Source: Actinomycetota bacterium (lineage in GTDB: Bacteria; Actinomycetota; Acidimicrobiia; Acidimicrobiales; MedAcidi-G1). Taken from it: DNA of 64,000 bases. This document shows positions 1 through 64,000 of this stretch, piece after piece. Where the stretch lies: contig JACNKQ010000075.1 of assembly GCA_014381945.1 (NCBI GenBank), positions 25,905 to 89,904 on the forward strand, read 5' to 3'. How positions within the stretch are numbered: the stretch's first letter is position 1; each line of letters opens with the position of its first letter. The notes beneath the pieces are model-generated. The model had not been told where the DNA came from and ran no database searches. It saw nothing but the letters and a program-made list of their open reading frames with translations. A program made the translations under genes and the position numbers.

Positions 1-1187
1 CCACCTCCGCGCCACCCGCCACCTCGCCACCCACCTCCGCGCCACCCGCCACCTCGCCACCCACCTCCGCGCCACCCACCTCCGCGCCACCCACCACCTC
101 GACCACGCCTCCGCGGCCCGACCAGGCGATGCTCGATGCGGTAGCAGTCACGCTGATCCCTGTTGCCACGCTGGATTCCCCGATGGCACTGGTCGCCGTC
201 CCGGGTACCGACATCCTGCTCGTCGCCGAGAGGCCGGGACTGGTACGAACGTTGACCCCGGATGATGACGGAACGCTCATCGTCGGCGATCCGATTCTCG
301 ACATCTCCCATCTGGTCGACGTCCGTGGCGAGGGAGGCCTCCTCGGCATTGCGATCTCGCCCTCCGGTGGCGAGCTCTACCTCAGCTTCACCGACCACTA
401 CCCCACCAGCCATGTGCTCGCCGTGCCCCTCGACGGGCTCGAAGCCGACCCTGACAGGCAGCGGACCCTCCTTTCCCTGCAGCAGCCCTACCGGAACCAC
501 AACGGCGGCCACCTGGTCGTCGATCCCGAGGGGCGCCTGCTGATCGGGTTCGGCGACGGTGGCGATCGGGAAGACCCCCATGACAACGGCCAGGACCTCG
601 GCACCTGGCTGGGAACGATCCTGCGCATCGATCCGCAGGGTGGTACCCCCTACGGCATCCCCGCCGAGAACCCGTTCATCGGGGATCCGGAGGCACTCGA
701 CGAGATCCTCCTCTGGGGACTCCGGAACCCCTGGCGCTTTGCCTTCGACACGACAACCGGAGACCTCTGGATAGCCGACGTCGGCCAGGACGCTGTCGAG
801 GAGGTCACTCGGATCGCGGCGGCCGAGATCGACCTCGGTATCAACCTCGGCTGGCCCGCCTACGAGGGAACACTCCGTACCGGCAGGCCCGAACCCGCTG
901 AACACCGGCTGCCGGACCTCACCTACGAGCGCACCGCCGAGGCGTGCTCGGTCATCGGCGGCGTCGTGTACCACGGCGATGCCGTCCCGGACCTCGCAGG
1001 CGCCTACATCTTCGGCGACTTCTGCGATGGCCGGATCCGGCTTGCGGCGATCCAGCCGGACGGGAGCGTCGCCACCCGTCTCACCGAGCTCACCGTGCCG
1101 CTGCTGGCCTCGTTCGCCGAAGACGGGTTCCGCAACGTGTACGCACTCTCGCTCGCCGGTGGCGTGTTCCGGCTCGGCGCCGGCTGA
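1..1187 (+). CDS. PQQ-dependent sugar dehydrogenase (GSDH family), 5' truncated by window edge
   Basis: Soluble glucose/sorbosone-dehydrogenase-type beta-propeller that oxidises aldose sugars with PQQ, expected outside the membrane. The reading frame is open to the left edge: the first ~38 visible codons are a Thr/Pro/Ser/Ala linker, then the catalytic domain starts near the internal ATG at 129. Family landmarks are RNHNGGHLVVDP with IGFGDGGD, LRNPWRFAFD, WIADVGQD, NLGWPAYEG and the C-terminal GDAVPDLAGAYIFGDFCDG. About 394 residues are visible; the start codon and probably a lipoprotein signal lie outside the window. The 129 ATG is unlikely to be the real start because the linker is in frame and resembles those of other secreted proteins here. 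Sugar specificity cannot be told. Confidence 0.88.
   Translation, partial: TSAPPATSPPTSAPPATSPPTSAPPTSAPPTTSTTPPRPDQAMLDAVAVTLIPVATLDSPMALVAVPGTDILLVAERPGLVRTLTPDDDGTLIVGDPILDISHLVDVRGEGGLLGIAISPSGGELYLSFTDHYPTSHVLAVPLDGLEADPDRQRTLLSLQQPYRNHNGGHLVVDPEGRLLIGFGDGGDREDPHDNGQDLGTWLGTILRIDPQGGTPYGIPAENPFIGDPEALDEILLWGLRNPWRFAFDTTTGDLWIADVGQDAVEEVTRIAAAEIDLGINLGWPAYEGTLRTGRPEPAEHRLPDLTYERTAEACSVIGGVVYHGDAVPDLAGAYIFGDFCDGRIRLAAIQPDGSVATRLTELTVPLLASFAEDGFRNVYALSLAGGVFRLGAG
3..112 (+). repeat. Tandem repeat encoding Thr/Pro/Ser/Ala linker
   Basis: Repeats of a roughly 15-bp unit (cacctccgcgccacc and the variant cgccacctcgccacc) run in frame and encode T-S-A-P-P / A-T-S-P-P pentads. They form the flexible linker before the dehydrogenase domain. 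The array continues past the left edge. Confidence 0.85.
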
Positions 1188-1190
1188 TCC

Positions 1191-1670
1191 CTACGCCAGC
1201 GGCCCGGCGGCGAGGACCATCCCGTCCTCATCGGCCCACAGCCACATCCCCGGAGAGAGGTCGGCGCCGGCCACGTTCACGGTCACGTCCCGCTCGCCCA
1301 GACCCTGCTTGACACTTCGGCGCGGGCACATCCCACGGGCACGGATCCCGACCGGCGCCGCTGCAAGCTCCGGAACGTCGCGCACGCAACCGTCCACGAC
1401 GACGCCCGCCCAGCCGTTGGCTGCTGCCATCCCGGCCAGGTTGCCGCCGACCATGGCGCACCGGCTCGATCCCTCGCCGGCGACCACGAGCACGCGCCCC
1501 GCACCCGGTTCGGCCAACGCCTCCCGGACGAGCGAGTTGTCCTCACAGGCGGCAATCGTCGAGATGGGGCCCCCGAATGCAGCGACGCCGCCAAAGGAGA
1601 TGAAGCCGCCATCGAGCACGCGGACGGCATCGCCGAACTCGTCACAGAGGTCGGCCGTCGGGGTCGTCAT
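1191..1670 (-). CDS. RraA-like protein / HMG (4-hydroxy-4-methyl-2-oxoglutarate) aldolase family
   Basis: 159-residue RraA-fold protein. The family includes class II pyruvate aldolases (HMG/CHA aldolase) and the RNase E inhibitor RraA. The family motif is clear: GGNLAGMAAANGWAGVVVDGCVRD carries the glycine-rich loop and the metal/substrate Arg-Asp pair. The start is the ATG at MTTPTADLCDEF; an upstream in-frame ATG adds a basic, non-conserved stretch overlapping the neighbour. It is the last gene of a minus-strand operon and overlaps the end of the ArsC-like gene by 4 bp (ATGA). Aldolase is more likely than RNase regulation in an actinobacterium, but this is inference. Confidence 0.8.
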   Translation of the reverse strand: MTTPTADLCDEFGDAVRVLDGGFISFGGVAAFGGPISTIAACEDNSLVREALAEPGAGRVLVVAGEGSSRCAMVGGNLAGMAAANGWAGVVVDGCVRDVPELAAAPVGIRARGMCPRRSVKQGLGERDVTVNVAGADLSPGMWLWADEDGMVLAAGPLA

Positions 1671-2053
1671 GGTCGGCCTCCGAGGAAGTCGTAGAGCTTG
1701 TCCTTCGGCCGCCCGACGCACGACGTCAACGGCCCTCCACCACCGATGTCGCCCCTCACCAGGACCGGCCGCTGGAGCAGTGCCTTGCGACGGGCCAGCA
1801 ACTCGACCACCGCATCAGCATCACCGACATAGTCGTCCGGATCCAGGTCGAGCTTCCTGAACTGCGAGTCCTTTCGCACCAGGTCCTCGACGGGCCCATC
1901 GATGCCCTCTGCGATCCGTGAAAGCAGCACCTGGTCAGGGGGCTCTTTCATGTAGAGGACGACGTCGACCCCGATGCCCAGCTCCTCGGCGACCGCCAAG
2001 GCGTTCTTGCTGGCGTGTCAATGCGGGTTGTGGAAGACGGTGACATCAGCCAT
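1667..2053 (-). CDS. ArsC-family selenoprotein (in-frame TGA at catalytic Cys position), copy 1
   Basis: A 128-residue ArsC/YffB thioredoxin-fold protein if the TGA at 2018-2020 is read as selenocysteine (residue 12). The N-terminus reads M-A-D-V-T-V-F-H-N-P-H-U-H-A-S-K-N-A-L, matching the ArsC signature HNPxCxxSxxxL with Sec for the nucleophilic Cys. Downstream the frame stays open and keeps the three Arg regions of ArsC (EDLVRKD, LLQRPVLV and VGRPKDKLYDFL). A ribosome site (GGAAGGAA) precedes the ATG, and a SECIS-like hairpin follows the TGA. A conventional call would start at the TTG at 1999 and lose the active site. It sits between an unknown 102-residue gene and an RraA-like gene, with no ars genes nearby, so the substrate is uncertain. 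A nonsense-mutated pseudogene is the alternative, made unlikely by the second copy. Confidence 0.85.
1978..2013 (-). promoter_or_regulatory. Candidate bacterial SECIS element, copy 1
   Basis: Begins 4 nt after the TGA. Lower stem CCAGC/GCTGG, asymmetric internal loop (AAGAACG/A), 7-bp upper stem CCTTGGC/GCCGAGG (one T-G wobble) and the apical tetraloop GGTC. The loop starts 23 nt after the TGA. Bacterial SECIS elements lie inside the coding region just 3' of UGA and present a G-rich apical loop to SelB; a GGUC loop resembles the one I recall from E. coli fdhF. The fold was built by hand. Confidence 0.7.
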
Positions 2054-2081
2054 GGTCTGTTCCTTCCGGGATCGGATGTGC

Positions 2082-2390
2082 TCAGTTGCGATGTTCGAGA
2101 TGGGCCTGAATGTGGGTTCCGGCGTCGTCGAGCCAACCCCTACCGCGGGCGTATGCGATCATCTCCGAAAAGCCCTCCTCCCACTCCGGGGTGGCCAGGT
2201 CTGCGACCCAGTGGCGGACGGCATCGGCGGCAATCCACACGTGCTGACCGCCGTCGGCTCGGGTGCCCTCACCCAGCAGGGCGGCAACGTCCTCTGCCAC
2301 CTGGCCGACAGGTGCTTCGACGTGGAATCCGGTGAAGAGGTCGTGGTCCTCGATCACGACCGCACCAACTTCACTCACCCTGATGATCAT
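2082..2390 (-). CDS. Conserved-looking hypothetical protein (102 aa)
   Basis: Not recognised. Small, acidic and soluble, with no signal peptide or membrane segment. It begins MIIRVSEVGAVV and has Trp- and His-containing motifs (GGQHVWIAADAVRHWV, PEWEEGFSEMIAYA). A purine-rich site (ggaggga) lies 8-10 nt before the ATG. It lies 54 nt after a crotonase and 28 nt before the ArsC-like selenoprotein on the same strand, so it is probably co-transcribed with both. The composition and position suggest a small cytosolic partner protein, but no function can be assigned. Confidence 0.65.
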   Translation of the reverse strand: MIIRVSEVGAVVIEDHDLFTGFHVEAPVGQVAEDVAALLGEGTRADGGQHVWIAADAVRHWVADLATPEWEEGFSEMIAYARGRGWLDDAGTHIQAHLEHRN

Positions 2391-2444
2391 GCCCGCTCTC
2401 CCTCCGGCGATCCCTATCTGCCACCAGTCTGCCGGGATCCCTGC

Positions 2445-3293
2445 CTAGAAGCCCCGCCAGACGGGATCCCGTCGTTCGAGGAAGCTGGTCACGCCCTCAC
2501 CGGCGTCCTCGGTGCCGCTGATGAGCTCGACCGCCCACGCCTCGTTGTCCTCGAGGGTCCGTCGGTCGAGGTCCAGCGAGCGGTTCAGGAGCCATTTGCT
2601 CAGCATGAAGGACCTGGTAGGTCCCGAGGCCAGCCGCTCGGCCCACTCGGTCGCTGCATCCCGGAGATCGGCGCCGGGCACCACCCGGTTGCAGAGCCCC
2701 AGCCGCTGTGCCTCGTCAGCCGGTACGTCTTCGGCGAAGAACACCAGTTCCTTGGCCTTCTGGAGCCCTACCAGTCGGGGAAGAATCCACGCACCCAGGC
2801 CGTCGGGGACCAGGCCCCGCCGGGCGAAGATCTCGATGAATCTGGCATGCTCTGCCATGATCACCAGGTCGCAACACAGGGCCAGGTGGACACCAATTCC
2901 CGCAGCCGTGCCGTTCACGGCGGCGATGACCGGAACCTCGCAGTCCAGAACCGACGGCATCAGAGTCAGCTGCCCGTCGAGCATCATCCGCCGCACTTCG
3001 CCGACCGCCCGCTGTGGCGCTCCCTCAGGTCGGGGTACCGGCTGAGGCGGTACCCCGAGGTCAGCCCCCGTGCAGAAGTGGCGCTCGCCGGTGGCGGTGA
3101 TGACCGCCGCACGCGCCTCGAAACGGCCGTTCAGGCCGCGGAGCAGACCGCCGATGCGGTCACGCATGGCCGGGGTCAACGAGTTGCCGCTGTCCGGGCT
3201 GTCGATCGTGATCCAGGCCACCTGATTGCGGATCTCGAACAGGATCCGGTCGGCGCTGTCGTCCTGGGCCTCACCTGTCTGTCGGTCGCTCAT
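2445..3293 (-). CDS. Enoyl-CoA hydratase/isomerase family protein (crotonase)
   Basis: 282-residue crotonase-fold protein acting on acyl-CoA thioesters. Visible marks are the substrate-binding segment HFCTGADLG, the oxyanion-hole region NGTAAGIGVHLALCCDLVI, and the FARRGLVPDGLGAWILPRLVG stretch that usually carries the second catalytic acid. Asp in VPDG stands where hydratases often have Glu, so the exact reaction (hydratase, isomerase or other) is open. It is first gene of the operon crotonase - unknown - ArsC-Sec - RraA. A -10 TACCGT ends 6 nt before the ATG, consistent with a leaderless transcript. Confidence 0.85.
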   Translation of the reverse strand: MSDRQTGEAQDDSADRILFEIRNQVAWITIDSPDSGNSLTPAMRDRIGGLLRGLNGRFEARAAVITATGERHFCTGADLGVPPQPVPRPEGAPQRAVGEVRRMMLDGQLTLMPSVLDCEVPVIAAVNGTAAGIGVHLALCCDLVIMAEHARFIEIFARRGLVPDGLGAWILPRLVGLQKAKELVFFAEDVPADEAQRLGLCNRVVPGADLRDAATEWAERLASGPTRSFMLSKWLLNRSLDLDRRTLEDNEAWAVELISGTEDAGEGVTSFLERRDPVWRGF

Positions 3294-3299
3294 GTAGCG

Positions 3300-3305
3300 A
3301 CGGTA
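3300..3305 (-). promoter_or_regulatory. -10 element of crotonase/ArsC operon (leaderless)
   Basis: TACCGT, 6 nt before the ATG at 3293. No convincing -35 was seen; the 20-bp repeat array lies just upstream. Confidence 0.55.
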
Positions 3306-3315
3306 GCCGCCGCCA

Positions 3316-3414
3316 TCATCGGGAACGGAGACGGGTCATCGGGAACGGAGACGGGTCGTCGGGAACGGAGACGGGTCGTAGGGAACGGAGACGGGTCGTA
3401 GGGAACGGAGACGG
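3316..3414. repeat. Five tandem 20-bp repeats
   Basis: Exact 20-bp period: units of gggaacggagacgggtcatc or the variants ending cgtc or cgta begin at 3321, 3341, 3361, 3381 and 3401, the last one losing its end. The array lies directly upstream of the crotonase promoter and downstream of glnB, is noncoding on both strands and has no spacer structure. It may be a transcription-factor binding array or a neutral minisatellite. Confidence 0.85.
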
Positions 3415-3433
3415 CCCGCCTTCAGCATGTGGG

Positions 3434-3823
<390 letters not shown>

Positions 3824-3828
3824 TTACC

Positions 3829-3851
3829 TGATACAAAGATGCACTGTATCA
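3829..3851. promoter_or_regulatory. Inverted repeat operator between glnB and GntR gene
   Basis: Perfect 7-bp palindrome TGATACA-N9-TGTATCA in the unusually AT-rich 148-bp gap between divergent glnB and the GntR gene. The spacing fits a dimeric winged-helix repressor. It is the natural candidate site for the GntR protein on its own promoter and/or that of glnB. Confidence 0.6.
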
Positions 3852-3906
3852 ATGTCGATAGCAAGTATATGGCTAGTTTCTGACTGTATGCTGTCCATTG
3901 TGTTGC

Positions 3907-3912
3907 TACAAT
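3907..3912 (+). promoter_or_regulatory. -10 element of GntR gene (leaderless)
   Basis: TACAAT, close to consensus, 8 nt before the ATG at 3921; predicts a transcript starting at or next to the start codon. The -35 region is weak. Confidence 0.55.
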
Positions 3913-3920
3913 AAACAGCG

Positions 3921-4385
3921 ATGCTCCAAAGTGCCCGAATCGGCTTCACCGACCAGCACGGCTTCCCCCGACGCCTCATCCTGCGCCTGGACGACGGCGG
4001 CTCCGTGCCCCGCTTCGAACAACTCCGGGCCCAACTGGCCGTCATGATCGCAGTCGGTCGCCTCGAACCCGGCTGCCGGCTGCCGACGGTCCGCGACCTT
4101 GCCACCCAGCTGGGAGTCGCACCCGGCACCGTCGCACGCGCCTACCGCCATCTGGAACAGGACGACTCGGTCCGGGGACGTGGGCGGCTCGGTACCTTCG
4201 TGGTCGACGAACCCCCACACTCCGAGCCGCTCCTGGAACGCCAGCAGCGCCTCGACGATGCCGCTCGAAGGTTCGCCGCCGAGACCCGTCAACTCGGGAT
4301 CAGGACCGACGACGCGATTGCTGCCTACCGCCAATCCGTCACCCGCCTGGCCGCGGAAGAGTCGGACCGACCTCAGGCCCCGTAG
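3921..4385 (+). CDS. GntR-family transcriptional regulator (YtrA subfamily)
   Basis: 154-residue regulator. The winged helix spans about residues 30-95 (RFEQLRAQLAVMIAVGRLEPG, then LPTVRDLATQLGVAPGTVARAYRHLEQ), followed by the GRGRLGTFV wing and only a short helical tail. The lack of a large effector domain is typical of the YtrA group, which often controls neighbouring transporter or membrane genes. Here the neighbours are divergent glnB and a convergent SDR, whose 3' end overlaps by 13 bp. Probably self-regulating through the palindrome upstream. Confidence 0.85.
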   Translation: MLQSARIGFTDQHGFPRRLILRLDDGGSVPRFEQLRAQLAVMIAVGRLEPGCRLPTVRDLATQLGVAPGTVARAYRHLEQDDSVRGRGRLGTFVVDEPPHSEPLLERQQRLDDAARRFAAETRQLGIRTDDAIAAYRQSVTRLAAEESDRPQAP

Positions 4386-5272
4386 ACGGGCGCCGGATCC
4401 GGGCCTTCCCTGATCGACCGGTGTACGGCGGCGCCCACCTCGTCGATCCCGAAGGGACGCTCACCCACCTCGACCACCGGACCGTGCTGCCAGCCGTCAC
4501 AGACGTTGATGCGACCACCTGAGATCTCAAATACCCGACCTGTGATGTCGCAGTCGCTGCTCCCCAGCCACACGACCAGCGGTGAAACGTTCGCCGGGTC
4601 CTTTTCGTCCCATGCTCCTTCAGGTGCATCGGTGTCGTAGAAGATTCCCTCTGTCATCCGGGTACGCGCATCCGGCGCCACCCCGTTGACCCGCACCCCG
4701 TAGCGACCCCACTCGGCGGCCGCCTGGACGACGAGAAGTGCGATGCCCGCCTTCGCCGCTGCGTAGTTTCCCTGTCCGATGCTGCCCAACAGCCCGGCTC
4801 CCGAGGTGGTCATGACCACACGGCCGTCGACCTCCTCGCCGGCCTTGGAGCGATCCCGCCAGTGGGCGATGGCATGGCGTACCGGGGCGAAGTGGCCCTT
4901 GAGGTGGACCCGGACCACCGAATCCCACTCGTCCTCCGACATGTTGGCGAGCATCCGGTCCCGCAGGAATCCGGCGTTGCACACCAGCGTGTCGAGCCGG
5001 CCGAACCGGTCGACCGCCTCGACGACCATGGCCTGCGCCTGATCCCAGTCGGCCACGTCGGCACCGTCTGCGATGGCTGTACCACCCGCCGCTTCGATCT
5101 CGACCACAAGTTGGTGCGCAGGGCCCGGGTCGCCACCCTCGCCCTCCCGGGAAACACCGAGGTCGTTCACCACGACGGTCGCACCCTCTGCGGCGAAGGC
5201 CAGCGCATGGGACCGACCCAGGCCGCGCGCCGCCCCGGTCACGATCACCACCCGGCCATCACAAGCTCCCAT
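4373..5272 (-). CDS. Short-chain dehydrogenase/reductase (17-beta-HSD4-like)
   Basis: 299-residue classical SDR. Cofactor motif TGAARGLG at about residue 13, NAG at about 98, catalytic Ser in TTSGAGLLGS and YAAAK. The insert after the first beta-alpha unit (LGVSREGEGGDPGPAHQLVVEIEAAGG) is characteristic of the dehydrogenase part of peroxisomal multifunctional enzyme type 2 and its bacterial relatives, which oxidise 3-hydroxyacyl-CoA. A 3-hydroxyacyl-CoA or steroid-like alcohol is therefore the likely substrate. The 3' end overlaps the convergent GntR gene. Confidence 0.87.
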   Translation of the reverse strand: MGACDGRVVIVTGAARGLGRSHALAFAAEGATVVVNDLGVSREGEGGDPGPAHQLVVEIEAAGGTAIADGADVADWDQAQAMVVEAVDRFGRLDTLVCNAGFLRDRMLANMSEDEWDSVVRVHLKGHFAPVRHAIAHWRDRSKAGEEVDGRVVMTTSGAGLLGSIGQGNYAAAKAGIALLVVQAAAEWGRYGVRVNGVAPDARTRMTEGIFYDTDAPEGAWDEKDPANVSPLVVWLGSSDCDITGRVFEISGGRINVCDGWQHGPVVEVGERPFGIDEVGAAVHRSIREGPDPAPVYGA

Positions 5273-5332
5273 GCCCTGCCCTTCCCGTGCCGTCTCGCAG
5301 CCTGGTTCTGATCGCCGACCCTAGGGATCGGC

Positions 5333-6298
5333 TCAGGCCGATCCTCCATCGGACACCCGGACCTCGCCCACCCTGGTTCCGGCGTGGTTGGTGAGCGGGA
5401 GGACCCCATCCCCGTCGATCACCTCAAGGCGGCCGAGCAGCCACGTGATCGCCGCCTCGGTCCCCCGCCTGGCACCATCCCTGGCCTTGACGGCTATCCC
5501 GACACCGGTATCGGGAATCACGCCGCAATACACGCCCTCGGCACCCGTCTTGACCACGGCTGCTCCCCCCGCCTCGCATATCAGCCGGGTGCAGGCACGG
5601 TCGCTACCGGCCACGAGCAACGGCTCCGACACCATGGCATCCAACAGGCGGCGTCCCGGCGTCGAAGTTGCGAGGCCCGCCCAACCAACGGCGAGGTTGT
5701 CGAGATGTACAGCCCAGACCGGAATCCCACACCCGTCGATGCCCGGACGTTGGGTCCGGGGATCGAAGCCGAAGGCAGCGCCCATCATCGGCGTCACGTG
5801 CTCCCGGTGCAGTGGATGGTCGGCCGCCAGATAACCATCCGTGGGCAGGCCGAGGTGCCGACACACGGTCAGGAAGCCGACGTGCTTGCCGGAACAGTTG
5901 TTGTAGACAGCACTCGGAGAACCTCCGGATGCATGGAATGCCGCCGCAGCCGACTCGCCCAGGGGCGGGTGCTCGCCACATGCCAGGTCCTCGGCCGAAC
6001 AGCCGATCCTCGACAGCCAGCCGGTCAGCGCAGACACGTGCTCGGCCTCGCCGTTGTGGCTGGAGCACGAGAGCGCCAACTCGACGGTGCCCAGTCCGAA
6101 CGCGTCTGCGGCACCAGTCGTAATCAGAGGCAGCGCCTGAACGGGCTTTGCCGCCGATCGGGGGAGCACCAGGCGGTCGGGGTCGCCCCAGGACTCGAGC
6201 GCGGCGCCATCAGCGGTCGCCACGACGGCATCGACCTCATGACGACTCTCGATGTGGTCGCCGCGGGTGACCTCGACGAGCAGTGGAGCGGTCGTCAC
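5333..6298 (-). CDS. Asparaginase (AnsA-like, PF06089 type)
   Basis: 321-residue L-asparaginase II-family enzyme hydrolysing asparagine to aspartate and ammonia. Typical stretches are VEVTRGDHIESRHEVDAVV, LPRSAAKPVQALPL, SCSSHNGEAEHV, YNNCSGKHVGFL, GIDGCGIPVWAV and the C-terminal VKARDGARRGTEAAI. The GTG start is chosen because the homologous domain begins there and a -10 TACAGT lies 7 nt upstream; an upstream ATG would add 65 non-homologous residues overlapping the neighbouring promoter. Confidence 0.85.
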   Translation of the reverse strand: MTTAPLLVEVTRGDHIESRHEVDAVVATADGAALESWGDPDRLVLPRSAAKPVQALPLITTGAADAFGLGTVELALSCSSHNGEAEHVSALTGWLSRIGCSAEDLACGEHPPLGESAAAAFHASGGSPSAVYNNCSGKHVGFLTVCRHLGLPTDGYLAADHPLHREHVTPMMGAAFGFDPRTQRPGIDGCGIPVWAVHLDNLAVGWAGLATSTPGRRLLDAMVSEPLLVAGSDRACTRLICEAGGAAVVKTGAEGVYCGVIPDTGVGIAVKARDGARRGTEAAITWLLGRLEVIDGDGVLPLTNHAGTRVGEVRVSDGGSA

Positions 6299-6305
6299 CC
6301 GTTGG

Positions 6306-6311
6306 ACTGTA
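6306..6311 (-). promoter_or_regulatory. -10 element of asparaginase gene (leaderless)
   Basis: TACAGT, 7 nt before the GTG at 6298; supports that start over the longer ATG alternative. Confidence 0.5.
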
Positions 6312-6356
6312 GGCGCAATCCCGACCCGGGTTGCACCCTCCCGAGTAGGGGCGCCG

Positions 6357-6611
6357 TCAGTCGGCTTCTTCCATGATGCGGTGTCGCACCTTCTGAAGGT
6401 CGTCGTGGAGTTCGAAGACCGTGTCGCTGGCCCGCGTCGTGCACCAGGCAGGGACCAGGGCATGGACCAGGGCCGCCATCGACGCGGCAGCAAGCGTCGC
6501 CGACACCCGTAGTGCCCGTCGGCAGTGCTGCCCGTATGTCTCGCCCGCCGAAGCCGGATGCTCGACGAAGGCGGTCAGAAATCTCCTGCGCGTATCGGTT
6601 CCCGTTGCCAT
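6357..6611 (-). CDS. DUF6356 family small membrane protein
   Basis: 84-residue protein starting MATGTDTRRRFLTAFVEHPAS. The FxEHPASxGETYxxH motif, a hydrophobic helix (ATLAAASMAALVHALVPAW) and the TTRASDTVFELHDDL motif match my memory of DUF6356, a family of unknown function with one or two membrane segments. It is upstream of asparaginase on the same strand with its own -10, and divergent from an AsnC-type regulator. Confidence 0.75.
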   Translation of the reverse strand: MATGTDTRRRFLTAFVEHPASAGETYGQHCRRALRVSATLAAASMAALVHALVPAWCTTRASDTVFELHDDLQKVRHRIMEEAD

Positions 6612-6617
6612 GTGCCG

Positions 6618-6623
6618 ATAGTA
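6618..6623 (-). promoter_or_regulatory. -10 element of DUF6356 gene (leaderless)
   Basis: TACTAT, 6 nt before the ATG at 6611. Confidence 0.55.
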
Positions 6624-6644
6624 GGGGACGGGACCGTCATCCAT

Positions 6645-6681
6645 CTTGCGTACTTGCATGCCTTAGGCACCATCTTGCATG
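6645..6681. promoter_or_regulatory. Direct CTTGC repeats, possible AsnC/Lrp operator
   Basis: CTTGC occurs at 6645, 6653 and 6674; the last two are extended (CTTGCATG) and 21 bp apart, i.e. two helical turns. They lie between the divergent DUF6356 and AsnC promoters, where an Lrp-type octamer could wrap DNA. Confidence 0.4.
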
Positions 6682-6711
6682 GATTACCCATGAGTTGTTC
6701 ACTTCGCGCAC

Positions 6712-6717
6712 TAGTCT
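6712..6717 (+). promoter_or_regulatory. -10 element of AsnC-family gene (leaderless)
   Basis: TAGTCT, 6 nt before the ATG at 6724. Confidence 0.55.
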
Positions 6718-6723
6718 TCGATA

Positions 6724-7185
6724 ATGGATCAGATCGATCGGGAAATTCTGCACCTCCTCCAGACAGACGGCACGCTCACCGGCGCCGAGATCGGCGAGGC
6801 GGTCGGCCTGGCCGCCACCACCGCATGGCGGCGGGTACAGAAACTCCAGCAGCAGGGGGTCATCGCACGGCGAGTGGTGCTGCTCGATCCCGAGTCGCTG
6901 AACCTCGGGGTCACCGCCCTCGTCGAGGTCCGCACAGGCGACCACTCTTCGGCCTGGCTCGAACGGTTCACCACCGGCATCGCAGAGTTCCCCGAGATCG
7001 TTGCGGCCTGGCGCACCAGCGGCGAGGTCGACTACATGCTCCGGGTCGTGGTCCCCGACATCGCCGCCTACGACGCCTTCTACAAGCGCCTCATCCAGCG
7101 GATCGACCTCACCGACGTACGCAGCATCTTCGTCATGGAAGAACTCAAAGGCACCACCGCCCTCCCCCTCGACTACGCGAACTGA
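6724..7185 (+). CDS. Lrp/AsnC family transcriptional regulator
   Basis: 153-residue feast/famine regulator. N-terminal helix-turn-helix (MDQIDREILHLLQTDGTLTG, then IGEAVGLAATTAWRRVQKLQQQGVI) followed by a RAM/AsnC ligand domain (ALVEVRTGDH, PEIVAAWRTSGEVDYMLRVVVPD, LTDVRSIFVMEELKGTTALPL). Such proteins form octamers that sense amino acids. Divergent to DUF6356 and, beyond it, asparaginase, so it may control amino-acid turnover including the asparaginase; this is inferred from position only. Confidence 0.9.
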   Translation: MDQIDREILHLLQTDGTLTGAEIGEAVGLAATTAWRRVQKLQQQGVIARRVVLLDPESLNLGVTALVEVRTGDHSSAWLERFTTGIAEFPEIVAAWRTSGEVDYMLRVVVPDIAAYDAFYKRLIQRIDLTDVRSIFVMEELKGTTALPLDYAN

Positions 7186-7219
7186 CCGGCGAGCCGGACG
7201 ACCGATCAGGGAAACCTCC

Positions 7220-7531
7220 TCAGTTCAGCGCCACGATGGCGATCGCCGCCGCCCAACTCGACGAGGCGATCCCGATCCCACTCATCACCATCCACCGCTT
7301 CGCATCGGCGAACTCGTTGCGGGCATGGGCAAACTCCAGATGCATCTCGGCACGGAACTCGGCCGTCCCGGCACGGAGTTCGCGTCCCATCAGGGCTACA
7401 TCGTCCCTGGTGGCGACATCGGCCCACTCGATCGGCGGCATGGGCTCGATGATCGCATCCGCCAGGTAATCGTTCAACTGTTCAGCGAAGCAAATGCGGA
7501 TCGCCAGACGTTTTCGTTCATCAACGGCCAT
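7220..7531 (-). CDS. Small tail-anchored membrane protein (103 aa)
   Basis: Not recognised by name. N-terminal helical part (MAVDERKRLAIRICFAEQLNDYL), then an amphipathic central helix rich in Glu/Arg (REDLxxLxxELRAGTAEFRAEM-type pattern, like DUF1640-type coiled coils), and a single C-terminal membrane helix (WMVMSGIGIASSSWAAAIAIV). A clear ribosome site (GAGGAG) lies 7 nt before the ATG. It faces the AsnC gene convergently and follows ybaK on the same strand. Confidence 0.7.
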   Translation of the reverse strand: MAVDERKRLAIRICFAEQLNDYLADAIIEPMPPIEWADVATRDDVALMGRELRAGTAEFRAEMHLEFAHARNEFADAKRWMVMSGIGIASSSWAAAIAIVALN

Positions 7532-7599
7532 TGTGCAACTCCTCGAGACTTCGTCAATCGGGGAGGCTCCACGCAGGCTATCCACGGGTTGCTGCGGTT

Positions 7600-8070
7600 T
7601 CAGAGAGCAACCTCGACGGTTCGGGCACCCGAGCCCTCCACCAGCGCCTCCGGTGAAAGCGGGAACACGCTGTCGGGCCGACCGGCGGCGGCCCAGACCT
7701 CGTCGTACCCCAACAGGTCCGGGTCGATCAGGGTCGGCAACGGCGCCGGATGCCCGAACGGGGGCGCTCCCCCGATGGCGAAGCCGGTGGCGGCCCGCAC
7801 CTCGTCGGCGTTCGCCATGCGCACATCTCCATCGAACTCGGCGCCGACCCGGACCAGGTCGACCCGGTTGGCGCCGGAGCACAGAACCAGAACAGGCCGG
7901 TCGCCGGCCATCAGCACCAGCGACTTCACGATCTGGCCGACGACACAGCCGACGGCCGCCGCAGCATCGACTGCCGTCCGGGTTCCCTCCGGGCATCGAC
8001 GCACCGCCACCTCGATGCCCAACCCGGAGGCCGAGGTGACAAAGCGTTCGACGGCATCCACAGCGGCCAT
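7600..8070 (-). CDS. YbaK/EbsC-type aminoacyl-tRNA deacylase
   Basis: 156-residue YbaK/ProXp-like protein that clears mischarged tRNA in trans. Motifs are AAAVGCVVGQIVKSLVLMAGDRPVLVL with the catalytic Lys in QIVKS, then ATGFAIGGAPPFGHP, the family's GGVxPxGH loop. The family includes Cys-tRNA(Pro) and Ala-tRNA(Pro) deacylases; which one cannot be told. It is 2 nt downstream of the D-aminoacylase-type gene and therefore translationally close-coupled. Confidence 0.85.
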   Translation of the reverse strand: MAAVDAVERFVTSASGLGIEVAVRRCPEGTRTAVDAAAAVGCVVGQIVKSLVLMAGDRPVLVLCSGANRVDLVRVGAEFDGDVRMANADEVRAATGFAIGGAPPFGHPAPLPTLIDPDLLGYDEVWAAAGRPDSVFPLSPEALVEGSGARTVEVAL

Positions 8071-8072
8071 GT

Positions 8073-9806
8073 TCAGCCGCCCCGCACCAGCCGCCCCGGT
8101 CGAGCCCCGGTGTCGACGCCGTCGCGTCGCGTCTCCTCGCCTGACACGATGGTGTGCCGGTAGCCGACGGCCTCCTGGAGCAGGCGGCGACCTCCGGCCG
8201 GCAGGTCGTGTGCCATGCGCGGCGACCGCAGCGTCAGGCCGTCGAGATCGATGACGTTGAGGTCGGCCTTCATCCCGATCGTGAGCTCGCCCCGATCGGT
8301 GAGGCCGAACAGTTGCGCCGTGTCCCGTGTCTGCTTACGCACCACCCACTCCAGCGGAAGTCGGGCACCCCGATGGCGGTCGCGTACCCAGTGTGTAAGT
8401 AGGTAGGTGGGGATCGAGGCGTCGCAGATCATTCCGCAGTGGGCGCCACCGTCGGACAGGCCCGAGACCGAGGTCGGGTGGGTGAGTTGCTCCCGAATGG
8501 CCTCGTGGTCGCCATCGGTGTAGTTGAACACCGGCAACATGAGCAGCGCCTCACCTTCCTGCTCACAGAGGGTGTCGTAGACGGCTTCGAGGGGACCGAT
8601 GCCGGACCGCTGCGCCAGATGGGCCACGGACCGCTCCACGGTCGGCTCGTAGTCGGGCGGGTCGCCCAGGACGTAGAGCTTGTGCAGGGCCTTGCGGATG
8701 AGCGCCGGCATCCCGGCGAACAACTCCGTGCCGGGTTCGACGTCGTCCTCGGCGAGGATCTGCGACCGCACCTCCGGTCGGCGGAGGAACTCGATGCGCT
8801 CGCCGATCGGCAGGTCGGCGATGGCCCGATACGAGGGCCGCAGCCCGAACGGATGATGGGTCTGGAACCCGACGAGTATGCCGAACGGGCGGGCTGCCAC
8901 CTGGGGGTGCAGTTGGGCGCCTTCGTCGATTGCGGCGAGCGATTCGGCCATGATCTCGCGCCACAGGTCCGGCTCGGCGTCCACCTGGAGCATGGCGAAC
9001 GTGACCGGTGCATCGACCTCGATCGACAGGCGGCGCATCCAGTCGACCTCGCGACGGGCGTTGAGCAGGTCCTGCCCATCGGCGCCGGCCGGCGCCAACT
9101 CGAAGACCCCCCTCCCCTGCCGCTGCAACGCCCGACCGATTCCGAAGAGTTCGTCTTCGGCGGCGAACGTGCCGGGTACCTGTTCGCCGTCCATGGCGCG
9201 GTGGCCGAGAACCCTCGAGGTTGAGACGCCGAGGGCGCCGGCTTCGATCGCCTCCTCGACGATTCGCCCCATCGCATCTATGTCCTCGGGGGTGGCAGGC
9301 TCGTTACGGGAGCCTCGTTCTCCCATCACGTAGGTACGGACCGCTCCGTGGGGAACCTGCGTGCCGACATCGATGCCCAGATGCCGCTTGTCGAGAACGT
9401 CGAGGTATTCGGGAAACGACTCCCACCCCCAGGTGATGCCCTCGGAGAGTGCCGCCCCGGGTATGTCCTCGACGCCCTCCATCAACTGGATCAGCCACTC
9501 TTCCTGCCCCGGATGGACGGGCGCGAACCCGACTCCGCAGTTGCCCATCACGACAGTAGTGACCCCGTGTCCGGCCGACGGGTTCAGCTCGTCGTCCCAG
9601 GTGACCTGGCCGTCGTAGTGGGTGTGGCAGTCGACGAACCCGGGTGTGACGACGAGCCCGGTGGCGTCGATGGTTCGGGCGGCGTCACCCGGCGCCGAGG
9701 GTCCGACCGCCACAATCACACCGTCCTTGGTCGCCACATCACCCACGAACCGGTCAGCCCCGGTGCCGTCGACGATGGTTCCGCCGCTGATCTTCAGGTC
9801 GTACAT
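8073..9806 (-). CDS. N-acyl-D-amino-acid deacylase-like amidohydrolase
   Basis: 577-residue metal-dependent amidohydrolase of the D-aminoacylase group (hydrolysing N-acyl-D-amino acids). Start [16 protein letters not shown]; metal motif [13 protein letters not shown] (HxH); [14 protein letters not shown]; late [17 protein letters not shown] with the metal Asp; C-terminal [12 protein letters not shown], the usual cyclic-amidohydrolase closing strand. A strong ribosome site (GGAGGT) precedes the ATG. It is divergent from the second ArsC-like selenoprotein gene (93 bp between starts) and leads into ybaK. Confidence 0.88.
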
Positions 9807-9886
9807 GCGCGTGATACCTCCGTTTCCCTGACGTTAGACGGCCAACCGGAGCGAGTGCCGGTCCGGGAGTCGGGGCAGGTCGCGGC

Positions 9887-9892
9887 TACCGT
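9887..9892 (+). promoter_or_regulatory. -10 element of ArsC-Sec/cupin/acyl-CoA synthetase operon (leaderless)
   Basis: TACCGT, 7 nt before the ATG at 9900. It supports starting the ArsC-like gene here, upstream of the in-frame TGA. Confidence 0.5.
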
Positions 9893-9899
9893 CGGCACA

Positions 9900-10244
9900 A
9901 TGACAGACCGTCTGCTGCTGTACCACAACCCCGGTTGAGGCAAGTCCCGTGGCGCCCTCGGCATCCTCGAGGAGCACGGCGTCGAGTTCGACGTCATCGA
10001 GTACCTCAAGGAACCCCTCGATCGGAACACGTTGGAGGGCTTCCTCGACATGCTCTCCGGAGAGCCCGCCGACCTCATCCGGGCCGACAAGGAACTCTGC
10101 CCGGACCCGGACACGATCGACGCCGATGGCATCGTCGACATCCTCCTCGCCCACCCTCGGTTGATGCAGCGCCCTGTCGCCGTCCTGGGCAACCACGCCG
10201 TCATAGCCCGTCCCTCCGAACTGGTCCTCGGACTGCTCGACTGA
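9900..10244 (+). CDS. ArsC-family selenoprotein (in-frame TGA at catalytic Cys position), copy 2
   Basis: A 114-residue ArsC-family protein if the TGA at 9936-9938 is decoded as selenocysteine (residue 13): M-T-D-R-L-L-L-Y-H-N-P-G-U-G-K-S-R-G-A-L. This is the classic ArsC signature YHNPRCSKSR with Sec for the nucleophilic Cys. The rest is a textbook ArsC: VEFDVIEYLKEPLDRNTLEGFL, PADLIRADKELC, LLAHPRLMQRPVAVLGN and VIARPSELVLGLLD hold the three conserved Arg positions. A -10 lies just upstream and a SECIS-like hairpin follows the TGA. Normal gene calling would start at the ATG near 10050 or skip the gene. The stop is 2 nt before the cupin ATG, so it heads a three-gene operon. A true arsenate reductase or another thiol/selenol reductase is possible. 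Confidence 0.88.
9947..9979 (+). promoter_or_regulatory. Candidate bacterial SECIS element, copy 2
   Basis: Begins 8 nt after the TGA. Lower stem CCGTG/CACGG, internal loop GCGC/AG, upper stem CCTCG/CGAGG and a 7-nt apical loop GCATCCT that begins with G, 22 nt after the TGA. It has the same two-stem design and the same loop distance (within 1 nt) as the element in copy 1, with different sequence. Hand-drawn fold. Confidence 0.68.
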
Positions 10245-10246
10245 AG

Positions 10247-10786
10247 ATGACAGGCCCGGTCCCACCGAACGCCGAAGACCCCGTCCAGGTCGTCGACACC
10301 GGACGCCCAACGCGACCGTCGCCACGTTTCTCGATCGTCCACGAATCCGACGTCCCCTGGCAGGAGGTCCGCGCCCAGCAGCACGGCGACCGCCGGGTGT
10401 CCGTCCACGAGAAGTTCCTCGAATGGTCCGGCGACCGGATGGTCGTGCTCGGCCACTACGACCCGGGCATGATCGTCGAGCGCCACGGCCACCGCAGCGA
10501 CCACCTCGTCTACGTACTCGAGGGCTCAGTCGACATCGGTGGCCGGCACTGCCCGTCCGGCACGCTCATCGTGCTCGAAGAGGGCGCCGCCTTCGGGCCG
10601 CTGGTCGCCGACGGAGACGAGGGCTGCGTCATGTTCGAAACCTGGCTCGACGACCCGCTCCCGGTCCCCGCCGAAGTCGACGGCTTCCGGTCGCTGCTCG
10701 CCGAGCACGGCGTCGAGCAACTCCCGAATCCTTCGTTCGAGGTGCCCGGCCACCCAGCGCCCGAGCGCTTCCCCGACCCCGCCTGA
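10247..10786 (+). CDS. Cupin-domain protein
   Basis: 179-residue single-domain cupin. Cupin motif 1 is in HYDPGMIVERHGHRSDHLVYVLEG and motif 2 in GGRHCPSGTLIVLEEGAAFGPLVA; metal-ligand His residues are visible in the first. No enzyme-specific features, so the role (dioxygenase, isomerase or binding protein) is open. It starts 2 nt after the stop of the ArsC-like selenoprotein and ends 4 nt before the acyl-CoA synthetase start, indicating translational coupling of all three. Confidence 0.78.
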   Translation: MTGPVPPNAEDPVQVVDTGRPTRPSPRFSIVHESDVPWQEVRAQQHGDRRVSVHEKFLEWSGDRMVVLGHYDPGMIVERHGHRSDHLVYVLEGSVDIGGRHCPSGTLIVLEEGAAFGPLVADGDEGCVMFETWLDDPLPVPAEVDGFRSLLAEHGVEQLPNPSFEVPGHPAPERFPDPA

Positions 10787-10790
10787 TCCG

Positions 10791-12275
10791 GTGCTGGCCA
10801 CGACGGTCGCCGAGGCCGGCTCCCGCTACGGCGACCGCATCGCCGTCCGGACCTCGGCAGGTGACCACCTCACCTACAGCGGCCTGGACCGGGCCTCCGA
10901 CGAGGCCGCCGTCGGGTTGGCTGCGCTCGGGATCACCCGCGGATCGCTCGTGCTCCTGTCCCTTCCATCCGGCCTCGACTACCTCGTCGCCTACGTCGCC
11001 GCCGCCAAGCTGGGCGCATCCACCGGCGGCATCAACCCCCGCCTGAGCCCGTCGGAGCGCTGCGACCTCGCCTCTGCAGTCGCACCTGACCTGGTCCTAG
11101 CCGGCTCCGAACTCGCCGACGGACTTCCCGGCGATCTACGGGTCGAGCTGGTGGAACCCGGCACCGGGTCCCCGCTCTGCGAACTCCGATCGACCGACTC
11201 TGCACCGCCGCCGGTCACTCCGGATCCAGAAGAACCCGTGTGCCTCTGTTTCACCTCGGGTTCGACCGGCCAACCCAGAGCAGCCTGGTTCGGTGGTCGC
11301 CAACTGCTGGCCGCCGCTGAACTCGACACCGGCGGCGCCTGGGGCGGTGGCCACCTCATCGCCGGAACGGCCATGGCCCACGTCGGCTTCATGACCAAGC
11401 TCCCATGGCAGCTGGCCGCCGGTGCCACTATCCATGTCATGGACCGCTGGTCGGCGGGCGAGGTCCTCGACCTGGTCGACACCCACCGCATGCCGGCAGT
11501 GAACGGGGTCGCCGCCCAGGTCGCCCTCATGCTCCGCCATCCCGACTTCGACCTCCACGACTTCTCATGCGTCCAGGCGATCGTGGTCGGGGCCGGAACC
11601 TCACCACCCGACCTCGTCCGTGAGGCACGGGAGCGATTCGGCGCCCCGTATTCGAACCGCTACTCATCGACCGAATCGGGCGGTGCCGGCCTCGCCACGG
11701 CCCTCGACGCCGACGACGAGGAGGCCCTCCACACGGTGGGCCGACCCCGACCGGGCATTGCCGCCGAGGTGCGCGACCCGGAATGTCGGCCTGTGCCGAA
11801 AGGAGAACTGGGCGAACTCTGGCTCCGTACGCCGACGGCCATGTCGGGCTACTGGCGCGATCCGCAACGGACGGCCGACGTGCTGGTCGACGGCTGGCTG
11901 CGCACCGGCGACCTCGCCCGGGTCGACGACCGGGGATGCTTTCGACTGTCCGGACGCACAGGGGAGATGTTCATCCGGGGCGGCTACAACGTCCACCCCC
12001 AGGAGGTCGAGGCAGTTATCGGTACCCACCCTGCCGTCGCCCAGATCGTCGTGGTGCCACGGGCCGACGACGTCATGGGCGAGGTCGGAGTTGCGGTGGT
12101 CGTGCCGACCGACCCGTCAGACCCTCCGACCCTCGAAGGCCTTCGTACACACGGAGCAGGACAACTGGCCAGGTTCAAACTCCCGGAAGCATTGCGCCTG
12201 GTTGCAGAACTGCCGCTCAACAGCGGAGACAAGGTCGACCGGCGCAGGCTCACCGCCGACGAGGAAGGCGGCTGA
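10791..12275 (+). CDS. AMP-dependent acyl-CoA synthetase/ligase
   Basis: 494-residue ANL-superfamily enzyme that activates a carboxylic acid as acyl-AMP and transfers it to CoA. P-loop-like FTSGSTGQPRAA, A5-like motif NRYSSTESGGAG, GELGELWLRTPTAMSGYW, the WLRTGDLARVDDRG hinge Asp region and C-terminal GEMFIRGGYNVHPQEVEAVI. The catalytic Lys is expected in PLNSGDKVDRRRL. GTG start, 4 nt after the cupin stop. Third gene of the ArsC-Sec - cupin - ligase operon; it converges with rsgA. Confidence 0.88.
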   Translation: MLATTVAEAGSRYGDRIAVRTSAGDHLTYSGLDRASDEAAVGLAALGITRGSLVLLSLPSGLDYLVAYVAAAKLGASTGGINPRLSPSERCDLASAVAPDLVLAGSELADGLPGDLRVELVEPGTGSPLCELRSTDSAPPPVTPDPEEPVCLCFTSGSTGQPRAAWFGGRQLLAAAELDTGGAWGGGHLIAGTAMAHVGFMTKLPWQLAAGATIHVMDRWSAGEVLDLVDTHRMPAVNGVAAQVALMLRHPDFDLHDFSCVQAIVVGAGTSPPDLVREARERFGAPYSNRYSSTESGGAGLATALDADDEEALHTVGRPRPGIAAEVRDPECRPVPKGELGELWLRTPTAMSGYWRDPQRTADVLVDGWLRTGDLARVDDRGCFRLSGRTGEMFIRGGYNVHPQEVEAVIGTHPAVAQIVVVPRADDVMGEVGVAVVVPTDPSDPPTLEGLRTHGAGQLARFKLPEALRLVAELPLNSGDKVDRRRLTADEEGG

Positions 12276-12281
12276 CAGGGC

Positions 12282-13274
12282 TCAGCGGCGGCCCCGCCGG
12301 GAGCGGCGCCCACGCTCTTCGTCCCGTGCCCGCTGTTCGGCCAACTCGGTGCGCAGCGCCCGGTACCGCGCCACCCGCCGGGCGTCGATGCTCCCGGCTT
12401 CAACCGCACCCGTCACGGCACAGTCCGGCTCCGTGTCGTGTGCGCAGTCGGCGTACCGGCATTCCGCCGACAGGTCCTGGAGGTCGCCGAAGACCCGATC
12501 CAGAGCCTCCTCTGTGTCAAGCAGGCCTACCGCCCGAATGCCCGGCGTGTCGATCACGAGGCCGCCTCCGGGTAGGTGCACGAGCTCGCGGCTGACGGTC
12601 GTGTGGCGGCCCTTCGCGTCCCCGCCACGCACCTCGCCGATTGCAAGCCGTTGTTCGCCGAGGAGCCCGTTCACGAGGGTCGACTTGCCCGCACCCGACT
12701 CGCCCAGCAGGGCGACGGTCCGACCCGGGCCGGTCCATGCTGCCACCTCGTCGAGGCCCTCTTCGCCACCGACGACGAGCACCGGCGTCTCGGGCGCCAC
12801 CGCCCGGACCGTCGCCGCCACGTCGGCGGCGGCGCTCCCCGACCGGGTGTCGGCCTTGGTGAGCACGACCGCCACGTCGCCACCACTGTCCCAGGCGATG
12901 ACGAGGAGGCGCTCGAGTCGGCCGGCCGGAAATGGGCGGTCCAGCCCGTGGACGATCAGGACAGCATCGACGTTTGCGACGAGCACCTGCTCGAGGCCGG
13001 CCTCGGACGGATCGCGACGCGACAGGGTGTTGGCACGCGACAGCACCCGTGCGATCAGCGGGCCGAGTTCCGGGTCCTCCTCGATCAACACCCAGTCGCC
13101 GGTCGCCGGGGCTGTCTCGGACTGGGCACGCTGCGAGTCGGAGAGCGCCCGCACCACCCCCGACGCCGTCGCCACATCGCACTCACCACGGTCGACCCGA
13201 ACGATGCGCCCCAGGGCGCCACCGTCGGGGACATCCCCTCCGGGCCAGCCGTAGTCGTCCAGGTCGATCGTCAT
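12282..13274 (-). CDS. rsgA: Ribosome small-subunit-dependent GTPase A
   Basis: 330-residue circularly permuted GTPase that checks late 30S assembly. OB-fold N-terminus, then G4 VVLTKAD, G1 GESGAGKST, G3 DTPGIR in permuted order, and the C-terminal zinc site CRYADCAHDTEPDCAV. The tail is basic (RRSRRGRR). The -10 TAGCAT lies 8 nt before the ATG. Confidence 0.94.
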   Translation of the reverse strand: MTIDLDDYGWPGGDVPDGGALGRIVRVDRGECDVATASGVVRALSDSQRAQSETAPATGDWVLIEEDPELGPLIARVLSRANTLSRRDPSEAGLEQVLVANVDAVLIVHGLDRPFPAGRLERLLVIAWDSGGDVAVVLTKADTRSGSAAADVAATVRAVAPETPVLVVGGEEGLDEVAAWTGPGRTVALLGESGAGKSTLVNGLLGEQRLAIGEVRGGDAKGRHTTVSRELVHLPGGGLVIDTPGIRAVGLLDTEEALDRVFGDLQDLSAECRYADCAHDTEPDCAVTGAVEAGSIDARRVARYRALRTELAEQRARDEERGRRSRRGRR

Positions 13275-13282
13275 CTTCGCCG

Positions 13283-13288
13283 ATGCTA
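13283..13288 (-). promoter_or_regulatory. -10 element of rsgA (leaderless)
   Basis: TAGCAT, 8 nt before the ATG at 13274. Confidence 0.5.
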
Positions 13289-13314
13289 GGGCGCAGGATC
13301 CGGGCAGTCGGGCG

Positions 13315-14505
13315 TCAGCCCAGGCGGAGCGTCTCGAGAGGCTCGAGGCGGGCGGCCTTGGTCGACGGATAGAGGCCGGCCACGACCGCCACGCCGACCG
13401 ACACCGATGCCCATCGGAACAGGCCGGAGACCGACAGGATCATGGTGTAGTCCCGCATCTCGGACACCATCCACACGACGCCTGCGCCCACACCTGCACC
13501 GAGGATGCCCCCCATGACACCAATCACCAGGGCCTCGATCAGGAACTGGAAGGCGATTGTGCCCCGACTGTGGCCCAGCGCCCGCCGGATGCCGATCTCG
13601 GAGGAGCGTTGGATCACGGAGATGGACATGACGTTTGCGATGCCCACGCCGCCGACGACCAGCGCCAGGCCGCCCATCATCTTGGTCAGGTTGTTGAGAT
13701 TCTCGTCGACCTGCGACTGGGCATCGAGCAGGTCAGTTGGCACCTTCGTGTTGGCGCCGTCCGGTCCGCCCAGGCTGACGACGGTCGGAATCTCCTCGGC
13801 CACGTACCGGGTGTTCGTCGGTGCCCGGATGTACAGGCGTGTCGGATCCGGATCGTCCACATCCCAGTCCTCGACGGCGTTGGCGAACGTGATGAACACC
13901 GCCGAGTCCATCGACGGTTCGAGCAGCACGTAGTCGAGCACCCCGACGACGCCGTAGTTGACGCCACCCAGCTGGATGCTCCGGGCCTCGTTGGCAATGT
14001 AGCCGTACTCGTTGGCAAGGTCCCGGCCGATCACCGCCACGCGTGAGGCGCTGGCCTCGTCGAACCCGTTGAGGAAGCGTCCGCTGACCAGCGGTACGTC
14101 CATGGTCGTCGGGAGGTTCAGGTGGGTCGCGATGATCGGGACGGGAAACGCCCGGTAGTAGTCCTCGGCCGCAGCGAACGGCAGCGTCACGATGTTGGAG
14201 AGTTGCAGGGTCCCGGTCACCGAGGTGACGTCGGGCAGGCGGGCGACACGAGCGGCAGCTTCCTCGGGAATGCGCGGATCGGCGCCGAAACCGCCGATGG
14301 CATCCTGGGCATTGGCGACGATGAGGTCCGTGCCGAGCTCGCGCAGCTTGGCCTTGAGGTCACCCTTCGAACTCTCGTTGATTCCTATGGCCGCCACGAT
14401 GGCCGCCACACCGAGGATCGGGCCCAGCAGGATCAGCAACGTCCGGACCTTGCGGGCGGTGAGGCCCGCAACGGCAACGCCGATGAGCTCGCCGAACCGT
14501 CTCAT
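13315..14505 (-). CDS. ABC transporter permease, MacB/FtsX type
   Basis: 396-residue permease with the MacB layout: N-terminal membrane helix (about 20-40), extracytoplasmic core domain (about 45-270) and three C-terminal helices forming the FtsX domain, including IQRSSEIGIRRALGHSRGTIAFQFLIEA, the diagnostic coupling segment. It overlaps the ATPase gene by 4 bp (ATGA). With the ATPase and the adaptor it forms a mechanotransmitting exporter rather than a conventional transmembrane pump; cargo unknown. Confidence 0.9.
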   Translation of the reverse strand: MRRFGELIGVAVAGLTARKVRTLLILLGPILGVAAIVAAIGINESSKGDLKAKLRELGTDLIVANAQDAIGGFGADPRIPEEAAARVARLPDVTSVTGTLQLSNIVTLPFAAAEDYYRAFPVPIIATHLNLPTTMDVPLVSGRFLNGFDEASASRVAVIGRDLANEYGYIANEARSIQLGGVNYGVVGVLDYVLLEPSMDSAVFITFANAVEDWDVDDPDPTRLYIRAPTNTRYVAEEIPTVVSLGGPDGANTKVPTDLLDAQSQVDENLNNLTKMMGGLALVVGGVGIANVMSISVIQRSSEIGIRRALGHSRGTIAFQFLIEALVIGVMGGILGAGVGAGVVWMVSEMRDYTMILSVSGLFRWASVSVGVAVVAGLYPSTKAARLEPLETLRLG

Positions 14506-15212
14506 GACACCGCCACCTGAGACTCGTCGGACACGATCTCGCCGTCGAGCATCGAGATCCGACGCCCGGTGGCGGCCGCCACCTCCAGGTCGTGGGTGAC
14601 GATGCAGACAGCACGCTCTGGTGACCGCAGGCCGGCGAAGATCTCCATCACGTTGGATGCGTTCTGCGTGTCGAGGGCACCGGTGGGCTCATCGGCCAGC
14701 ACCACCAGCGGTTCGGTCACGATCGCCCGGGCGATGGCCGTCCGCTGCTGCTCGCCACCGGACATCTGGATCGGCCGGTGGTCCGCACGATGCACCAGGT
14801 CGACCTTCTCCAGGGCTTCGAGGGAGCGCCGACGACGCTCCTTCCGGGACAGGTTCCGGTACAGCAGGGCCGTCTCGACGTTGCCCAGGGCCGTGAGGTG
14901 CGGGACCAGGTGGAACTGCTGGAAGACGAAGCCGATGGCCTCACCCCGGAGGCGTGAGCGCTCGGCGTCGGGAAGCGTGTTCACCTCGGTCCCCTGGATC
15001 CGGATCGATCCCGACGTCGGAAGGTCGAGGACACCCAGCAGCCCCAGCATGGTCGACTTGCCGGATCCCGAAGGACCGACGATCGACAGGAACTCCCCGG
15101 CCCTGATGTCAAGCCACACGTCCCGCAGCGCATGGACGAGGACCTCCTCGCCGTACACACGGGACACCCCCTCGAGGGAGAGCAGCGATTCGCTCACCGG
15201 AGTCGAGCTCAT
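14502..15212 (-). CDS. ABC transporter ATP-binding protein, MacB/LolD type
   Basis: 236-residue nucleotide-binding domain: Walker A GPSGSGKST, Q-loop VFQQFHLVPHLTALGNV, signature MSGGEQQRTAIARAI, Walker B LVVLADEPTGALD, H-loop CIVTHDLE. The MacB-type D-loop DEPTGALDTQN is clear. The ATG at 15212 is preferred; a TTG nine bases upstream would overlap the adaptor stop (TTGA). Partner of the permease and the long adaptor in one operon. Confidence 0.92.
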   Translation of the reverse strand: MSSTPVSESLLSLEGVSRVYGEEVLVHALRDVWLDIRAGEFLSIVGPSGSGKSTMLGLLGVLDLPTSGSIRIQGTEVNTLPDAERSRLRGEAIGFVFQQFHLVPHLTALGNVETALLYRNLSRKERRRRSLEALEKVDLVHRADHRPIQMSGGEQQRTAIARAIVTEPLVVLADEPTGALDTQNASNVMEIFAGLRSPERAVCIVTHDLEVAAATGRRISMLDGEIVSDESQVAVS

Positions 15213-15217
15213 GCCGG

Positions 15218-18200
15218 TCAACGCCGGTCGATCTCCAGGATCACGTACTCGCCGGGCGACACCCCGGACTCGATCTCGACGTATGCGCCGTCGAGCATCC
15301 CGGTCTCGACCTGGCGCCGTTCGATCAGACCATCGGGCGTCACGATTCGGACCAGGTTCGTGCCACTGTCGGCGAGCACCGCTGCGATCGGTACCACGAT
15401 CGCGTCGACGGACTCTTCGACCACGACGTCCATCGTCACGACCGCACCGTCCACCGCCACCAGTTCCTCGGCGGCCTCCACCACACCTTCGTAGGTCTCG
15501 CTCCCGCCATCGGTGCTGGCCGAGTCGTCGAGTTCCGTGATGATCCCAGGCGATTCCTGGTCGCCGGCAGCGAGGTTGACGGTGACCACCTGGCCGACGC
15601 TGAGCTTGGCCCGCTCGGACGGCGAGGCGAAGATCTTGATGGTGAAGTCGGGCTCGGTGATGTTCATGACGTTGTTGCCCTGCAGCACGAACTCGCCTTC
15701 GTCGACATAGACGGTGCCGATCCTTGCCGGCCAGTCGGCGACGATCATGTCGGCCGGCTCGAAGATCACGTCGTCGTCGATGGTACGGACGGGGATGTCG
15801 AGCCTGGTCTGGCCGGCCAGCAACAGGGCCGTTCCCGTGAGGACCTCGAAGTCGACTCCCTGCTGTGCGCTCCCGGAGACGCTGTAGTTGACCGACGTGT
15901 CCACCTCGGGAGCCTGGTCCGCGACGATCGTGACCACGCCCGTCTCGCCCTCGACGACCACTCCGCCGCCCTCCAGCGTGAGCTCGGGGAGGTCGTCGGA
16001 CTCGAGCAGGATCGAGGCCGAGACGACCCAGCTCAACTCGTAGGCCCGATCCACGAACCCGGGAAGGTGGTTGGGATCGGGCACCAGCGTCACGGTCAGG
16101 ACCTCGTCGACCTCGACCAGGTCGTCGGAACGCAACGAGATGCTGATCGCCGCCGAATCGTTGCCGGTGGTGATGGTCACGAACTCGTCGGGTTCCGAAT
16201 AGTCCTGATCCTCGACGACAGTGCCGCCTACGACGAAGTAGACGTCGATGTCCTCAACCACCTCGGCGGCCGTTTCGATCGTAAAATCAGCGGAACCGCT
16301 CTCTTCAGTCGAGTCGGCATCGGCACGCAGGACGAGCACCGGCAGGCCGGGAACGTTCGGGTCGGTCACCGTGACCGTCGACTCCGAGCGACCACCGACG
16401 TTGTAGCGGGCGTTGTCGCCGAACAGGGCCGATATAGCGACGTCGAGGTCCTCGTCCGGTTCGAGGTCGTCGTCGACGAGGGTGGTGATGATCAGCTCCG
16501 CAACGCCGACACCCGCCGGAAACAGGATCGTGTCGTCGACCTCTTCGAAGTCATCATCGACCGTGACGTCGCCACCCACGCTGATGTCGACAATGAGGTC
16601 CTGCTCAGGGGCCGGCTGCGCTGTGAAGGTGAACGTGACCTGGTCGCCTTCGCTGATCTCGGTGGTGGAGGCCTCGACCGTGATCGAAGGCACCGTCGAT
16701 GTACCTCCGTCGGCGTCGACCCCTGCGGCGGGTGTGGTGTCGTCGTCTGCGGTGGCGGCGGTGACTGACTGGTCGGGGAGCGCATCGAAGGCATCGTCGG
16801 AGCTTGCGTCGACCACGGCAACCACAAGCGCAGTGGTCTGTTCGCCATCGACGACGGTGTCGTCTACGCCGAGGACAGTAACGGTCTGTGGCGTGGTCCA
16901 GTTTGCGGCCGTGAATGTGAGCGTGTCGGGCGACAGCGTCGCCTCGCCGGTGTCGCCGCTCGTGATAGAGATCAGGACGTCGCTGGCGGGCAGACGGTTG
17001 AGGACGACCGTGAACGTGTCGCTTGTGCCGTCCTCGCTGACTGCAGCGGAATTCGTCCAGAGGGTGAAGCCGGCACTTTCGTCGTCGATCGTGGCAACAC
17101 GAACAGATCGGTCACCCAGGGAATCGAAGTCGTCGTCAGATTCGGAATCGGCCACCGACACGGCGATGGCAGTGACCCTGTTTCCATCAGAATCGGCGTC
17201 GTCTACGCCGGTGACGGTGACGCTCTGGGCGGTCGACCAGTTTTCGGCTGTGAAGGTGAGCGAGGCTGGTGAGACGGTGGCCTCGCCGACGTCGGGGCTC
17301 GTCACCGAGAGCACGACAGCGGTCACAGGTTGGGCATCTAGAACGGCCGTGAACGTCGTCGTCGAACCGGACTCGGTCACCGCTGCTGCAGCCTCTGACA
17401 CGCTGAAGCCGGCGACGTCGTCGTCGGTCGTCGTAACCGAGACCAGGACATCGGGCGCACCGTCAAATACGTCGTTCGACGATTCGTCGACCGTGGCGAC
17501 GACAACAGAGGATCCCTGGTCGTCATCGAGCAGGCGGTCGTCGACCCCGGTGAGGGTGACGACCTGTTCGATCGACCAGTTTTCGGCTGTGAACGTGAGC
17601 GTTGTCGGCGATGCGGCAACCTCACCGGGGTCATCGCTGGTCACCGAGAGCACCACATCCGAGGTCGGTGCGGCACCGAGCACGACAGAAAAGGTCGCCG
17701 TCGAACCCGACTCCGTTACGACCATCGAGGTCGCCGACACGGAGAAAGCGGACGGGACCGCCTCGAGGGAGAGCCCCCGCGACCGGTTGGCGGCAAGGTG
17801 GGCTGCACGGGTGGCCGGACCGTAGGTTCCATCTGCGGTCAGGCCGAGAACCTGTTGCAACGTGCGGACACGATCACTCTGTTCGTTCCACTGGAAATCG
17901 GCCAGCAGCACGACCTCCTGATTGAGCGGCAGGACCGTGGTGGTCGGAACGAACGGATCGACGGTAGTCGTCGAGACTGAAACGACCGCATCATCGATCA
18001 AGTCCCCTGCAACGGCTCGGATCTCGACGGTTGCGGTGTTGCGGGCACCGACCTCGTAGCCGGCACCGTTGCCCGACAGCGAGATGGTGACCACCTCGTC
18101 GACCTCCGGCGTGGCACCGCCGTACTGGTAGTCGACCTGCCACGCTGCCAGGCCGGACCGCGTCTCCTCGCTGTAGTAGTCGTCCACGACTCCGACGTCG

Positions 18201-18598
18201 TAGCCCGCCCCTGACAGGATCGTCTCGAGCTGGAGGACATCAGGCCCCTCGGAGCCGACGTCCAGCCGGCGGTAGAAGGCGAAGTCGCCGTTCACGGCGA
18301 CCGCCCGCCGACCGTCCAGGGCGAACAGGACATCGTCCGGCTGGACCGTGTCGCCGTCCTCGACCAAGACGTCGCTGATCTTGCCGTCGACCGCCGAGTT
18401 GATCACCTGCAGCTCGTCACGTCGGAGCTCGCCCCTGACGGTGATCTCCTCGGTGAGCGTTCGGATGTCCACCACCTCGGCAATGGCGCGATCCGTCTCG
18501 ACATCCACCACCACGGTGTCGTCGGCCCATGGCTGCCAGACGACGACGCCCACTGCGGCCAGGGCCAGCACGACCAGCGTTGCAAGGTGTTTCCTCAT
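15218..18598 (-). CDS. MacA/HlyD-like adaptor with peptidoglycan-binding modules and a Calx-beta-type insert (1126 aa)
   Basis: Membrane-fusion (periplasmic adaptor) protein of the downstream ABC exporter. N-terminal membrane anchor (7-22), then the first half of a lipoyl/barrel module (VDGKISDVLVEDGDTVQPDDVLF, about 70-92), two peptidoglycan-binding-like motifs (about 111-155 and 236-270, e.g. RTLQQVLGLTADGTYGPATR), three ~112-residue repeats that start near 285, 397 and 509 (SPxxLTFTAxNWxxxQxVTVxGVDD), three more Calx-beta-like segments (about 650-950), and finally the second half of the adaptor barrel (RIGTVYVDEGEFVLQGN, VGQVVTVNL, VVPIAAVL). Family members are usually 350-500 residues, so roughly 700 residues are inserted. 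The acidic repeats probably bind calcium. Confidence 0.82.
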   Translation of the reverse strand: MRKHLATLVVLALAAVGVVVWQPWADDTVVVDVETDRAIAEVVDIRTLTEEITVRGELRRDELQVINSAVDGKISDVLVEDGDTVQPDDVLFALDGRRAVAVNGDFAFYRRLDVGSEGPDVLQLETILSGAGYDVGVVDDYYSEETRSGLAAWQVDYQYGGATPEVDEVVTISLSGNGAGYEVGARNTATVEIRAVAGDLIDDAVVSVSTTTVDPFVPTTTVLPLNQEVVLLADFQWNEQSDRVRTLQQVLGLTADGTYGPATRAAHLAANRSRGLSLEAVPSAFSVSATSMVVTESGSTATFSVVLGAAPTSDVVLSVTSDDPGEVAASPTTLTFTAENWSIEQVVTLTGVDDRLLDDDQGSSVVVATVDESSNDVFDGAPDVLVSVTTTDDDVAGFSVSEAAAAVTESGSTTTFTAVLDAQPVTAVVLSVTSPDVGEATVSPASLTFTAENWSTAQSVTVTGVDDADSDGNRVTAIAVSVADSESDDDFDSLGDRSVRVATIDDESAGFTLWTNSAAVSEDGTSDTFTVVLNRLPASDVLISITSGDTGEATLSPDTLTFTAANWTTPQTVTVLGVDDTVVDGEQTTALVVAVVDASSDDAFDALPDQSVTAATADDDTTPAAGVDADGGTSTVPSITVEASTTEISEGDQVTFTFTAQPAPEQDLIVDISVGGDVTVDDDFEEVDDTILFPAGVGVAELIITTLVDDDLEPDEDLDVAISALFGDNARYNVGGRSESTVTVTDPNVPGLPVLVLRADADSTEESGSADFTIETAAEVVEDIDVYFVVGGTVVEDQDYSEPDEFVTITTGNDSAAISISLRSDDLVEVDEVLTVTLVPDPNHLPGFVDRAYELSWVVSASILLESDDLPELTLEGGGVVVEGETGVVTIVADQAPEVDTSVNYSVSGSAQQGVDFEVLTGTALLLAGQTRLDIPVRTIDDDVIFEPADMIVADWPARIGTVYVDEGEFVLQGNNVMNITEPDFTIKIFASPSERAKLSVGQVVTVNLAAGDQESPGIITELDDSASTDGGSETYEGVVEAAEELVAVDGAVVTMDVVVEESVDAIVVPIAAVLADSGTNLVRIVTPDGLIERRQVETGMLDGAYVEIESGVSPGEYVILEIDRR

Positions 18599-18628
18599 GG
18601 TCGGTCGCCCGCTCCCACCCGGTGGTTC

Positions 18629-19420
18629 CTAGGAACCGTCGTCAGCGAGGTTCGCCTCACTGACACATGCCCGGATGTCGTCTGTGTTGATCCCGCCGTC
18701 CGGGCTGGTGAAGTCATCGCCGGGGTTGAGCAGCCCGCTCTCGTTGGGGGTGAGGTCGCCGATCGACCAGCCCTTGCGCCTCAGGCACTCGGTGAGGGCG
18801 ATGAACTGCTCGTTGTCCTCACGGATCTGTTCCGGCGTCAACTCCGAGCGTGACGTGAGGAACTCCTGGTAGACGCCGGCGATGCCGGTGCGGCTGTTGC
18901 AGAGCGAGAGTGCCTCGAGGTAGTTGGGCTGGTTGACGGGGTCGTCGGGGCCGACCTCCTCGTTGGGAATGCCGATGAACCCGTATCCCTCGTCGTCGAG
19001 GCACGTGTTGAAGCTGTCGAGCGTGTCCATCAACTTGAGGCCGGGGTTGATGTCCTCCTCGGCCAGCGGGATGGTCTCCTTGGGGGGCTCTGTAGTGGTG
19101 GTCGAGGTGGTGGTCGAGGTGGTGATCGAGGTGGTGGTGGCCTCGGGTTCGTCTGCGCCGGACCCGTCGGTGGTCTCCGAAGGGGTGGCGTCGCTGGTGG
19201 GCGCCTCGGTGGTGGGCGCCTCGGTGGTGGGCGGCGCCGTGCTCGTCACCACCTCCTTGGCGAAGGCATCGTCCGGCAGGACGATCTCGACATCCTCCTC
19301 GGAACTGAGCACAACGATCGAACGTGTTCCGGAATCGGTGCCGCCACCCGAACAGCCGGCCAGCAGTGCCACCGCCACGAGGACGCGTACCGGTGCAACA
19401 GGAGTTCGTTGGATCACCAT
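18629..19420 (-). CDS. Lipoprotein of unknown function with Thr-rich linker
   Basis: 263-residue exported lipoprotein: hydrophobic N-terminus ending in the lipobox LLAGCS, a Thr/Pro/Glu-rich low-complexity linker (about 60-120), then a small domain with paired Cys (SFNTCLDDEGYGF, LSLCNSRTG, LTECLRRKGWS, RACVSEAN). The four Cys suggest two disulfides, and the CLxxxGxxF-type motif is one I associate with small secreted actinobacterial lipoproteins. It ends 30 nt before the adaptor gene, so it is likely the first gene of the exporter operon and may act with it. Confidence 0.75.
   Translation of the reverse strand: MVIQRTPVAPVRVLVAVALLAGCSGGGTDSGTRSIVVLSSEEDVEIVLPDDAFAKEVVTSTAPPTTEAPTTEAPTSDATPSETTDGSGADEPEATTTSITTSTTTSTTTTEPPKETIPLAEEDINPGLKLMDTLDSFNTCLDDEGYGFIGIPNEEVGPDDPVNQPNYLEALSLCNSRTGIAGVYQEFLTSRSELTPEQIREDNEQFIALTECLRRKGWSIGDLTPNESGLLNPGDDFTSPDGGINTDDIRACVSEANLADDGS
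19070..19240 (-). repeat. Low-complexity Thr-rich coding repeats
   Basis: Short repeats of gtggtcgaggtg and gtgggcgcctcg type (plus-strand view) encode T-T-S/T-T and T-E-A-P runs of the lipoprotein linker. Confidence 0.75.
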
Positions 19421-19428
19421 TGCCGCCA

Positions 19429-19434
19429 AGTCTA
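19429..19434 (-). promoter_or_regulatory. -10 element of lipoprotein/exporter operon (leaderless)
   Basis: TAGACT, 8 nt before the ATG at 19420; part of a divergent promoter region with the glycosyltransferase. Confidence 0.5.
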
Positions 19435-19483
19435 TTAGCCACCAGAATTTTTTGCGGCCATCGGGCCACGGCCCCGACTCACC

Positions 19484-19489
19484 TAGCCT
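19484..19489 (+). promoter_or_regulatory. -10 element of glycosyltransferase gene (leaderless)
   Basis: TAGCCT, exactly 6 nt before an in-frame ATC (19496), the spacing seen at many genes here. The TAG of this hexamer is also the upstream in-frame stop, so no start lies farther out. Confidence 0.5.
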
Positions 19490-19495
19490 GTCGTT

Positions 19496-20740
19496 ATCGC
19501 AGACTTTTTCCAGAACGGCGTCATCGCCACCCTTCACGACCTCGGCGACCGCCCGACCGCCGACCTCGAGGCCGACCTCTCGGCCTGGGCATCCGAGCGT
19601 CCCATGGCGCTCGTCATCCCCTGCCTGGCCTCCGAGATGGACGGACCCGCACTCGGGCCGATGGTCGAGGAGATCGCCCGTATCCCCTACCTCGACGAGG
19701 TGGTGATCGGGCTCAACCAGGCCGACGAAGCCGATTTCGACCGGGCGCGTCGGCTCTTCAGCCGCCTGCCCCAGCACCATCGCATCCTCTGGCACGACGG
19801 TCCACGCCTGTCCTCCATCCACGCGGAGCTGACGGCCCGCGGGCTCGCTCCCACGCAGCCCGGCAAGGGTTCGAACGTCTGGTACTGCCTCGGCTATTTC
19901 CTGGCATCGGATCGCGCACAGACTGTGGCCCTCCACGATGCCGATGTGCGCACCTACGACCGCCGCATGGTCGCCCGCCTGCTGTACCCGGTTGCGCACC
20001 CGTCGTTCGAATACGCATTCAGCAAGGGCTACTACTACCGGGCGTCGGCCGCTTCCGAGGACCTCGACTGTCGGGATGGCGAACGCCTCTACGGTCGGGT
20101 GAGTCGCCTGTTCGTCACACCGCTCGTCCGTGCGCTCGGCCTGGCGTTCGGCCGCAGCGACTTCCTGGACTACCTCGACAGCTTCCGCTACCCCCTCGGC
20201 GGCGAGTACGCCATGCACGCAGACCTGGTCCGCACGCTGCGGATCCCTGCGGACTGGGGTCTCGAGATCGGCCTACTGGCCGAGGTGTACCGCCGCTACA
20301 CGACGGCGCAGGTCTGCCAGGTCGACATCGCCGACCGGTACGACCACAAGCACCAGGACCTGTCGCCCCATGACGCCGGAAGCGGCCTGCACAAGATGAG
20401 CATCGACACCGCCCGCTCCCTGTTCGCACGCCTCGCCGCATCAGGAACCGTGCTGACCCACGAGGGGTTCCAGAGCCTCGACGCCACCTATACCCAGGCG
20501 GCCCTCGACCTGGTCGGCAGGTACGGAGACGACGCTGCGATCAACGGACTCGCCCACGACCGCCATCTGGAGGAGGCCGCAGTAGAGATGTTCGCACGGG
20601 CGGTGATAGAAGCCGGCGAGCACTTCCTGGCCGACCCCAACGCCGACTCGCGCAGCCCCAGTTGGTCACAGGTCCGGGCAGAGGTGCCCGACCTCCCCGA
20701 GCGGTTGGCGAAGGCGGTCGAGGCGGACCAGGCCGGCTGA
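19496..20740 (+). CDS. Glycosyltransferase, GpgS/MpgS-like, apparent ATC start
   Basis: About 414 residues. Nucleotide-sugar transferase with an N-terminal GT-A fold: ALVIPCLASEMDGPALGPMV, VVIGLNQADEADF, LPQHHRILWHDGPR, GKGSNVWYCLGYFL and a DxD-type motif in ALHDADVRTYDR, then YPLGGEYAMHADLV and an LPADWGLEIGLLAEVY-like motif. It resembles the glucosyl/mannosyl-3-phosphoglycerate synthases that make compatible solutes. The first ATG (19604) is too late: 36 in-frame codons before it (ADFFQNGVIATLHDLGDRP) match the N-terminus I expect of this family. Between the in-frame TAG and that region there is no ATG, GTG or TTG; ATC at 19496 sits at the leaderless distance. tRNA-Ala lies just downstream on the other strand. 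Confidence 0.78.
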   Translation: MADFFQNGVIATLHDLGDRPTADLEADLSAWASERPMALVIPCLASEMDGPALGPMVEEIARIPYLDEVVIGLNQADEADFDRARRLFSRLPQHHRILWHDGPRLSSIHAELTARGLAPTQPGKGSNVWYCLGYFLASDRAQTVALHDADVRTYDRRMVARLLYPVAHPSFEYAFSKGYYYRASAASEDLDCRDGERLYGRVSRLFVTPLVRALGLAFGRSDFLDYLDSFRYPLGGEYAMHADLVRTLRIPADWGLEIGLLAEVYRRYTTAQVCQVDIADRYDHKHQDLSPHDAGSGLHKMSIDTARSLFARLAASGTVLTHEGFQSLDATYTQAALDLVGRYGDDAAINGLAHDRHLEEAAVEMFARAVIEAGEHFLADPNADSRSPSWSQVRAEVPDLPERLAKAVEADQAG

Positions 20741-20762
20741 AGGAGCCCAACCGGGCTCACGG

Positions 20763-20836
20763 TGGAGGTGATGGGAATCGAACCCACGACTTCTACGTTG
20801 CGAACGTAGCGCTCTAGCCGACTGAGCTACACCCCC
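20763..20836 (-). tRNA. tRNA-Ala (anticodon CGC)
   Basis: 74-nt cloverleaf. Acceptor stem GGGGGTG/CACCTCC with the G3-U70 wobble that identifies tRNA-Ala, D-arm GCTC..GAGC, anticodon stem CTACG/CGTAG with loop TTCGCAA (anticodon CGC, reading GCG), and T-arm GTGGG-TTCGATT-CCCAT. Discriminator A; CC but no full CCA is encoded. Confidence 0.93.
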
Positions 20837-20895
20837 GCGGGCGGGGTGGATCGTAGCGGTGGGGACTGGGCGCCGGACGGGGCCGCGGGAGAGCC

Positions 20896-21354
20896 TCAGT
20901 TCGCCTGGCGCCTCAGGACCGCCTCGTCCTGCATTGGCCCACCGGCGTTGACCAGCATCGAGTTTGAGGGGCGGAACGGCACCACGACCCCGCTGTGCTC
21001 CAGTGTCCGTTGGTGGCGGTTGGTGACCAGGAACGCGTAGCCCACCAGGGACAGGTCGACGAGGAAGTGGATGGTCCAGACCACCCCGCCTACGGCGATA
21101 CCGCCGAAGAAGGTGAAGCCGGCCACCCCGGCGAGCGTGAAGAGAATGTCACGGCGACGCCGACGTGCGGAACCGGGGTCGCCCGGCACGGACGTGGCCG
21201 CTCGCTGGATGGTCCGGAAGCCATGTGCATCGAGGCGGGTGGAGGCGGACAGGGCGGCAATCGGCCGCGGTGACGCGAGCCGTCTCGTGCGTCGGATGAC
21301 CGGTGGCAGCAACAGGGCCGTCCACAAGACACCGAGTCCCAGCAGGATCAGCAC
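20896..21354 (-). CDS. Membrane protein of unknown function (152 aa)
   Basis: Not recognised. N-terminal membrane helix (VLILLGLGVLWTALLLPPVI), a basic cytosolic loop with RRTRRL and a Ser/Arg-rich stretch, then two close helices (ILFTLAGVAGFTFFGGIAVGGV and IHFLVDLSLVGYAFLV) and a short polar tail. GTG start with a purine-rich site (GAGAGGAAG) about 8 nt upstream. It lies between moaC and the tRNA on the same strand. The one-TM/linker/two-TM layout is common in actinobacterial cell-envelope proteins. Confidence 0.65.
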   Translation of the reverse strand: MLILLGLGVLWTALLLPPVIRRTRRLASPRPIAALSASTRLDAHGFRTIQRAATSVPGDPGSARRRRRDILFTLAGVAGFTFFGGIAVGGVVWTIHFLVDLSLVGYAFLVTNRHQRTLEHSGVVVPFRPSNSMLVNAGGPMQDEAVLRRQAN

Positions 21355-21455
21355 GGGCTGTCTTCCTCTCGAATCCACCGATCGTCCATCGAGCGCACAA
21401 CGTAGTGGTCCGCTCGTGTGAAATGGTGGATTTCCACGCGCTGGGTGCGCGAAAG

Positions 21456-21474
21456 CACGCGCGTTGAGCGCGTG
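21456..21474. terminator. Perfect 7-bp hairpin downstream of moaC
   Basis: CACGCGC-GTTGA-GCGCGTG, 20 nt beyond the moaC stop and upstream of the next same-strand gene. No long T-run follows, so it may be a processing or Rho-assisted end rather than a classical terminator. Confidence 0.4.
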
Positions 21475-21494
21475 GCGAACGGGATACCGCCGGA

Positions 21495-21998
21495 TCAGGT
21501 GGCGCGACGCCAGGAACCCGACCGACCCCCGTCCTTTTCCCAGAGGGCCACGTCGGTGATCACCATGGACCGGTCGAGCGCCTTGCACATGTCGTAGACG
21601 GTGAGCGCCGCCACCGTGCATGCCGTGAGCGCCTCCATCTCGACGCCGGTCCGCTCGACCGTCTCCACCGTGGCCTCGACGGCGACGTGGGACTCCCCCA
21701 CCTCGAGGTCGACCGCAACCGAACTCAGCATCAGCGGATGGCAGAGCGGCACCAGCTCGGAGGTGCGCTTCGCCGCCTGGATGCCCGCCACACGTGCCAC
21801 GGCCAACACGTCGCCCTTGGGGACGGACCCCCCGACCAGGGCCTCCGCCGTCTCGGGCGACATCTCGATCCGGGAGCGAGCCACCGCCCGACGCCGCGTC
21901 GGCTCCTTGGCACCGACGTCGACCATGCGGGCGCCGCCGGCCTCGTCGAGATGAGTGAACGTCCGGTCCCCGGCAGCCACATCCTCGGCCTCGGCCAT
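21495..21998 (-). CDS. moaC: Cyclic pyranopterin monophosphate synthase MoaC
   Basis: 167-residue enzyme that with MoaA converts GTP to cyclic pyranopterin monophosphate in molybdenum cofactor synthesis. Motifs: [51 protein letters not shown], and [25 protein letters not shown] with the active-site residues. It follows moaA by 8 nt. Last gene of the cluster moeA-moaA-moaC. Confidence 0.95.
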
Positions 21999-22006
21999 GT
22001 CGATCC

Positions 22007-22990
22007 TCAGCCGCCGATCTGCGACATGGAACGGGACGGCCGGATGAAGTTGACCTGCCCGATGCCATGGCCGGCCCACTTGGCGGTGACCGCCGCCTCG
22101 AACACGGCCGACAGCTCGTCGTCGACGGCGCCCGAACGCAACGCCGCCTTCACATCGAACTCGTCGACGGCAAAGAGGCAGTTGCGGAACTGCCCGTCGG
22201 CGGTGAGTCGGATCCGGTCGCACGAGTCGCAGAACTTCCGGGTCACGCTGGCGACGACGCCGACCTCGCCGCCACCGTCCGTGTAGCGGAAGCGGGTGGC
22301 GGGAGCCGATGTCCGCTCGATGGCCTCCAGCGGGAACACGGCGCCGATGGCCGCCACGATCTCCTCCTGGCTGACCACCGAACGCACATTCCACGCCTCG
22401 TCGGCGTCGAGGGGCATGAACTCGATGAAGCGGACGACGACGCCCCGCTCCCGGCCGAAGCGGGCGAAGTCGACGATCTCGTCATCGTTGACGCCGCGCA
22501 TCACAACGACGTTGACCTTGACGGGATCGAAGCCGACCTCGATCGCCGCATCGATGCCGTCGAGCACCTTCGGCAGCTCGTCGCGCAGCGTCAACTCAGC
22601 GAAGCGGTCGGTCCGCAGTGAATCGAGTGACACGTTGATGCGGCGCAGACCGGCGTCCGCCAGCCGCCGCGCCAGGAGCCGTAGCGTCGAGCCGTTGGTC
22701 GTGAGCGCCAGGTCCGCCGGCAGTCCCGCCAGCATGCCGACGAGGTGCGGAAGGTTCGCCCGCACGGTCGGCTCGCCTCCGGTGAGACGGATGCTCTCGA
22801 CGCCGTGGCGCTCGACCAGCAGCCGTGCCACCCGCTCGATCTCCTCGAAGGTGAGCAGGTCGTCACGGGGCACCCACTCGAGCCCCTCGGCCGGCATGCA
22901 GTAGCCGCACCGGAAGTTGCACCGGTCGGTCACCGAGATGCGCAGGTCGCGGTGGACCCGGCCGAAGCCGTCGACGAGGGGGCGCATCAC
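22007..22990 (-). CDS. moaA: GTP 3',8-cyclase MoaA
   Basis: 327-residue radical SAM enzyme. N-terminal [4Fe-4S] motif CNFRCGYC in [23 protein letters not shown]; second cluster Cys in [22 protein letters not shown]-terminal Gly-Gly tail (SQIGG) needed for catalysis. The GTG at 22990 has a -10 TACGCT 7 nt upstream; the adjacent ATG (22987) is an equivalent start. Works with MoaC downstream. MoaD, MoaE and MoeB genes are not in the window. Confidence 0.94.
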
Positions 22991-22997
22991 GCTGCAC

Positions 22998-23003
22998 AGC
23001 GTA
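22998..23003 (-). promoter_or_regulatory. -10 element of moaA-moaC (leaderless)
   Basis: TACGCT, 7 nt before the GTG at 22990; suggests moaA-moaC can be transcribed separately from moeA. Confidence 0.45.
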
Positions 23004-23034
23004 GAGGCACACCGGGGCCGGAGGGGCACCGGCA

Positions 23035-24240
23035 TCAGTGCAGCAGCAGGACCTCGACCACATCGCCATCGGCAACACCGTCGCCGTCGGGCAGGACCGC
23101 CAGGCCGTCGGCACCGGCCATCGCCGTCAGCTGGTGCGAGCCCTGGCCCCCGGCAGAGGCCACCCGGTAGGCGCCGTCCCGATAGTCGACCAGGACCCTG
23201 GCGAAGTGGACCTTGCCGTCCGGTCGACGTGGCAACCCGCCATCGGCGACGGCGCTCACCAGGGGCCGCCCGGTCACCGTGTGCCCAGCCATGGCCCGCA
23301 GTGCAGGCCGGGCGAACAACTCGAACGACACCATCGACGACACGGGATTGCCCGGTAGGCCGAACACCGGCACCCCGGCAACCGTCCCGAACGCAAGCGG
23401 CTTGGCCGGCCGGATCGCCACCTGCATCCAGCGCATGACGCCGATCCGATCGAGCACCACCTTCACGTAGTCGAAGTCACCCATGCTCACCCCGCCCGTC
23501 GTGAGCAGGGCATCACAGGACTCGACGCCGGCAAGCAGGGCTGCCTCGATGTCCGCCTCATCGTCCCGGACGAGGCCGAGGTCGACGGCGTCGAATCCCG
23601 ACCCCCCGACCAACGCAAGCAGCCCCGGCCGGTTCGAGTCACGGATCTGCCCCAGGGCGAGGGCGCTGCCGTCGGCGACCAACTCGTCGCCGGTCGAGAT
23701 GACGCCGACCCGGGGGCGCCGGAAGACCGGCACCTCGTGGAGGTTGATGCTCGCCAGCACGCCGACGTGGCCCGGTCCGATTGCCGTGCCGGGCGCAAAC
23801 ACCACCTGCCCGGGCTCGAGGTCCTCGCCGGCATCCCGGATGTGGTTGCCCACTGGAACCTCCACCTCCACATCGACCAGCTCGCCATCGAACTGCCCGG
23901 AAACGCTCGTGCGCTCCACCATCACCACGGCATCCGCACCGGACGGCACAGGGGCGCCGGTCATGATCCGGATGGCCTCACCCGGGCCGACAGGCCGGTC
24001 GGGCGCTGCTCCTGCGGCAAGCGTCCCGACAACCGTCAGGCGGACCGGTGCACCGACGGTGTCAGCGGCACGGACGGCGAACCCGTCCATCGCCGTGTTG
24101 GCAAAGGGAGGCACGGCCTCCGTGGCGACCACCGGCTCGGCCAGCACCAGGCCGAGCGCCTCGCTGAGCGCCACCGTGGTGGCCACCGGAGCCGGGCAGC
24201 GGTCCCGAACGTGGGCCTGTGCCTCGTCGAGCGGGATCAT
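23035..24240 (-). CDS. moeA: Molybdopterin molybdenumtransferase MoeA
   Basis: 401-residue MoeA/gephyrin-type enzyme inserting molybdate into adenylylated molybdopterin. N-terminal LDEAQAHVRDRCPAP, PPFANTAMDGFAVRAAD, the catalytic domain with GVISTGDELV, LLTTGGVSMGDFDYVK and FGLPGNPVSSMVSFELF, and a C-terminal beta domain. A GGAG ribosome site precedes the ATG. First gene of the molybdenum cofactor cluster. Confidence 0.94.
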   Translation of the reverse strand: MIPLDEAQAHVRDRCPAPVATTVALSEALGLVLAEPVVATEAVPPFANTAMDGFAVRAADTVGAPVRLTVVGTLAAGAAPDRPVGPGEAIRIMTGAPVPSGADAVVMVERTSVSGQFDGELVDVEVEVPVGNHIRDAGEDLEPGQVVFAPGTAIGPGHVGVLASINLHEVPVFRRPRVGVISTGDELVADGSALALGQIRDSNRPGLLALVGGSGFDAVDLGLVRDDEADIEAALLAGVESCDALLTTGGVSMGDFDYVKVVLDRIGVMRWMQVAIRPAKPLAFGTVAGVPVFGLPGNPVSSMVSFELFARPALRAMAGHTVTGRPLVSAVADGGLPRRPDGKVHFARVLVDYRDGAYRVASAGGQGSHQLTAMAGADGLAVLPDGDGVADGDVVEVLLLH

Positions 24241-24288
24241 CGCTTTGCTCCGGGAAGGGTTGTCTACAGTGCGGCGGTCGGGGTGAGG

Positions 24289-24906
24289 CTACCCAGAAGA
24301 ACCGTCCGGTTCCGGTCTCCTCCATGTCGTCTCGTTGCCCGTTGCAAGCCGCCGGATGTTGCCCTCGTGTCGGACCAGGACGAGCAACGAGATGACCAGG
24401 GCTATGGCCAACTCCCGGCCAGTGCCCCCGAAAGCCCAGATCAGGATCGGGGTCGCCACGGCCATCACGATCGACCCCAGGGAGGCCGTGCGGCTGACAC
24501 GGGCCGCAACGGCGAAGAGCGCCAGGTCGATGACCGCCACAAGGGGGAACAGCACGAAGGCGCCGCCACCAGCTGTCGCCACTCCCTTGCCGCCACGGAG
24601 CCTGCGGGTGACGGGTAGGACGTGGCCCAGCACTGCGGCAGCCCAGCAGAACAGTGCCAACTGCCGCGAGACGACTACCCAACCGAGTCCGGCGGCGATC
24701 GCCCCCTTGCCGGCATCTGCAGTGAACACGTACAGGCCGGCCCGACGACCGGCAGTCCGGTAGACGTTGGTGGCGCCCGGGTTCCCCGACCCCGATCGCG
24801 TCGGGTCTACACCGCGGCGGCCGGCGAACAGGTGGGCTGAGGGAAAGGTGCCGAGGAGATAGGCGCCGACCACGAACAACAGCGCCAGCGGGACCTGATC
24901 CGTCAT
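24289..24906 (-). CDS. plsY: Glycerol-3-phosphate acyltransferase PlsY
   Basis: 205-residue integral membrane acyltransferase that uses acyl-phosphate to make lysophosphatidate. All three family motifs are present: GTFPSAHLFAGRR with SGSGNPGATNVYRT, LRGGKGVATAGGG, and VLVRHEGNIRRL. Five to six membrane helices. It stands divergent from the fmdB-like gene, and moeA follows downstream. Confidence 0.94.
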   Translation of the reverse strand: MTDQVPLALLFVVGAYLLGTFPSAHLFAGRRGVDPTRSGSGNPGATNVYRTAGRRAGLYVFTADAGKGAIAAGLGWVVVSRQLALFCWAAAVLGHVLPVTRRLRGGKGVATAGGGAFVLFPLVAVIDLALFAVAARVSRTASLGSIVMAVATPILIWAFGGTGRELAIALVISLLVLVRHEGNIRRLATGNETTWRRPEPDGSSG

Positions 24907-25037
24907 GCCCCAATGATCACCGCAAAATGGTGCGTTGCGGCGGATACGGGCACCCGGGGGCCGCCGCTAGACTCACCACCCTGCCGGTGGACGTCTTCTT
25001 CGAGACCCGCCGGCGCCCTTCCCCCTACCCGGACCGA

Positions 25038-25056
25038 GCGAGCGAGCGAGCGATCA
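25038..25056. repeat. GAGC tetranucleotide run
   Basis: About four and a half copies of gagc just upstream of the fmdB-like start, in its 5' leader; a short slippage-prone tract. A possible -10 (TAGACT, 24968-24973) lies about 88 nt before the ATG. Confidence 0.6.
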
Positions 25057-25060
25057 GGCA

Positions 25061-25399
25061 ATGCCCACGTACCAGTACCGCTGCAAGCAGTGCGCAACCG
25101 AGTTCGAGGTCCGTCAGTCCTTTGCCGACGACCCGCTGACCGACTGCACCGACGCGTCATGCGACGGAACTGTGAGCAAGGTCTTCAAAGGGGTCGGCAT
25201 CTCGTTCAAGGGCGACGGCTTCTACAAAAACGACCACGGATCGTCGGCCAGGACCCGGCCCACCTCGACCGATTCCGAGGAGTCGAAGTCGTCGAAAAGC
25301 TCTTCCGAATCGTCGAACGGCGCCTCCGACTCTTCGGGTGGCACCAAAGAGAAGGCCCCGGCCACGAGTTCCACCTCGACCAGCGGTTCCTCCGACTGA
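25061..25399 (+). CDS. FmdB-family zinc ribbon protein
   Basis: 112 residues. N-terminal zinc ribbon MPTYQYRCKQCATEFEVRQSF..CTDASCDG with two CxxC-like pairs, VSKVFKGVGISFKGDGFYKND as usual in the family, then a Ser/Lys/Thr-rich disordered tail of about 55 residues. FmdB-like proteins are presumed regulators but are poorly understood. Here the partner downstream is a SAF-domain protein (67 nt gap). Confidence 0.88.
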   Translation: MPTYQYRCKQCATEFEVRQSFADDPLTDCTDASCDGTVSKVFKGVGISFKGDGFYKNDHGSSARTRPTSTDSEESKSSKSSSESSNGASDSSGGTKEKAPATSSTSTSGSSD

Positions 25400-25465
25400 T
25401 CCGCAGGCCTGATCCCTCACAGGCCGACCCGGCTTCCCCGCCATCCGCCCACACCTGGAGGCGCC

Positions 25466-25885
25466 ATGGCGTACCTCCTCGCCCGCATGCGCATGTGGGC
25501 CGCACATCACCGGCTGGCCTGGTGGCTGGCCGCCGGCACCCTCGCACTGGTCACCGGCCTCGCCGTCGATGCCGCAGCATCGGCTCCTCCCTGCCCGACG
25601 TCCGATTCGGCATCCATCGACGACCGACCGGCCCCACGATCGGGAGAACGGGCCATCGCCCTCGACCGGGGCTCCAACCGGCTCCCACTCGTACCCGGCG
25701 ACCGCGTCGACCTCTACGCCGTCGACGACCTCTCGTCGTCCGGCCGGCTCCTCGTGGGCGCCGCCCGCGTACTCGACCTCGACGACGAGACCGTCACCGT
25801 CGCCGTACCCCGTCGGGACGTGGCGGGCGTGACCACCGCCCGCCGGTGGGGCGACGTGGCATTGGCGCTGGTGCCCCAGGGCTGA
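25466..25885 (+). CDS. SAF-domain membrane-anchored protein (CpaB/RcpC-like)
   Basis: 139 residues. One N-terminal membrane helix (LAWWLAAGTLALVTGLAVDAAA), then an extracytoplasmic SAF-type beta domain (RAIALDRGSNRLPLVPGDRVDLYAV, LLVGAARVLDLDDETVTVAVPRRDVAGV). Short for CpaB; no second SAF domain and no pilus genes in the window. In actinobacteria such genes often follow fmdB-like genes, as here. TGGAGG ribosome site 5 nt before the ATG. Confidence 0.75.
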   Translation: MAYLLARMRMWAAHHRLAWWLAAGTLALVTGLAVDAAASAPPCPTSDSASIDDRPAPRSGERAIALDRGSNRLPLVPGDRVDLYAVDDLSSSGRLLVGAARVLDLDDETVTVAVPRRDVAGVTTARRWGDVALALVPQG

Positions 25886-25894
25886 CACACAGCC

Positions 25895-26710
25895 TCAGCG
25901 GACGGCCAGGACCAGCAGGACGCCCAGTCCGAGCAGCACCCGGTAGACGACGAAGCCGCCCATTCCCCTGTGGGTCAGCAGCCGCAGCATCCCGTGCACG
26001 GCGAACCATCCGCTCACCGCAGCCGTAAGGGTCCCCACGGCGAACGCCGGCCACCAGGCCGACGGAACCCGGACGTCGAAGGCCGACAGCAGGCCCGCCC
26101 CGGCGATCACCGGGACGCTCATCAGGAACACCAGACGGGCCGCCGACACCCGTTCGAGCCCGAGCACACGGGCTGCGGTGAGCGCCGCTCCGGACCGCGA
26201 AACGCCCGGCTGGAACGCCAGGCCCTGCGCCAGCCCGAGCACGAGTGCATCCCGGACCTGCAGCGAACCCGGTTCCCGGTCGCCGGGTCGCCGGTCGGCG
26301 GCCCCCAGCAGGAGGCCGAAGCCGATCAGGCACACGGCGACCAGCCAGGTCCGGTCGCCGAGGTCCGCAGTCGAGGAGAGCACGAGCACGCCGATGAGCC
26401 CGGTCGGCACGGCCGTCACGAGCAGGAGGCCCCCGATCCGGGCCTCGGATATGTCGTGTGGGCGACCGGCAGCCGACGACAGGAGCGCCACGCCGTAGCG
26501 CCGGATGTCGTCACGAAGGTAGGCGACGACCCCCACGAGGGTCCCCAGGTGCAACGCCACGTCGAAGGCGTTCTCGAGGGCCTGATCGCCTCCGAAGTCG
26601 TCCCATCCGAAGAGCCACGGCACCAGCACCAGGTGGCCGCTCGACGAGACCGGCAGGAACTCGGTGAGCCCCTGGACGATCCCGAGGATCAGGGCGTGGA
26701 GCAGAGACAT
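25895..26710 (-). CDS. uppP: Undecaprenyl-diphosphatase UppP
   Basis: 271-residue membrane phosphatase that recycles C55 lipid carrier for peptidoglycan and other envelope polymers. Signature motifs are GLTEFLPVSSSGHLVLVPWL and FQPGVSRSGAALTAARVLGL; seven or more membrane helices. The ATG of MSLLHALILGIVQG is chosen; a longer frame overlaps the upstream tldE. It lies 23 nt after tldE on the same strand. Confidence 0.94.
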   Translation of the reverse strand: MSLLHALILGIVQGLTEFLPVSSSGHLVLVPWLFGWDDFGGDQALENAFDVALHLGTLVGVVAYLRDDIRRYGVALLSSAAGRPHDISEARIGGLLLVTAVPTGLIGVLVLSSTADLGDRTWLVAVCLIGFGLLLGAADRRPGDREPGSLQVRDALVLGLAQGLAFQPGVSRSGAALTAARVLGLERVSAARLVFLMSVPVIAGAGLLSAFDVRVPSAWWPAFAVGTLTAAVSGWFAVHGMLRLLTHRGMGGFVVYRVLLGLGVLLVLAVR

Positions 26711-26733
26711 CGTCGTCCGTTCGCCGTTGCCGG

Positions 26734-28074
26734 TCAGGCCCCGGAGACTGTCACGTCGCCGATGACCAGCGACACGCCGGCGGCACGCATCGGTAGCCAT
26801 TCGAGGTCGCCACCGACCTCGATGACGTCCTGGAGCATCTTCTGGATGGTCGAGGCGATCGTGAACTCGCGGACGGGCTCGGCCAATGCCCCCCGTCGGA
26901 TGCGCAACCCCTCGGCGCCGGTGGAGAAATCGCCGCTCACGGGGTTGACGCCGGAATGCAGGCCGCTCACGCCCTGGACGAGCAGTCCGTCTTCGACATC
27001 GGCCACCAGCTCGGCCTGGGAGCGGGAGCCCTGAACCAGCGCCAGGGCCTGGACGCCGACACCAGGCGTCGACGCATAGCCGCGGACCGCCGACCCCGTC
27101 GAGGCACCACCAGAACGCCGCCCCGTGTAGCTGTTGTGCACGAAGCGAAGCAGGCGACCGTCCTCGAGCAACACGTTGCGACGGGTCGCCAGGCCCTCGC
27201 CGTCGACAGCGGTGGCGGTGAAGGCAGCTACGTCGGTCGGATCGTCGATGAGCGTCAGCGACGGGGCGGCAACCTCCTCACCGAGTCGGTCGGCGAACAG
27301 GGAACGGCCCTTGAGCACGCTCTCCCCGTTGAGCGTGGATCCCACTATCCCGAGGAACTGTGCGCTCACCCAGGGGTCCAGCACCACGGTCAGGCGGGCC
27401 GAATCGGGCTTGACGGCCCCCAGCAGCCGGGTCGCCCGCTCGACCGCATCGGCGGCGGCCCGCTCCGGGTCCAGGTCGCCGGGTTGGCGGCCGATCGAGA
27501 ACCCGAAGCCGGTCTGGGTCTCGCCGTTGTCGCCTGCCAGCACCGAGGCCGACAGGTAGCACCCGGTCTCCCGACTGGTCGAACGGATGCCGGTCGTGGT
27601 CACGACTGCCGATTCGGAGATCGAGTCGACGTACTCGGCTGACTCGACGCCGACGATGCGTGGGTCGGCCTCGCCCACCAGGCGCTCGAGTTCGAGGGCC
27701 GCGGCGACCTTGGCCCCGGTCGGATGGTCGGTGAGGGCTGCCCGATGGAGGTCGAGTTCTGCGGGCGGGATGCCATCCGGTTCGGCAACCGCACACCACT
27801 CGTCCGTCGTGGCGAAGGCGACATTGTCGCGGGCCTCGGCGAGGGTCTCGGCGAGTACGTCGAGGTCGAGGGTGCCGGCGTGGGCGAACCCCTGCCTGCC
27901 ATTAATCACGACCCTGATGCCCACGCCCTGGGACTCGGCGACCGTGAGCGACTCGACCTGTTGCCCGTAGGCACGCACCTCAGTCTCACGCTCGTGGACC
28001 GCAAATACCTCGACCTGTTCGTCGGAGGACGCCCAGCCGATGACCCTGTCGGCGATGTCGATGAGATCTGTCAC
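26734..28074 (-). CDS. tldE: TldE/PmbA family protein
   Basis: 446-residue non-metallo partner of the TldD/TldE protease pair, which processes peptides such as microcin precursors and CcdA in proteobacteria. It has the family fold (VESLTVAESQGVGIRVVINGRQGFAHAG; ERAAADAVERATRLLG; LDPWVSAQFLGIVGSTLNGESVLKG; GLRIRRGALAEPVREFTIA) but no HExxxH. The start is 1 nt from the tldD stop, so the two are translationally coupled. In actinobacteria the substrate is unknown. Confidence 0.9.
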   Translation of the reverse strand: MTDLIDIADRVIGWASSDEQVEVFAVHERETEVRAYGQQVESLTVAESQGVGIRVVINGRQGFAHAGTLDLDVLAETLAEARDNVAFATTDEWCAVAEPDGIPPAELDLHRAALTDHPTGAKVAAALELERLVGEADPRIVGVESAEYVDSISESAVVTTTGIRSTSRETGCYLSASVLAGDNGETQTGFGFSIGRQPGDLDPERAAADAVERATRLLGAVKPDSARLTVVLDPWVSAQFLGIVGSTLNGESVLKGRSLFADRLGEEVAAPSLTLIDDPTDVAAFTATAVDGEGLATRRNVLLEDGRLLRFVHNSYTGRRSGGASTGSAVRGYASTPGVGVQALALVQGSRSQAELVADVEDGLLVQGVSGLHSGVNPVSGDFSTGAEGLRIRRGALAEPVREFTIASTIQKMLQDVIEVGGDLEWLPMRAAGVSLVIGDVTVSGA

Positions 28075-28075
28075 C

Positions 28076-29494
28076 TCAGGCCGCCGTGCCGCCGACAGTC
28101 AGACGGGTCACCCGCAGGGTCGGCGTGCCATCGCCGACGGGAACGCCCTGGCCGTCCTTGCCGCAGGTGCCCGGTGAACCCATGGCGAAGTCACCTGCGA
28201 TGGCGTCGATGTCCTGAAGCACGTCAGGGCCGTTGCCGATGAGGTTGCCCTCGCGGATCGGCGCCGTGATACGACCGTTTTCGATCAGGTAGGCCTCGGT
28301 CATGCCGAAGACGAAGTCGCCGGTGGCGGTGTTGACCTGCCCGCCCCCCAACTGGGCCACGTACACGCCCCGCATGGTGTCGGCCACGATGTCGTCCGGA
28401 TCGGCATCGCCACCGAGCAGGAAGGTGTTGGTCATGCGAACCATCGGGAGGTGCTGGTAGCTCTGGCGCCGTCCGTTGCCCGACGAGTCGCGGCCCTCCC
28501 TGCTCGCCCTGAGGTGGTCCCACATGTAGTCGGTGAGGACGCCGTCCTCGATCAGGACGTTGCGCCCTGCCGGCCTGCCCTCGTCGTCGATGGCGTAGCA
28601 GCCCCACTCGCCCGCCATCGTTCCGTCGTCGACAAGCGTCACGAACGGCGCAGCCACGACCTCACCCCGCCGGCCGGCGAACACCGAAGCCGACTTGGCG
28701 ACCAGGTCGGCCTCGAGCCCGTGGCCACAGGCCTCGTGGAACAGGACACCGCCACCGCCGGGGCCCACCACGACCGGCATCTCACCGCTGGGGGCGGGCA
28801 CGGCGTCGAGTTTGGTGATGGCACGGCGGGCCGCCCGACGGGCCAGGTCCGCCACGTCGACACGGTCGAAGAGCTCAAAGCCGACAGTGTGGCCGACCGA
28901 CTCGCGACCGGTCTGCATCCCGCCGTCGCCGGCGGCGACGCACGACACCGAAAATAGGGTCCGAACCTGGTCGTCGCCGGTCAGGAGGCCGTCGGAGTTG
29001 GCGACCTGGATGCGGCGGCGGCTGTCCGCATAGCGGGCGGTGACCTGCCGGATTGCATCGTCCTCGCTGCGGGCGACCCGGTCGGCATCCTCGAGCAGTG
29101 CCACCTTGCGGGCCTTCGAAACGTCGGTCGGCAGCACGGCCACCACGCCCGGATGCACCACCTGGGCGGCGTTCAGCGCAACGGTCCTGCCGCTGCCACC
29201 TTCCCTGGCAGCGGCGGACGCCGCCTCGGCCGCCGACCGGAGGCCTTCGGGCGACAGGTCGGCGGTGTGCGCGAACCCTGTGGTCTCGCCGGACACGACC
29301 CGGATGCCCGCACCACGGCTCCGCCCGCCCGTCAGCTCCTCGACCCGCCCGTCGTCGAAGAGGGCCGACATCGACCGACGATCCTCGACGAACACCTCGG
29401 CAAAATCACCGCCGGTACGCAGTGCAGCATCGAGCGTGTCGCGCAGGAGCGACGGATCGAGCAACCGTCCCGGCCCGTCTTCGCTGCTCGTCAT
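28076..29494 (-). CDS. tldD: Metalloprotease TldD
   Basis: 472-residue zinc protease. The HExxxH motif is in GGGVLFHEACGHGLEADLVAK; also SKARKVALLEDADR, GEWGCYAIDDEGRPAGRNVLIEDGVL, NTATGDFVFGMTEAYLIENGRITAP. It forms a heterodimer with TldE, encoded immediately downstream. The ATG is preceded by gaggggag. Divergent from a hotdog thioesterase. Confidence 0.92.
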   Translation of the reverse strand: MTSSEDGPGRLLDPSLLRDTLDAALRTGGDFAEVFVEDRRSMSALFDDGRVEELTGGRSRGAGIRVVSGETTGFAHTADLSPEGLRSAAEAASAAAREGGSGRTVALNAAQVVHPGVVAVLPTDVSKARKVALLEDADRVARSEDDAIRQVTARYADSRRRIQVANSDGLLTGDDQVRTLFSVSCVAAGDGGMQTGRESVGHTVGFELFDRVDVADLARRAARRAITKLDAVPAPSGEMPVVVGPGGGGVLFHEACGHGLEADLVAKSASVFAGRRGEVVAAPFVTLVDDGTMAGEWGCYAIDDEGRPAGRNVLIEDGVLTDYMWDHLRASREGRDSSGNGRRQSYQHLPMVRMTNTFLLGGDADPDDIVADTMRGVYVAQLGGGQVNTATGDFVFGMTEAYLIENGRITAPIREGNLIGNGPDVLQDIDAIAGDFAMGSPGTCGKDGQGVPVGDGTPTLRVTRLTVGGTAA

Positions 29495-29586
29495 ACCTAG
29501 CGCTCCCCTCGTGGTGCACCGGTGGACGGCGACGCCCGTTGCCTTCGCCTGCGAATCCGGTCATTCCAACGCTCCCGGCGGGTGCG

Positions 29587-29592
29587 TATGGT
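29587..29592 (+). promoter_or_regulatory. -10 element of thioesterase gene (leaderless)
   Basis: TATGGT, 6 nt before the GTG at 29599. Confidence 0.5.
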
Positions 29593-29598
29593 ACCGGG

Positions 29599-29976
29599 GT
29601 GCGCGTGACCACAGGACTACAGGGGCAGAGCCAGATGACGGTCGGCGACGCCGACACCTCAATCGCCTTCCGATCCGGCGATGTGCCGGTGCTCGCCACC
29701 CCGCGGCTGGTCGCGTTGCTGGAGGAGGCCTCCGTGGATGCCCTCGCCGGCCACCTCGACGACGGCCAGACCACCGTCGGCATGCGGGTCCAGATAGACC
29801 ACCTGGCGCCGACCGGGGTCGGCATCGAGGTCCGGGCGACGGCCACGCTCGAATCCGTCGAAGGCCGACGGCTCACCTTCAGCGCCGAGGCGACCGACGG
29901 CACCTCACCGGTGGCCCTGGCAACGATCACCCGCGTCGTCGTCGACACTGCACGCTTCCTGGAACGGGTGTCTTGA
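29599..29976 (+). CDS. Hotdog-fold thioesterase (FlK-like)
   Basis: 125 residues. Hotdog domain with PRLVALLEEASVDALAGHLDDGQTTVGMRVQIDHLAPTGVGIEVRATATLESVEGRRLTF, the pattern of the fluoroacetyl-CoA-thioesterase-like group, where Thr/Glu/His residues act on the thioester. A general acyl-CoA thioesterase role is the safest call. The GTG at 29599 is set by the -10. The stop overlaps the next gene's TTG start (TTGA). Confidence 0.8.
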   Translation: MRVTTGLQGQSQMTVGDADTSIAFRSGDVPVLATPRLVALLEEASVDALAGHLDDGQTTVGMRVQIDHLAPTGVGIEVRATATLESVEGRRLTFSAEATDGTSPVALATITRVVVDTARFLERVS

Positions 29977-30821
29977 GCACCTGCACCACCGACGCGCCGT
30001 CCCACCCGGAGCAGGCCGACAGCCGCCTCGACGGCCGCCTCCGACGGCTCTCGGAAGAGGGGGTCGGCACGGGCCTCCACTGGTGGGCCGAGGCTCTGCT
30101 CGTCCTCTCCTTCTACGTCGTCTACTCGTGGAGCCGCAACCAGTTCGGCTCGGCAACAGCCCATCCCACCAGGGCCCTCGACAACGCCCTGCTGGTCATC
30201 GACTTCGAAAAGGCCCTCGGCCTGTTCCAGGAACTCCGGATCCAGGAGTTGTTCCTCGACTGGACGCCCTTCATCCAGTTCTGGAACCTGTTCTACGGCA
30301 CCCTCCACTTCGGGGTCACGATCTTCACGCTGGTGTGGCTGTACAACCGCTTCCCGGCCCTCTACCCGCGGTGGCGTTCGTCATTTCTGTGTACGACGGG
30401 CCTGGCGCTGGTCGGCTTCAGCCTGTTCCCGCTGATGCCCCCCCGCCTGCTGGCCGACTGCGGTGAGTTCGGTGGATGCCTCACCACCTATCCCTTCGTG
30501 GACACCGTCTCCGAGGCCGGTGGCCTGTGGTCGTTCGACTCCGGGACCATGCAGAAGGTCTCCAACCAGTTCGCCGCCATGCCGAGCCTCCACTTCGCGT
30601 GGGCTTCGTGGTGCACGCTGGCCCTCTGGCCGGTGCTGCGCCGGCCGTCCACCCGGGCGCTGATCGTCGCATACCCGGTAGCGACCCTGTTCGCCGTGAT
30701 CGTCACCGGCAACCACTACTGGGCAGACGCCCTCGGCGGGATCGTGGCACTCGGTGCAGGCGTGCTGCTCGGACGTACCCTGGCAGACTCCTGGCACCGC
30801 TGGAGTTCCCGCAGCGCCTGA
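29973..30821 (+). CDS. PAP2-family membrane phosphatase/phosphotransferase (AUR1-like)
   Basis: 282-residue integral membrane protein with about six helices. PAP2 active-site motifs are MPSLHFAWASW and GNHYWADALGGI, and the first-motif region lies near FPLMPPRLLADCGEFG, the arrangement of the inositol-phosphoceramide synthase/AUR1 subgroup rather than simple PA phosphatase. Such enzymes move phospho-alcohol groups in lipid or glycolipid synthesis. Start at TTG overlapping the thioesterase stop; without it, an internal start would lose the polar N-terminus only. Confidence 0.82.
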   Translation: MSTCTTDAPSHPEQADSRLDGRLRRLSEEGVGTGLHWWAEALLVLSFYVVYSWSRNQFGSATAHPTRALDNALLVIDFEKALGLFQELRIQELFLDWTPFIQFWNLFYGTLHFGVTIFTLVWLYNRFPALYPRWRSSFLCTTGLALVGFSLFPLMPPRLLADCGEFGGCLTTYPFVDTVSEAGGLWSFDSGTMQKVSNQFAAMPSLHFAWASWCTLALWPVLRRPSTRALIVAYPVATLFAVIVTGNHYWADALGGIVALGAGVLLGRTLADSWHRWSSRSA

Positions 30822-30917
30822 GGCGCAGGCTTATCTCCTCCCGCTCGTTCCCGAGGAACGAACACCGGGCGGGACGGCTACCGTTGAGCGCTCCCCCGGC
30901 TACGGAGAACCCTTCCC

Positions 30918-32738
30918 TTGCACCTCGATTCGATCCGGACACCTGCAGACCTGTGCGACCTCGGCCCCGCCGAACTGGTTGACCTGTCCGCCGAGATCCG
31001 TGCCCGCCTCGTCGATGCGGTCGACCGCTCGGGCGGCCACCTGGGCTCAAACCTCGGTGCCGTCGAGTTGACGATCGCCCTCCACCGCACGTTCGACAGC
31101 CCCCACGACATCATCCTCTGGGACACCGGCCACCAGGCCTACGTCCACAAGATGCTGACCGGCCGCCTCGTCGACTTCGACACGCTGCGCCAGCCCGGAG
31201 GCCTGTCGGGGTATCCCTCCCGTTCCGAGTCGCCGCACGACTGGATAGAGAACTCGCACGCCTCGACGGTGCTCTCCTATGCGCACGGGCTGGCCACGGC
31301 ACAGGCCGCCAGCGGCAGCGGTCGCCGCGTCGTCGCCGTCATCGGTGACGGTGCCATGACCGGCGGAATGGCATTCGAGGGCCTCAACAACCTCGGACAC
31401 AGCGGCCTCGGCGTCACGATCGTCCTCAACGACAACGGGCGCTCCTACGCACCGACCGTCGGGCGCCTCTCGGAGAGCCTCATCCGCATTCGGGCCAACC
31501 CCACCTACATGCGCCGTCAGCGGCGCCTCGAGGAACTGGCCGAGAACCTGCCCTGGGTCGGCGAGCTCGTCGAACGGGGCATCAGCGCCACCAAGGCCGC
31601 CATCCGCGAGATGCTCGAACCGACGGCGTTCTTCGAAACCCTCGGCGTCCACTACCTGGGTCCGTTCGACGGCCACGACATCGCCGAGATCGAGGAGGCC
31701 CTCGACAACGCCAGGGCATTCGACGGCCCGGTCGTCGTCCACGTCCTCACCCAGAAGGGACGCGGCTACGAACCGGCCGAACTCGACCCGATCAAACACA
31801 TGCACGACACCTCCGGCATCAAGCCCGGCAGCTACACCGAGGCCTTCACCGAGGCACTGGTGAAAGCCGCCGAGTCGCGCCCCGAGTTGGTGGCTATAAC
31901 CGCAGCCATGCCCGACTCGACAGGGCTGCTCCCCTTCCGCGAGCGCTTCCCGGACCGCTGCTTCGACGTCGGCATCGCCGAACAACATGCCGTCACCTCG
32001 GCAGCGGGCATGGCCATGGGGGGACTGCGGCCGGTACTGGCCATCTACTCGACCTTCCTCACCCGGGCGATCGACCAGGTCAACCTCGATGTCGCCCTCC
32101 ACGGACAACCGGTGGTCTTCTGCCTCGACCGGGCAGGCATCACCGGCGACGACGGGCCCTCACACCACGGACTGCTCGACCTGGTGCTGCTCTCGAAGGT
32201 CCCCGGGATGACCATCTTCGCCCCGTCGTCGTACCAGGAGGTCCAGCAGATGCTGGAGGACGCCCTCGAACTCTGCGACGGGCCCGCCTCCATCCGCTGG
32301 CCCAAGACCGCCGCCCCCCACGTGGGCTGGGACGAAACGGGCTCCGGCCTCATGGGCCGACAGGTCCGCAGGGGCACCGACGTCTGCCTGCTCGGGGCCG
32401 GCAAGATGCTCGCCGCCGCTTCCGGAGCCGCCGAGATGCTCGCCGCCGACGGGATCTCGGCAACGGTCTGGGACCCACGGCTTATCAGGCCCCTCGACCC
32501 TGCGATGCTCGCCGACGCCTCCGGGCATCCCCTTGTCGTCACCGTCGAGGACGGTTACGCCGAGGGCGGGTTCGGAACGGCGGTTCGCACCTCGCTCGCA
32601 GATGCCTCCCCCGGGGCACGGGTCGAGGTGATGGGGGTTCCGATCGCCCACCATGCCCACGGGAAGCCGGATGACCTGCTGGCATCGTTCGGGCTCGACG
32701 CCGAAGGCGTGGCCGAACGGGTGCGCCGGTCGCTCTAG
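30918..32738 (+). CDS. dxs: 1-deoxy-D-xylulose-5-phosphate synthase
   Basis: 606-residue thiamine-diphosphate enzyme of the MEP isoprenoid pathway, joining pyruvate and glyceraldehyde 3-phosphate. ThDP site GDGAMTGGMAFEGLNNLG, IVLNDNGRSYAPTVG, transketolase-type DVGIAEQHAVTSAAGMA, C-terminal VVTVEDGYAEGGFGTAV. Begins MHLDSIRTPADLCDL from TTG at 30918; a purine-rich site (cggag) lies upstream. A likely -10 (TACCGT, 30879-30884) gives a short leader. Converges with nfuA. Confidence 0.95.
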   Translation: MHLDSIRTPADLCDLGPAELVDLSAEIRARLVDAVDRSGGHLGSNLGAVELTIALHRTFDSPHDIILWDTGHQAYVHKMLTGRLVDFDTLRQPGGLSGYPSRSESPHDWIENSHASTVLSYAHGLATAQAASGSGRRVVAVIGDGAMTGGMAFEGLNNLGHSGLGVTIVLNDNGRSYAPTVGRLSESLIRIRANPTYMRRQRRLEELAENLPWVGELVERGISATKAAIREMLEPTAFFETLGVHYLGPFDGHDIAEIEEALDNARAFDGPVVVHVLTQKGRGYEPAELDPIKHMHDTSGIKPGSYTEAFTEALVKAAESRPELVAITAAMPDSTGLLPFRERFPDRCFDVGIAEQHAVTSAAGMAMGGLRPVLAIYSTFLTRAIDQVNLDVALHGQPVVFCLDRAGITGDDGPSHHGLLDLVLLSKVPGMTIFAPSSYQEVQQMLEDALELCDGPASIRWPKTAAPHVGWDETGSGLMGRQVRRGTDVCLLGAGKMLAAASGAAEMLAADGISATVWDPRLIRPLDPAMLADASGHPLVVTVEDGYAEGGFGTAVRTSLADASPGARVEVMGVPIAHHAHGKPDDLLASFGLDAEGVAERVRRSL

Positions 32739-32790
32739 TCGACCCTCGGTCTCAACTGCAGGACGATCGGGCGCCTCGGCGCACTACCAC

Positions 32791-33429
32791 CTAACTGTAG
32801 AAGGGGTTCTCGCCGGCCGAGTGGTCGGTGGCGTCGACCACCTCGAGGATCTCGGGGATCGCCTCGAGGATGGCGGACCGGATGCCCTCGGTCAGCGTTG
32901 CGGCGCTCATGGAGCAACCCTGGCAGCCGCCGCCCATGGTGACATAGGCGGTGGTTCCCTCGACGCCGACGAGCGTGGCGTAGCCCCCGTGGGATGCCAG
33001 GGCGGGGTTGATGCGCTCTGCGATCAACTGTCCGACCCGATCGGGAATCTCACCTGTGAGCTCGAGGGTGCCGATGTCGCCGAGTGGATTGGGCCGGTTG
33101 GGGTTGCGGATCACCAGGCCGCCCTGGGTGGGGTTGCTGGGGAGGTCCAGTGTGGCGCCGGCCAACTTGTCGCGGTCCTCGGCAGGGATCAGGAGCGAGA
33201 GGTCGTCGACCTCCCAGCGGATGTCATCGTCCGGGGCTTCGGCTATCTCGAGGAAAGCCAGGTCGTAGACGTAGTCGACACCCCGGGAGCCGGTGATCGA
33301 GATGCGAAGTGCCAGCCCGGCAGGGTCGTCCTCTTCGTTGCGGACCTCGACGACCTTGGCGAACGCGGCCTCGGTGACTGTCACCACCTGGTCGACCTGC
33401 TCTTCGGAGTACGTGTCGGTGTCGCTCAT
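32791..33429 (-). CDS. nfuA: NfuA-like Fe-S cluster carrier
   Basis: 212 residues: a degenerate A-type (HesB/IscA) N-terminal domain (about 15-110) lacking its cysteines, and a C-terminal NifU domain with the cluster motif GGGCQGCSMSAATL in INPALASHGGYATLVGVEG. Delivers [4Fe-4S] clusters, plausible targets being MoaA and the RecB-like nuclease in this same region. Divergent from a crotonase through back-to-back promoters. Confidence 0.9.
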   Translation of the reverse strand: MSDTDTYSEEQVDQVVTVTEAAFAKVVEVRNEEDDPAGLALRISITGSRGVDYVYDLAFLEIAEAPDDDIRWEVDDLSLLIPAEDRDKLAGATLDLPSNPTQGGLVIRNPNRPNPLGDIGTLELTGEIPDRVGQLIAERINPALASHGGYATLVGVEGTTAYVTMGGGCQGCSMSAATLTEGIRSAILEAIPEILEVVDATDHSAGENPFYS

Positions 33430-33435
33430 GGCAGC

Positions 33436-33441
33436 AGCCTA
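33436..33441 (-). promoter_or_regulatory. -10 element of nfuA (leaderless)
   Basis: TAGGCT, 6 nt before the ATG at 33429; pairs divergently with TAGGTT at 33487 across 45 bp. Confidence 0.55.
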
Positions 33442-33486
33442 CCGGCAGCCGCCGGGCTCACTTCGGAGCGGTCCGCAGGTAGCCGG

Positions 33487-33492
33487 TAGGTT
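33487..33492 (+). promoter_or_regulatory. -10 element of crotonase/hemH operon (leaderless)
   Basis: TAGGTT, 6 nt before the ATG at 33499. Confidence 0.55.
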
Positions 33493-33498
33493 GCCGGG

Positions 33499-34224
33499 AT
33501 GACCGACATGCCATCCGAGGCGACCCAGTCCGAGATCGTGACCATCCGCCGGGTGGGTGGCGTGGCGGTCCTCGAGTTCGACGACGGAAAGGCCAACGCA
33601 CTCGGCAACGACACCATCGATGCCCTGCTGGCGGCCCTCGACGAGGTCGACGGCAACGCCGACGCGGTCGTGCTGGCCGGCCGCCCCGGACGCTTCTCGG
33701 CCGGCTTCGACCTGAAGGTCATGAGGTCGGGTCCCGAGGCGGCCCAGGCGATGCTCGCCCGGGGGGTCGACCTGTTCCTGCGCCTCTACCTGTACCCCCG
33801 CCCGGTCGTGGCCGCCTGCACCGGGCACGCCATCGCCGCCGGAGCGATCATCCTGATGTCATGCGACCTGCGGATCGGCACCCGGGGCGAGTTCAAGATC
33901 GGGCTGCCCGAGGTGACCATCGGCATGCCGCTGCCCTTCTTCGCCACCGAGTTGGCCCGCGACCGCATATCGAAGCGCCACTTTGCCCGCGTCACGGCGC
34001 TGGGCACCATGTACGGCCCCGACGGTGCCGTCGACGCCGGCTTCCTCGACGAGGCCGTGGACGGCGACCCCGTCGCCATAGCGGTCGACCGGGCACAGCA
34101 ACTGACCGGCATAAGCCGCGGCGGCCTCCTGCGCACCCGGACGACCGCCCGTGGCGCCATCGCCAAGGCGATCCGGACCGGTCTCGCCGAAGACCTCTCC
34201 CACTTCGCCGTCGCAGACGGCTGA
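33499..34224 (+). CDS. Enoyl-CoA hydratase/isomerase family protein
   Basis: 241-residue crotonase. Acyl-CoA site GRPGRFSAGFDLKVM, oxyanion segment CTGHAIAAGAIILMSCDLRIG, and FKIGLPEVTIGMPLPFFATELAR. The catalytic acids of true hydratases are not both evident, so isomerase or another crotonase reaction is possible. hemH begins 19 nt downstream, so the two are probably co-transcribed. Confidence 0.82.
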   Translation: MTDMPSEATQSEIVTIRRVGGVAVLEFDDGKANALGNDTIDALLAALDEVDGNADAVVLAGRPGRFSAGFDLKVMRSGPEAAQAMLARGVDLFLRLYLYPRPVVAACTGHAIAAGAIILMSCDLRIGTRGEFKIGLPEVTIGMPLPFFATELARDRISKRHFARVTALGTMYGPDGAVDAGFLDEAVDGDPVAIAVDRAQQLTGISRGGLLRTRTTARGAIAKAIRTGLAEDLSHFAVADG

Positions 34225-34243
34225 CGTCGACGCCCACCCGACG

Positions 34244-35272
34244 ATGGGCCCCGAGAATCCCTACGACGCCCTGTTGCTGGTCGCCTTCGGCGGCCCTGAG
34301 GGCCGCGACCAGGTCGGCCCCTTCCTCGACCGCGTCACCGCCGGACGGGGGGTGCCGCCTGAACGCCTCTCCGAGGTGGCAGCCCGCTACGACACGTTCG
34401 GCGGCGTGTCGCCCATCAACGGACGCATGCGCTCGCTGGCCGCTTCCGTCGCCGACGAACTGGCGGCGAGACGCCACGACCTGAAGGTCTTCTGGGGCAA
34501 CAGGAACGCCCCTCCGCTGCTGGCCGATGTTGTGGCGACGATGCGTGACGTCGGCGTCGAGCGTGTCCTCGCCTGGGTGGCCTCTCCCTACAGTTCGTAC
34601 TCGACCTGTCGCCAGTACGGCGAGGACCTCGATGCCGCCTGTCGTGCCGTGGGCGCCGGTGCACCCCGCATCGACCGGATCCGCCCCCACCACGACCACC
34701 CGGGCCTGATCGAACCCGCTGCCGCCCGTCTGTCAGAGGCCCTTGTCGGGCTCCCGGATGACCGTCGGGAAGGCGCCCACCTGCTGTTTTCCGCCCACAG
34801 CATCCCGACCTCCCAGGCGGAGACGTGTGGCTACGTTGCACAACTCCATGACGCCGCACGCCTGATCGCGGCACGCGTCGACCCCGACGGGCGGCATCCG
34901 TGGGAGGTCGTGTGGCAGTCCCGCAGCGGTTCCCCCCACCACCCCTGGCTGGAGCCCGACGTCGGCGACCGGATCGCATCGCTTGCCGTCGAGGGCGTAC
35001 GGGCAGTCGCCGTGTCCCCCCTCGGCATGCCGATCGAGAACTTCGAGATCGCCTGGGACCTCGACATCGAGGCGGCACGACGCTCCGAGGATGCCGGGGT
35101 CTCCTTCGTCCGTGCACGTGCCGTCGACGACGACGGGCGGTTCGCCTCCATGGTCGTAGACCTGTTCGAGGAACGCCTCGCCCCGAGCGCCGCCCGCAGG
35201 TCGTCGGGAAGCCTCGGGCTCCGACCAGACACCTGCCCCGCCGACTGCTGTCCGGCTCCCGCCCGCCCCTGA
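34244..35272 (+). CDS. hemH: Ferrochelatase (coproporphyrin ferrochelatase type)
   Basis: 342 residues. Inserts ferrous iron into the porphyrin; in actinobacteria the substrate is coproporphyrin III. LLLVAFGGPEG, GVSPINGRM, VLAWVASPYSSYSTCRQY, LLFSAHSIPTSQAETCGY with the catalytic His, and PLGMPIENFEIAWDLD. The C-terminus ends with a Cys-rich tail (DTCPADCCPAP), together with the Cys near the centre reminiscent of the [2Fe-2S] ligands of actinobacterial ferrochelatases. No signal or membrane segment. Confidence 0.93.
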   Translation: MGPENPYDALLLVAFGGPEGRDQVGPFLDRVTAGRGVPPERLSEVAARYDTFGGVSPINGRMRSLAASVADELAARRHDLKVFWGNRNAPPLLADVVATMRDVGVERVLAWVASPYSSYSTCRQYGEDLDAACRAVGAGAPRIDRIRPHHDHPGLIEPAAARLSEALVGLPDDRREGAHLLFSAHSIPTSQAETCGYVAQLHDAARLIAARVDPDGRHPWEVVWQSRSGSPHHPWLEPDVGDRIASLAVEGVRAVAVSPLGMPIENFEIAWDLDIEAARRSEDAGVSFVRARAVDDDGRFASMVVDLFEERLAPSAARRSSGSLGLRPDTCPADCCPAPARP

Positions 35273-35318
35273 GGGCATCGCCCGATCCCCACGGGCATAC
35301 CCCGGTGCCCCGATGCCC
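35273..35318 (+). terminator. Nested inverted repeats after hemH
   Basis: GGGCATCG (35273) pairs with CGATGCCC (35311), enclosing a second hairpin GGGCA/TGCCC. It starts right at the hemH stop; no T-run follows. The rest of the 168-bp gap holds a likely parC -10 (TACCGT, 35324-35329) and a leader of about 105 nt in which nothing else is recognised. Confidence 0.4.
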
Positions 35319-35440
35319 CCGACTACCGTCGACCTGACGGCAGGCGGGGCCTGTCACAGGGCCTCGGCATGCTGTCGTGACCAGTCGGACGACCACGCAC
35401 CCACTCCCCGAGCACCACCGAATCCGAGGATCCCAGCACG

Positions 35441-37854
35441 ATGGCCCAGCAGCAGAAACTGCTAGACGACGAAGCCCCGTTCGCCCGGGAGGTGGTCGAT
35501 GTCCCGGTCGCCGAGGAGATGCGCGAATCGTTCCTCGCCTACTCGCTCTCGGTCATAACGTCACGGGCGATCCCCGACGTCCGCGACGGCCTCAAGCCCG
35601 TACAACGCCGCATCCTCTACTCGATGCTGCGCATGGGAATCCGCCCCGAAACGCCGCACCGCAAGAGTGCCCGCGTCGTGGGCGACACGATGGGCCGCTA
35701 CCACCCCCATGGCGACTCGGCCATCTACGACGCCCTGGTCCGTATGGGCCAGGACTTCTCCCGGGGGATCACGTACGTCGACCCACAGGGCAACTTCGGC
35801 TCCCTCGACGACCCGCCCGCCGCCCCGCGCTACACCGAGTGCCGGTTGAGCGAAGCCGCCATGGCCATGGTCCGGGAACTCGACGAGGACACCGTCGACT
35901 TCCGACCCACCTACGACGGCGAATCGGAGGAACCCGTCGTCCTGCCCGCCCTGCTTCCCGGCCTGCTGCTCAACGGCACCACGGGCATCGCCGTCGGCAT
36001 GGCGACCAACATGCCCACCCACAACCTCGAGGAGCTCTACGCCGCCATCTCGCTCGTGATGACCAAGCGCCGACCCAGGCCCACGACCGACGAGCTCCTG
36101 GCACTCTGCCCGGGACCCGACTTCCCGAGCGGCGGCATCGTCGTCGACGACGGCATCCGCGAGGCCTACGAGACCGGCCGTGGCAGCATCCGCATCCGGG
36201 CCAGGGCCGAGGTCGAATCCGTCGATCGCGGCAGGCAGGCGATCGTCGTGACCGAACTCCCCTACCTCGTCGGCCCCGAGCGCATCATCGCCAAGCTCAA
36301 AGAGCTCAACGAGGCGGGCCGCCTCGAAGGCGTCGACGACTTCAAGAACCTCACCGACCGGGTGGGCGGACTCCGTATCCAGATACTCGTGCGCAAGGGC
36401 CACAACCCCCAGTCGGTCCTCGGCGAGCTCTACCGTCTGACCCCCCTCGAGGAGACGTTCGGCATCAACAACGTGGTGCTCGTCGACGGTGTACCGCACA
36501 CCCTCGGCTTCGGCGATCTCTGCAGGCACTACGTCGACCACCGCCTCGAGGTCCTCGTCCGACGCACCCGGCACCGGCGGGGGCGGGCCGAGGACAGGCT
36601 CCACATCGTCGAGGGCCTCCTGATCGCCCTCGACGCCATCGACGAGGTCGTCGCGATCATCCGCAGCTCCAAGGACACGGCCGCCGCCCGCAAGGCCCTC
36701 ATGAAGCGCTTCAAGCTGAGCCAGGTACAGACAGACCACATCCTCGACATGCCGCTGAAGCGACTCACGGCCCTCGAACAGATTCGCTTCGAGGAAGAAC
36801 GGGACGAACTCTCCGCCACCATCGCCGAACTGCAGAAGCTGCTCAAGTCCAAGGATCGACAGCGCACCACTGTGCTCCGGGAGTTCGGCGAGGAGGTCGA
36901 GCGCTTCGGGCGGCCCCGGCGCACCGAGCTCGTCCACCCCGACGACCTACCGGTCTTCGAGGCCGCCGAGGTTGCCGACGACGTCGTCGACGAGGCCTGC
37001 GTGGTCACCCTTTCGACGTCCGGCCAGATCGGCCGACTCCACACCGACGGCGCCAGGCGGGCCACCCCCGGCCGACACGACGTGCTGGTGGCCTCGATCG
37101 TCACCCGTACCACCGAACGAATCACGGCGGTCACCTCCGATGGTCGCGCCCTTCAGGTGCCGGCCGTCGAACTCGGCGATGCCACCGGTCGCACGCGGGG
37201 CGGTGGAGCCGCCCAGGTGTTCGGCACAAACCGGGGCGAGGCCATCCACACGGTCGTGGCCGACGGCGACGAGCACCTGGTCCTGGTCACGGCCGAAGGG
37301 GTCGCCAAGCGCCTCACCCTCGAGGAGGTCCGCGGGACCAGGTCCGGCAGGACCCTGTTGTCCCTCAAGCCGGGCGACCGGGTGGCGGCCGCCTTCTGCG
37401 CTCCCGCCGGGGTCGACGTGGTGATCGTCGCCAGCGATGGACAGGTACTGCGAACGCCGGTCGAGGGCATCAGCATCCAGGGGCGCGGCGCAGGCGGCGT
37501 GGCCGGCATGAAGCTGCGGCCCGGCTCAACGGTCATCGGCGCCGGACCGGTGCTCGGCGACGACCTGCTCTTCACGGTCGGCGACGACTGCAGCGCCAAG
37601 GCGACGCCGATCTCCGACTTCGACAGCAAGGGCCGCGGCGGTGTCGGCGTCCGCGTCGGGAAGCCTGCCGACGGATCGGCGCTCCTCCTGGCCCGTGTCG
37701 GACAGCCGCTCGGGCTCCTCGCACTCATGGCCGCCGACGACAACCCGAACAAGGCCGACCCGTCCCCGGTGCCGTTCCTGCTCGAGCCCAGCCGCCGCGA
37801 CCTCTCGGGCACCTCCACCGAGCGCCAGGTCCTCGACCTCGGCCCGGCGAGGTG

Positions 37855-37858
<4 letters not shown>
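35441..37858 (+). CDS. parC: DNA topoisomerase IV subunit A (type IIA topoisomerase)
   Basis: 805-residue DNA-breaking subunit. [30 protein letters not shown], the QRRILYSML region, [15 protein letters not shown], and the catalytic Tyr131 in PRYTECRL. Coiled-coil tower near 420-490 and a C-terminal beta-pinwheel (about 500-805). No canonical GyrA box (QRRGGKG) is seen; the nearest are QGRGAGGV and SKGRGGVG, which favours ParC over GyrA. It overlaps the ParE gene by 4 bp, order A then B, unlike the usual gyrB-gyrA at origins. Confidence 0.87.
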
Positions 37859-39999
<2,141 letters not shown>

Positions 40000-40031
40000 A
40001 CCGTCACAGCCTTCCGTTACCAGTACCCCCG

Positions 40032-40874
40032 ATGGCACAACTCCCCCGCTTCTTCTCGCCGACCGCTGCCGGCACCTACCGGCAGTGCCCGCTCCGCTGG
40101 AAGTACCGGTACATCGACAAGCTGCCCGACCCACCCGGAGAACCGGCCCTCGTGGGCACCTTCGCCCACCGCGTCCTCGAGCACCTCTGCGACGAGCCCG
40201 CCGACGACAGGACCCATGACCGCGCAAAGGAACTTGCCGGAGAGGCCTGGCGTTGGATCTCCACCCGGGATGACTTCGCTGCCCTCGGGCTCGATGCCGC
40301 AGCCGAGCGCAGGTTCCGCTGGAAGGCATGGACCGCCATCGATGCCCTCTGGCAGCTCGAGGACCCCGCCCGAGTGGCGGTGCGCTCAACCGAACAGCAC
40401 ATCTCCACGACGCTCGACAAGGTGCCGTTCCGCGGGGTGATCGACAGGCTCGACGATGCCGACGACGGGCTGGTCGTCACCGACTACAAGTCCGGGAAGC
40501 CGCCGCGCCGTGACCGCCGCAACGAAGCACTGGCCCAGGTACTCCTGTACGCCGCCGCCGTCGAGGCCGACACGGGCGAACGACCCGTCCGGGCCCGGCT
40601 CCTGTTCCTGGGCGGCAACCGCGAGATCGTGGAGACCCGCGTCGACGACGCCCTGCTTGCCACCACCACGGGGAACCTGACCACAACCTGGGCGGCGCTG
40701 GAAGGCGACTGCGCCACCGACACATTCGCGCCGAGCCCCGGGCCCCTCTGCGGCTGGTGCGCCTATGTCGGAACGTGCGAGGAGGGTCGCAGCGAGGTGA
40801 TGCAGCGGGCGGCTGCCGGACGGCTCAGGGACGATGCCCCAGCCCGTCAGGTTCTCGACATCTCCGGCGCCTGA
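40032..40874 (+). CDS. RecB-family PD-(D/E)XK nuclease with Fe-S cysteines
   Basis: 280-residue stand-alone nuclease. N-terminal FSPTAAGTYRQCPLRWKYRYI, central Mg site GVIDRLDDADDGLVVTDYKSGKP (D..DYK) and QVLLYAAAVE, C-terminal CGWCAYVGTCEEG. One Cys near residue 19 plus the CxxCx5C triplet are the four ligands expected of the AddB/Cas4/RecB-like 4Fe-4S nucleases. No helicase or cas genes adjoin, so it is a solo repair-type exonuclease. It begins 32 nt after parE. Confidence 0.87.
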   Translation: MAQLPRFFSPTAAGTYRQCPLRWKYRYIDKLPDPPGEPALVGTFAHRVLEHLCDEPADDRTHDRAKELAGEAWRWISTRDDFAALGLDAAAERRFRWKAWTAIDALWQLEDPARVAVRSTEQHISTTLDKVPFRGVIDRLDDADDGLVVTDYKSGKPPRRDRRNEALAQVLLYAAAVEADTGERPVRARLLFLGGNREIVETRVDDALLATTTGNLTTTWAALEGDCATDTFAPSPGPLCGWCAYVGTCEEGRSEVMQRAAAGRLRDDAPARQVLDISGA

Positions 40875-40890
40875 CGCTCCGGTAACAGGG

Positions 40891-41202
40891 TCAGCGCGAC
40901 CGCCTGCGCTTCCGTCGGGCCAGCAGCACCAGCAGCACGGCGGCAACCGCAGCCAGGACCCCGAAACGGTGCAGCCGGTCTGCGTGCTCGTCGGTCAGCT
41001 CGATGGGGGGCGCCTCAAACGGCCGCACCTCTCCGTCGGGCATGCCGGCGACCGTCCCATCCCCTACCGCACTCTCGACTGGCGGGTCGGATGCCTCAAG
41101 CGCCCCGTCAAGCACCTCGTCGTCCCCGAGAAGGCTGTCGACAGGACTCACTGCAGCGGGTCGGCTACGGGCACGACGGGCCTGGGGGTCATAGGCGTTC
41201 AT
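40891..41202 (-). CDS. Small C-terminally anchored membrane protein after parA
   Basis: 103 residues, not recognised. Polar N-terminus (MNAYDPQARRARSRPAAVSP), acidic disordered centre, one membrane helix near residues 80-96 (FGVLAAVAAVLLVLLA) and a basic end (RRKRRRSR), i.e. N-out or tail-anchored. It overlaps parA by 4 bp (ATGA), so it is likely a dedicated partner of the ParA ATPase, perhaps its membrane tether. Confidence 0.7.
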   Translation of the reverse strand: MNAYDPQARRARSRPAAVSPVDSLLGDDEVLDGALEASDPPVESAVGDGTVAGMPDGEVRPFEAPPIELTDEHADRLHRFGVLAAVAAVLLVLLARRKRRRSR

Positions 41203-41981
41203 GTGGTCTCGTCTCCAAGCACTCGGTCCAACAGGACATCGAATTCCGCTGCCGCCTCGGAGGCACCCGGCCGACTGCCCAACCCGTGGATCGGCAACGA
41301 CTGGGCCGCTGCCTCCGCCACGGCGGCCCGGAGGTGGATGGGCGGCAGGCAGGTCTCCGGATACGTCTCGGACAACTGCTCGTGCCAGTAGCGGCCGTCC
41401 CGGGTCCGTCCCAGCCGGTTGATGGCGATCCCAACCAGTCGGGGGCTGTCGTCGATGCGTCGAAGGCGGATCCGTTCGATGGTCTGGAGCATCCGGGCCA
41501 CCCCGTCCGCCGCCCAGGCGCCAGGCTCGGTCACCAGCAGGACACGGTCGGCTGCGAACAGCGCGTTGATGGTCAGAAGGCCCAGGGACGGAGGGCAGTC
41601 GACCAGCACCAGCGGCCATGACGAGCCGTTCATCGCCATCTGGAGGCGGTCCTGACCGCCGAGGGGGTCGGTGGCGAGCTGGGCCTCGCGGACTGAGAGA
41701 CCAGGGGACGCAGCAGCCAACAACGGGCTGCGTCCACACTCGTGGGGCCATCCCGTTGACTCGACCGCCGCCAAGAGGCCGCCGGGCCGCTCCTGTTCGA
41801 GGACCAGGTCGATACCACGCGTCGGCTCGAAGACACCGAGACCGGTAGAGGCGTTCCCCTGGGGATCGAGGTCGACGACGAGCGTCTCGATCCCCCGGGC
41901 CGCCGCCGCCGAAGTCAGTCCCAGGACCACGGTCGTCTTCCCGACGCCACCCTTCTGGTTCACGACCGCGACCACAGGCAT
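41199..41981 (-). CDS. ParA-family ATPase
   Basis: 260-residue deviant-Walker ATPase: P-loop NQKGGVGKTTVVLGLTSAAA, DLDPQGNASTGLG, LVDCPPSLGLLTINAL, then an NRLGRTRDGRYWHEQL tail. Chromosomal ParA is normally followed by parB and lies near the origin; no parB is present, and the downstream gene is a small membrane protein. It is therefore an orphan positioning ATPase rather than the main segregation ParA. Confidence 0.88.
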   Translation of the reverse strand: MPVVAVVNQKGGVGKTTVVLGLTSAAAARGIETLVVDLDPQGNASTGLGVFEPTRGIDLVLEQERPGGLLAAVESTGWPHECGRSPLLAAASPGLSVREAQLATDPLGGQDRLQMAMNGSSWPLVLVDCPPSLGLLTINALFAADRVLLVTEPGAWAADGVARMLQTIERIRLRRIDDSPRLVGIAINRLGRTRDGRYWHEQLSETYPETCLPPIHLRAAVAEAAAQSLPIHGLGSRPGASEAAAEFDVLLDRVLGDETT

Positions 41982-41987
41982 GGGGGC

Positions 41988-41993
41988 AACCTA
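41988..41993 (-). promoter_or_regulatory. -10 element of parA-like operon (leaderless)
   Basis: TAGGTT, 6 nt before the ATG at 41981; back to back with the fpg promoter 44 bp away. Confidence 0.55.
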
Positions 41994-42037
41994 TCCGAAC
42001 CCGACCGGTGCCAGAAGACCCCCTCCCCGTAGATCGG

Positions 42038-42043
42038 TACGGT
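42038..42043 (+). promoter_or_regulatory. -10 element of fpg (leaderless)
   Basis: TACGGT, 6 nt before the ATG at 42050. Confidence 0.55.
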
Positions 42044-42049
42044 GGCGGG

Positions 42050-42862
42050 ATGCCAGAGCTCCCCGAGGTCGAGACCGTGCGCGGGCAACTCGAACCGCTC
42101 CTCGTCGGAGCCCGCATCATCGACGGGGACTCCCATCCCTCGGGCAAGTTCAACCAGGCCCCGGATGCCGTGGGACACTCCATCGAGGCGGTACGGCGGC
42201 GCGGCAAGTACCTCCTGGTCGACCTGCTTCCCGACCGGGGCGGCCGGCGTGAGCTCATCGTCCACCTGGGCATGACCGGCGGTCTCCATGTTGTCCCTTC
42301 GCCCGACGACGACCCGTACCAGCGGGCCCGTTGGGGCCTCGACGACGGCCGACACCTGGTGTTTCGCGACATCCGCCGCTTCGGCCGCATCGCGGTCGTT
42401 GCGCACGGCGACCACCGCTCCCTGCCGACCCTCCACCAACTCGGGCCCGAGCCGTTCGACCCCGGCCTCGATGCCGCCGGGTTCCACGCCCGCCTCGTAC
42501 GGAGCAACCGTCGCATCAAGACCCACCTGCTCTCCCAGCGGCCCATCGCCGGGGTGGGCAACATCTACGCCGACGAGGCGCTCTGGCGGGCCTGCATCCA
42601 TCCCGGTGCGCGTCGGGTCGGCCTCGAACGCTCAGGTCGCCTGCTCGACGCCCTGCGCTCCGTCCTCACAGAGGCCCTGGCGCACAACGGTACGACCCTG
42701 CGCGACTTCCGGACGGTCGACGGCGCCACGGGATCGAACCAGCACCGCCTCGACTGCTACGGCCGTTCCGGCCAGCCGTGTGGTCGATGCGGCTCGGCGC
42801 TCACCAGCAGGTCCCTCGACCAGCGGACCAGCACCTGGTGCCCGACCTGTCAGGCCCGCTGA
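42050..42862 (+). CDS. mutM: Formamidopyrimidine-DNA glycosylase
   Basis: 270-residue Fpg/Nei enzyme removing 8-oxoguanine and related lesions. Catalytic Pro2-Glu3 in MPELPEVETVR, a Lys in RRRGKYLLVDL, H2TH region QRPIAGVGNIYADEALW, and a C-terminal zinc finger CYGRSGQPCGRCG...WCPTCQ. The reading HLGMTGGLHV is the usual lesion-loop area. Family-typical length; nothing missing. Confidence 0.94.
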   Translation: MPELPEVETVRGQLEPLLVGARIIDGDSHPSGKFNQAPDAVGHSIEAVRRRGKYLLVDLLPDRGGRRELIVHLGMTGGLHVVPSPDDDPYQRARWGLDDGRHLVFRDIRRFGRIAVVAHGDHRSLPTLHQLGPEPFDPGLDAAGFHARLVRSNRRIKTHLLSQRPIAGVGNIYADEALWRACIHPGARRVGLERSGRLLDALRSVLTEALAHNGTTLRDFRTVDGATGSNQHRLDCYGRSGQPCGRCGSALTSRSLDQRTSTWCPTCQAR

Positions 42863-42911
42863 ACCCGGCAGGAGGTGGCGGGGGTGCCCACCTCGGACAG
42901 GGGCCGCCCTC

Positions 42912-42917
42912 TACGCT
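42912..42917 (+). promoter_or_regulatory. -10 element of DUF3048 gene (leaderless)
   Basis: TACGCT, 7 nt before the GTG at 42925. Confidence 0.5.
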
Positions 42918-42924
42918 CGGCGCC

Positions 42925-44613
42925 GTGCATTCCCGTCCCCTCCGTCGTCTCGCCGTGGCATCACTCGGTTTGGCACTCGGTGTGGCACTCGGTGCGCTAG
43001 CGGCCATGAACGTCGCAGACGCAGGCCCGAACGACGGAGAGATCGCAGCGCTGCACGACGAGATAGCGGCCGAGGAAGCTGAGATCGCAGTCCTGGCCCA
43101 ACAGGTCGGGACCATCGAGCAGCAGGTCTCCGATCTTCGGGCTCTCATAGCCGAGGGCGATCAGGCGATCATGAACCTCGAAGCCGACATAGCAGAGGCC
43201 GAAGCCCGCATCGCTGCCGAGGACCACGAGCTCGAGGTCCTCCCGGTCCGGATCGAACTGCTGGCCGACCTCGTGATCGAGCACTACCTCGAGCTGGACG
43301 AGCCGACGACGGTCCGACACGTCATGGCGATCGATTCGTACGTCAAGAACGACGAGCGCATGAACGCAGTTCTCACCCAGTCCGCTGAGATGACCGGCGA
43401 TGCACTCGAGAGCCTCCGCACCCAGATGCTGTACGAGGCCGTGATCGACGCCGCCAGCGACGAACTGGACCAGGTGTACGCCCACCTGCGCCTCGACAGC
43501 GACCGGGCACTGTCGCTCTACGACCTCGTGGAGTCGTCCGAGGAACGACGCCTGATCGCCGTTGGCGACCGCGACGAGGGTGTTGCCGCCGTTCCTGCGC
43601 TCGAGGGCCGCATCACCTCGTCCGAGGACGAGATCGCCGCAGCGCTCGCTGAGGTCGCTACGGCACATGCCGCAGTCGGGGACATCCAGGTGACGATCGC
43701 CGCTGCGCGGACAGAGATCGCCCGCCTCGAGTCGCTCAACGTCTCGAAGGCGTGGACGGGCCTCCAGGGACGCGACACCGGCCGTCCGGCACTGGCCGTG
43801 AAGATCGACAACGCATCGGCGGCACGCCCCCAGACGGGCATAAACGAGGCGGACGTCGTCTACGAGGAGATCGTCGAGGCGGGCCTCACACGCTTCATAG
43901 CCATCTTCCAGACCACCAGCCCCGGCACTGTCGGACCCGTCCGGTCGGGACGGACCTCCGACCCAATCCTGCTCGAGGGCTTCGACCGGCCCCTGTTCGC
44001 CTACTCCGGCGCCAACCGGGGCACCAACAATGCCATCGACGCCTCCCCGCTCGTCACGGTCGGCTACAACGACGCAACGTCGGCCTACTGGCGGTCCTCG
44101 TCGCGGCGTGCACCACACAACCTGTACGCCTCCACCGACAGGCTCTGGGCGACCCATCCGGACCGCACCGACCTGTCACCGGCACCGTTCGAGTTCGGCT
44201 GGCTGGGACAGCCCCTGCCCGACTCTGCGGTCGCTGCAGCGGGCGTCACGGTCGACTTCGGCCGGTTGGTCGCCGACTACTCGTGGGACGGATCCGGGTG
44301 GCAGCGATCGACCAACGGTGACGCCCACTACGACATGGACGGAGTCCGCGTGGCACCCGCCAACGTGGTCGTCCAGTTCACGCCGTACGGCAGGAGTTCG
44401 GCGGACAACCGCTCACCTGAGGCCCGGACGGTGGGTTCCGGCACGGCGTGGGTGTTCACGGCCGGCCACCTGATCGTGGCCGAGTGGAACCGTCCCGACC
44501 CCGCACGTCCTGCCACGATCACCATCGACGGCGAACTACTCCTGCTCTCACCCGGGCGTACCTGGGTGGCGCTCGCCGATGCCGACAGGCCCGAAGACAC
44601 CGTCTGGCGCTGA
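42925..44613 (+). CDS. Secreted DUF3048 protein with N-terminal coiled coil
   Basis: 562 residues. N-terminal export/anchor helix (LRRLAVASLGLALGVALGAL), a long coiled coil (about 30-270, heptads like IAALHDEIAAEEAEIAVLAQQV), then a DUF3048/YerB-type domain: RPALAVKIDNASAARPQTGINEADVVYEEIVEAGLTRFIAIFQ, GPVRSGRTSDPILLEGFDRP and RRAPHNLYAS. DUF3048 function is unknown; YerB-like proteins are surface lipoproteins. Coiled coil plus DUF3048 in one chain suggests an oligomeric cell-wall protein. GTG start fixed by the -10. Confidence 0.83.
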   Translation: MHSRPLRRLAVASLGLALGVALGALAAMNVADAGPNDGEIAALHDEIAAEEAEIAVLAQQVGTIEQQVSDLRALIAEGDQAIMNLEADIAEAEARIAAEDHELEVLPVRIELLADLVIEHYLELDEPTTVRHVMAIDSYVKNDERMNAVLTQSAEMTGDALESLRTQMLYEAVIDAASDELDQVYAHLRLDSDRALSLYDLVESSEERRLIAVGDRDEGVAAVPALEGRITSSEDEIAAALAEVATAHAAVGDIQVTIAAARTEIARLESLNVSKAWTGLQGRDTGRPALAVKIDNASAARPQTGINEADVVYEEIVEAGLTRFIAIFQTTSPGTVGPVRSGRTSDPILLEGFDRPLFAYSGANRGTNNAIDASPLVTVGYNDATSAYWRSSSRRAPHNLYASTDRLWATHPDRTDLSPAPFEFGWLGQPLPDSAVAAAGVTVDFGRLVADYSWDGSGWQRSTNGDAHYDMDGVRVAPANVVVQFTPYGRSSADNRSPEARTVGSGTAWVFTAGHLIVAEWNRPDPARPATITIDGELLLLSPGRTWVALADADRPEDTVWR

Positions 44614-44639
44614 CCGGGGAGCCGCCGCGCCGCCTTGAG

Positions 44640-45566
44640 TCAGGCAAACAGGTCGGCCGGGGGCGTGCCGTCCGGGAGGACGGTGAGCCGTTCGACCCCG
44701 TCCTCGGTGACCAGCAACGTGTGCTCGAACTGGGCGGTGCGTCGGCCATCGAGGGTCACGGCCGTCCAGTCGTCGTCCCAGAGGGCGCAGGAGGGGTTGC
44801 CCAGGGTGAGCATGGGCTCGATCGTGAACGTCATCCCGGCGACGAGGACGGTGCCGTCGCCCGGATCGAAGTAGTGCTTGACCTGCAGTCCGCTGTGGAA
44901 CTCGGTTCCGATGCCGTGGCCGATGAACTCCCGGACGACGCCGAGACCGTGCCTGTGTGCGTGGCGCTCGATGGCCCGACCGATGGCGTGCACCGGCTGG
45001 GCGGGCCGCACGGCGTCGATGCCCCGATCCATTGCGACCCGGGTCTCGGCAACGAGGCGCCGGGAGTGGTCGTCGACCTCGCCGACCAGAAACGTCACCG
45101 AGGTGTCGCCGTGGACCCCGTCCAGGAAGATCGTGACATCGATGTTGACTATGTCGCCGTCGGCCAGGGGCCGGCTGTCGGGAATTCCGTGGCAGATGAC
45201 CTCGTTGACCGATGTGCACACCGACTTGGGGTAGCCGCGGTAGTTGAGCGGGCTCGGATACCCGCCCCGGGCAACGGTGGCGTCGTGGACTACGGCATCG
45301 ATCCGGTCGGTGGTGACGCCGGGCCGCACCGCACGTCCGGCCTCGACGAGGATCTCGGCGGCGGCCATGCCCGCCCGGCGCATCCGCTGAACCTCGTCGG
45401 TGGTGCGCACAGTCGACGACCGGGGAGGCCCCGGATCACCGGTGGCGGCGTAGGGGGGCCGTCCGATTTCGGAAGGGACAGGGCGGGTCGGGCTGAGAAG
45501 CCCCGGACGCACCGGGGGCTCGGAGACAGGAGCGTCGGGAACACTCCGCCGTTTGCGCTTCGCCAT
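44640..45566 (-). CDS. map: Methionine aminopeptidase, type I, with N-terminal extension
   Basis: 308-residue M24 metalloprotease removing N-terminal Met. Metal-ligand regions INIDVTIFLDGVHGDTSVTF, GHGIGTEFHSGLQVKHYF, FTIEPML and FEHTLLVTEDG are all present. About 50 extra N-terminal residues (MAKRKRRSVPDAPVSEP) are basic and Pro-rich, resembling the extended MAPs of other actinobacteria, where the tail contacts the ribosome. The -10 TAGCCT stands 6 nt from the ATG. Confidence 0.92.
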   Translation of the reverse strand: MAKRKRRSVPDAPVSEPPVRPGLLSPTRPVPSEIGRPPYAATGDPGPPRSSTVRTTDEVQRMRRAGMAAAEILVEAGRAVRPGVTTDRIDAVVHDATVARGGYPSPLNYRGYPKSVCTSVNEVICHGIPDSRPLADGDIVNIDVTIFLDGVHGDTSVTFLVGEVDDHSRRLVAETRVAMDRGIDAVRPAQPVHAIGRAIERHAHRHGLGVVREFIGHGIGTEFHSGLQVKHYFDPGDGTVLVAGMTFTIEPMLTLGNPSCALWDDDWTAVTLDGRRTAQFEHTLLVTEDGVERLTVLPDGTPPADLFA

Positions 45567-45572
45567 CCGGCG

Positions 45573-45578
45573 AGGCTA
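45573..45578 (-). promoter_or_regulatory. -10 element of map (leaderless)
   Basis: TAGCCT, 6 nt before the ATG at 45566. Confidence 0.55.
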
Positions 45579-45598
45579 CCGGCGGCCACCGGCTGAAA

Positions 45599-46054
45599 TC
45601 AGCGGAGGAAGCGGCTGACAGCGTCGACCACGCAGGCAGGGCGGTCGCTGCCCTCGATCTCGACGGTTGCCCGGATCACGGTCTGGTAGCCGCCAGGCAC
45701 CTCGTCGACCGAGACGAGTTCCGCTGCGACGCGGACCCGGGAGCCCACCGGGACCGGCGCAGGAAACCGCACCCGGTCGGTCCCGTAGTTGATGCCCATC
45801 GAGATGCCCTCAACCTGCACCACCTGGGGCAGGAGGAAGTTGGTGAGCGCCAGGGTCAGGTAGCCATGGGCGATCGTCGAACCGAACGGACCGGCTGCCG
45901 CCATCCCGGGATCGACGTGGATCCACTGGTGGTCGCCCGTGGCGTCGGCAAACAGGTCGATCCGGGCCTGGTCGATCTCGAGCCACCCGCTGTGTCCCAG
46001 GTGGCTGCCGACGGCGTCAGGGAGCTCGTCCGGGCTGGTGAACACGGTCGGCAC
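45599..46054 (-). CDS. MaoC-like hydratase
   Basis: 151-residue hotdog-fold enzyme hydrating enoyl-CoA (R-specific). The hydratase-2 motif is in ADATGDHQWIHVDPGMAAAGPFGSTIAHGYLTLAL with the catalytic Asp and His. GTG start with AGGAGG about 8 nt upstream is preferred over an earlier in-frame ATG. Close to Mycobacterium-type HtdX/nodulation N-like hydratases by length and motif. Confidence 0.87.
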   Translation of the reverse strand: MPTVFTSPDELPDAVGSHLGHSGWLEIDQARIDLFADATGDHQWIHVDPGMAAAGPFGSTIAHGYLTLALTNFLLPQVVQVEGISMGINYGTDRVRFPAPVPVGSRVRVAAELVSVDEVPGGYQTVIRATVEIEGSDRPACVVDAVSRFLR

Positions 46055-46157
46055 GGCAGATCCTCCTGGTCGATGACGGGCCTCCGGATCGGGGGCGCAT
46101 GGCGACACTACGCTGCTCTCCGACCCGAAACCCCGACCGACAGGCGCAGACCGACCC

Positions 46158-47078
46158 ATGGCCGCAAGCGGAGGCACCCGTGCCGTGGTGGCGGCGCTGT
46201 TCGCCAACCTCGGCATCGCCGTGGCCAAGTTCGCCGGGTTCCTGATCACCCGTTCGTCGTCGATGCTGGCAGAAGGCGTGCATTCCATAGCCGATTCGAC
46301 CAATCAGGCGCTCCTGCTGCTCGGTGGCCGCCGGTCCCGCCGACCCGCCACCACTGAGCACGCGTTCGGCTTCGCCCGGGAGCGCTACTTCTGGTCGTTC
46401 GTGGTGTCTGTGGTGCTGTTCACGCTCGGGTCGGCATTCGCCTTCTACGAGGGAATCGACAAGCTCCGCCACCCCCACGAGATGAAGGGACTCGGATGGG
46501 CGATCGGAATCCTCCTGATGGCCATCGTGCTCGAGGGATGGTCGTTTCGGACCGCCGTCATCGAGTCGAACCGACTTCGTGGACCTACCTCCTGGGGTCA
46601 CTTCGTCCGCCACACCAAGCACCCTGAACTGCCGGTCGTGCTCCTCGAGGACCTCGGTGCGCTGGTCGGCCTCGTGATCGCCCTGGTGGCGGTCACCCTC
46701 GCCGAGGTCACGGGCGAGCCCCGCTGGGACGGTGCAGGCACCCTCGTCATCGGTCTGCTCCTCGGGGTGATCGCCCTGGTCCTCGCCCGCGAGATGAAGA
46801 GCCTGCTCATCGGCGAGTCCGCCGGCCCCAGGGACCAGCGGGCGATCGTCGAGGCGATCGAGTCGGCGCCTGCGACACGGCGCATCATCCACCTCCGTAC
46901 CCAGCACCTCGGCCCCAACGAGATCCTGGTCGCCGTCAAGGTCCTGTTCGATGCGACGCTCGACACCGCCGGTGTGGCTGCCGCCATCGACGATGTCGAG
47001 ACGCGTGTCCGTGCCGTGGTGCCGGATGCACACCCCATGTACGTGGAGCCGGCACTCGAACAGCCCCTCGTGGACTGA
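46158..47078 (+). CDS. Cation diffusion facilitator family transporter
   Basis: 306-residue CDF efflux protein for divalent metals (zinc, manganese or iron). Six-helix membrane domain with metal-site motifs MLAEGVHSIADSTNQ (HxxxD) and VLLEDLGALVGL (E-D in the helix-5 position), then a C-terminal ferredoxin-like domain (HLRTQHLGPNEILVAVKVLF). The replacement of the usual HD by ED in helix 5 points to a subgroup other than classical zinc transporters. It converges with an SDR gene. Confidence 0.88.
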   Translation: MAASGGTRAVVAALFANLGIAVAKFAGFLITRSSSMLAEGVHSIADSTNQALLLLGGRRSRRPATTEHAFGFARERYFWSFVVSVVLFTLGSAFAFYEGIDKLRHPHEMKGLGWAIGILLMAIVLEGWSFRTAVIESNRLRGPTSWGHFVRHTKHPELPVVLLEDLGALVGLVIALVAVTLAEVTGEPRWDGAGTLVIGLLLGVIALVLAREMKSLLIGESAGPRDQRAIVEAIESAPATRRIIHLRTQHLGPNEILVAVKVLFDATLDTAGVAAAIDDVETRVRAVVPDAHPMYVEPALEQPLVD

Positions 47079-47084
47079 TCCAGG

Positions 47085-47927
47085 TCAGGGCTGGTCGGGC
47101 AGGTTCGTCCAGCCCCTACCGTCCGCACGTCCGTACCAGCCGCCTGCGGCCATCGTGCCGCCGTCGACCATGAGGGTGTTGCCGGTCATGAACGACGACA
47201 GGTCGCTGGCCAGAAACAGCATCACCTTGGCGTAGTCGAGAGGTTGCCCCCAACGGCCGATCGGGATCCAGGAGCGGATCAGTGCCGGATCCCTGCCCCG
47301 CAGCATGCGGTCACCGGGCGTCTGGAGCGTGTCGGCCATGTCGGGGGCGATGCAGTTGACGCGGATTCCGTCCTTGCCGACCTCGACCGCCAAGGATCTG
47401 GTGAACGCCGAGACACCGGCGTTGAAAGCCGAGTAGGCGCTGTTGAGCGGTATGCCCCGGAACGCCTCGACCGTAGAGACGTTGATGACAACACCGCTCC
47501 CCCGCTCGCTCATTGCCGGCAGGAATGCGCGCGTGCAGCGAAACACGTGGTGGAGTTGTATCTCGTACTGCGCAGCCCACTGCTCCTCGTCGGTCTCGGT
47601 GAACAGGCCGTTGGGCCGATAGTCGCCGACGTTGTTGACAAGGATGTCCACGGCACCGCCTGCTGCCTCGGTTGCAGTGGCATGGAGTAGTTCGATGGTC
47701 GCCGCCTCCCGGATGTCGCCGACGACGGCGACGGCCGTCCCCCCGACCGCCTCGATGTCGGCGACCGTTGCCTGCGCCAGATCGGCGTCGATGTCGTTGA
47801 GCACCACGGAGGCACCTGCTGCAGCGAACAGGCGGGACGTGGCGCCACCGATTCCGCCCCCGCCTCCAGTCACCACCGCAGTCGTTTCAGCCAGCGAGAC
47901 CATCGCTGCAACGTCCGTTGGGTGCAT
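47085..47927 (-). CDS. SDR-family protein with Asn in place of the catalytic Lys
   Basis: 280-residue SDR. Cofactor motif VTGGGGGIGGATSRLF, NDIDADLAQ, NNVGDYRP, and the catalytic Ser region GVVINVSTVEA are normal, but the active-site motif reads YSAFN rather than YxxxK. The motif is in a well-aligned place (LNSAYSAFNAGVSAFTRSLA), so this is a real change. Whether the enzyme keeps dehydrogenase activity is doubtful. An ATG at 47903 (MVSLAETTAV) is an alternative start. Confidence 0.83.
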   Translation of the reverse strand: MHPTDVAAMVSLAETTAVVTGGGGGIGGATSRLFAAAGASVVLNDIDADLAQATVADIEAVGGTAVAVVGDIREAATIELLHATATEAAGGAVDILVNNVGDYRPNGLFTETDEEQWAAQYEIQLHHVFRCTRAFLPAMSERGSGVVINVSTVEAFRGIPLNSAYSAFNAGVSAFTRSLAVEVGKDGIRVNCIAPDMADTLQTPGDRMLRGRDPALIRSWIPIGRWGQPLDYAKVMLFLASDLSSFMTGNTLMVDGGTMAAGGWYGRADGRGWTNLPDQP

Positions 47928-48014
47928 GTGCGAAACCCCCGATCTACCGACCCCTGCGGCCTGCCTACCAGTTGGATTGTTCAGTCATCCAGACGGAGCG
48001 GCGTCAACCGTGCC

Positions 48015-48719
48015 TCAGGAGACCGATGCGCCCAGCAGGTTGCCGATCAGGTAGGTCGCCCCACAGGCCCCGATCGCCACCAACGTCTGGCGTAGCACCA
48101 TGCGCCATGCGGGTCGCTCGGTGAGTCGGGCCAGGACGGCCCCGACCATCGCTGCAGCGCCGACGCCGAGCCCGACCGAGGCCCAGACGGCCCCCGTGCC
48201 TCCGCTCCCCAGCCATGGCACCAGCGGTATGAGCGCCCCCAGTGCGAAGAACGTGAAGCCGGCGAGTGCCGCCTTGAGGGGGTCTCCCAGCTGTGTCGGG
48301 TCGACGCCAAGTTCTTCGCGGGCGTGCACGTCGAGTGCCACCTCGGGATCAACCATGAACTCCTCAGCGATCCGGACCGCCTGCTCGTGGTCGAGGCCGC
48401 GGTCCCGGTAGATCGAGGCCAGTTCCTGTGTCTCCATCTCGGGGTTGTCGCGGATGGAGATGCGCTCGATCTCGAGCTCTCGTTCGACCAGTTCGGCCTG
48501 GGCCCTCAGGGACACGTACTCCCCCGATCCCATCGAGATCGCTCCGGCCAAAAGGCCCGTGATGCCGGCCAGGCGGACGAGGGTGGGGTCGGTGCTCGCT
48601 CCTGCAAAGCCCAGGATCAGCGCCACGTTCGAGACGAGGCCGTCGCTGATGCCGAACACGGCGGCTCGGGCCGTGCCACCCTGCACGTCCCGGTGGCGGT
48701 GGACCATTGACGGTGACAT
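48015..48719 (-). CDS. VIT1/CCC1-family iron/manganese transporter
   Basis: 234-residue membrane transporter. First helix GTARAAVFGISDGLVSNVALILGFAGAS, then GLLAGAISMGSGEYVSLRAQAELVERELEIER with the family's metal-entry residues, a cytosolic metal-binding helical insert (RDRGLDHEQAVRIAEEFMVDPEVALDVHAREELG), and three closing helices. In yeast and plants relatives load vacuoles; in bacteria they are thought to export or store Fe/Mn. The -10 TAGGTT lies 7 nt before the ATG. Confidence 0.88.
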   Translation of the reverse strand: MSPSMVHRHRDVQGGTARAAVFGISDGLVSNVALILGFAGASTDPTLVRLAGITGLLAGAISMGSGEYVSLRAQAELVERELEIERISIRDNPEMETQELASIYRDRGLDHEQAVRIAEEFMVDPEVALDVHAREELGVDPTQLGDPLKAALAGFTFFALGALIPLVPWLGSGGTGAVWASVGLGVGAAAMVGAVLARLTERPAWRMVLRQTLVAIGACGATYLIGNLLGASVS

Positions 48720-48726
48720 GGATCGG

Positions 48727-48732
48727 AACCTA
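48727..48732 (-). promoter_or_regulatory. -10 element of VIT1-like gene (leaderless)
   Basis: TAGGTT, 7 nt before the ATG at 48719. Confidence 0.5.
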
Positions 48733-48759
48733 CTGCCTCGTCCGGGGCACGTGTGGGGG

Positions 48760-49848
48760 TCAGGAGGGATCCCCGGGTGGCAGCGGGTCGTCGCAGGGAT
48801 CGACGTCGAACCTCGTATCCGACCGCCAGGCCCCGTCCTCCCAGCCGTCCCCCACCGTGAACCCGTGATCCACTGCGATGCCCTCGGCAACGACCCGTCC
48901 GGCCAGCTCCGAGCCCTCCCGGCACAGGTGGATTCCGTCGACCTTGCGGATGGGCCAGTCCACGCCATTGCGATCGACCAGGCGGACATGCTCGCCTTCC
49001 CTGCTGAATGCCGGCGTGAGGTCCACGATGAACACCCGTTCATCCCGCAGGTCGAGGGCGACGACCAGGCGGTTGAGCCGTTCGGGTGATGCCTCGTCGG
49101 GAGGTGCCGGCAGCATCGTGAGCCAGTAGACCGCGGCCCCATCGGCGGTCAGGACATCGACGGCGACGTCCATGAGGAAGGCGAACTGCTCCTCCCAGTC
49201 GGCGTCCGTCGGCGTGGGCCGTCGCAGTCCACCGGCGACAACGCCTTCCTCGATATCCCATACCCCCGCCTGGAGCACGACCACATCGGGTCTGGCCTCG
49301 GCGACGAATTCGGCCCAGGTCTCCCACCAGGGGAACACCGGCCAGCGGCTCAGTCCGAATCCGACCTGCGTGTGGTTGACCACGTCCACGAGACCGGTGT
49401 GCTCCAGCGCAGCCGTCAAACCCGGTTCGATCTCATAGGTGACGCTGTCACCCAGCACCAGGACGCGCAGTGGATCGTCTGGTGTGGGTATCCGCCCCCG
49501 TTGGGGCGGCGTCGCCATCGAGGTGGTGGTGGGCGCCGCTGTGGTGGTGGGCGCCGCTGTGGTGGTGGGCGTCGCCATCGAGGTGGTGGTGGGCGTCGCC
49601 ATCGAGGTGGTGGTGGGCGTCGCCATCGAGGTGGTAGTGGGCGCCGCTGTGGTGGCGGGGGGCATCGTCACCGGAACAGACGTGGAGGTGACCTGGTCAT
49701 CGTGGGCATTGGCGGACAACCCTTCACTGCCACAGGCAGACAGGGCGCAGATACCGAGCCCGATTGCCAGCCCCACCCGTCGGCCACCCGCCAGTCCGGG
49801 GCTCACCACCGCCTTGTCGACTCCATTTCGTGCCGTCCCTGCTCGCAC
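48760..49848 (-). CDS. Secreted SGNH-hydrolase-like lipoprotein with Thr-repeat linker
   Basis: 362 residues. Signal (VGLAIGLGICALSAC) with a lipobox, a linker of about 70 residues made of TTTSMATP and TTTAAP repeats, then an SGNH-like domain: VLVLGDSVTYEIEPGL (nucleophile Ser block), VVVLQAGVWDIEEG (block III lacks the usual Asn), KVDGIHLCREG (Asp-x-x-His). Esterase or acetyl-transfer activity on envelope polymers is likely. GTG start at 49848; a later GTG closer to the signal is possible. It follows the EamA gene on the same strand with 21 nt between. Confidence 0.78.
   Translation of the reverse strand: MRAGTARNGVDKAVVSPGLAGGRRVGLAIGLGICALSACGSEGLSANAHDDQVTSTSVPVTMPPATTAAPTTTSMATPTTTSMATPTTTSMATPTTTAAPTTTAAPTTTSMATPPQRGRIPTPDDPLRVLVLGDSVTYEIEPGLTAALEHTGLVDVVNHTQVGFGLSRWPVFPWWETWAEFVAEARPDVVVLQAGVWDIEEGVVAGGLRRPTPTDADWEEQFAFLMDVAVDVLTADGAAVYWLTMLPAPPDEASPERLNRLVVALDLRDERVFIVDLTPAFSREGEHVRLVDRNGVDWPIRKVDGIHLCREGSELAGRVVAEGIAVDHGFTVGDGWEDGAWRSDTRFDVDPCDDPLPPGDPS
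49515..49665 (-). repeat. Tandem coding repeats (Thr/Ala/Pro linker)
   Basis: Two interspersed units, gtcgccatcgaggtggtggtgg and gccgctgtggtggtgg (plus-strand view), repeat four and three times in frame and encode the SGNH lipoprotein linker. Confidence 0.85.
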
Positions 49849-49869
49849 CGTAGACGAGAGACCCGCACC

Positions 49870-50775
49870 CTACGAGCGGGATGCCCGTGTGGTGAGCCAG
49901 GCTCCGCCGATCAGGGTCAATGCGCCCAGCAACTGCCACACGACGAGCGTCTCACCGAGGACGACCACCCCGAGGACCGCTGCAACGACCGGAACCAGAT
50001 AGGTCACGACCGACATCCGGACCGGACCGACCCTGCCGATGAGCGTGGCGGCCGCCACGTACGCGAGCCCGGTCCCGCCGACCCCCACTGCCAGGTTGGC
50101 GGCGAACGCCTTCGTCGACCAGGACGAGTCGGCCAGGCCGAACAACCCGTACGGCAGGGTGAGCACCGTCGCCACCGTCGCCACCCGCGCCAGTACCGCC
50201 GGAGCGCCGTACCGGCGCTGCAGTGGGCCGGCGAGGTTGGCGGCCACCCCGTACGAGGTCACCGCCAGGAGCACGAGGACCACGCCGACGCCGGTCGTGC
50301 TGCCGGTGGCGGCGGTGGGCAGGCCGATCATCGCTATGCCTGCCACTCCGACCGCCACGCCCAGCAACTGGACCCGACCGGTCCGCACCCCGAACAGCGC
50401 CACACCTGCGAGCACGGTGGTGACCGGCATGCCGCTGTTGAGCATCCCGGCGACCGAGGAGTCGATCCACTGCTGGGCCAGCGGGAACATCGTGAGCGGA
50501 AACGCCATCCACAGTGCCCCTAGTGCGACGAGGCGAGGCAGGTCTGCCGGGTCGACCGGCTGCCGCGCGCTTGGAAACGCCCAAAGGGCGAGCATCCCGA
50601 GGGCCGGGCGCAGGAAGGCGACCAGGCCCGGGTGCTCGTGGTCCAGTGCCACGTCCATGAACAGAAACGACGCCCCCCAGATGCCGGCCGCACCGACAAG
50701 GAGCAGCCAGTCGAATGGCAGGAAGGGACGGGCCTCGACCGACTCCCCCGTCGGATCGCCCTCGTCTGCCACCAC
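49870..50775 (-). CDS. EamA/DMT-superfamily permease
   Basis: 301-residue transporter with ten membrane helices in two EamA repeats (WLLLVGAAGIWGASFLFMDVAL in the first; VGVVLVLLAVTSYGVAANLAG and the GETLVVWQLLGALTLIGGAWL closing part of the second). Likely exports amino acids or metabolites; substrate unknown. The GTG at 50775 is chosen from its -10 (TACCGT, 6 nt). It is divergent from the poly-C hydrolase gene. Confidence 0.87.
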   Translation of the reverse strand: MVADEGDPTGESVEARPFLPFDWLLLVGAAGIWGASFLFMDVALDHEHPGLVAFLRPALGMLALWAFPSARQPVDPADLPRLVALGALWMAFPLTMFPLAQQWIDSSVAGMLNSGMPVTTVLAGVALFGVRTGRVQLLGVAVGVAGIAMIGLPTAATGSTTGVGVVLVLLAVTSYGVAANLAGPLQRRYGAPAVLARVATVATVLTLPYGLFGLADSSWSTKAFAANLAVGVGGTGLAYVAAATLIGRVGPVRMSVVTYLVPVVAAVLGVVVLGETLVVWQLLGALTLIGGAWLTTRASRS

Positions 50776-50781
50776 GGCGGC

Positions 50782-50787
50782 ACGGTA
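50782..50787 (-). promoter_or_regulatory. -10 element of EamA permease gene (leaderless)
   Basis: TACCGT, 6 nt before the GTG at 50775. Confidence 0.5.
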
Positions 50788-50835
50788 TCGGCACCGGGCT
50801 GTGCCCGAAGGGCCGGGACCGGCCAGACTCTCGCC

Positions 50836-53371
<2,536 letters not shown>

Positions 53372-53476
53372 TCGGGTACGTGTGATCGGGGACGGGCCTG
53401 TATCACCGGGCCTGGTATCACTCCGGGGGCCTGGCGCCTACCTGTCGCCTGCGGCCGACGTGACGGCCGGGTACTG

Positions 53477-54142
53477 TTAGTCCCGGTCCGGGAAGCACAC
53501 CCGCACGAGCGCAACGGCCACGCCGACGCCCGCCACCTGCATCAGCACGAACATCGGGGCCGACGACGGCTCGATCCCGGCGAAGGTGTCCGACAGGGTG
53601 CGGGCCACGGTGACCGCCGGGTTGGCGAAGCTGGTCGATGACGTGAAGTAGTAGGCGCCGCCGATGTAGGCGCCGACCACGTAGGGGATCGCCGAGGACC
53701 GGGCGGTGCGCAGCAGGCTGAACACCACCAGTAGCAGGCCGACGGTGGCGACGACCTCGGCCAGCCAGAGGTGCCCGCCGCTGCGTACCTTCGTGGAGGC
53801 CTCGATCCACGTCAGGTCGAACATGAGGTTGGCGAGCACGGTACCGAGGCAGCCGCCGACCACCTGGGCTACGACCATGCCGGGGACCTCGCGGCCGGAC
53901 CGGTGTCCGAGCATCCATGCCGCAAGGGTGACCGCCGGGTTGAAGTCGGCCGAAATCGTCCCGAAGATCGAGATGATGGCGATCAGCACCGCTGCGGTGG
54001 CGGCGGCGTTCTGGAACAGCTGCAGCCCCACATCGTCGGGGCTGAGCCGCTCGGCCATGATCCCCGACCCGACCACTCCGATCAACAGGAAACAGGTCCC
54101 GACCCCCTCGGCAATCAGGACACGGCAGCGTTCGGTCGACAC
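53477..54142 (-). CDS. Aquaporin (MIP family)
   Basis: 221-residue six-helix channel with both NPA motifs: DFNPAVTLAAWMLG and SFANPAVTVARTLS. VLIAEGVGTCFLLIGVVGSGIM is the usual first helix. Related actinobacterial channels move water, glycerol or arsenite; no ars operon adjoins. GTG start chosen because a -10 TAGGGT lies 8 nt upstream; a longer ATG start adds nine residues. Confidence 0.88.
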   Translation of the reverse strand: MSTERCRVLIAEGVGTCFLLIGVVGSGIMAERLSPDDVGLQLFQNAAATAAVLIAIISIFGTISADFNPAVTLAAWMLGHRSGREVPGMVVAQVVGGCLGTVLANLMFDLTWIEASTKVRSGGHLWLAEVVATVGLLLVVFSLLRTARSSAIPYVVGAYIGGAYYFTSSTSFANPAVTVARTLSDTFAGIEPSSAPMFVLMQVAGVGVAVALVRVCFPDRD

Positions 54143-54150
54143 GGCGTGCA

Positions 54151-54156
54151 ACCCTA
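54151..54156 (-). promoter_or_regulatory. -10 element of aquaporin gene (leaderless)
   Basis: TAGGGT, 8 nt before the GTG at 54142. Confidence 0.45.
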
Positions 54157-54208
54157 CGTCGCCGCACACTTCATGACATGAACTCGATCAGCGCGTCGAG
54201 CACGAGGC

Positions 54209-55150
54209 TCAAAGACCTGCCGCCGCCAGCAACTCCGCCTCCCGTTCGTACCCGCGCCGGCGTGCCAGTTCGGACGGCAGCCCGTTCCACATGCCCTCCT
54301 CGCTCACCGGCCGGTGTCCACCGTTCAGGAGCAGCCCGACCATGTCGACCTCGACCCCCCTCGGGTCGAGTGCGTTGTAGAAGGACTCCCAGCGGACCGG
54401 TGCTCCGGCTTCGAGGAGCAGCGCCGCGACCTCCCGCCGTCCGGCGAACAGGGCGAAGTCCATCGGTTGGTCATTGAAGTCGCTGACGGCGGCCAGGTCA
54501 GCGCCGTACCGGAGCAGCACCTCGGCCACCGCCACGTTCTCTGCATAGTGCAGGGGCGTGTCGCCCTCGACCGTCACCGTACCGACGTCCGCCCCGTACT
54601 CGAGCAGCAGGTCGGCGATCTCGGGGAAGCCGGACCCCGCCGCCTCGTGGAGCGGACCCCCGATGCCCGACCGGAGATTCGGGTCGGCGCCGTGGTCCAG
54701 GAGCAGTTCGACGCCGTCGAGGCACCCGCGTGCGGTCAGTATCCAGAGCATCGTCGATCGTCCGTCCTGGACGAAGGCGTCAGGTGCTGACCCGGCCGCG
54801 AGCGCCGTCGCCAGCGCTTCGAGGTTGCCGGCAACCGCCGCCACTTCCGCCGGTCCCGGATCGTCACCCACCCCCATTTCGTGCGGCAGGTAGGCCCGCG
54901 AGGAGCTCTTCACCGCCAGCGGGCACTGCCAGTCAACGGTGTCCTCGATCGAGACCGGCACCGTGAACGCGGGCACCGTCGTCTCGGGCACCGTCGTCTC
55001 GGGCACCGTCGTCTCGGGCACCGTGGACCCGGGCAGCGTCGACCCGGGCAGCGTCGACCCGGGCAGCGTCGACCCGGGCAGCGTCGACTCGGACGCGCAA
55101 CCCGTCAGAAGCACCAGCATTGCGCCGATGGCAAAGGGCCACGAGGGCAT
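54209..55150 (-). CDS. Ankyrin-repeat lipoprotein
   Basis: 313 residues. Signal and lipobox (MPSWPFAIGAMLVLLTGCAS), a linker of GSTLP and ETTVP pentads, then four to five ankyrin repeats (e.g. GVELLLDHGADPNLRS, GGPLHEAAGSGFPEIADLLLEYGADV, DTPLHYAENVAVAEVLLRYGADL, FALFAGRREVAALLLEAGAPV). A protein-binding surface outside the membrane. It starts 10 nt after the cimA stop on the same strand, so it is probably co-transcribed with the branched-chain operon, though no functional link is apparent. Confidence 0.82.
   Translation of the reverse strand: MPSWPFAIGAMLVLLTGCASESTLPGSTLPGSTLPGSTLPGSTVPETTVPETTVPETTVPAFTVPVSIEDTVDWQCPLAVKSSSRAYLPHEMGVGDDPGPAEVAAVAGNLEALATALAAGSAPDAFVQDGRSTMLWILTARGCLDGVELLLDHGADPNLRSGIGGPLHEAAGSGFPEIADLLLEYGADVGTVTVEGDTPLHYAENVAVAEVLLRYGADLAAVSDFNDQPMDFALFAGRREVAALLLEAGAPVRWESFYNALDPRGVEVDMVGLLLNGGHRPVSEEGMWNGLPSELARRRGYEREAELLAAAGL
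54960..55090 (-). repeat. 15-bp tandem repeats in ankyrin lipoprotein linker
   Basis: Four copies of gggcaccgtcgtctc followed by four of gggcagcgtcgaccc (plus-strand view), in frame, encoding ETTVP and GSTLP pentads. Confidence 0.9.
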
Positions 55151-55160
55151 CTCGCCTGAT

Positions 55161-56789
55161 TCAGTCGGTGGCGTGGAGGAGGCTGTAGACGACGGCATCG
55201 ACGAGGGCCTGCCAGGAGGCCTCGATGATGTTCTCCGACACGCCGATCGTCGACCAGGTCCGGGAGCCGTCGGTCGAGTCGATCAGCACCCGGGTGACGG
55301 CGCCGGTGCCCTTGCTGGTTTCAAGGACGCGCACCTTGTAGTCGGTGAGGTGCAGCCGCTCGAGGCTCGGGTGCCGCTCCCCCAGTGCCTGCCGCAGCGC
55401 CGCGTCGAGGGCGTTGACGGGGCCGTTGCCCTCGCCGGTGGCAACGACCAGCTCGTCGTCGATCCAGAGCCTGATGGTGGCCTCTGTCTCGACATCTACG
55501 GCGACCTCGTTCCAGGCCCGGCTGCCGCTTCCCGAACGGTGGCCGACCTCGACCGAGAACGACTCGAGGCGGAAGAAATCCTGCTCCCAGCCGGAGGCCG
55601 CCCGCATGAGCAACTCGAGGGACGCATCGGCCGCCTCGAAGTGGTAGCCGACGAACTCGAGTTCCTTGAGGGTTTCGACGATGTCGCCCATCGTGGTGGC
55701 GTCGAGGTCGAGCCCGAGTTCGGCGGCCTTGACGGCGATGGTGGATCTGCCGGCCATCTCCGAGACCACGAAGCGGGTGCCGTTGCCGACGAGCTCCGGT
55801 GACACGTGTTCGTAGGCGTCGGACCGGCGCGAGATCGCGCTGGTGTGGAGACCGGCCTTGTGGGCGAAGGCCTTGGTGCCGACGTAGGGCTGCTGCGGGT
55901 CGGCCGCGAAGTTGACCAGTTCGGCCACGTGGTGCGCCACCGATGTGAGGTGGGCAAGCCGGTCCTCGGGCACAGTCTCGACGCCCATCTTGAGGCTCAG
56001 GTTGGCGATGATCGGCACCAGGTCGCAGTTGCCGACCCGCTCGCCATAGCCGTTGATCGTGCCCTGTACCTGCGTGGCGCCCCCGGCCACGCCGGCCAGT
56101 GCGTTGGCGACGCCGCAACCCGTGTCGTTGTGCAGGTGGACGCCGACCGGCGTGTCGAGGTGGGCGACGACCCCCCGGACCGTCGCCTCCACCCGTCCGG
56201 GCAGCGAGCCGCCGTTGGTGTCGCAGAGCACGAGGCAGTCCGCACCGGCCATGGCGGCACCTTCGAGAACCGCCAGCGAGAACTCGGGATTGGCGTCGTA
56301 GCCGTCGAAGAAGTGCTCGGCGTCGTAGAAGACCGTGAGCCCCTGCTCCTTGAGGAACCGCACCGAGTCGGCCACCATCGCCACACCCTCCTCGAGCGTG
56401 GTGCGCAGCGCCTCAGTGACGTGGTAGTCCCAAGCCTTGCCGACAATGCACACCACCCCGGTACCGGCGGCGACCAGGTTGGCGAGCGTCGGGTCGTCGT
56501 CGACCCGGCCCTTCACGCGGCGGGTCGAGCCGAAGGCGACCAGCCTCGAGGTGGTCAGGTCGAGTTCGGTGCCGGCCCGCTCGAAGAACTCCACGTCCTT
56601 CGGGTTCGATCCCGGCCAACCGCCCTCGATGTAGTGGACACCGAGCCGGTCGAGCTGCTCGGCGATGCGCAGCTTGTCGTCGACGGTGAGCGAGATGCCC
56701 TCCAGTTGGGCGCCGTCGCGCAGCGTCGTGTCGTAGATCTCGACGGCAGCCGGCAGCGAACCCCGCAACGGGGAATGGTCAGCCGACAT
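55161..56789 (-). CDS. cimA: (R)-citramalate synthase CimA
   Basis: 542-residue alpha-isopropylmalate-synthase-family enzyme. Opening VEIYDTTLRDGAQLEGISLTVDDKLRIAEQLDRLGVHYIEGGWPGSNPKD is the CimA pattern (GGWPGSNPKD) rather than LeuA; HLHNDTGCGVANALAG, LHTSAISRRSDAYEHV and a C-terminal LeuA-dimer regulatory domain follow. It condenses pyruvate and acetyl-CoA, opening the threonine-independent isoleucine route. It overlaps ilvE by 11 bp, and LeuB (first gene) can serve this pathway too. Confidence 0.92.
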   Translation of the reverse strand: MSADHSPLRGSLPAAVEIYDTTLRDGAQLEGISLTVDDKLRIAEQLDRLGVHYIEGGWPGSNPKDVEFFERAGTELDLTTSRLVAFGSTRRVKGRVDDDPTLANLVAAGTGVVCIVGKAWDYHVTEALRTTLEEGVAMVADSVRFLKEQGLTVFYDAEHFFDGYDANPEFSLAVLEGAAMAGADCLVLCDTNGGSLPGRVEATVRGVVAHLDTPVGVHLHNDTGCGVANALAGVAGGATQVQGTINGYGERVGNCDLVPIIANLSLKMGVETVPEDRLAHLTSVAHHVAELVNFAADPQQPYVGTKAFAHKAGLHTSAISRRSDAYEHVSPELVGNGTRFVVSEMAGRSTIAVKAAELGLDLDATTMGDIVETLKELEFVGYHFEAADASLELLMRAASGWEQDFFRLESFSVEVGHRSGSGSRAWNEVAVDVETEATIRLWIDDELVVATGEGNGPVNALDAALRQALGERHPSLERLHLTDYKVRVLETSKGTGAVTRVLIDSTDGSRTWSTIGVSENIIEASWQALVDAVVYSLLHATD

Positions 56790-57696
56790 GCTCGTTCCAT
56801 TCGGCGTATTCGGGGCGCCTGCCGCGAACCGCCTCGTAGAAGACCTCCTGGATGGCACGCGTGATCGGGCCGGGGTCTCCGATCTCGCGGTCGTCGACGG
56901 ACCGGATGGGCACCACCTCGGCGGCGGTGCCAGACAGGAAGGCCTCGTCGGCCGTGTAGAGGTCGCTGCGCAGGATGTTGCCCCGGACGTATTCGTAGCC
57001 GAGGTCGGTGGCGATGCGCCGGACGGCGTTCTGGGTGATGCCCTCGAGGGCTCCGGCGCTGCTCGGCGGCGTGACGATGCTGCCGTCGATGACGACGAAG
57101 ATGTTCTCGCCGCTGCACTCGGACACGTGGCCCTGCGGGGAGAGCAGGATCGCCTCGTCGTAGCCCGACTTGAGCGCCTGGACCTTGGCCATCTGCGAGT
57201 TGATGTAGTGGCCGCAGCCCTTGGCCGCCGGCGGCATGGCGTTGGGGTCGTGGCGCTGCCACGACGAGATCATGGTTCGCACGCCCTTCGCTATGCCCTC
57301 GTCGCCGAGGTACGAGCCCCACGGCCAGCAGGCGACCGAGACGTCGACCTGGCACGGGATCGGGTTGAGCCCCATCTCGCCGTAGCCCAGGTACGCCAGG
57401 GGCCGGATGTAGCAGGACTGCAGCCCGTTTGCACGCACAGTGTCGAGGACCGCAGCCACCAGGTCGTCGACCGACCACGGAATGTCGATGAAGAGGATCT
57501 TCGCCGAGCGGAACAGGCGCTCGATGTGGGGCGTGAGCCGGAACACCGCCGGCCCACGGTCGGTCTCGTAGGCCCGGATGCCCTCGAACACGCCGTTGCC
57601 GTAGTGGAGTGTGTGCGTGAGCACGTGGATCGTGGCATCGTCCCAGTCGACGAGTTCGCCGTTCATCCAGATCTTGTCTGCCTTCTCGATCGGCAT
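56779..57696 (-). CDS. ilvE: Branched-chain amino acid aminotransferase
   Basis: 305-residue class IV PLP aminotransferase. MNGELVDWDDATIHVLTHTLHYGNGVFEGIRAY, the PLP Lys in YINSQMAKVQALKSGYDEAI, SECSGENIFVVIDG and SDLYTADEAFLSGTAAEVVPI. Final step for Val, Leu and Ile. AGGAG ribosome site about 9 nt before the ATG. Middle gene of leuB-ilvE-cimA. Confidence 0.94.
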   Translation of the reverse strand: MPIEKADKIWMNGELVDWDDATIHVLTHTLHYGNGVFEGIRAYETDRGPAVFRLTPHIERLFRSAKILFIDIPWSVDDLVAAVLDTVRANGLQSCYIRPLAYLGYGEMGLNPIPCQVDVSVACWPWGSYLGDEGIAKGVRTMISSWQRHDPNAMPPAAKGCGHYINSQMAKVQALKSGYDEAILLSPQGHVSECSGENIFVVIDGSIVTPPSSAGALEGITQNAVRRIATDLGYEYVRGNILRSDLYTADEAFLSGTAAEVVPIRSVDDREIGDPGPITRAIQEVFYEAVRGRRPEYAEWNEHVG

Positions 57697-57745
57697 GTTG
57701 TCTGCTCCTGGTTTCCTGTCGTGGTGTACCTGTCGTGTGCGGGGC

Positions 57746-58723
57746 CTAGACCCTCGCCGCTATCGCGTCGCCGATGGCGACCGTGCCCTCGACCTGGGTG
57801 GCCGGATCGGCACAGGCAGTGGTGATACGTCGGGCGGCATCCTGTTCGCCCAGGAAGTCGAGCATCATCGCCGCAGAGAGGATCGCTGCGGTCGGGTTGG
57901 CGATGCCCCTGCCGGTGATGTCGGGTGCCGAGCCGTGGACCGGCTCGAACATCGACGCTCCGGTGCGCTCCGGGTTGAGGTTCGCAGAGGCTGCGAAGCC
58001 GATGCCACCGGAGACGGCACCCCCGAGGTCTGTGAGGATGTCGCCGAAGAGGTTGTCCGTGACGATGACGTCGTAGCGCTGCGGGTGCTGAACGAAGTGG
58101 ATGCAGGCAGCGTCGACATGGTTGTAGGCGGTCTCGACGTCGGGGTAGTCGGCGGCCACCTCGTTGAAGGTGCGCTCCCAGAGGTCGCCGGCGAACGTGA
58201 GCACGTTGGTCTTGTGGACGAGCGTGAGGTGTCTGCGCCGGGTCCCGGCCAGGTCGAAGGCGAAGCGGACGCAGCGTTCGACGCCCATGCGCGTGTTGAC
58301 AGAGCCCTGGGTGGCGACCTCGTATGGCGTGCCCCTGCGCAGGAAGCCGCCCTCGCCGGCGTAGGCGCCCTCGGTGTTCTCGCGCACGACGCAGAAGTCG
58401 ATGTCGTTGTCGGGGAACACGAAGGGGCGGAGGTTGATGTAGAGGTCGAGTGCGAAGCGCATCTTGAGCAGCAGGCCGCGCTCAATGATCCCCGGAGGAA
58501 CCTCGGGGGTGCCGACCGCACCCAGGAAGAGGGCGTCGAGCCCGCGCCATTCCTCGATGACCTCGTCGGGCAGGACGGTGCCGTCACGGAGGTAACGGCT
58601 GCCGCCGAGGTCGTAGTCGACGGCTTCGAACTCGACCCCTGCCGCAGCGACGACCTTGAGGCCCTCTGATACGACCTCGGGCCCGATGCCGTCGCCGCCG
58701 ATGACGCCGATGCGGTGTGCCAC
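57746..58723 (-). CDS. leuB: 3-isopropylmalate dehydrogenase
   Basis: 325-residue beta-decarboxylating dehydrogenase. [95 protein letters not shown] and [17 protein letters not shown] start with AGGAG 7-8 nt upstream. First gene of the operon, directly after an attenuator. Family-typical actinobacterial length (shorter than the 350-residue proteobacterial enzymes). Confidence 0.94.
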
Positions 58724-58779
58724 TGGAGTGCTCCTGATGTGTCGGTCTGCTGGGAGAAGAGAAAGTGTGCCCGGAAAGG

Positions 58780-58804
58780 AAAAACCGCCCACCGAGGTGG
58801 ACGG
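58780..58804 (-). terminator. Intrinsic terminator (attenuator) before leuB
   Basis: Stem CCGTCCAC/GTGGGCGG (8 bp with one T-G), tetraloop CTCG, then five T. It lies 56 nt before the leuB GTG and after the leader peptide. Its 5' arm can instead form an antiterminator: positions 58811-58802 pair with 58794-58786 (CGCCC/GGGCG plus ACCG/CGGT with one bulged G). Confidence 0.8.
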
Positions 58805-58808
58805 TCGG

Positions 58809-58831
58809 GCGCACGCCGGGAGGGCGTGCGC
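58809..58831 (-). promoter_or_regulatory. Leader hairpin of the leuB attenuator
   Basis: Perfect 9-bp stem GCGCACGCC/GGCGTGCGC with loop CTCCC. Its first base is the last base of the leader peptide stop. The 3' arm shares 58809-58811 with the antiterminator, so hairpin and antiterminator exclude each other. Confidence 0.78.
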
Positions 58832-58866
58832 TACGAAATGAGGATCACGGTGCGGGTAGTGCTCAC
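58831..58866 (-). CDS. Attenuator leader peptide of the leuB-ilvE-cimA operon
   Basis: Eleven codons, GTG start to [14 protein letters not shown]. Four consecutive branched-chain residues (Val-Ile-Leu-Ile) end just before the stop, as in ribosome-mediated attenuators of ilv/leu operons. A -10 TACACT lies 7 nt upstream, so the leader peptide itself appears to be leaderless. Stalling at scarce Val/Ile/Leu tRNA would mask the next hairpin and allow the antiterminator. Confidence 0.8.
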
Positions 58867-58873
58867 GGGAGGG

Positions 58874-58904
58874 AGTGTAGCAAGGCCCTCCGGGGGCCGG
58901 TCAA
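58874..58904 (-). promoter_or_regulatory. Promoter of leuB operon (TTGACC-N19-TACACT)
   Basis: -10 TACACT (58874-58879) and -35 TTGACC (58899-58904) with a 19-bp spacer; start predicted at the leader peptide GTG. One of the few places here with a recognisable -35. Confidence 0.6.
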
Positions 58905-58938
58905 TCGGCCCCGCAGCGTCAGCGCCGTGGCGCGTCGC

Positions 58939-58944
58939 TACGCT
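58939..58944 (+). promoter_or_regulatory. -10 element of greA (leaderless)
   Basis: TACGCT, 6 nt before the ATG at 58951; divergent from the leuB operon promoter. Confidence 0.55.
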
Positions 58945-58950
58945 CCTGAC

Positions 58951-59424
58951 ATGCCCGAACCGCAGCAGCTCTCCCCGGATGCACATGCACGGCTCGCCGA
59001 GGAGCTCGAGGACCTCACCACCCGCGGACGCATCGACATAGCCCGCAAGATCGAGACGGCCCGCGAACTCGGCGACCTCTCCGAAAACGGCGACTACCAC
59101 GCCGCCAAGGAGGAGCAGGGCAAGATGGCGGGCCGGATCCTGCACCTCGAGGCCCTCCTGCTCGACGCCGTGATCGTCGAAGGCCCCACCGGCGACGGCA
59201 AGACCGTCACCACCGGAGTCGTGGTAACCGTTCTCTACGAGGGCGACGACGAACCTGAGCGCCTGTTGGTCGGATCGATCGAGGAACACCGAGACGACCT
59301 GCTGGTGGTGTCTCCGGGTTCGCCGCTCGGCGAGGCACTGCTCGGCGGCGCCCCCGGCGACGAGGTCTCGTTCGAGGCACCCGGGGGAACCCTGAAGGCG
59401 TCGATCATCTCCATCGAGGTCTGA
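58951..59424 (+). CDS. greA: Transcription elongation factor GreA
   Basis: 157 residues. N-terminal coiled coil with the tip acids (LGDLSENGDYHAAKEEQGKM) that enter the RNA polymerase channel to trigger transcript cleavage, and a C-terminal FKBP-like domain (VSPGSPLGEALLGGAPGDEVSFEAPGG). In mycobacteria the same factor acts as general anti-arrest protein. Start supported by the -10. Confidence 0.93.
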   Translation: MPEPQQLSPDAHARLAEELEDLTTRGRIDIARKIETARELGDLSENGDYHAAKEEQGKMAGRILHLEALLLDAVIVEGPTGDGKTVTTGVVVTVLYEGDDEPERLLVGSIEEHRDDLLVVSPGSPLGEALLGGAPGDEVSFEAPGGTLKASIISIEV

Positions 59425-59450
59425 GGGCCCCACCGGGTCCGGTCCGCCCC

Positions 59451-59490
59451 ACACCCCCACACCCCCACACCCCCACACCCCCACACCCCC
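59451..59490 (+). repeat. Five perfect 8-bp repeats
   Basis: acaccccc repeated five times between greA and the epimerase gene; noncoding, slippage-prone, just upstream of the next gene's promoter region. Confidence 0.88.
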
Positions 59491-59521
59491 ACACCGCTGG
59501 TGAGTCTGCAATGCTGAAGCG

Positions 59522-60427
59522 ATGGACGTAGCGGTCACAGGATCGACAGGCCTGATCGGCTCAGCCCTGTGCGCAGCCCTCCGGGCCCGCGGTGACCGGG
59601 TGGTGCGCATCCTGCGACGGGTACCGAACGAACCCGACGAGATCTGCTGGGATCCGACCGGCTCGGAGCTCGACCCCGCTGACCTGAGGGGCATCGACGC
59701 CGTCGTCCACCTGGCCGGCGCCGGCATCGCAGACCGCCGCTGGACCCGGAGCCAACGTGACAGCATCCGGGAGAGCCGAACCCTGGGGACGACGCTGTTG
59801 GCGGGTGCACTGGCCGCAATCCACGACGACGGTGGGCCGTCGACCCTCGTCAGCGGTTCCGCCATCGGCATCTACGGTGATGCCGGCGACCGACCCCTCG
59901 ACGAGGACTCTCCCCGGGGCACCGGATTCCTCGCCGATGTCTGTGCAGAATGGGAACAGGCCACAGCGTCCGCAGGGAACGCCGGCATCAGGGTCGCCCA
60001 CGCCAGGACGGGCGTAGTGCTCTCCACCGATGGCGGCCTGCTGGCAAAGCAACTTCCCCTCTTCAGGCTCGGCATCGGCGGCCGTCTGGGGAACGGGCGC
60101 CAGTACCTGAGCTGGATCTCGCTACGGGACGAGGTGGCGGCGCTCCTCTGGCTGCTCGACCGGGAGGTCGAGGGACCCGTCAACCTGGTCGCACCGGAAC
60201 CGGTCACGAATTCCGAATTCGCCCGATCCCTCGGGAGCACACTCGGTCGTCCTGCACGGCTTCCCGTCCCGTCGCTGATGCCGATGCTGTTGTTCGGCCG
60301 GGACCTGGTCCGCGAGCTCATGCTGGCCAGCACCAGGGTTCGACCCGGGGTGCTCCAGGACACGGGCTTTCCGTTCAGCGACCCCGAACTCGGTGGTGCC
60401 CTGAACTTTCTGATCGACGGCCGTTAG
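59522..60427 (+). CDS. TIGR01777-family NAD-dependent epimerase-like protein
   Basis: 301-residue extended-SDR protein. AVTGSTGLIGSALCAAL, DAVVHLAGAGIADRRWTRSQRDSIRESR, LVSGSAIGIYGDAGD, HARTGVVLSTDGGLL and the late DTGFPFSDPELGGALNFL are the TIGR01777 pattern. Members (E. coli YfcH, plant SulA homologue) have no settled function. The C-terminal tail after the NAD domain resembles DUF1731. Confidence 0.88.
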   Translation: MDVAVTGSTGLIGSALCAALRARGDRVVRILRRVPNEPDEICWDPTGSELDPADLRGIDAVVHLAGAGIADRRWTRSQRDSIRESRTLGTTLLAGALAAIHDDGGPSTLVSGSAIGIYGDAGDRPLDEDSPRGTGFLADVCAEWEQATASAGNAGIRVAHARTGVVLSTDGGLLAKQLPLFRLGIGGRLGNGRQYLSWISLRDEVAALLWLLDREVEGPVNLVAPEPVTNSEFARSLGSTLGRPARLPVPSLMPMLLFGRDLVRELMLASTRVRPGVLQDTGFPFSDPELGGALNFLIDGR

Positions 60428-60486
60428 CCGGGCTGCCTGCCGGGCTGCCTGCCGGGCTGCCTGCCGGGCTGCCTGCCGGGCTGACC
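60427..60486 (+). repeat. Five 12-bp tandem repeats at gene end
   Basis: gccgggctgcct, five copies (last altered to gccgggctgacc), starting at the final base of the epimerase stop codon and reaching almost to the convergent neighbour's stop. Noncoding. Confidence 0.88.
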
Positions 60487-60495
60487 GATGCCCAC

Positions 60496-62148
60496 CTAGC
60501 AGGAATCGCCCGCCCACAGTTGGAGGACGAGGCCCGAGTCGCCGGTGTTGCTCGTGGCACCGGAGATCCTCCCACCGAGTCCGACCGAGTCCAGGTCGAA
60601 GAACCCTGCGGGGTCGGCCGGATCGGGCTGGACGACCAAGAATCCGTCCGGGTAGGCGAGGCGCATGTCGGCGACCGTGGACCCGATTCCTATTCGCTCG
60701 AGGGTCCAGAAACCGGAATCGACTGAATCCACGCCACTCAGGAACCACCGCCCGAACCCGGCACCGAACCCGGGCTCACCCGGCGGTGCCACGGTCGTGG
60801 TCGCCGCTTCGCCTTCTGCCGCTTCGCCTTCTGCCGCTTCGCCTTCTTCTGGCACACCTTCGGCGGGTGGGGCATCGGTCGGGTCCCGGTCTACGAGCAC
60901 CACCTCGAGCCCTCCGAAGCCGACCCGTCGGACAGAGACATCACCGCAACTCGGGTCCGACACCCAGCCGCTGTCCCGATCGGGATCGCCGAGCACTGCG
61001 GACACGGCGTCGATGGTGCTGTCGGCCGGTTCACCAAGTTCCAGGAGCGTGGGGTCGTCGCTGGCGGCGAAGAGGAGGAGACCCCCACCGGAGATGCTCA
61101 CCGGGCCCAGCGGTGGCCTCGTGGTCGTGGGTGGCGGCTCGGTCGTGGTCGCCTCCGTCGTGGTGGTCGCCTCCGTCGTGGTGGTCGCCTCCGTCGTGGT
61201 GGTCGCCTCCGTCGTGGTGGTCGCCTCCGTCGTGGTGGTCGCCTCCGTCGTGGTGGTCGCCTCCGTCGTGGTGGTCGCCTCGGTCGTCGAGGTCGTGGTA
61301 GTGGTCGTGACCGGCGTTGTGGGTTCCTCGTCGGCGAAGAAGCGCTGGTATCCCAACACCGCAAGCACGGCGATCATCACAAAGACCAGCAGGGGTACCG
61401 GTGTCCGTCGTGGCCGACGGCGGACAGGTGCCGGATCCGACTGATTCGGCGGCTTCGAAGGTGGCGCGTCGAACACGGAGCGGGGTCCGACCGACACGAC
61501 GCTCGGCGGTGCCGGTTGCCGCAGTGGCTCGGGCGCTGAGCCCTCGATGTCCTCCCGTGTGAGGATCGGCTTCGGACCGGTCGGTGCGTCGCCGTGGCGG
61601 AGCCACAGCAGCGCTCCCAGCGCCCCCGTGCGTTCCGGTTCCATCCCAGTGGTTCCCGGTGGGGCATGGCCGCTGAACGCCGACCGGGCCCTGGTCTCAT
61701 CGAGCATCCTGATGTCGCCGACCAGGCCCCGACCGGCGGCCGCCTCGTACGTCGCCTCGTCCGGGCCACCGGCCGCACGCACGACGACGACCTGGTCGGG
61801 TGCCCCGTCCAGGATCCGGAGACAGGCAGCGTAGGACTGGGCCAGGAGGTGGGCGAGGACGGCCTCTGCCGTGAGCGTGCGGCCGGACGCCTCAACGACG
61901 CCGTCATCGAGGAGGCGTCCCATCACATCGTCGATGAAGCCGTCGGGTTCGTCGACGGCCCGGCGGACGGCCTCCTCGCCGACGGCCACGTCCCCACCGG
62001 TCGAGACGTGGAGCACCATCGGCATGCCGGCCCGGTCCCCTCCGAGGGCGACCAGGTCGATCCTGCCCGCCCGGTCAACGGCGGCGTGGGCCTCGTGCAG
62101 CCCGAGGTGCAGGGCCAGGATGCTCGGGGCGCTGGGAACGTCGGTCAT
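60496..62148 (-). CDS. Membrane protein with Hsp70/actin-like N-terminal domain and Thr-rich extracytoplasmic linker (550 aa)
   Basis: Not a named family. The N-terminal ~240 residues look like a degenerate actin/Hsp70-type fold (SILALHLGLHEAHAAV, AGMPMVLHVSTGGDVAVGEEAVRRAVDEP, VLAHLLAQSYAACLRI, VVVVRAAGGPDEATYEAAAGRGLVGDIRML), matching DnaK openings where GIDLGTTNS becomes ALHLGLHEA. Then a Pro-rich stretch, a membrane helix (PVPLLVFVMIAVLAVLGYQRFF), eight EATTTT repeats and a small C-terminal domain with Cys pairs. This puts a cytosolic actin-like domain on an exported sensor-like domain. Confidence 0.62.
   Translation of the reverse strand: MTDVPSAPSILALHLGLHEAHAAVDRAGRIDLVALGGDRAGMPMVLHVSTGGDVAVGEEAVRRAVDEPDGFIDDVMGRLLDDGVVEASGRTLTAEAVLAHLLAQSYAACLRILDGAPDQVVVVRAAGGPDEATYEAAAGRGLVGDIRMLDETRARSAFSGHAPPGTTGMEPERTGALGALLWLRHGDAPTGPKPILTREDIEGSAPEPLRQPAPPSVVSVGPRSVFDAPPSKPPNQSDPAPVRRRPRRTPVPLLVFVMIAVLAVLGYQRFFADEEPTTPVTTTTTTSTTEATTTTEATTTTEATTTTEATTTTEATTTTEATTTTEATTTTEATTTEPPPTTTRPPLGPVSISGGGLLLFAASDDPTLLELGEPADSTIDAVSAVLGDPDRDSGWVSDPSCGDVSVRRVGFGGLEVVLVDRDPTDAPPAEGVPEEGEAAEGEAAEGEAATTTVAPPGEPGFGAGFGRWFLSGVDSVDSGFWTLERIGIGSTVADMRLAYPDGFLVVQPDPADPAGFFDLDSVGLGGRISGATSNTGDSGLVLQLWAGDSC
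61135..61295 (-). repeat. 18-bp tandem repeats (EATTTT linker)
   Basis: About eight near-perfect copies of gtcgtggtggtcgcctcc (plus-strand view), in frame, encoding the Thr-rich linker just outside the membrane helix. Confidence 0.92.
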
Positions 62149-62315
62149 GGGCCTCGGGCGGGGCGATCGGGAATGGGCGGGCAGTTCTCGCGGGCGACCC
62201 TAGAGCCTCACCACCCCGTTCGGGTCGACGCCCGCCGGGATCGGATCCACCGGGGTGCGCCCCAGGATGCCTATCCGCGACGCTGATCGAGATCTTCGTG
62301 GCATCCTCAACAGCG

Positions 62316-63263
62316 ATGGACCTCCGCCAACTCACCCACCTGCTGGCCGTGGCCGAGCACGGAAGCTTCTCAGCGGCCGCCCGCTCACTCCACACGGTGC
62401 AGTCAAACGTCTCCACGCACGTCGCCCGACTCGAAAAGGAATTGAACGCCTTGCTCATCGACCGCCGCTCCATGCTCCCCACCGCCGAGGGCGAGGCGGT
62501 CATCGAACGGGCACAGCGCATCCGAACCGAACTGCAGGCCCTCGAGGACGACATCTCGTCGATGCGCGAAGAAATAGGGGGGACAGTTCGGATCGGCTGC
62601 ATCGGCACCACCGCCCGCTGGATGGCCACACCCCTGCTTGAACGGCTGGGGGCCCGATACCAGGGCCTCCACCCGATCCTCGTAGATGCGACCTCGGGCT
62701 CGCTGTACCCCCTCCTCCGCTCCGGAGAAGTCGACCTCGCAATCCTCAACGGCCCGGTCCTGGATCCCGACTTCGAAACGGAGCCGCTGTTCGACGAGGA
62801 ACTGATAGTGGTCACGACCAGGGACCATCCCCTGGCCCAACATGATGCGGTGACCATCGGGGAACTCGCCGAACACGAGGTGATGCTCACACCGACCGGC
62901 ACCACGTACCGCGACACGCTCGATGCCGAGCTTGCCGCAGCAGGCATCCGCCTTCGCCCGAAGGTCGAGATCGACGGCCTCCGCCTCCTCACCTCGCTCG
63001 CCTACCAGGGCTACGCTCCCGCCCTGCTTCCGGCCAGCGCTGCCTCCGGCTTCCCGGCCGGCGACTGGGCGCTGGTCCGCATCGAAGGGCTCGACCGGCG
63101 CACGGTGGTGTTGGCCCACTACCGGCGCACTACGCCGTCGCTACCCGTACAGGCCGCCCGTGAGCAGCTACGCGAGGTCATCCGGGACATGGGACCGCAC
63201 CAGCCGGGAATCCATGTCACGATGGCCGACGATCCAGCACCCCGCACCGGAAGGAAGCCGTGA
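62316..63263 (+). CDS. LysR-family transcriptional regulator
   Basis: 315 residues. Winged helix (MDLRQLTHLLAVAEHGSFSAAARSLHTVQSNVSTHVARLEKEL) then a two-lobed effector domain (GGTVRIGCIGTTARWMATPLLERL; SLYPLLRSGEVDLAILNG; LFDEELIVVTTRDHPLAQ). The ATG at MDLRQL is chosen; a GTG 18 nt upstream is alternative. Its stop overlaps the acyl-CoA carboxylase gene start (GTGA), unusual for LysR regulators, which are mostly divergent from their target; co-transcription suggests control of that operon. Confidence 0.9.
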   Translation: MDLRQLTHLLAVAEHGSFSAAARSLHTVQSNVSTHVARLEKELNALLIDRRSMLPTAEGEAVIERAQRIRTELQALEDDISSMREEIGGTVRIGCIGTTARWMATPLLERLGARYQGLHPILVDATSGSLYPLLRSGEVDLAILNGPVLDPDFETEPLFDEELIVVTTRDHPLAQHDAVTIGELAEHEVMLTPTGTTYRDTLDAELAAAGIRLRPKVEIDGLRLLTSLAYQGYAPALLPASAASGFPAGDWALVRIEGLDRRTVVLAHYRRTTPSLPVQAAREQLREVIRDMGPHQPGIHVTMADDPAPRTGRKP

Positions 63264-64000
63264 CCGCCGTCGATACCCCGAGGACGCCCCTGAACCTGCG
63301 GGCCCGCACGGGAGGCACCGTCACCTTCCGCCTCGACGAACTCGCCGGCCGGCGGGTGATGGTGGTCGAAGTCGGTGGGGAGAACCGCGGCGCCCTGCGT
63401 TCCGAAGATGGCGAGAACCTGGCTGTCGCCGCCCGAACCGCACGCCAGCTCCGTGTCCCGCTGGTCTGCTTCGTGGCGTCCAGCGGGGCCGACCTGTCCG
63501 AGGGCGTGGCCGCAATCCACGGCTGGGGAACCGCCGCCCGCGAGTTCGTAGCCTGCTCGGGCGTCATCCCGATGGTCTTCTGCGTGGACGGGCCCGCCGT
63601 GTCCGGCCCGGCGCTCCTCCTCGGCCTCGCCGACCTGGTCGTGATGGTCGACGATGCCTACGCCTTCGTGAGCGGCCCGCACATGGTCGAACGGTTCACC
63701 GGCGAGGAGTTGAGCAACGAGGGCCTCGGCGGTGCTTCGATGCACGCACGCACATCGGGTGTCGCCCACTTCACGGTCACAGACCGTGACGAGGCCGTCG
63801 AGTTGGTCACCGAACTCCTGAACTTCCTTCCCGACCATGCCGACGCCCTCCCGGCACCGGTTCCGACCATGGACCCCGTCGATCGCCCCACCCCCGAGGC
63901 AGGCGACCTGATTCCGGACACCGCCACGGGAAGCTACGACGTCCGGCAGGTGATCGCATGCATTGTCGACGACGGCCACCTGCTCGAACCCCGGGCAGCA
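63260..64000 (+). CDS. Acyl-CoA carboxylase carboxyltransferase subunit, 3' truncated by window edge
   Basis: About 247 residues visible from the GTG start, frame open to the edge. Features of the acetyl/propionyl-CoA carboxylase beta chain N-terminal half: GGENRGALRSEDGENLAVAARTARQ, VVMVDDAYAFVSGP, VERFTGEELSNEGLGGASMHARTSGVAHF and later ACIVDDGHLLEP. Mg/biotin sites would lie in the missing half. Its position after LysR suggests fatty- or propionyl-acid metabolism. Confidence 0.85.
   Translation, partial: MTAVDTPRTPLNLRARTGGTVTFRLDELAGRRVMVVEVGGENRGALRSEDGENLAVAARTARQLRVPLVCFVASSGADLSEGVAAIHGWGTAAREFVACSGVIPMVFCVDGPAVSGPALLLGLADLVVMVDDAYAFVSGPHMVERFTGEELSNEGLGGASMHARTSGVAHFTVTDRDEAVELVTELLNFLPDHADALPAPVPTMDPVDRPTPEAGDLIPDTATGSYDVRQVIACIVDDGHLLEPRAA

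Follow-up and report, generated by a model that had tools for sequence, protein, structure and literature searches.

The in-frame UGA of arsC-a, a gene for an ArsC-family protein, is almost certainly decoded as selenocysteine (Sec), as judged from its sequence and its relatives. A hairpin within the coding sequence, the loop of which starts 46 nt after the UGA, is probably the SelB site that directs this insertion. The features on which these readings are based lie in a window of 64,000 nt, the whole stretch of DNA that was analysed:

9900-10244, plus strand: arsC-a, predicted Sec-containing ArsC-family protein of 114 aa plus stop (PF03960, PDB alignment, model, conserved synteny)
9936-9938, plus strand: putative UGA selenocysteine codon of arsC-a at the catalytic Cys position, U13 corresponding to Cys12 of E. 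coli ArsC (alignment, conservation)
9978-9995, plus strand: displaced hairpin and candidate SECIS, GGCGUCG-AGUU-CGACGUC, with a loop that starts 46 nt after the UGA (RNAalifold, covariation, invariant codons); the far hairpin
9952-9977, plus strand: variable first hairpin after the UGA, which may be a spacer or a SECIS at the classical position; it forms well chiefly in Acidimicrobiia and has other registers elsewhere; the near hairpin
9887-9892, plus strand: TANNNT -10 element (TACCGT), 7 nt before the ATG, which implies a leaderless mRNA
1667-2053, minus strand: arsC-b, second predicted Sec-containing ArsC paralogue (PF03960, TGA in family genomes)
2018-2020, minus strand: putative UGA selenocysteine codon of arsC-b
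1984-2001, minus strand: arsC-b SECIS hairpin of the classical bacterial type, CCUUGGC-GGUC-GCCGAGG, with its loop 23 nt after the UGA

Translated from ATG 9900, arsC-a reads MTDRLLLYHNPG-[TGA]-GKSRGALGILEEHGVEFD..., with a single in-frame TGA (9936-9938); the frame closes with an ordinary TGA stop codon (10242-10244). The two paralogues match PF03960 (ArsC) with 32.6 bits (arsC-a) and 36.5 bits, against a cut-off of 24. Arsenate reductases are also the best PDB matches of ArsC-a. ArsC-a shares its fold and catalytic residues with the glutaredoxin-dependent ArsC of E. coli (R773; 1i9d, 1jzw; TIGR00014). In the alignment with 1jzw the TGA codon falls on the catalytic Cys12 (C12/U13), and Arg60, Arg94 and Arg107 correspond to R61, R91 and R104. 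ArsC-a differs from the E. coli enzyme in its predicted Sec for Cys, its sequence (~33% identity), its score under the equivalog cut-off and the lack of an ars operon. The preliminary description, made from the letters of the window, had proposed an ArsC-family gene starting at ATG 9900 with TGA at the Cys codon and three intact Arg motifs, and both proposals agree with the family match and the alignment. The UxxS motif is present in both paralogues, as UGKS in arsC-a and UHAS in arsC-b. An AlphaFold2 model of ArsC-a has a mean pLDDT of 91.9, and the solved structures closest to it are the ArsC proteins 3rdw, 3f0i and 1jzw. Spx and ArsC-related proteins (TIGR01617) have the same superfamily fold, with a weaker match (38 bits against a cut-off of 75); to our knowledge Spx is without the arsenate Arg triad.

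Downstream of the UGA of arsC-a, dN/dS is 0.21 and 0.33 in comparisons with two relatives; by this sequence measure, purifying selection is acting on the part of the gene that follows the UGA. The ArsC matches of the source genome (2.49 Mb, 97.5% complete) are arsC-a and arsC-b, and no Cys copy was found in it. arsC-b lies ~7.9 kb from arsC-a, where a paralogue with the same TGA had been placed about 8 kb away.

At least one ArsC match was present in 23 of the 25 family genomes examined, with arsC-a in 9 genomes and arsC-b in 22. All 31 matches carry exactly one TGA, and homologues from other phyla have TGA at this codon too, in keeping with the original argument that two chance nonsense mutations at one catalytic codon would be improbable. 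Gene order within the family is conserved around arsC-a and arsC-b alike. A scan of named genomes, one pattern of which favoured LEERGVEFD-like homologues, recovered the arsC-a type with the same TGA in Acidimicrobiales (including Candidatus Microthrix sp.), Candidatus Binatia, Gammaproteobacteria, Deltaproteobacteria and UBP10. The active-site context is HNPG-U-GKSR in many Sec forms, and HNPR-C-SKSR tends to occur in Cys forms. It is scarcely credible that translation really ends at this TGA, or that the codon arose by a sequencing error, with arsC-a a pseudogene or artefact. A lone in-frame TGA of either kind would have the same appearance in a draft MAG, and TGA is the main stop of the genome (48 of the 61 long frames in the window), but TGA occupies this codon in 9 of 9 arsC-a copies from the family and also in homologues from other phyla, two of them in a single chromosome-level Binatia assembly, and purifying selection and synteny extend downstream of the UGA.

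Two records met in the scan deserve mention. The Binatia chromosome OX638322.1 has two arsC-a type Sec genes (L081, L084), and in both the TGA is accompanied by the far hairpin. In a GenBank MAG with the title Bifidobacterium breve (L103, CAMBEL010000001.1, 4001-4315) there is an ArsC gene of the Acidimicrobiia Sec type, and the name of the record looks wrong.

A search for the Sec machinery, suggested in the preliminary description, retrieved every component sought from the source genome: tRNA-Sec (67.5 bits, anticodon UCA), SelA (387.8 bits) and SelB (264.7 bits), adjacent on contig C5, and SelD (362.5 bits), which has its own in-frame TGA in an SHGAG-U-GCK motif. Together with the conservation of TGA in the independent assemblies of relatives, this full set supports the selenocysteine reading put forward there. 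SelD (G000:C69:17731-18651, L057) thus appears to be a selenoprotein itself, with a putative SECIS whose GU-containing loop lies ~33 nt after its UGA. A second, weaker match to RF01852 (tRNA-Sec) in the source genome was rejected as a tRNA-Ser.

The presence of the Sec pathway follows the state of the ArsC codon. At the level of the order, ArsC-bearing genomes without tRNA-Sec (G026, G027, G029, G035) have Cys, and genomes with TGA-ArsC have tRNA-Sec. Among 296 Acidimicrobiia genomes, SelA was found in 37 of 37 with TGA-ArsC versus 33 of the 63 with only Cys-ArsC, the other 30 being without it (Fisher test, 3.8e-8). In G015, a family genome that is 85% complete, TGA-ArsC and SelD are present but neither tRNA-Sec nor SelA was found, probably through incompleteness of the assembly. 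Reading of the UGA as another amino acid, either Cys by a special tRNA or Trp, is very improbable. Variants of tRNA-Cys that read UGA have been reported in some bacteria, which counts for the Cys version, but here the genome has a complete Sec pathway, the occurrence of which follows that of TGA-ArsC, and the sole tRNA with a UCA anticodon in the loci scanned is tRNA-Sec. As TGA is the main stop codon in the window, there is no general reassignment of UGA.

A Cys/Sec phylogeny, also suggested at the outset, was built as a quick tree of 111 columns. Its most parsimonious reading has 10 Cys/Sec changes and its well-supported branches are compatible with a single origin; on the direction of change it gives no conclusion. 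An ArsC-like protein of the Acidobacteriota chromosome L124 (CP070717.1, about 3998-4000) has its TGA within a UxxC motif (CAST-U-GICRKA) and in this resembles the UxxC selenoproteins called 'arsenate reductase 2', which form a family of their own. In the tree and in the hairpin count this UxxC-type TGA protein was placed as Cys by a reading at the wrong Cys, and it was dropped from the Cys total (48).

Our candidate for the recoding signal of arsC-a is the far hairpin. Counted from the U of the UGA it occupies nt 43-60, as GGCGUCG-AGUU-CGACGUC or a variant, and 98.3% of cells are paired across 41 distinct sequences. Changes on both sides occur at 3 of the 7 pairs, and sliding the partner by 1-3 columns reduces pairing to 10-73%. 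The compensatory changes include C-G to G-C at pair 45/58 (L103), G-C to A-U at 46/57 (L096, L106, L119, L185) and C-G to U-A at 48/55 (L175). In L130 the loop is CGUG, and its G-U is kept although the amino acids change. Run on the longer arsC-a alignment with no structure supplied, RNAalifold returned the far hairpin as the sole consensus helix; with the alignment limited to the 54 nt that follow the UGA, it returned no consensus structure.

Codon usage points to the same element. Three codons under the far helix are invariant (GTC 29/29, GAG 31/31, TTC 31/31), where the rest of the genes would lead one to expect 0.42, 0.65 and 0.71, and the codon next to the helix is relaxed (GAC 17, GAT 15). 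The helix overlaps the conserved GVEFD protein motif, which partly underlies the hairpin and is mostly missing from Cys homologues. Under random synonymous recoding the hairpin would be expected in 18 of 50 sequences; it is observed in 49. The window contains 1264 TGA triplets; a hairpin of this type follows 2 of them, including the codon at 9936, against ~0.15 predicted by shuffling. The folding energy of the arsC-a region is not unusual (window z = 0.30).

The same comparison can be made across the ArsC family. A hairpin with a GU or GG loop at 17, 23 or 46 nt is present in 92 of 93 distinct Sec-ArsC genes versus 2 of 48 Cys genes, counts that are not independent because the sequences are related and that refer to three positions picked after inspection. 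The 46-nt position accounts for 49 of the 92 (two of these also have the 17-nt hairpin), the 23-nt position for 31 and the 17-nt position alone for 12; the remaining Sec-ArsC gene has a 46-nt hairpin with one broken pair. The far hairpin, with its AGUU loop, persists in a Cys-ArsC of Myxococcales (L094, 3994-4312), a pattern to be expected after a recent change from Sec to Cys.

With its 7-bp stem and AGUU loop, the far hairpin agrees with the loop and stem part of the bacterial SECIS model (a stem of 4-16 bp with a small loop that has G followed by G/U); it departs from the spacing part, its loop starting at 46 nt versus 16-37 nt. Canonical bacterial SECIS elements (E. coli fdhF type; PMC13188914) likewise have a G followed by U in a small apical loop. 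According to a May 2026 review, the 16-37 nt spacing holds for most bacterial elements, a subset of selenoprotein genes do not fit, and there are probably distinct classes (PMC13188914). In arsC-b and its relatives, CCUUGGC-GGUC-GCCGAGG shows compensatory changes and fits this spacing, its GGUC tetraloop standing at 23 nt. Another subgroup of the order has a hairpin at 17 nt, CAAUGC-CGUG(A/C)-GCAUUG, and arsC-a has neither of these two types.

A different assignment is that the near hairpin, with its apex ~21-26 nt after the UGA and hence in the classical window, is the SECIS of arsC-a, and that 9978-9995 serves some other purpose or arises as a side effect of the GVEFD codons. We consider this unlikely, if well worth keeping in mind. 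In Acidimicrobiia a G opens the loop of the near hairpin at a suitable distance, and there is a compensatory change at pair 24-34. Against this, its register varies between phyla, its loops are dissimilar, 77% of cells are paired overall and RNAalifold did not recover it as a consensus, whereas the far hairpin is near-universal, combines invariant codons with compensatory changes and has a distribution almost complementary to that of the near hairpins of other subfamilies. A lower stem pairing UGAGG with a downstream CCUC was rejected on inspection, as the downstream Leu codon varies. An Rfam scan of the window at gathering thresholds found only one tRNA and no SECIS family.

With the far hairpin as the signal, arsC-a would represent a separate class of SECIS elements in bacteria, in which a 7-bp stem carries an xGUx loop ~46 nt beyond the UGA; the class would be common to Acidimicrobiia, Binatia, Gammaproteobacteria and Deltaproteobacteria. 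We think it likely that such a class exists and that within the ArsC family the SECIS has moved among fixed positions at 17, 23 and 46 nt; L175 and L185, with two candidate hairpins each, are as expected of intermediates.

The mRNA of arsC-a is probably leaderless, with its start at ATG 9900. A -10 element 7 nt before this ATG had been claimed and is indeed there, and in most of the Acidimicrobiia homologues checked a TANNNT is kept at or near the same spacing while the surrounding sequence changes. The Binatia homologue L079 has a GGAGG Shine-Dalgarno-like sequence in place of TANNNT. On our model, the ribosome would read the mRNA from ATG 9900, and at UGA 9936 SelB would deliver Sec-tRNA-Sec(UCA) in place of termination. 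Insertion would be directed by the hairpin at 9978-9995, in whose AGUU loop the G-U is expected to be read by SelB. The product would be an enzyme of the ArsC/thioredoxin fold with the selenol of U13 held by Arg61, Arg91 and Arg104. Arsenate, or else a comparable oxyanion or disulfide, may be the target of this selenol, which a low-molecular-weight thiol or a redoxin would then regenerate.

arsC-a has an amidohydrolase gene on one side and cupin and acyl-CoA-ligase-like genes on the other, and the neighbours of arsC-b encode RraA-like and enoyl-CoA hydratase proteins. Neither the surroundings of arsC-a in the window nor those of five distant homologues (judged mostly by eye) contained recognisable ars genes, and none of the 25 family genomes yielded either of the arsenite exporters ACR3 and ArsB; arsenate is therefore weakly supported as the substrate. 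With C written for U, the TIGR00014 arsenate reductase equivalog gives 84 bits for arsC-a and 63.6 bits for its paralogue, below the cut-off of 106.05. The cupin-like ORF (10247-10786) begins 2 nt after the arsC-a stop; a comparison made with a mis-framed query found it beside arsC-a in the same genus but did not find it at several further loci of the family, in contrast to the acyl-CoA ligase gene after it.

From its sequence features ArsC-a would be a selenol-dependent reductase of the ArsC type, with arsenate probably, by a cautious estimate, as its substrate and otherwise a related redox role. A selenoprotein that is no arsenate reductase in the cell, acting as a general selenol redox enzyme (for example in deglutathionylation or the reduction of another oxyanion), is a serious possibility to which we give a little less than an even chance. 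The missing exporters, the unrelated metabolic genes beside both paralogues and the score under the TIGR00014 cut-off favour such a general role. The HNPxUGxSR signature and the conservation of all three arsenate-binding Arg residues speak against it, and arsenite could leave the cell by other routes, such as aquaglyceroporins or methylation.

Sec-containing ArsC with a UxxS motif was reported in 2005 from 14 Sargasso Sea sequences (PMC1088965) and in the GOS survey from 77 sequences (PMC2398784), and current reviews list it as ArsC 1, a Sec-containing arsenate reductase (PMC13188914). Since Sec-ArsC has been known from 2005, the ArsC-a protein belongs to an established kind of selenoprotein. 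Like arsC-a and arsC-b, the known Sec-ArsC 1 (COG1393/PF03960) is bacterial, belongs to the same Pfam family and has Sec at the catalytic Cys and the UxxS motif; the present case differs in the full Sec machinery of the genome, the two divergent Sec paralogues in conserved synteny and, for the arsC-a type, the covarying hairpin at 46 nt. What appears new is the recoding signal, a novelty that depends on the far hairpin and would be lost if the near hairpin is the SECIS. No description of a SECIS displaced to 46 nt was found in the literature searched, which did not take in the original ArsC SECIS figure or most subscription papers.

The occurrence of two Sec-ArsC paralogues in Acidimicrobiia genomes without ACR3 or ArsB exporters raises the question of the true substrate of Sec-ArsC. 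Tools based on the 16-37 nt rule would miss the arsC-a hairpin. The arsC-a family offers a concrete, covariation-backed candidate for a non-standard SECIS class with a wide host range and, since its sister genes use the classical position, the limit on the reach of SelB becomes directly testable.
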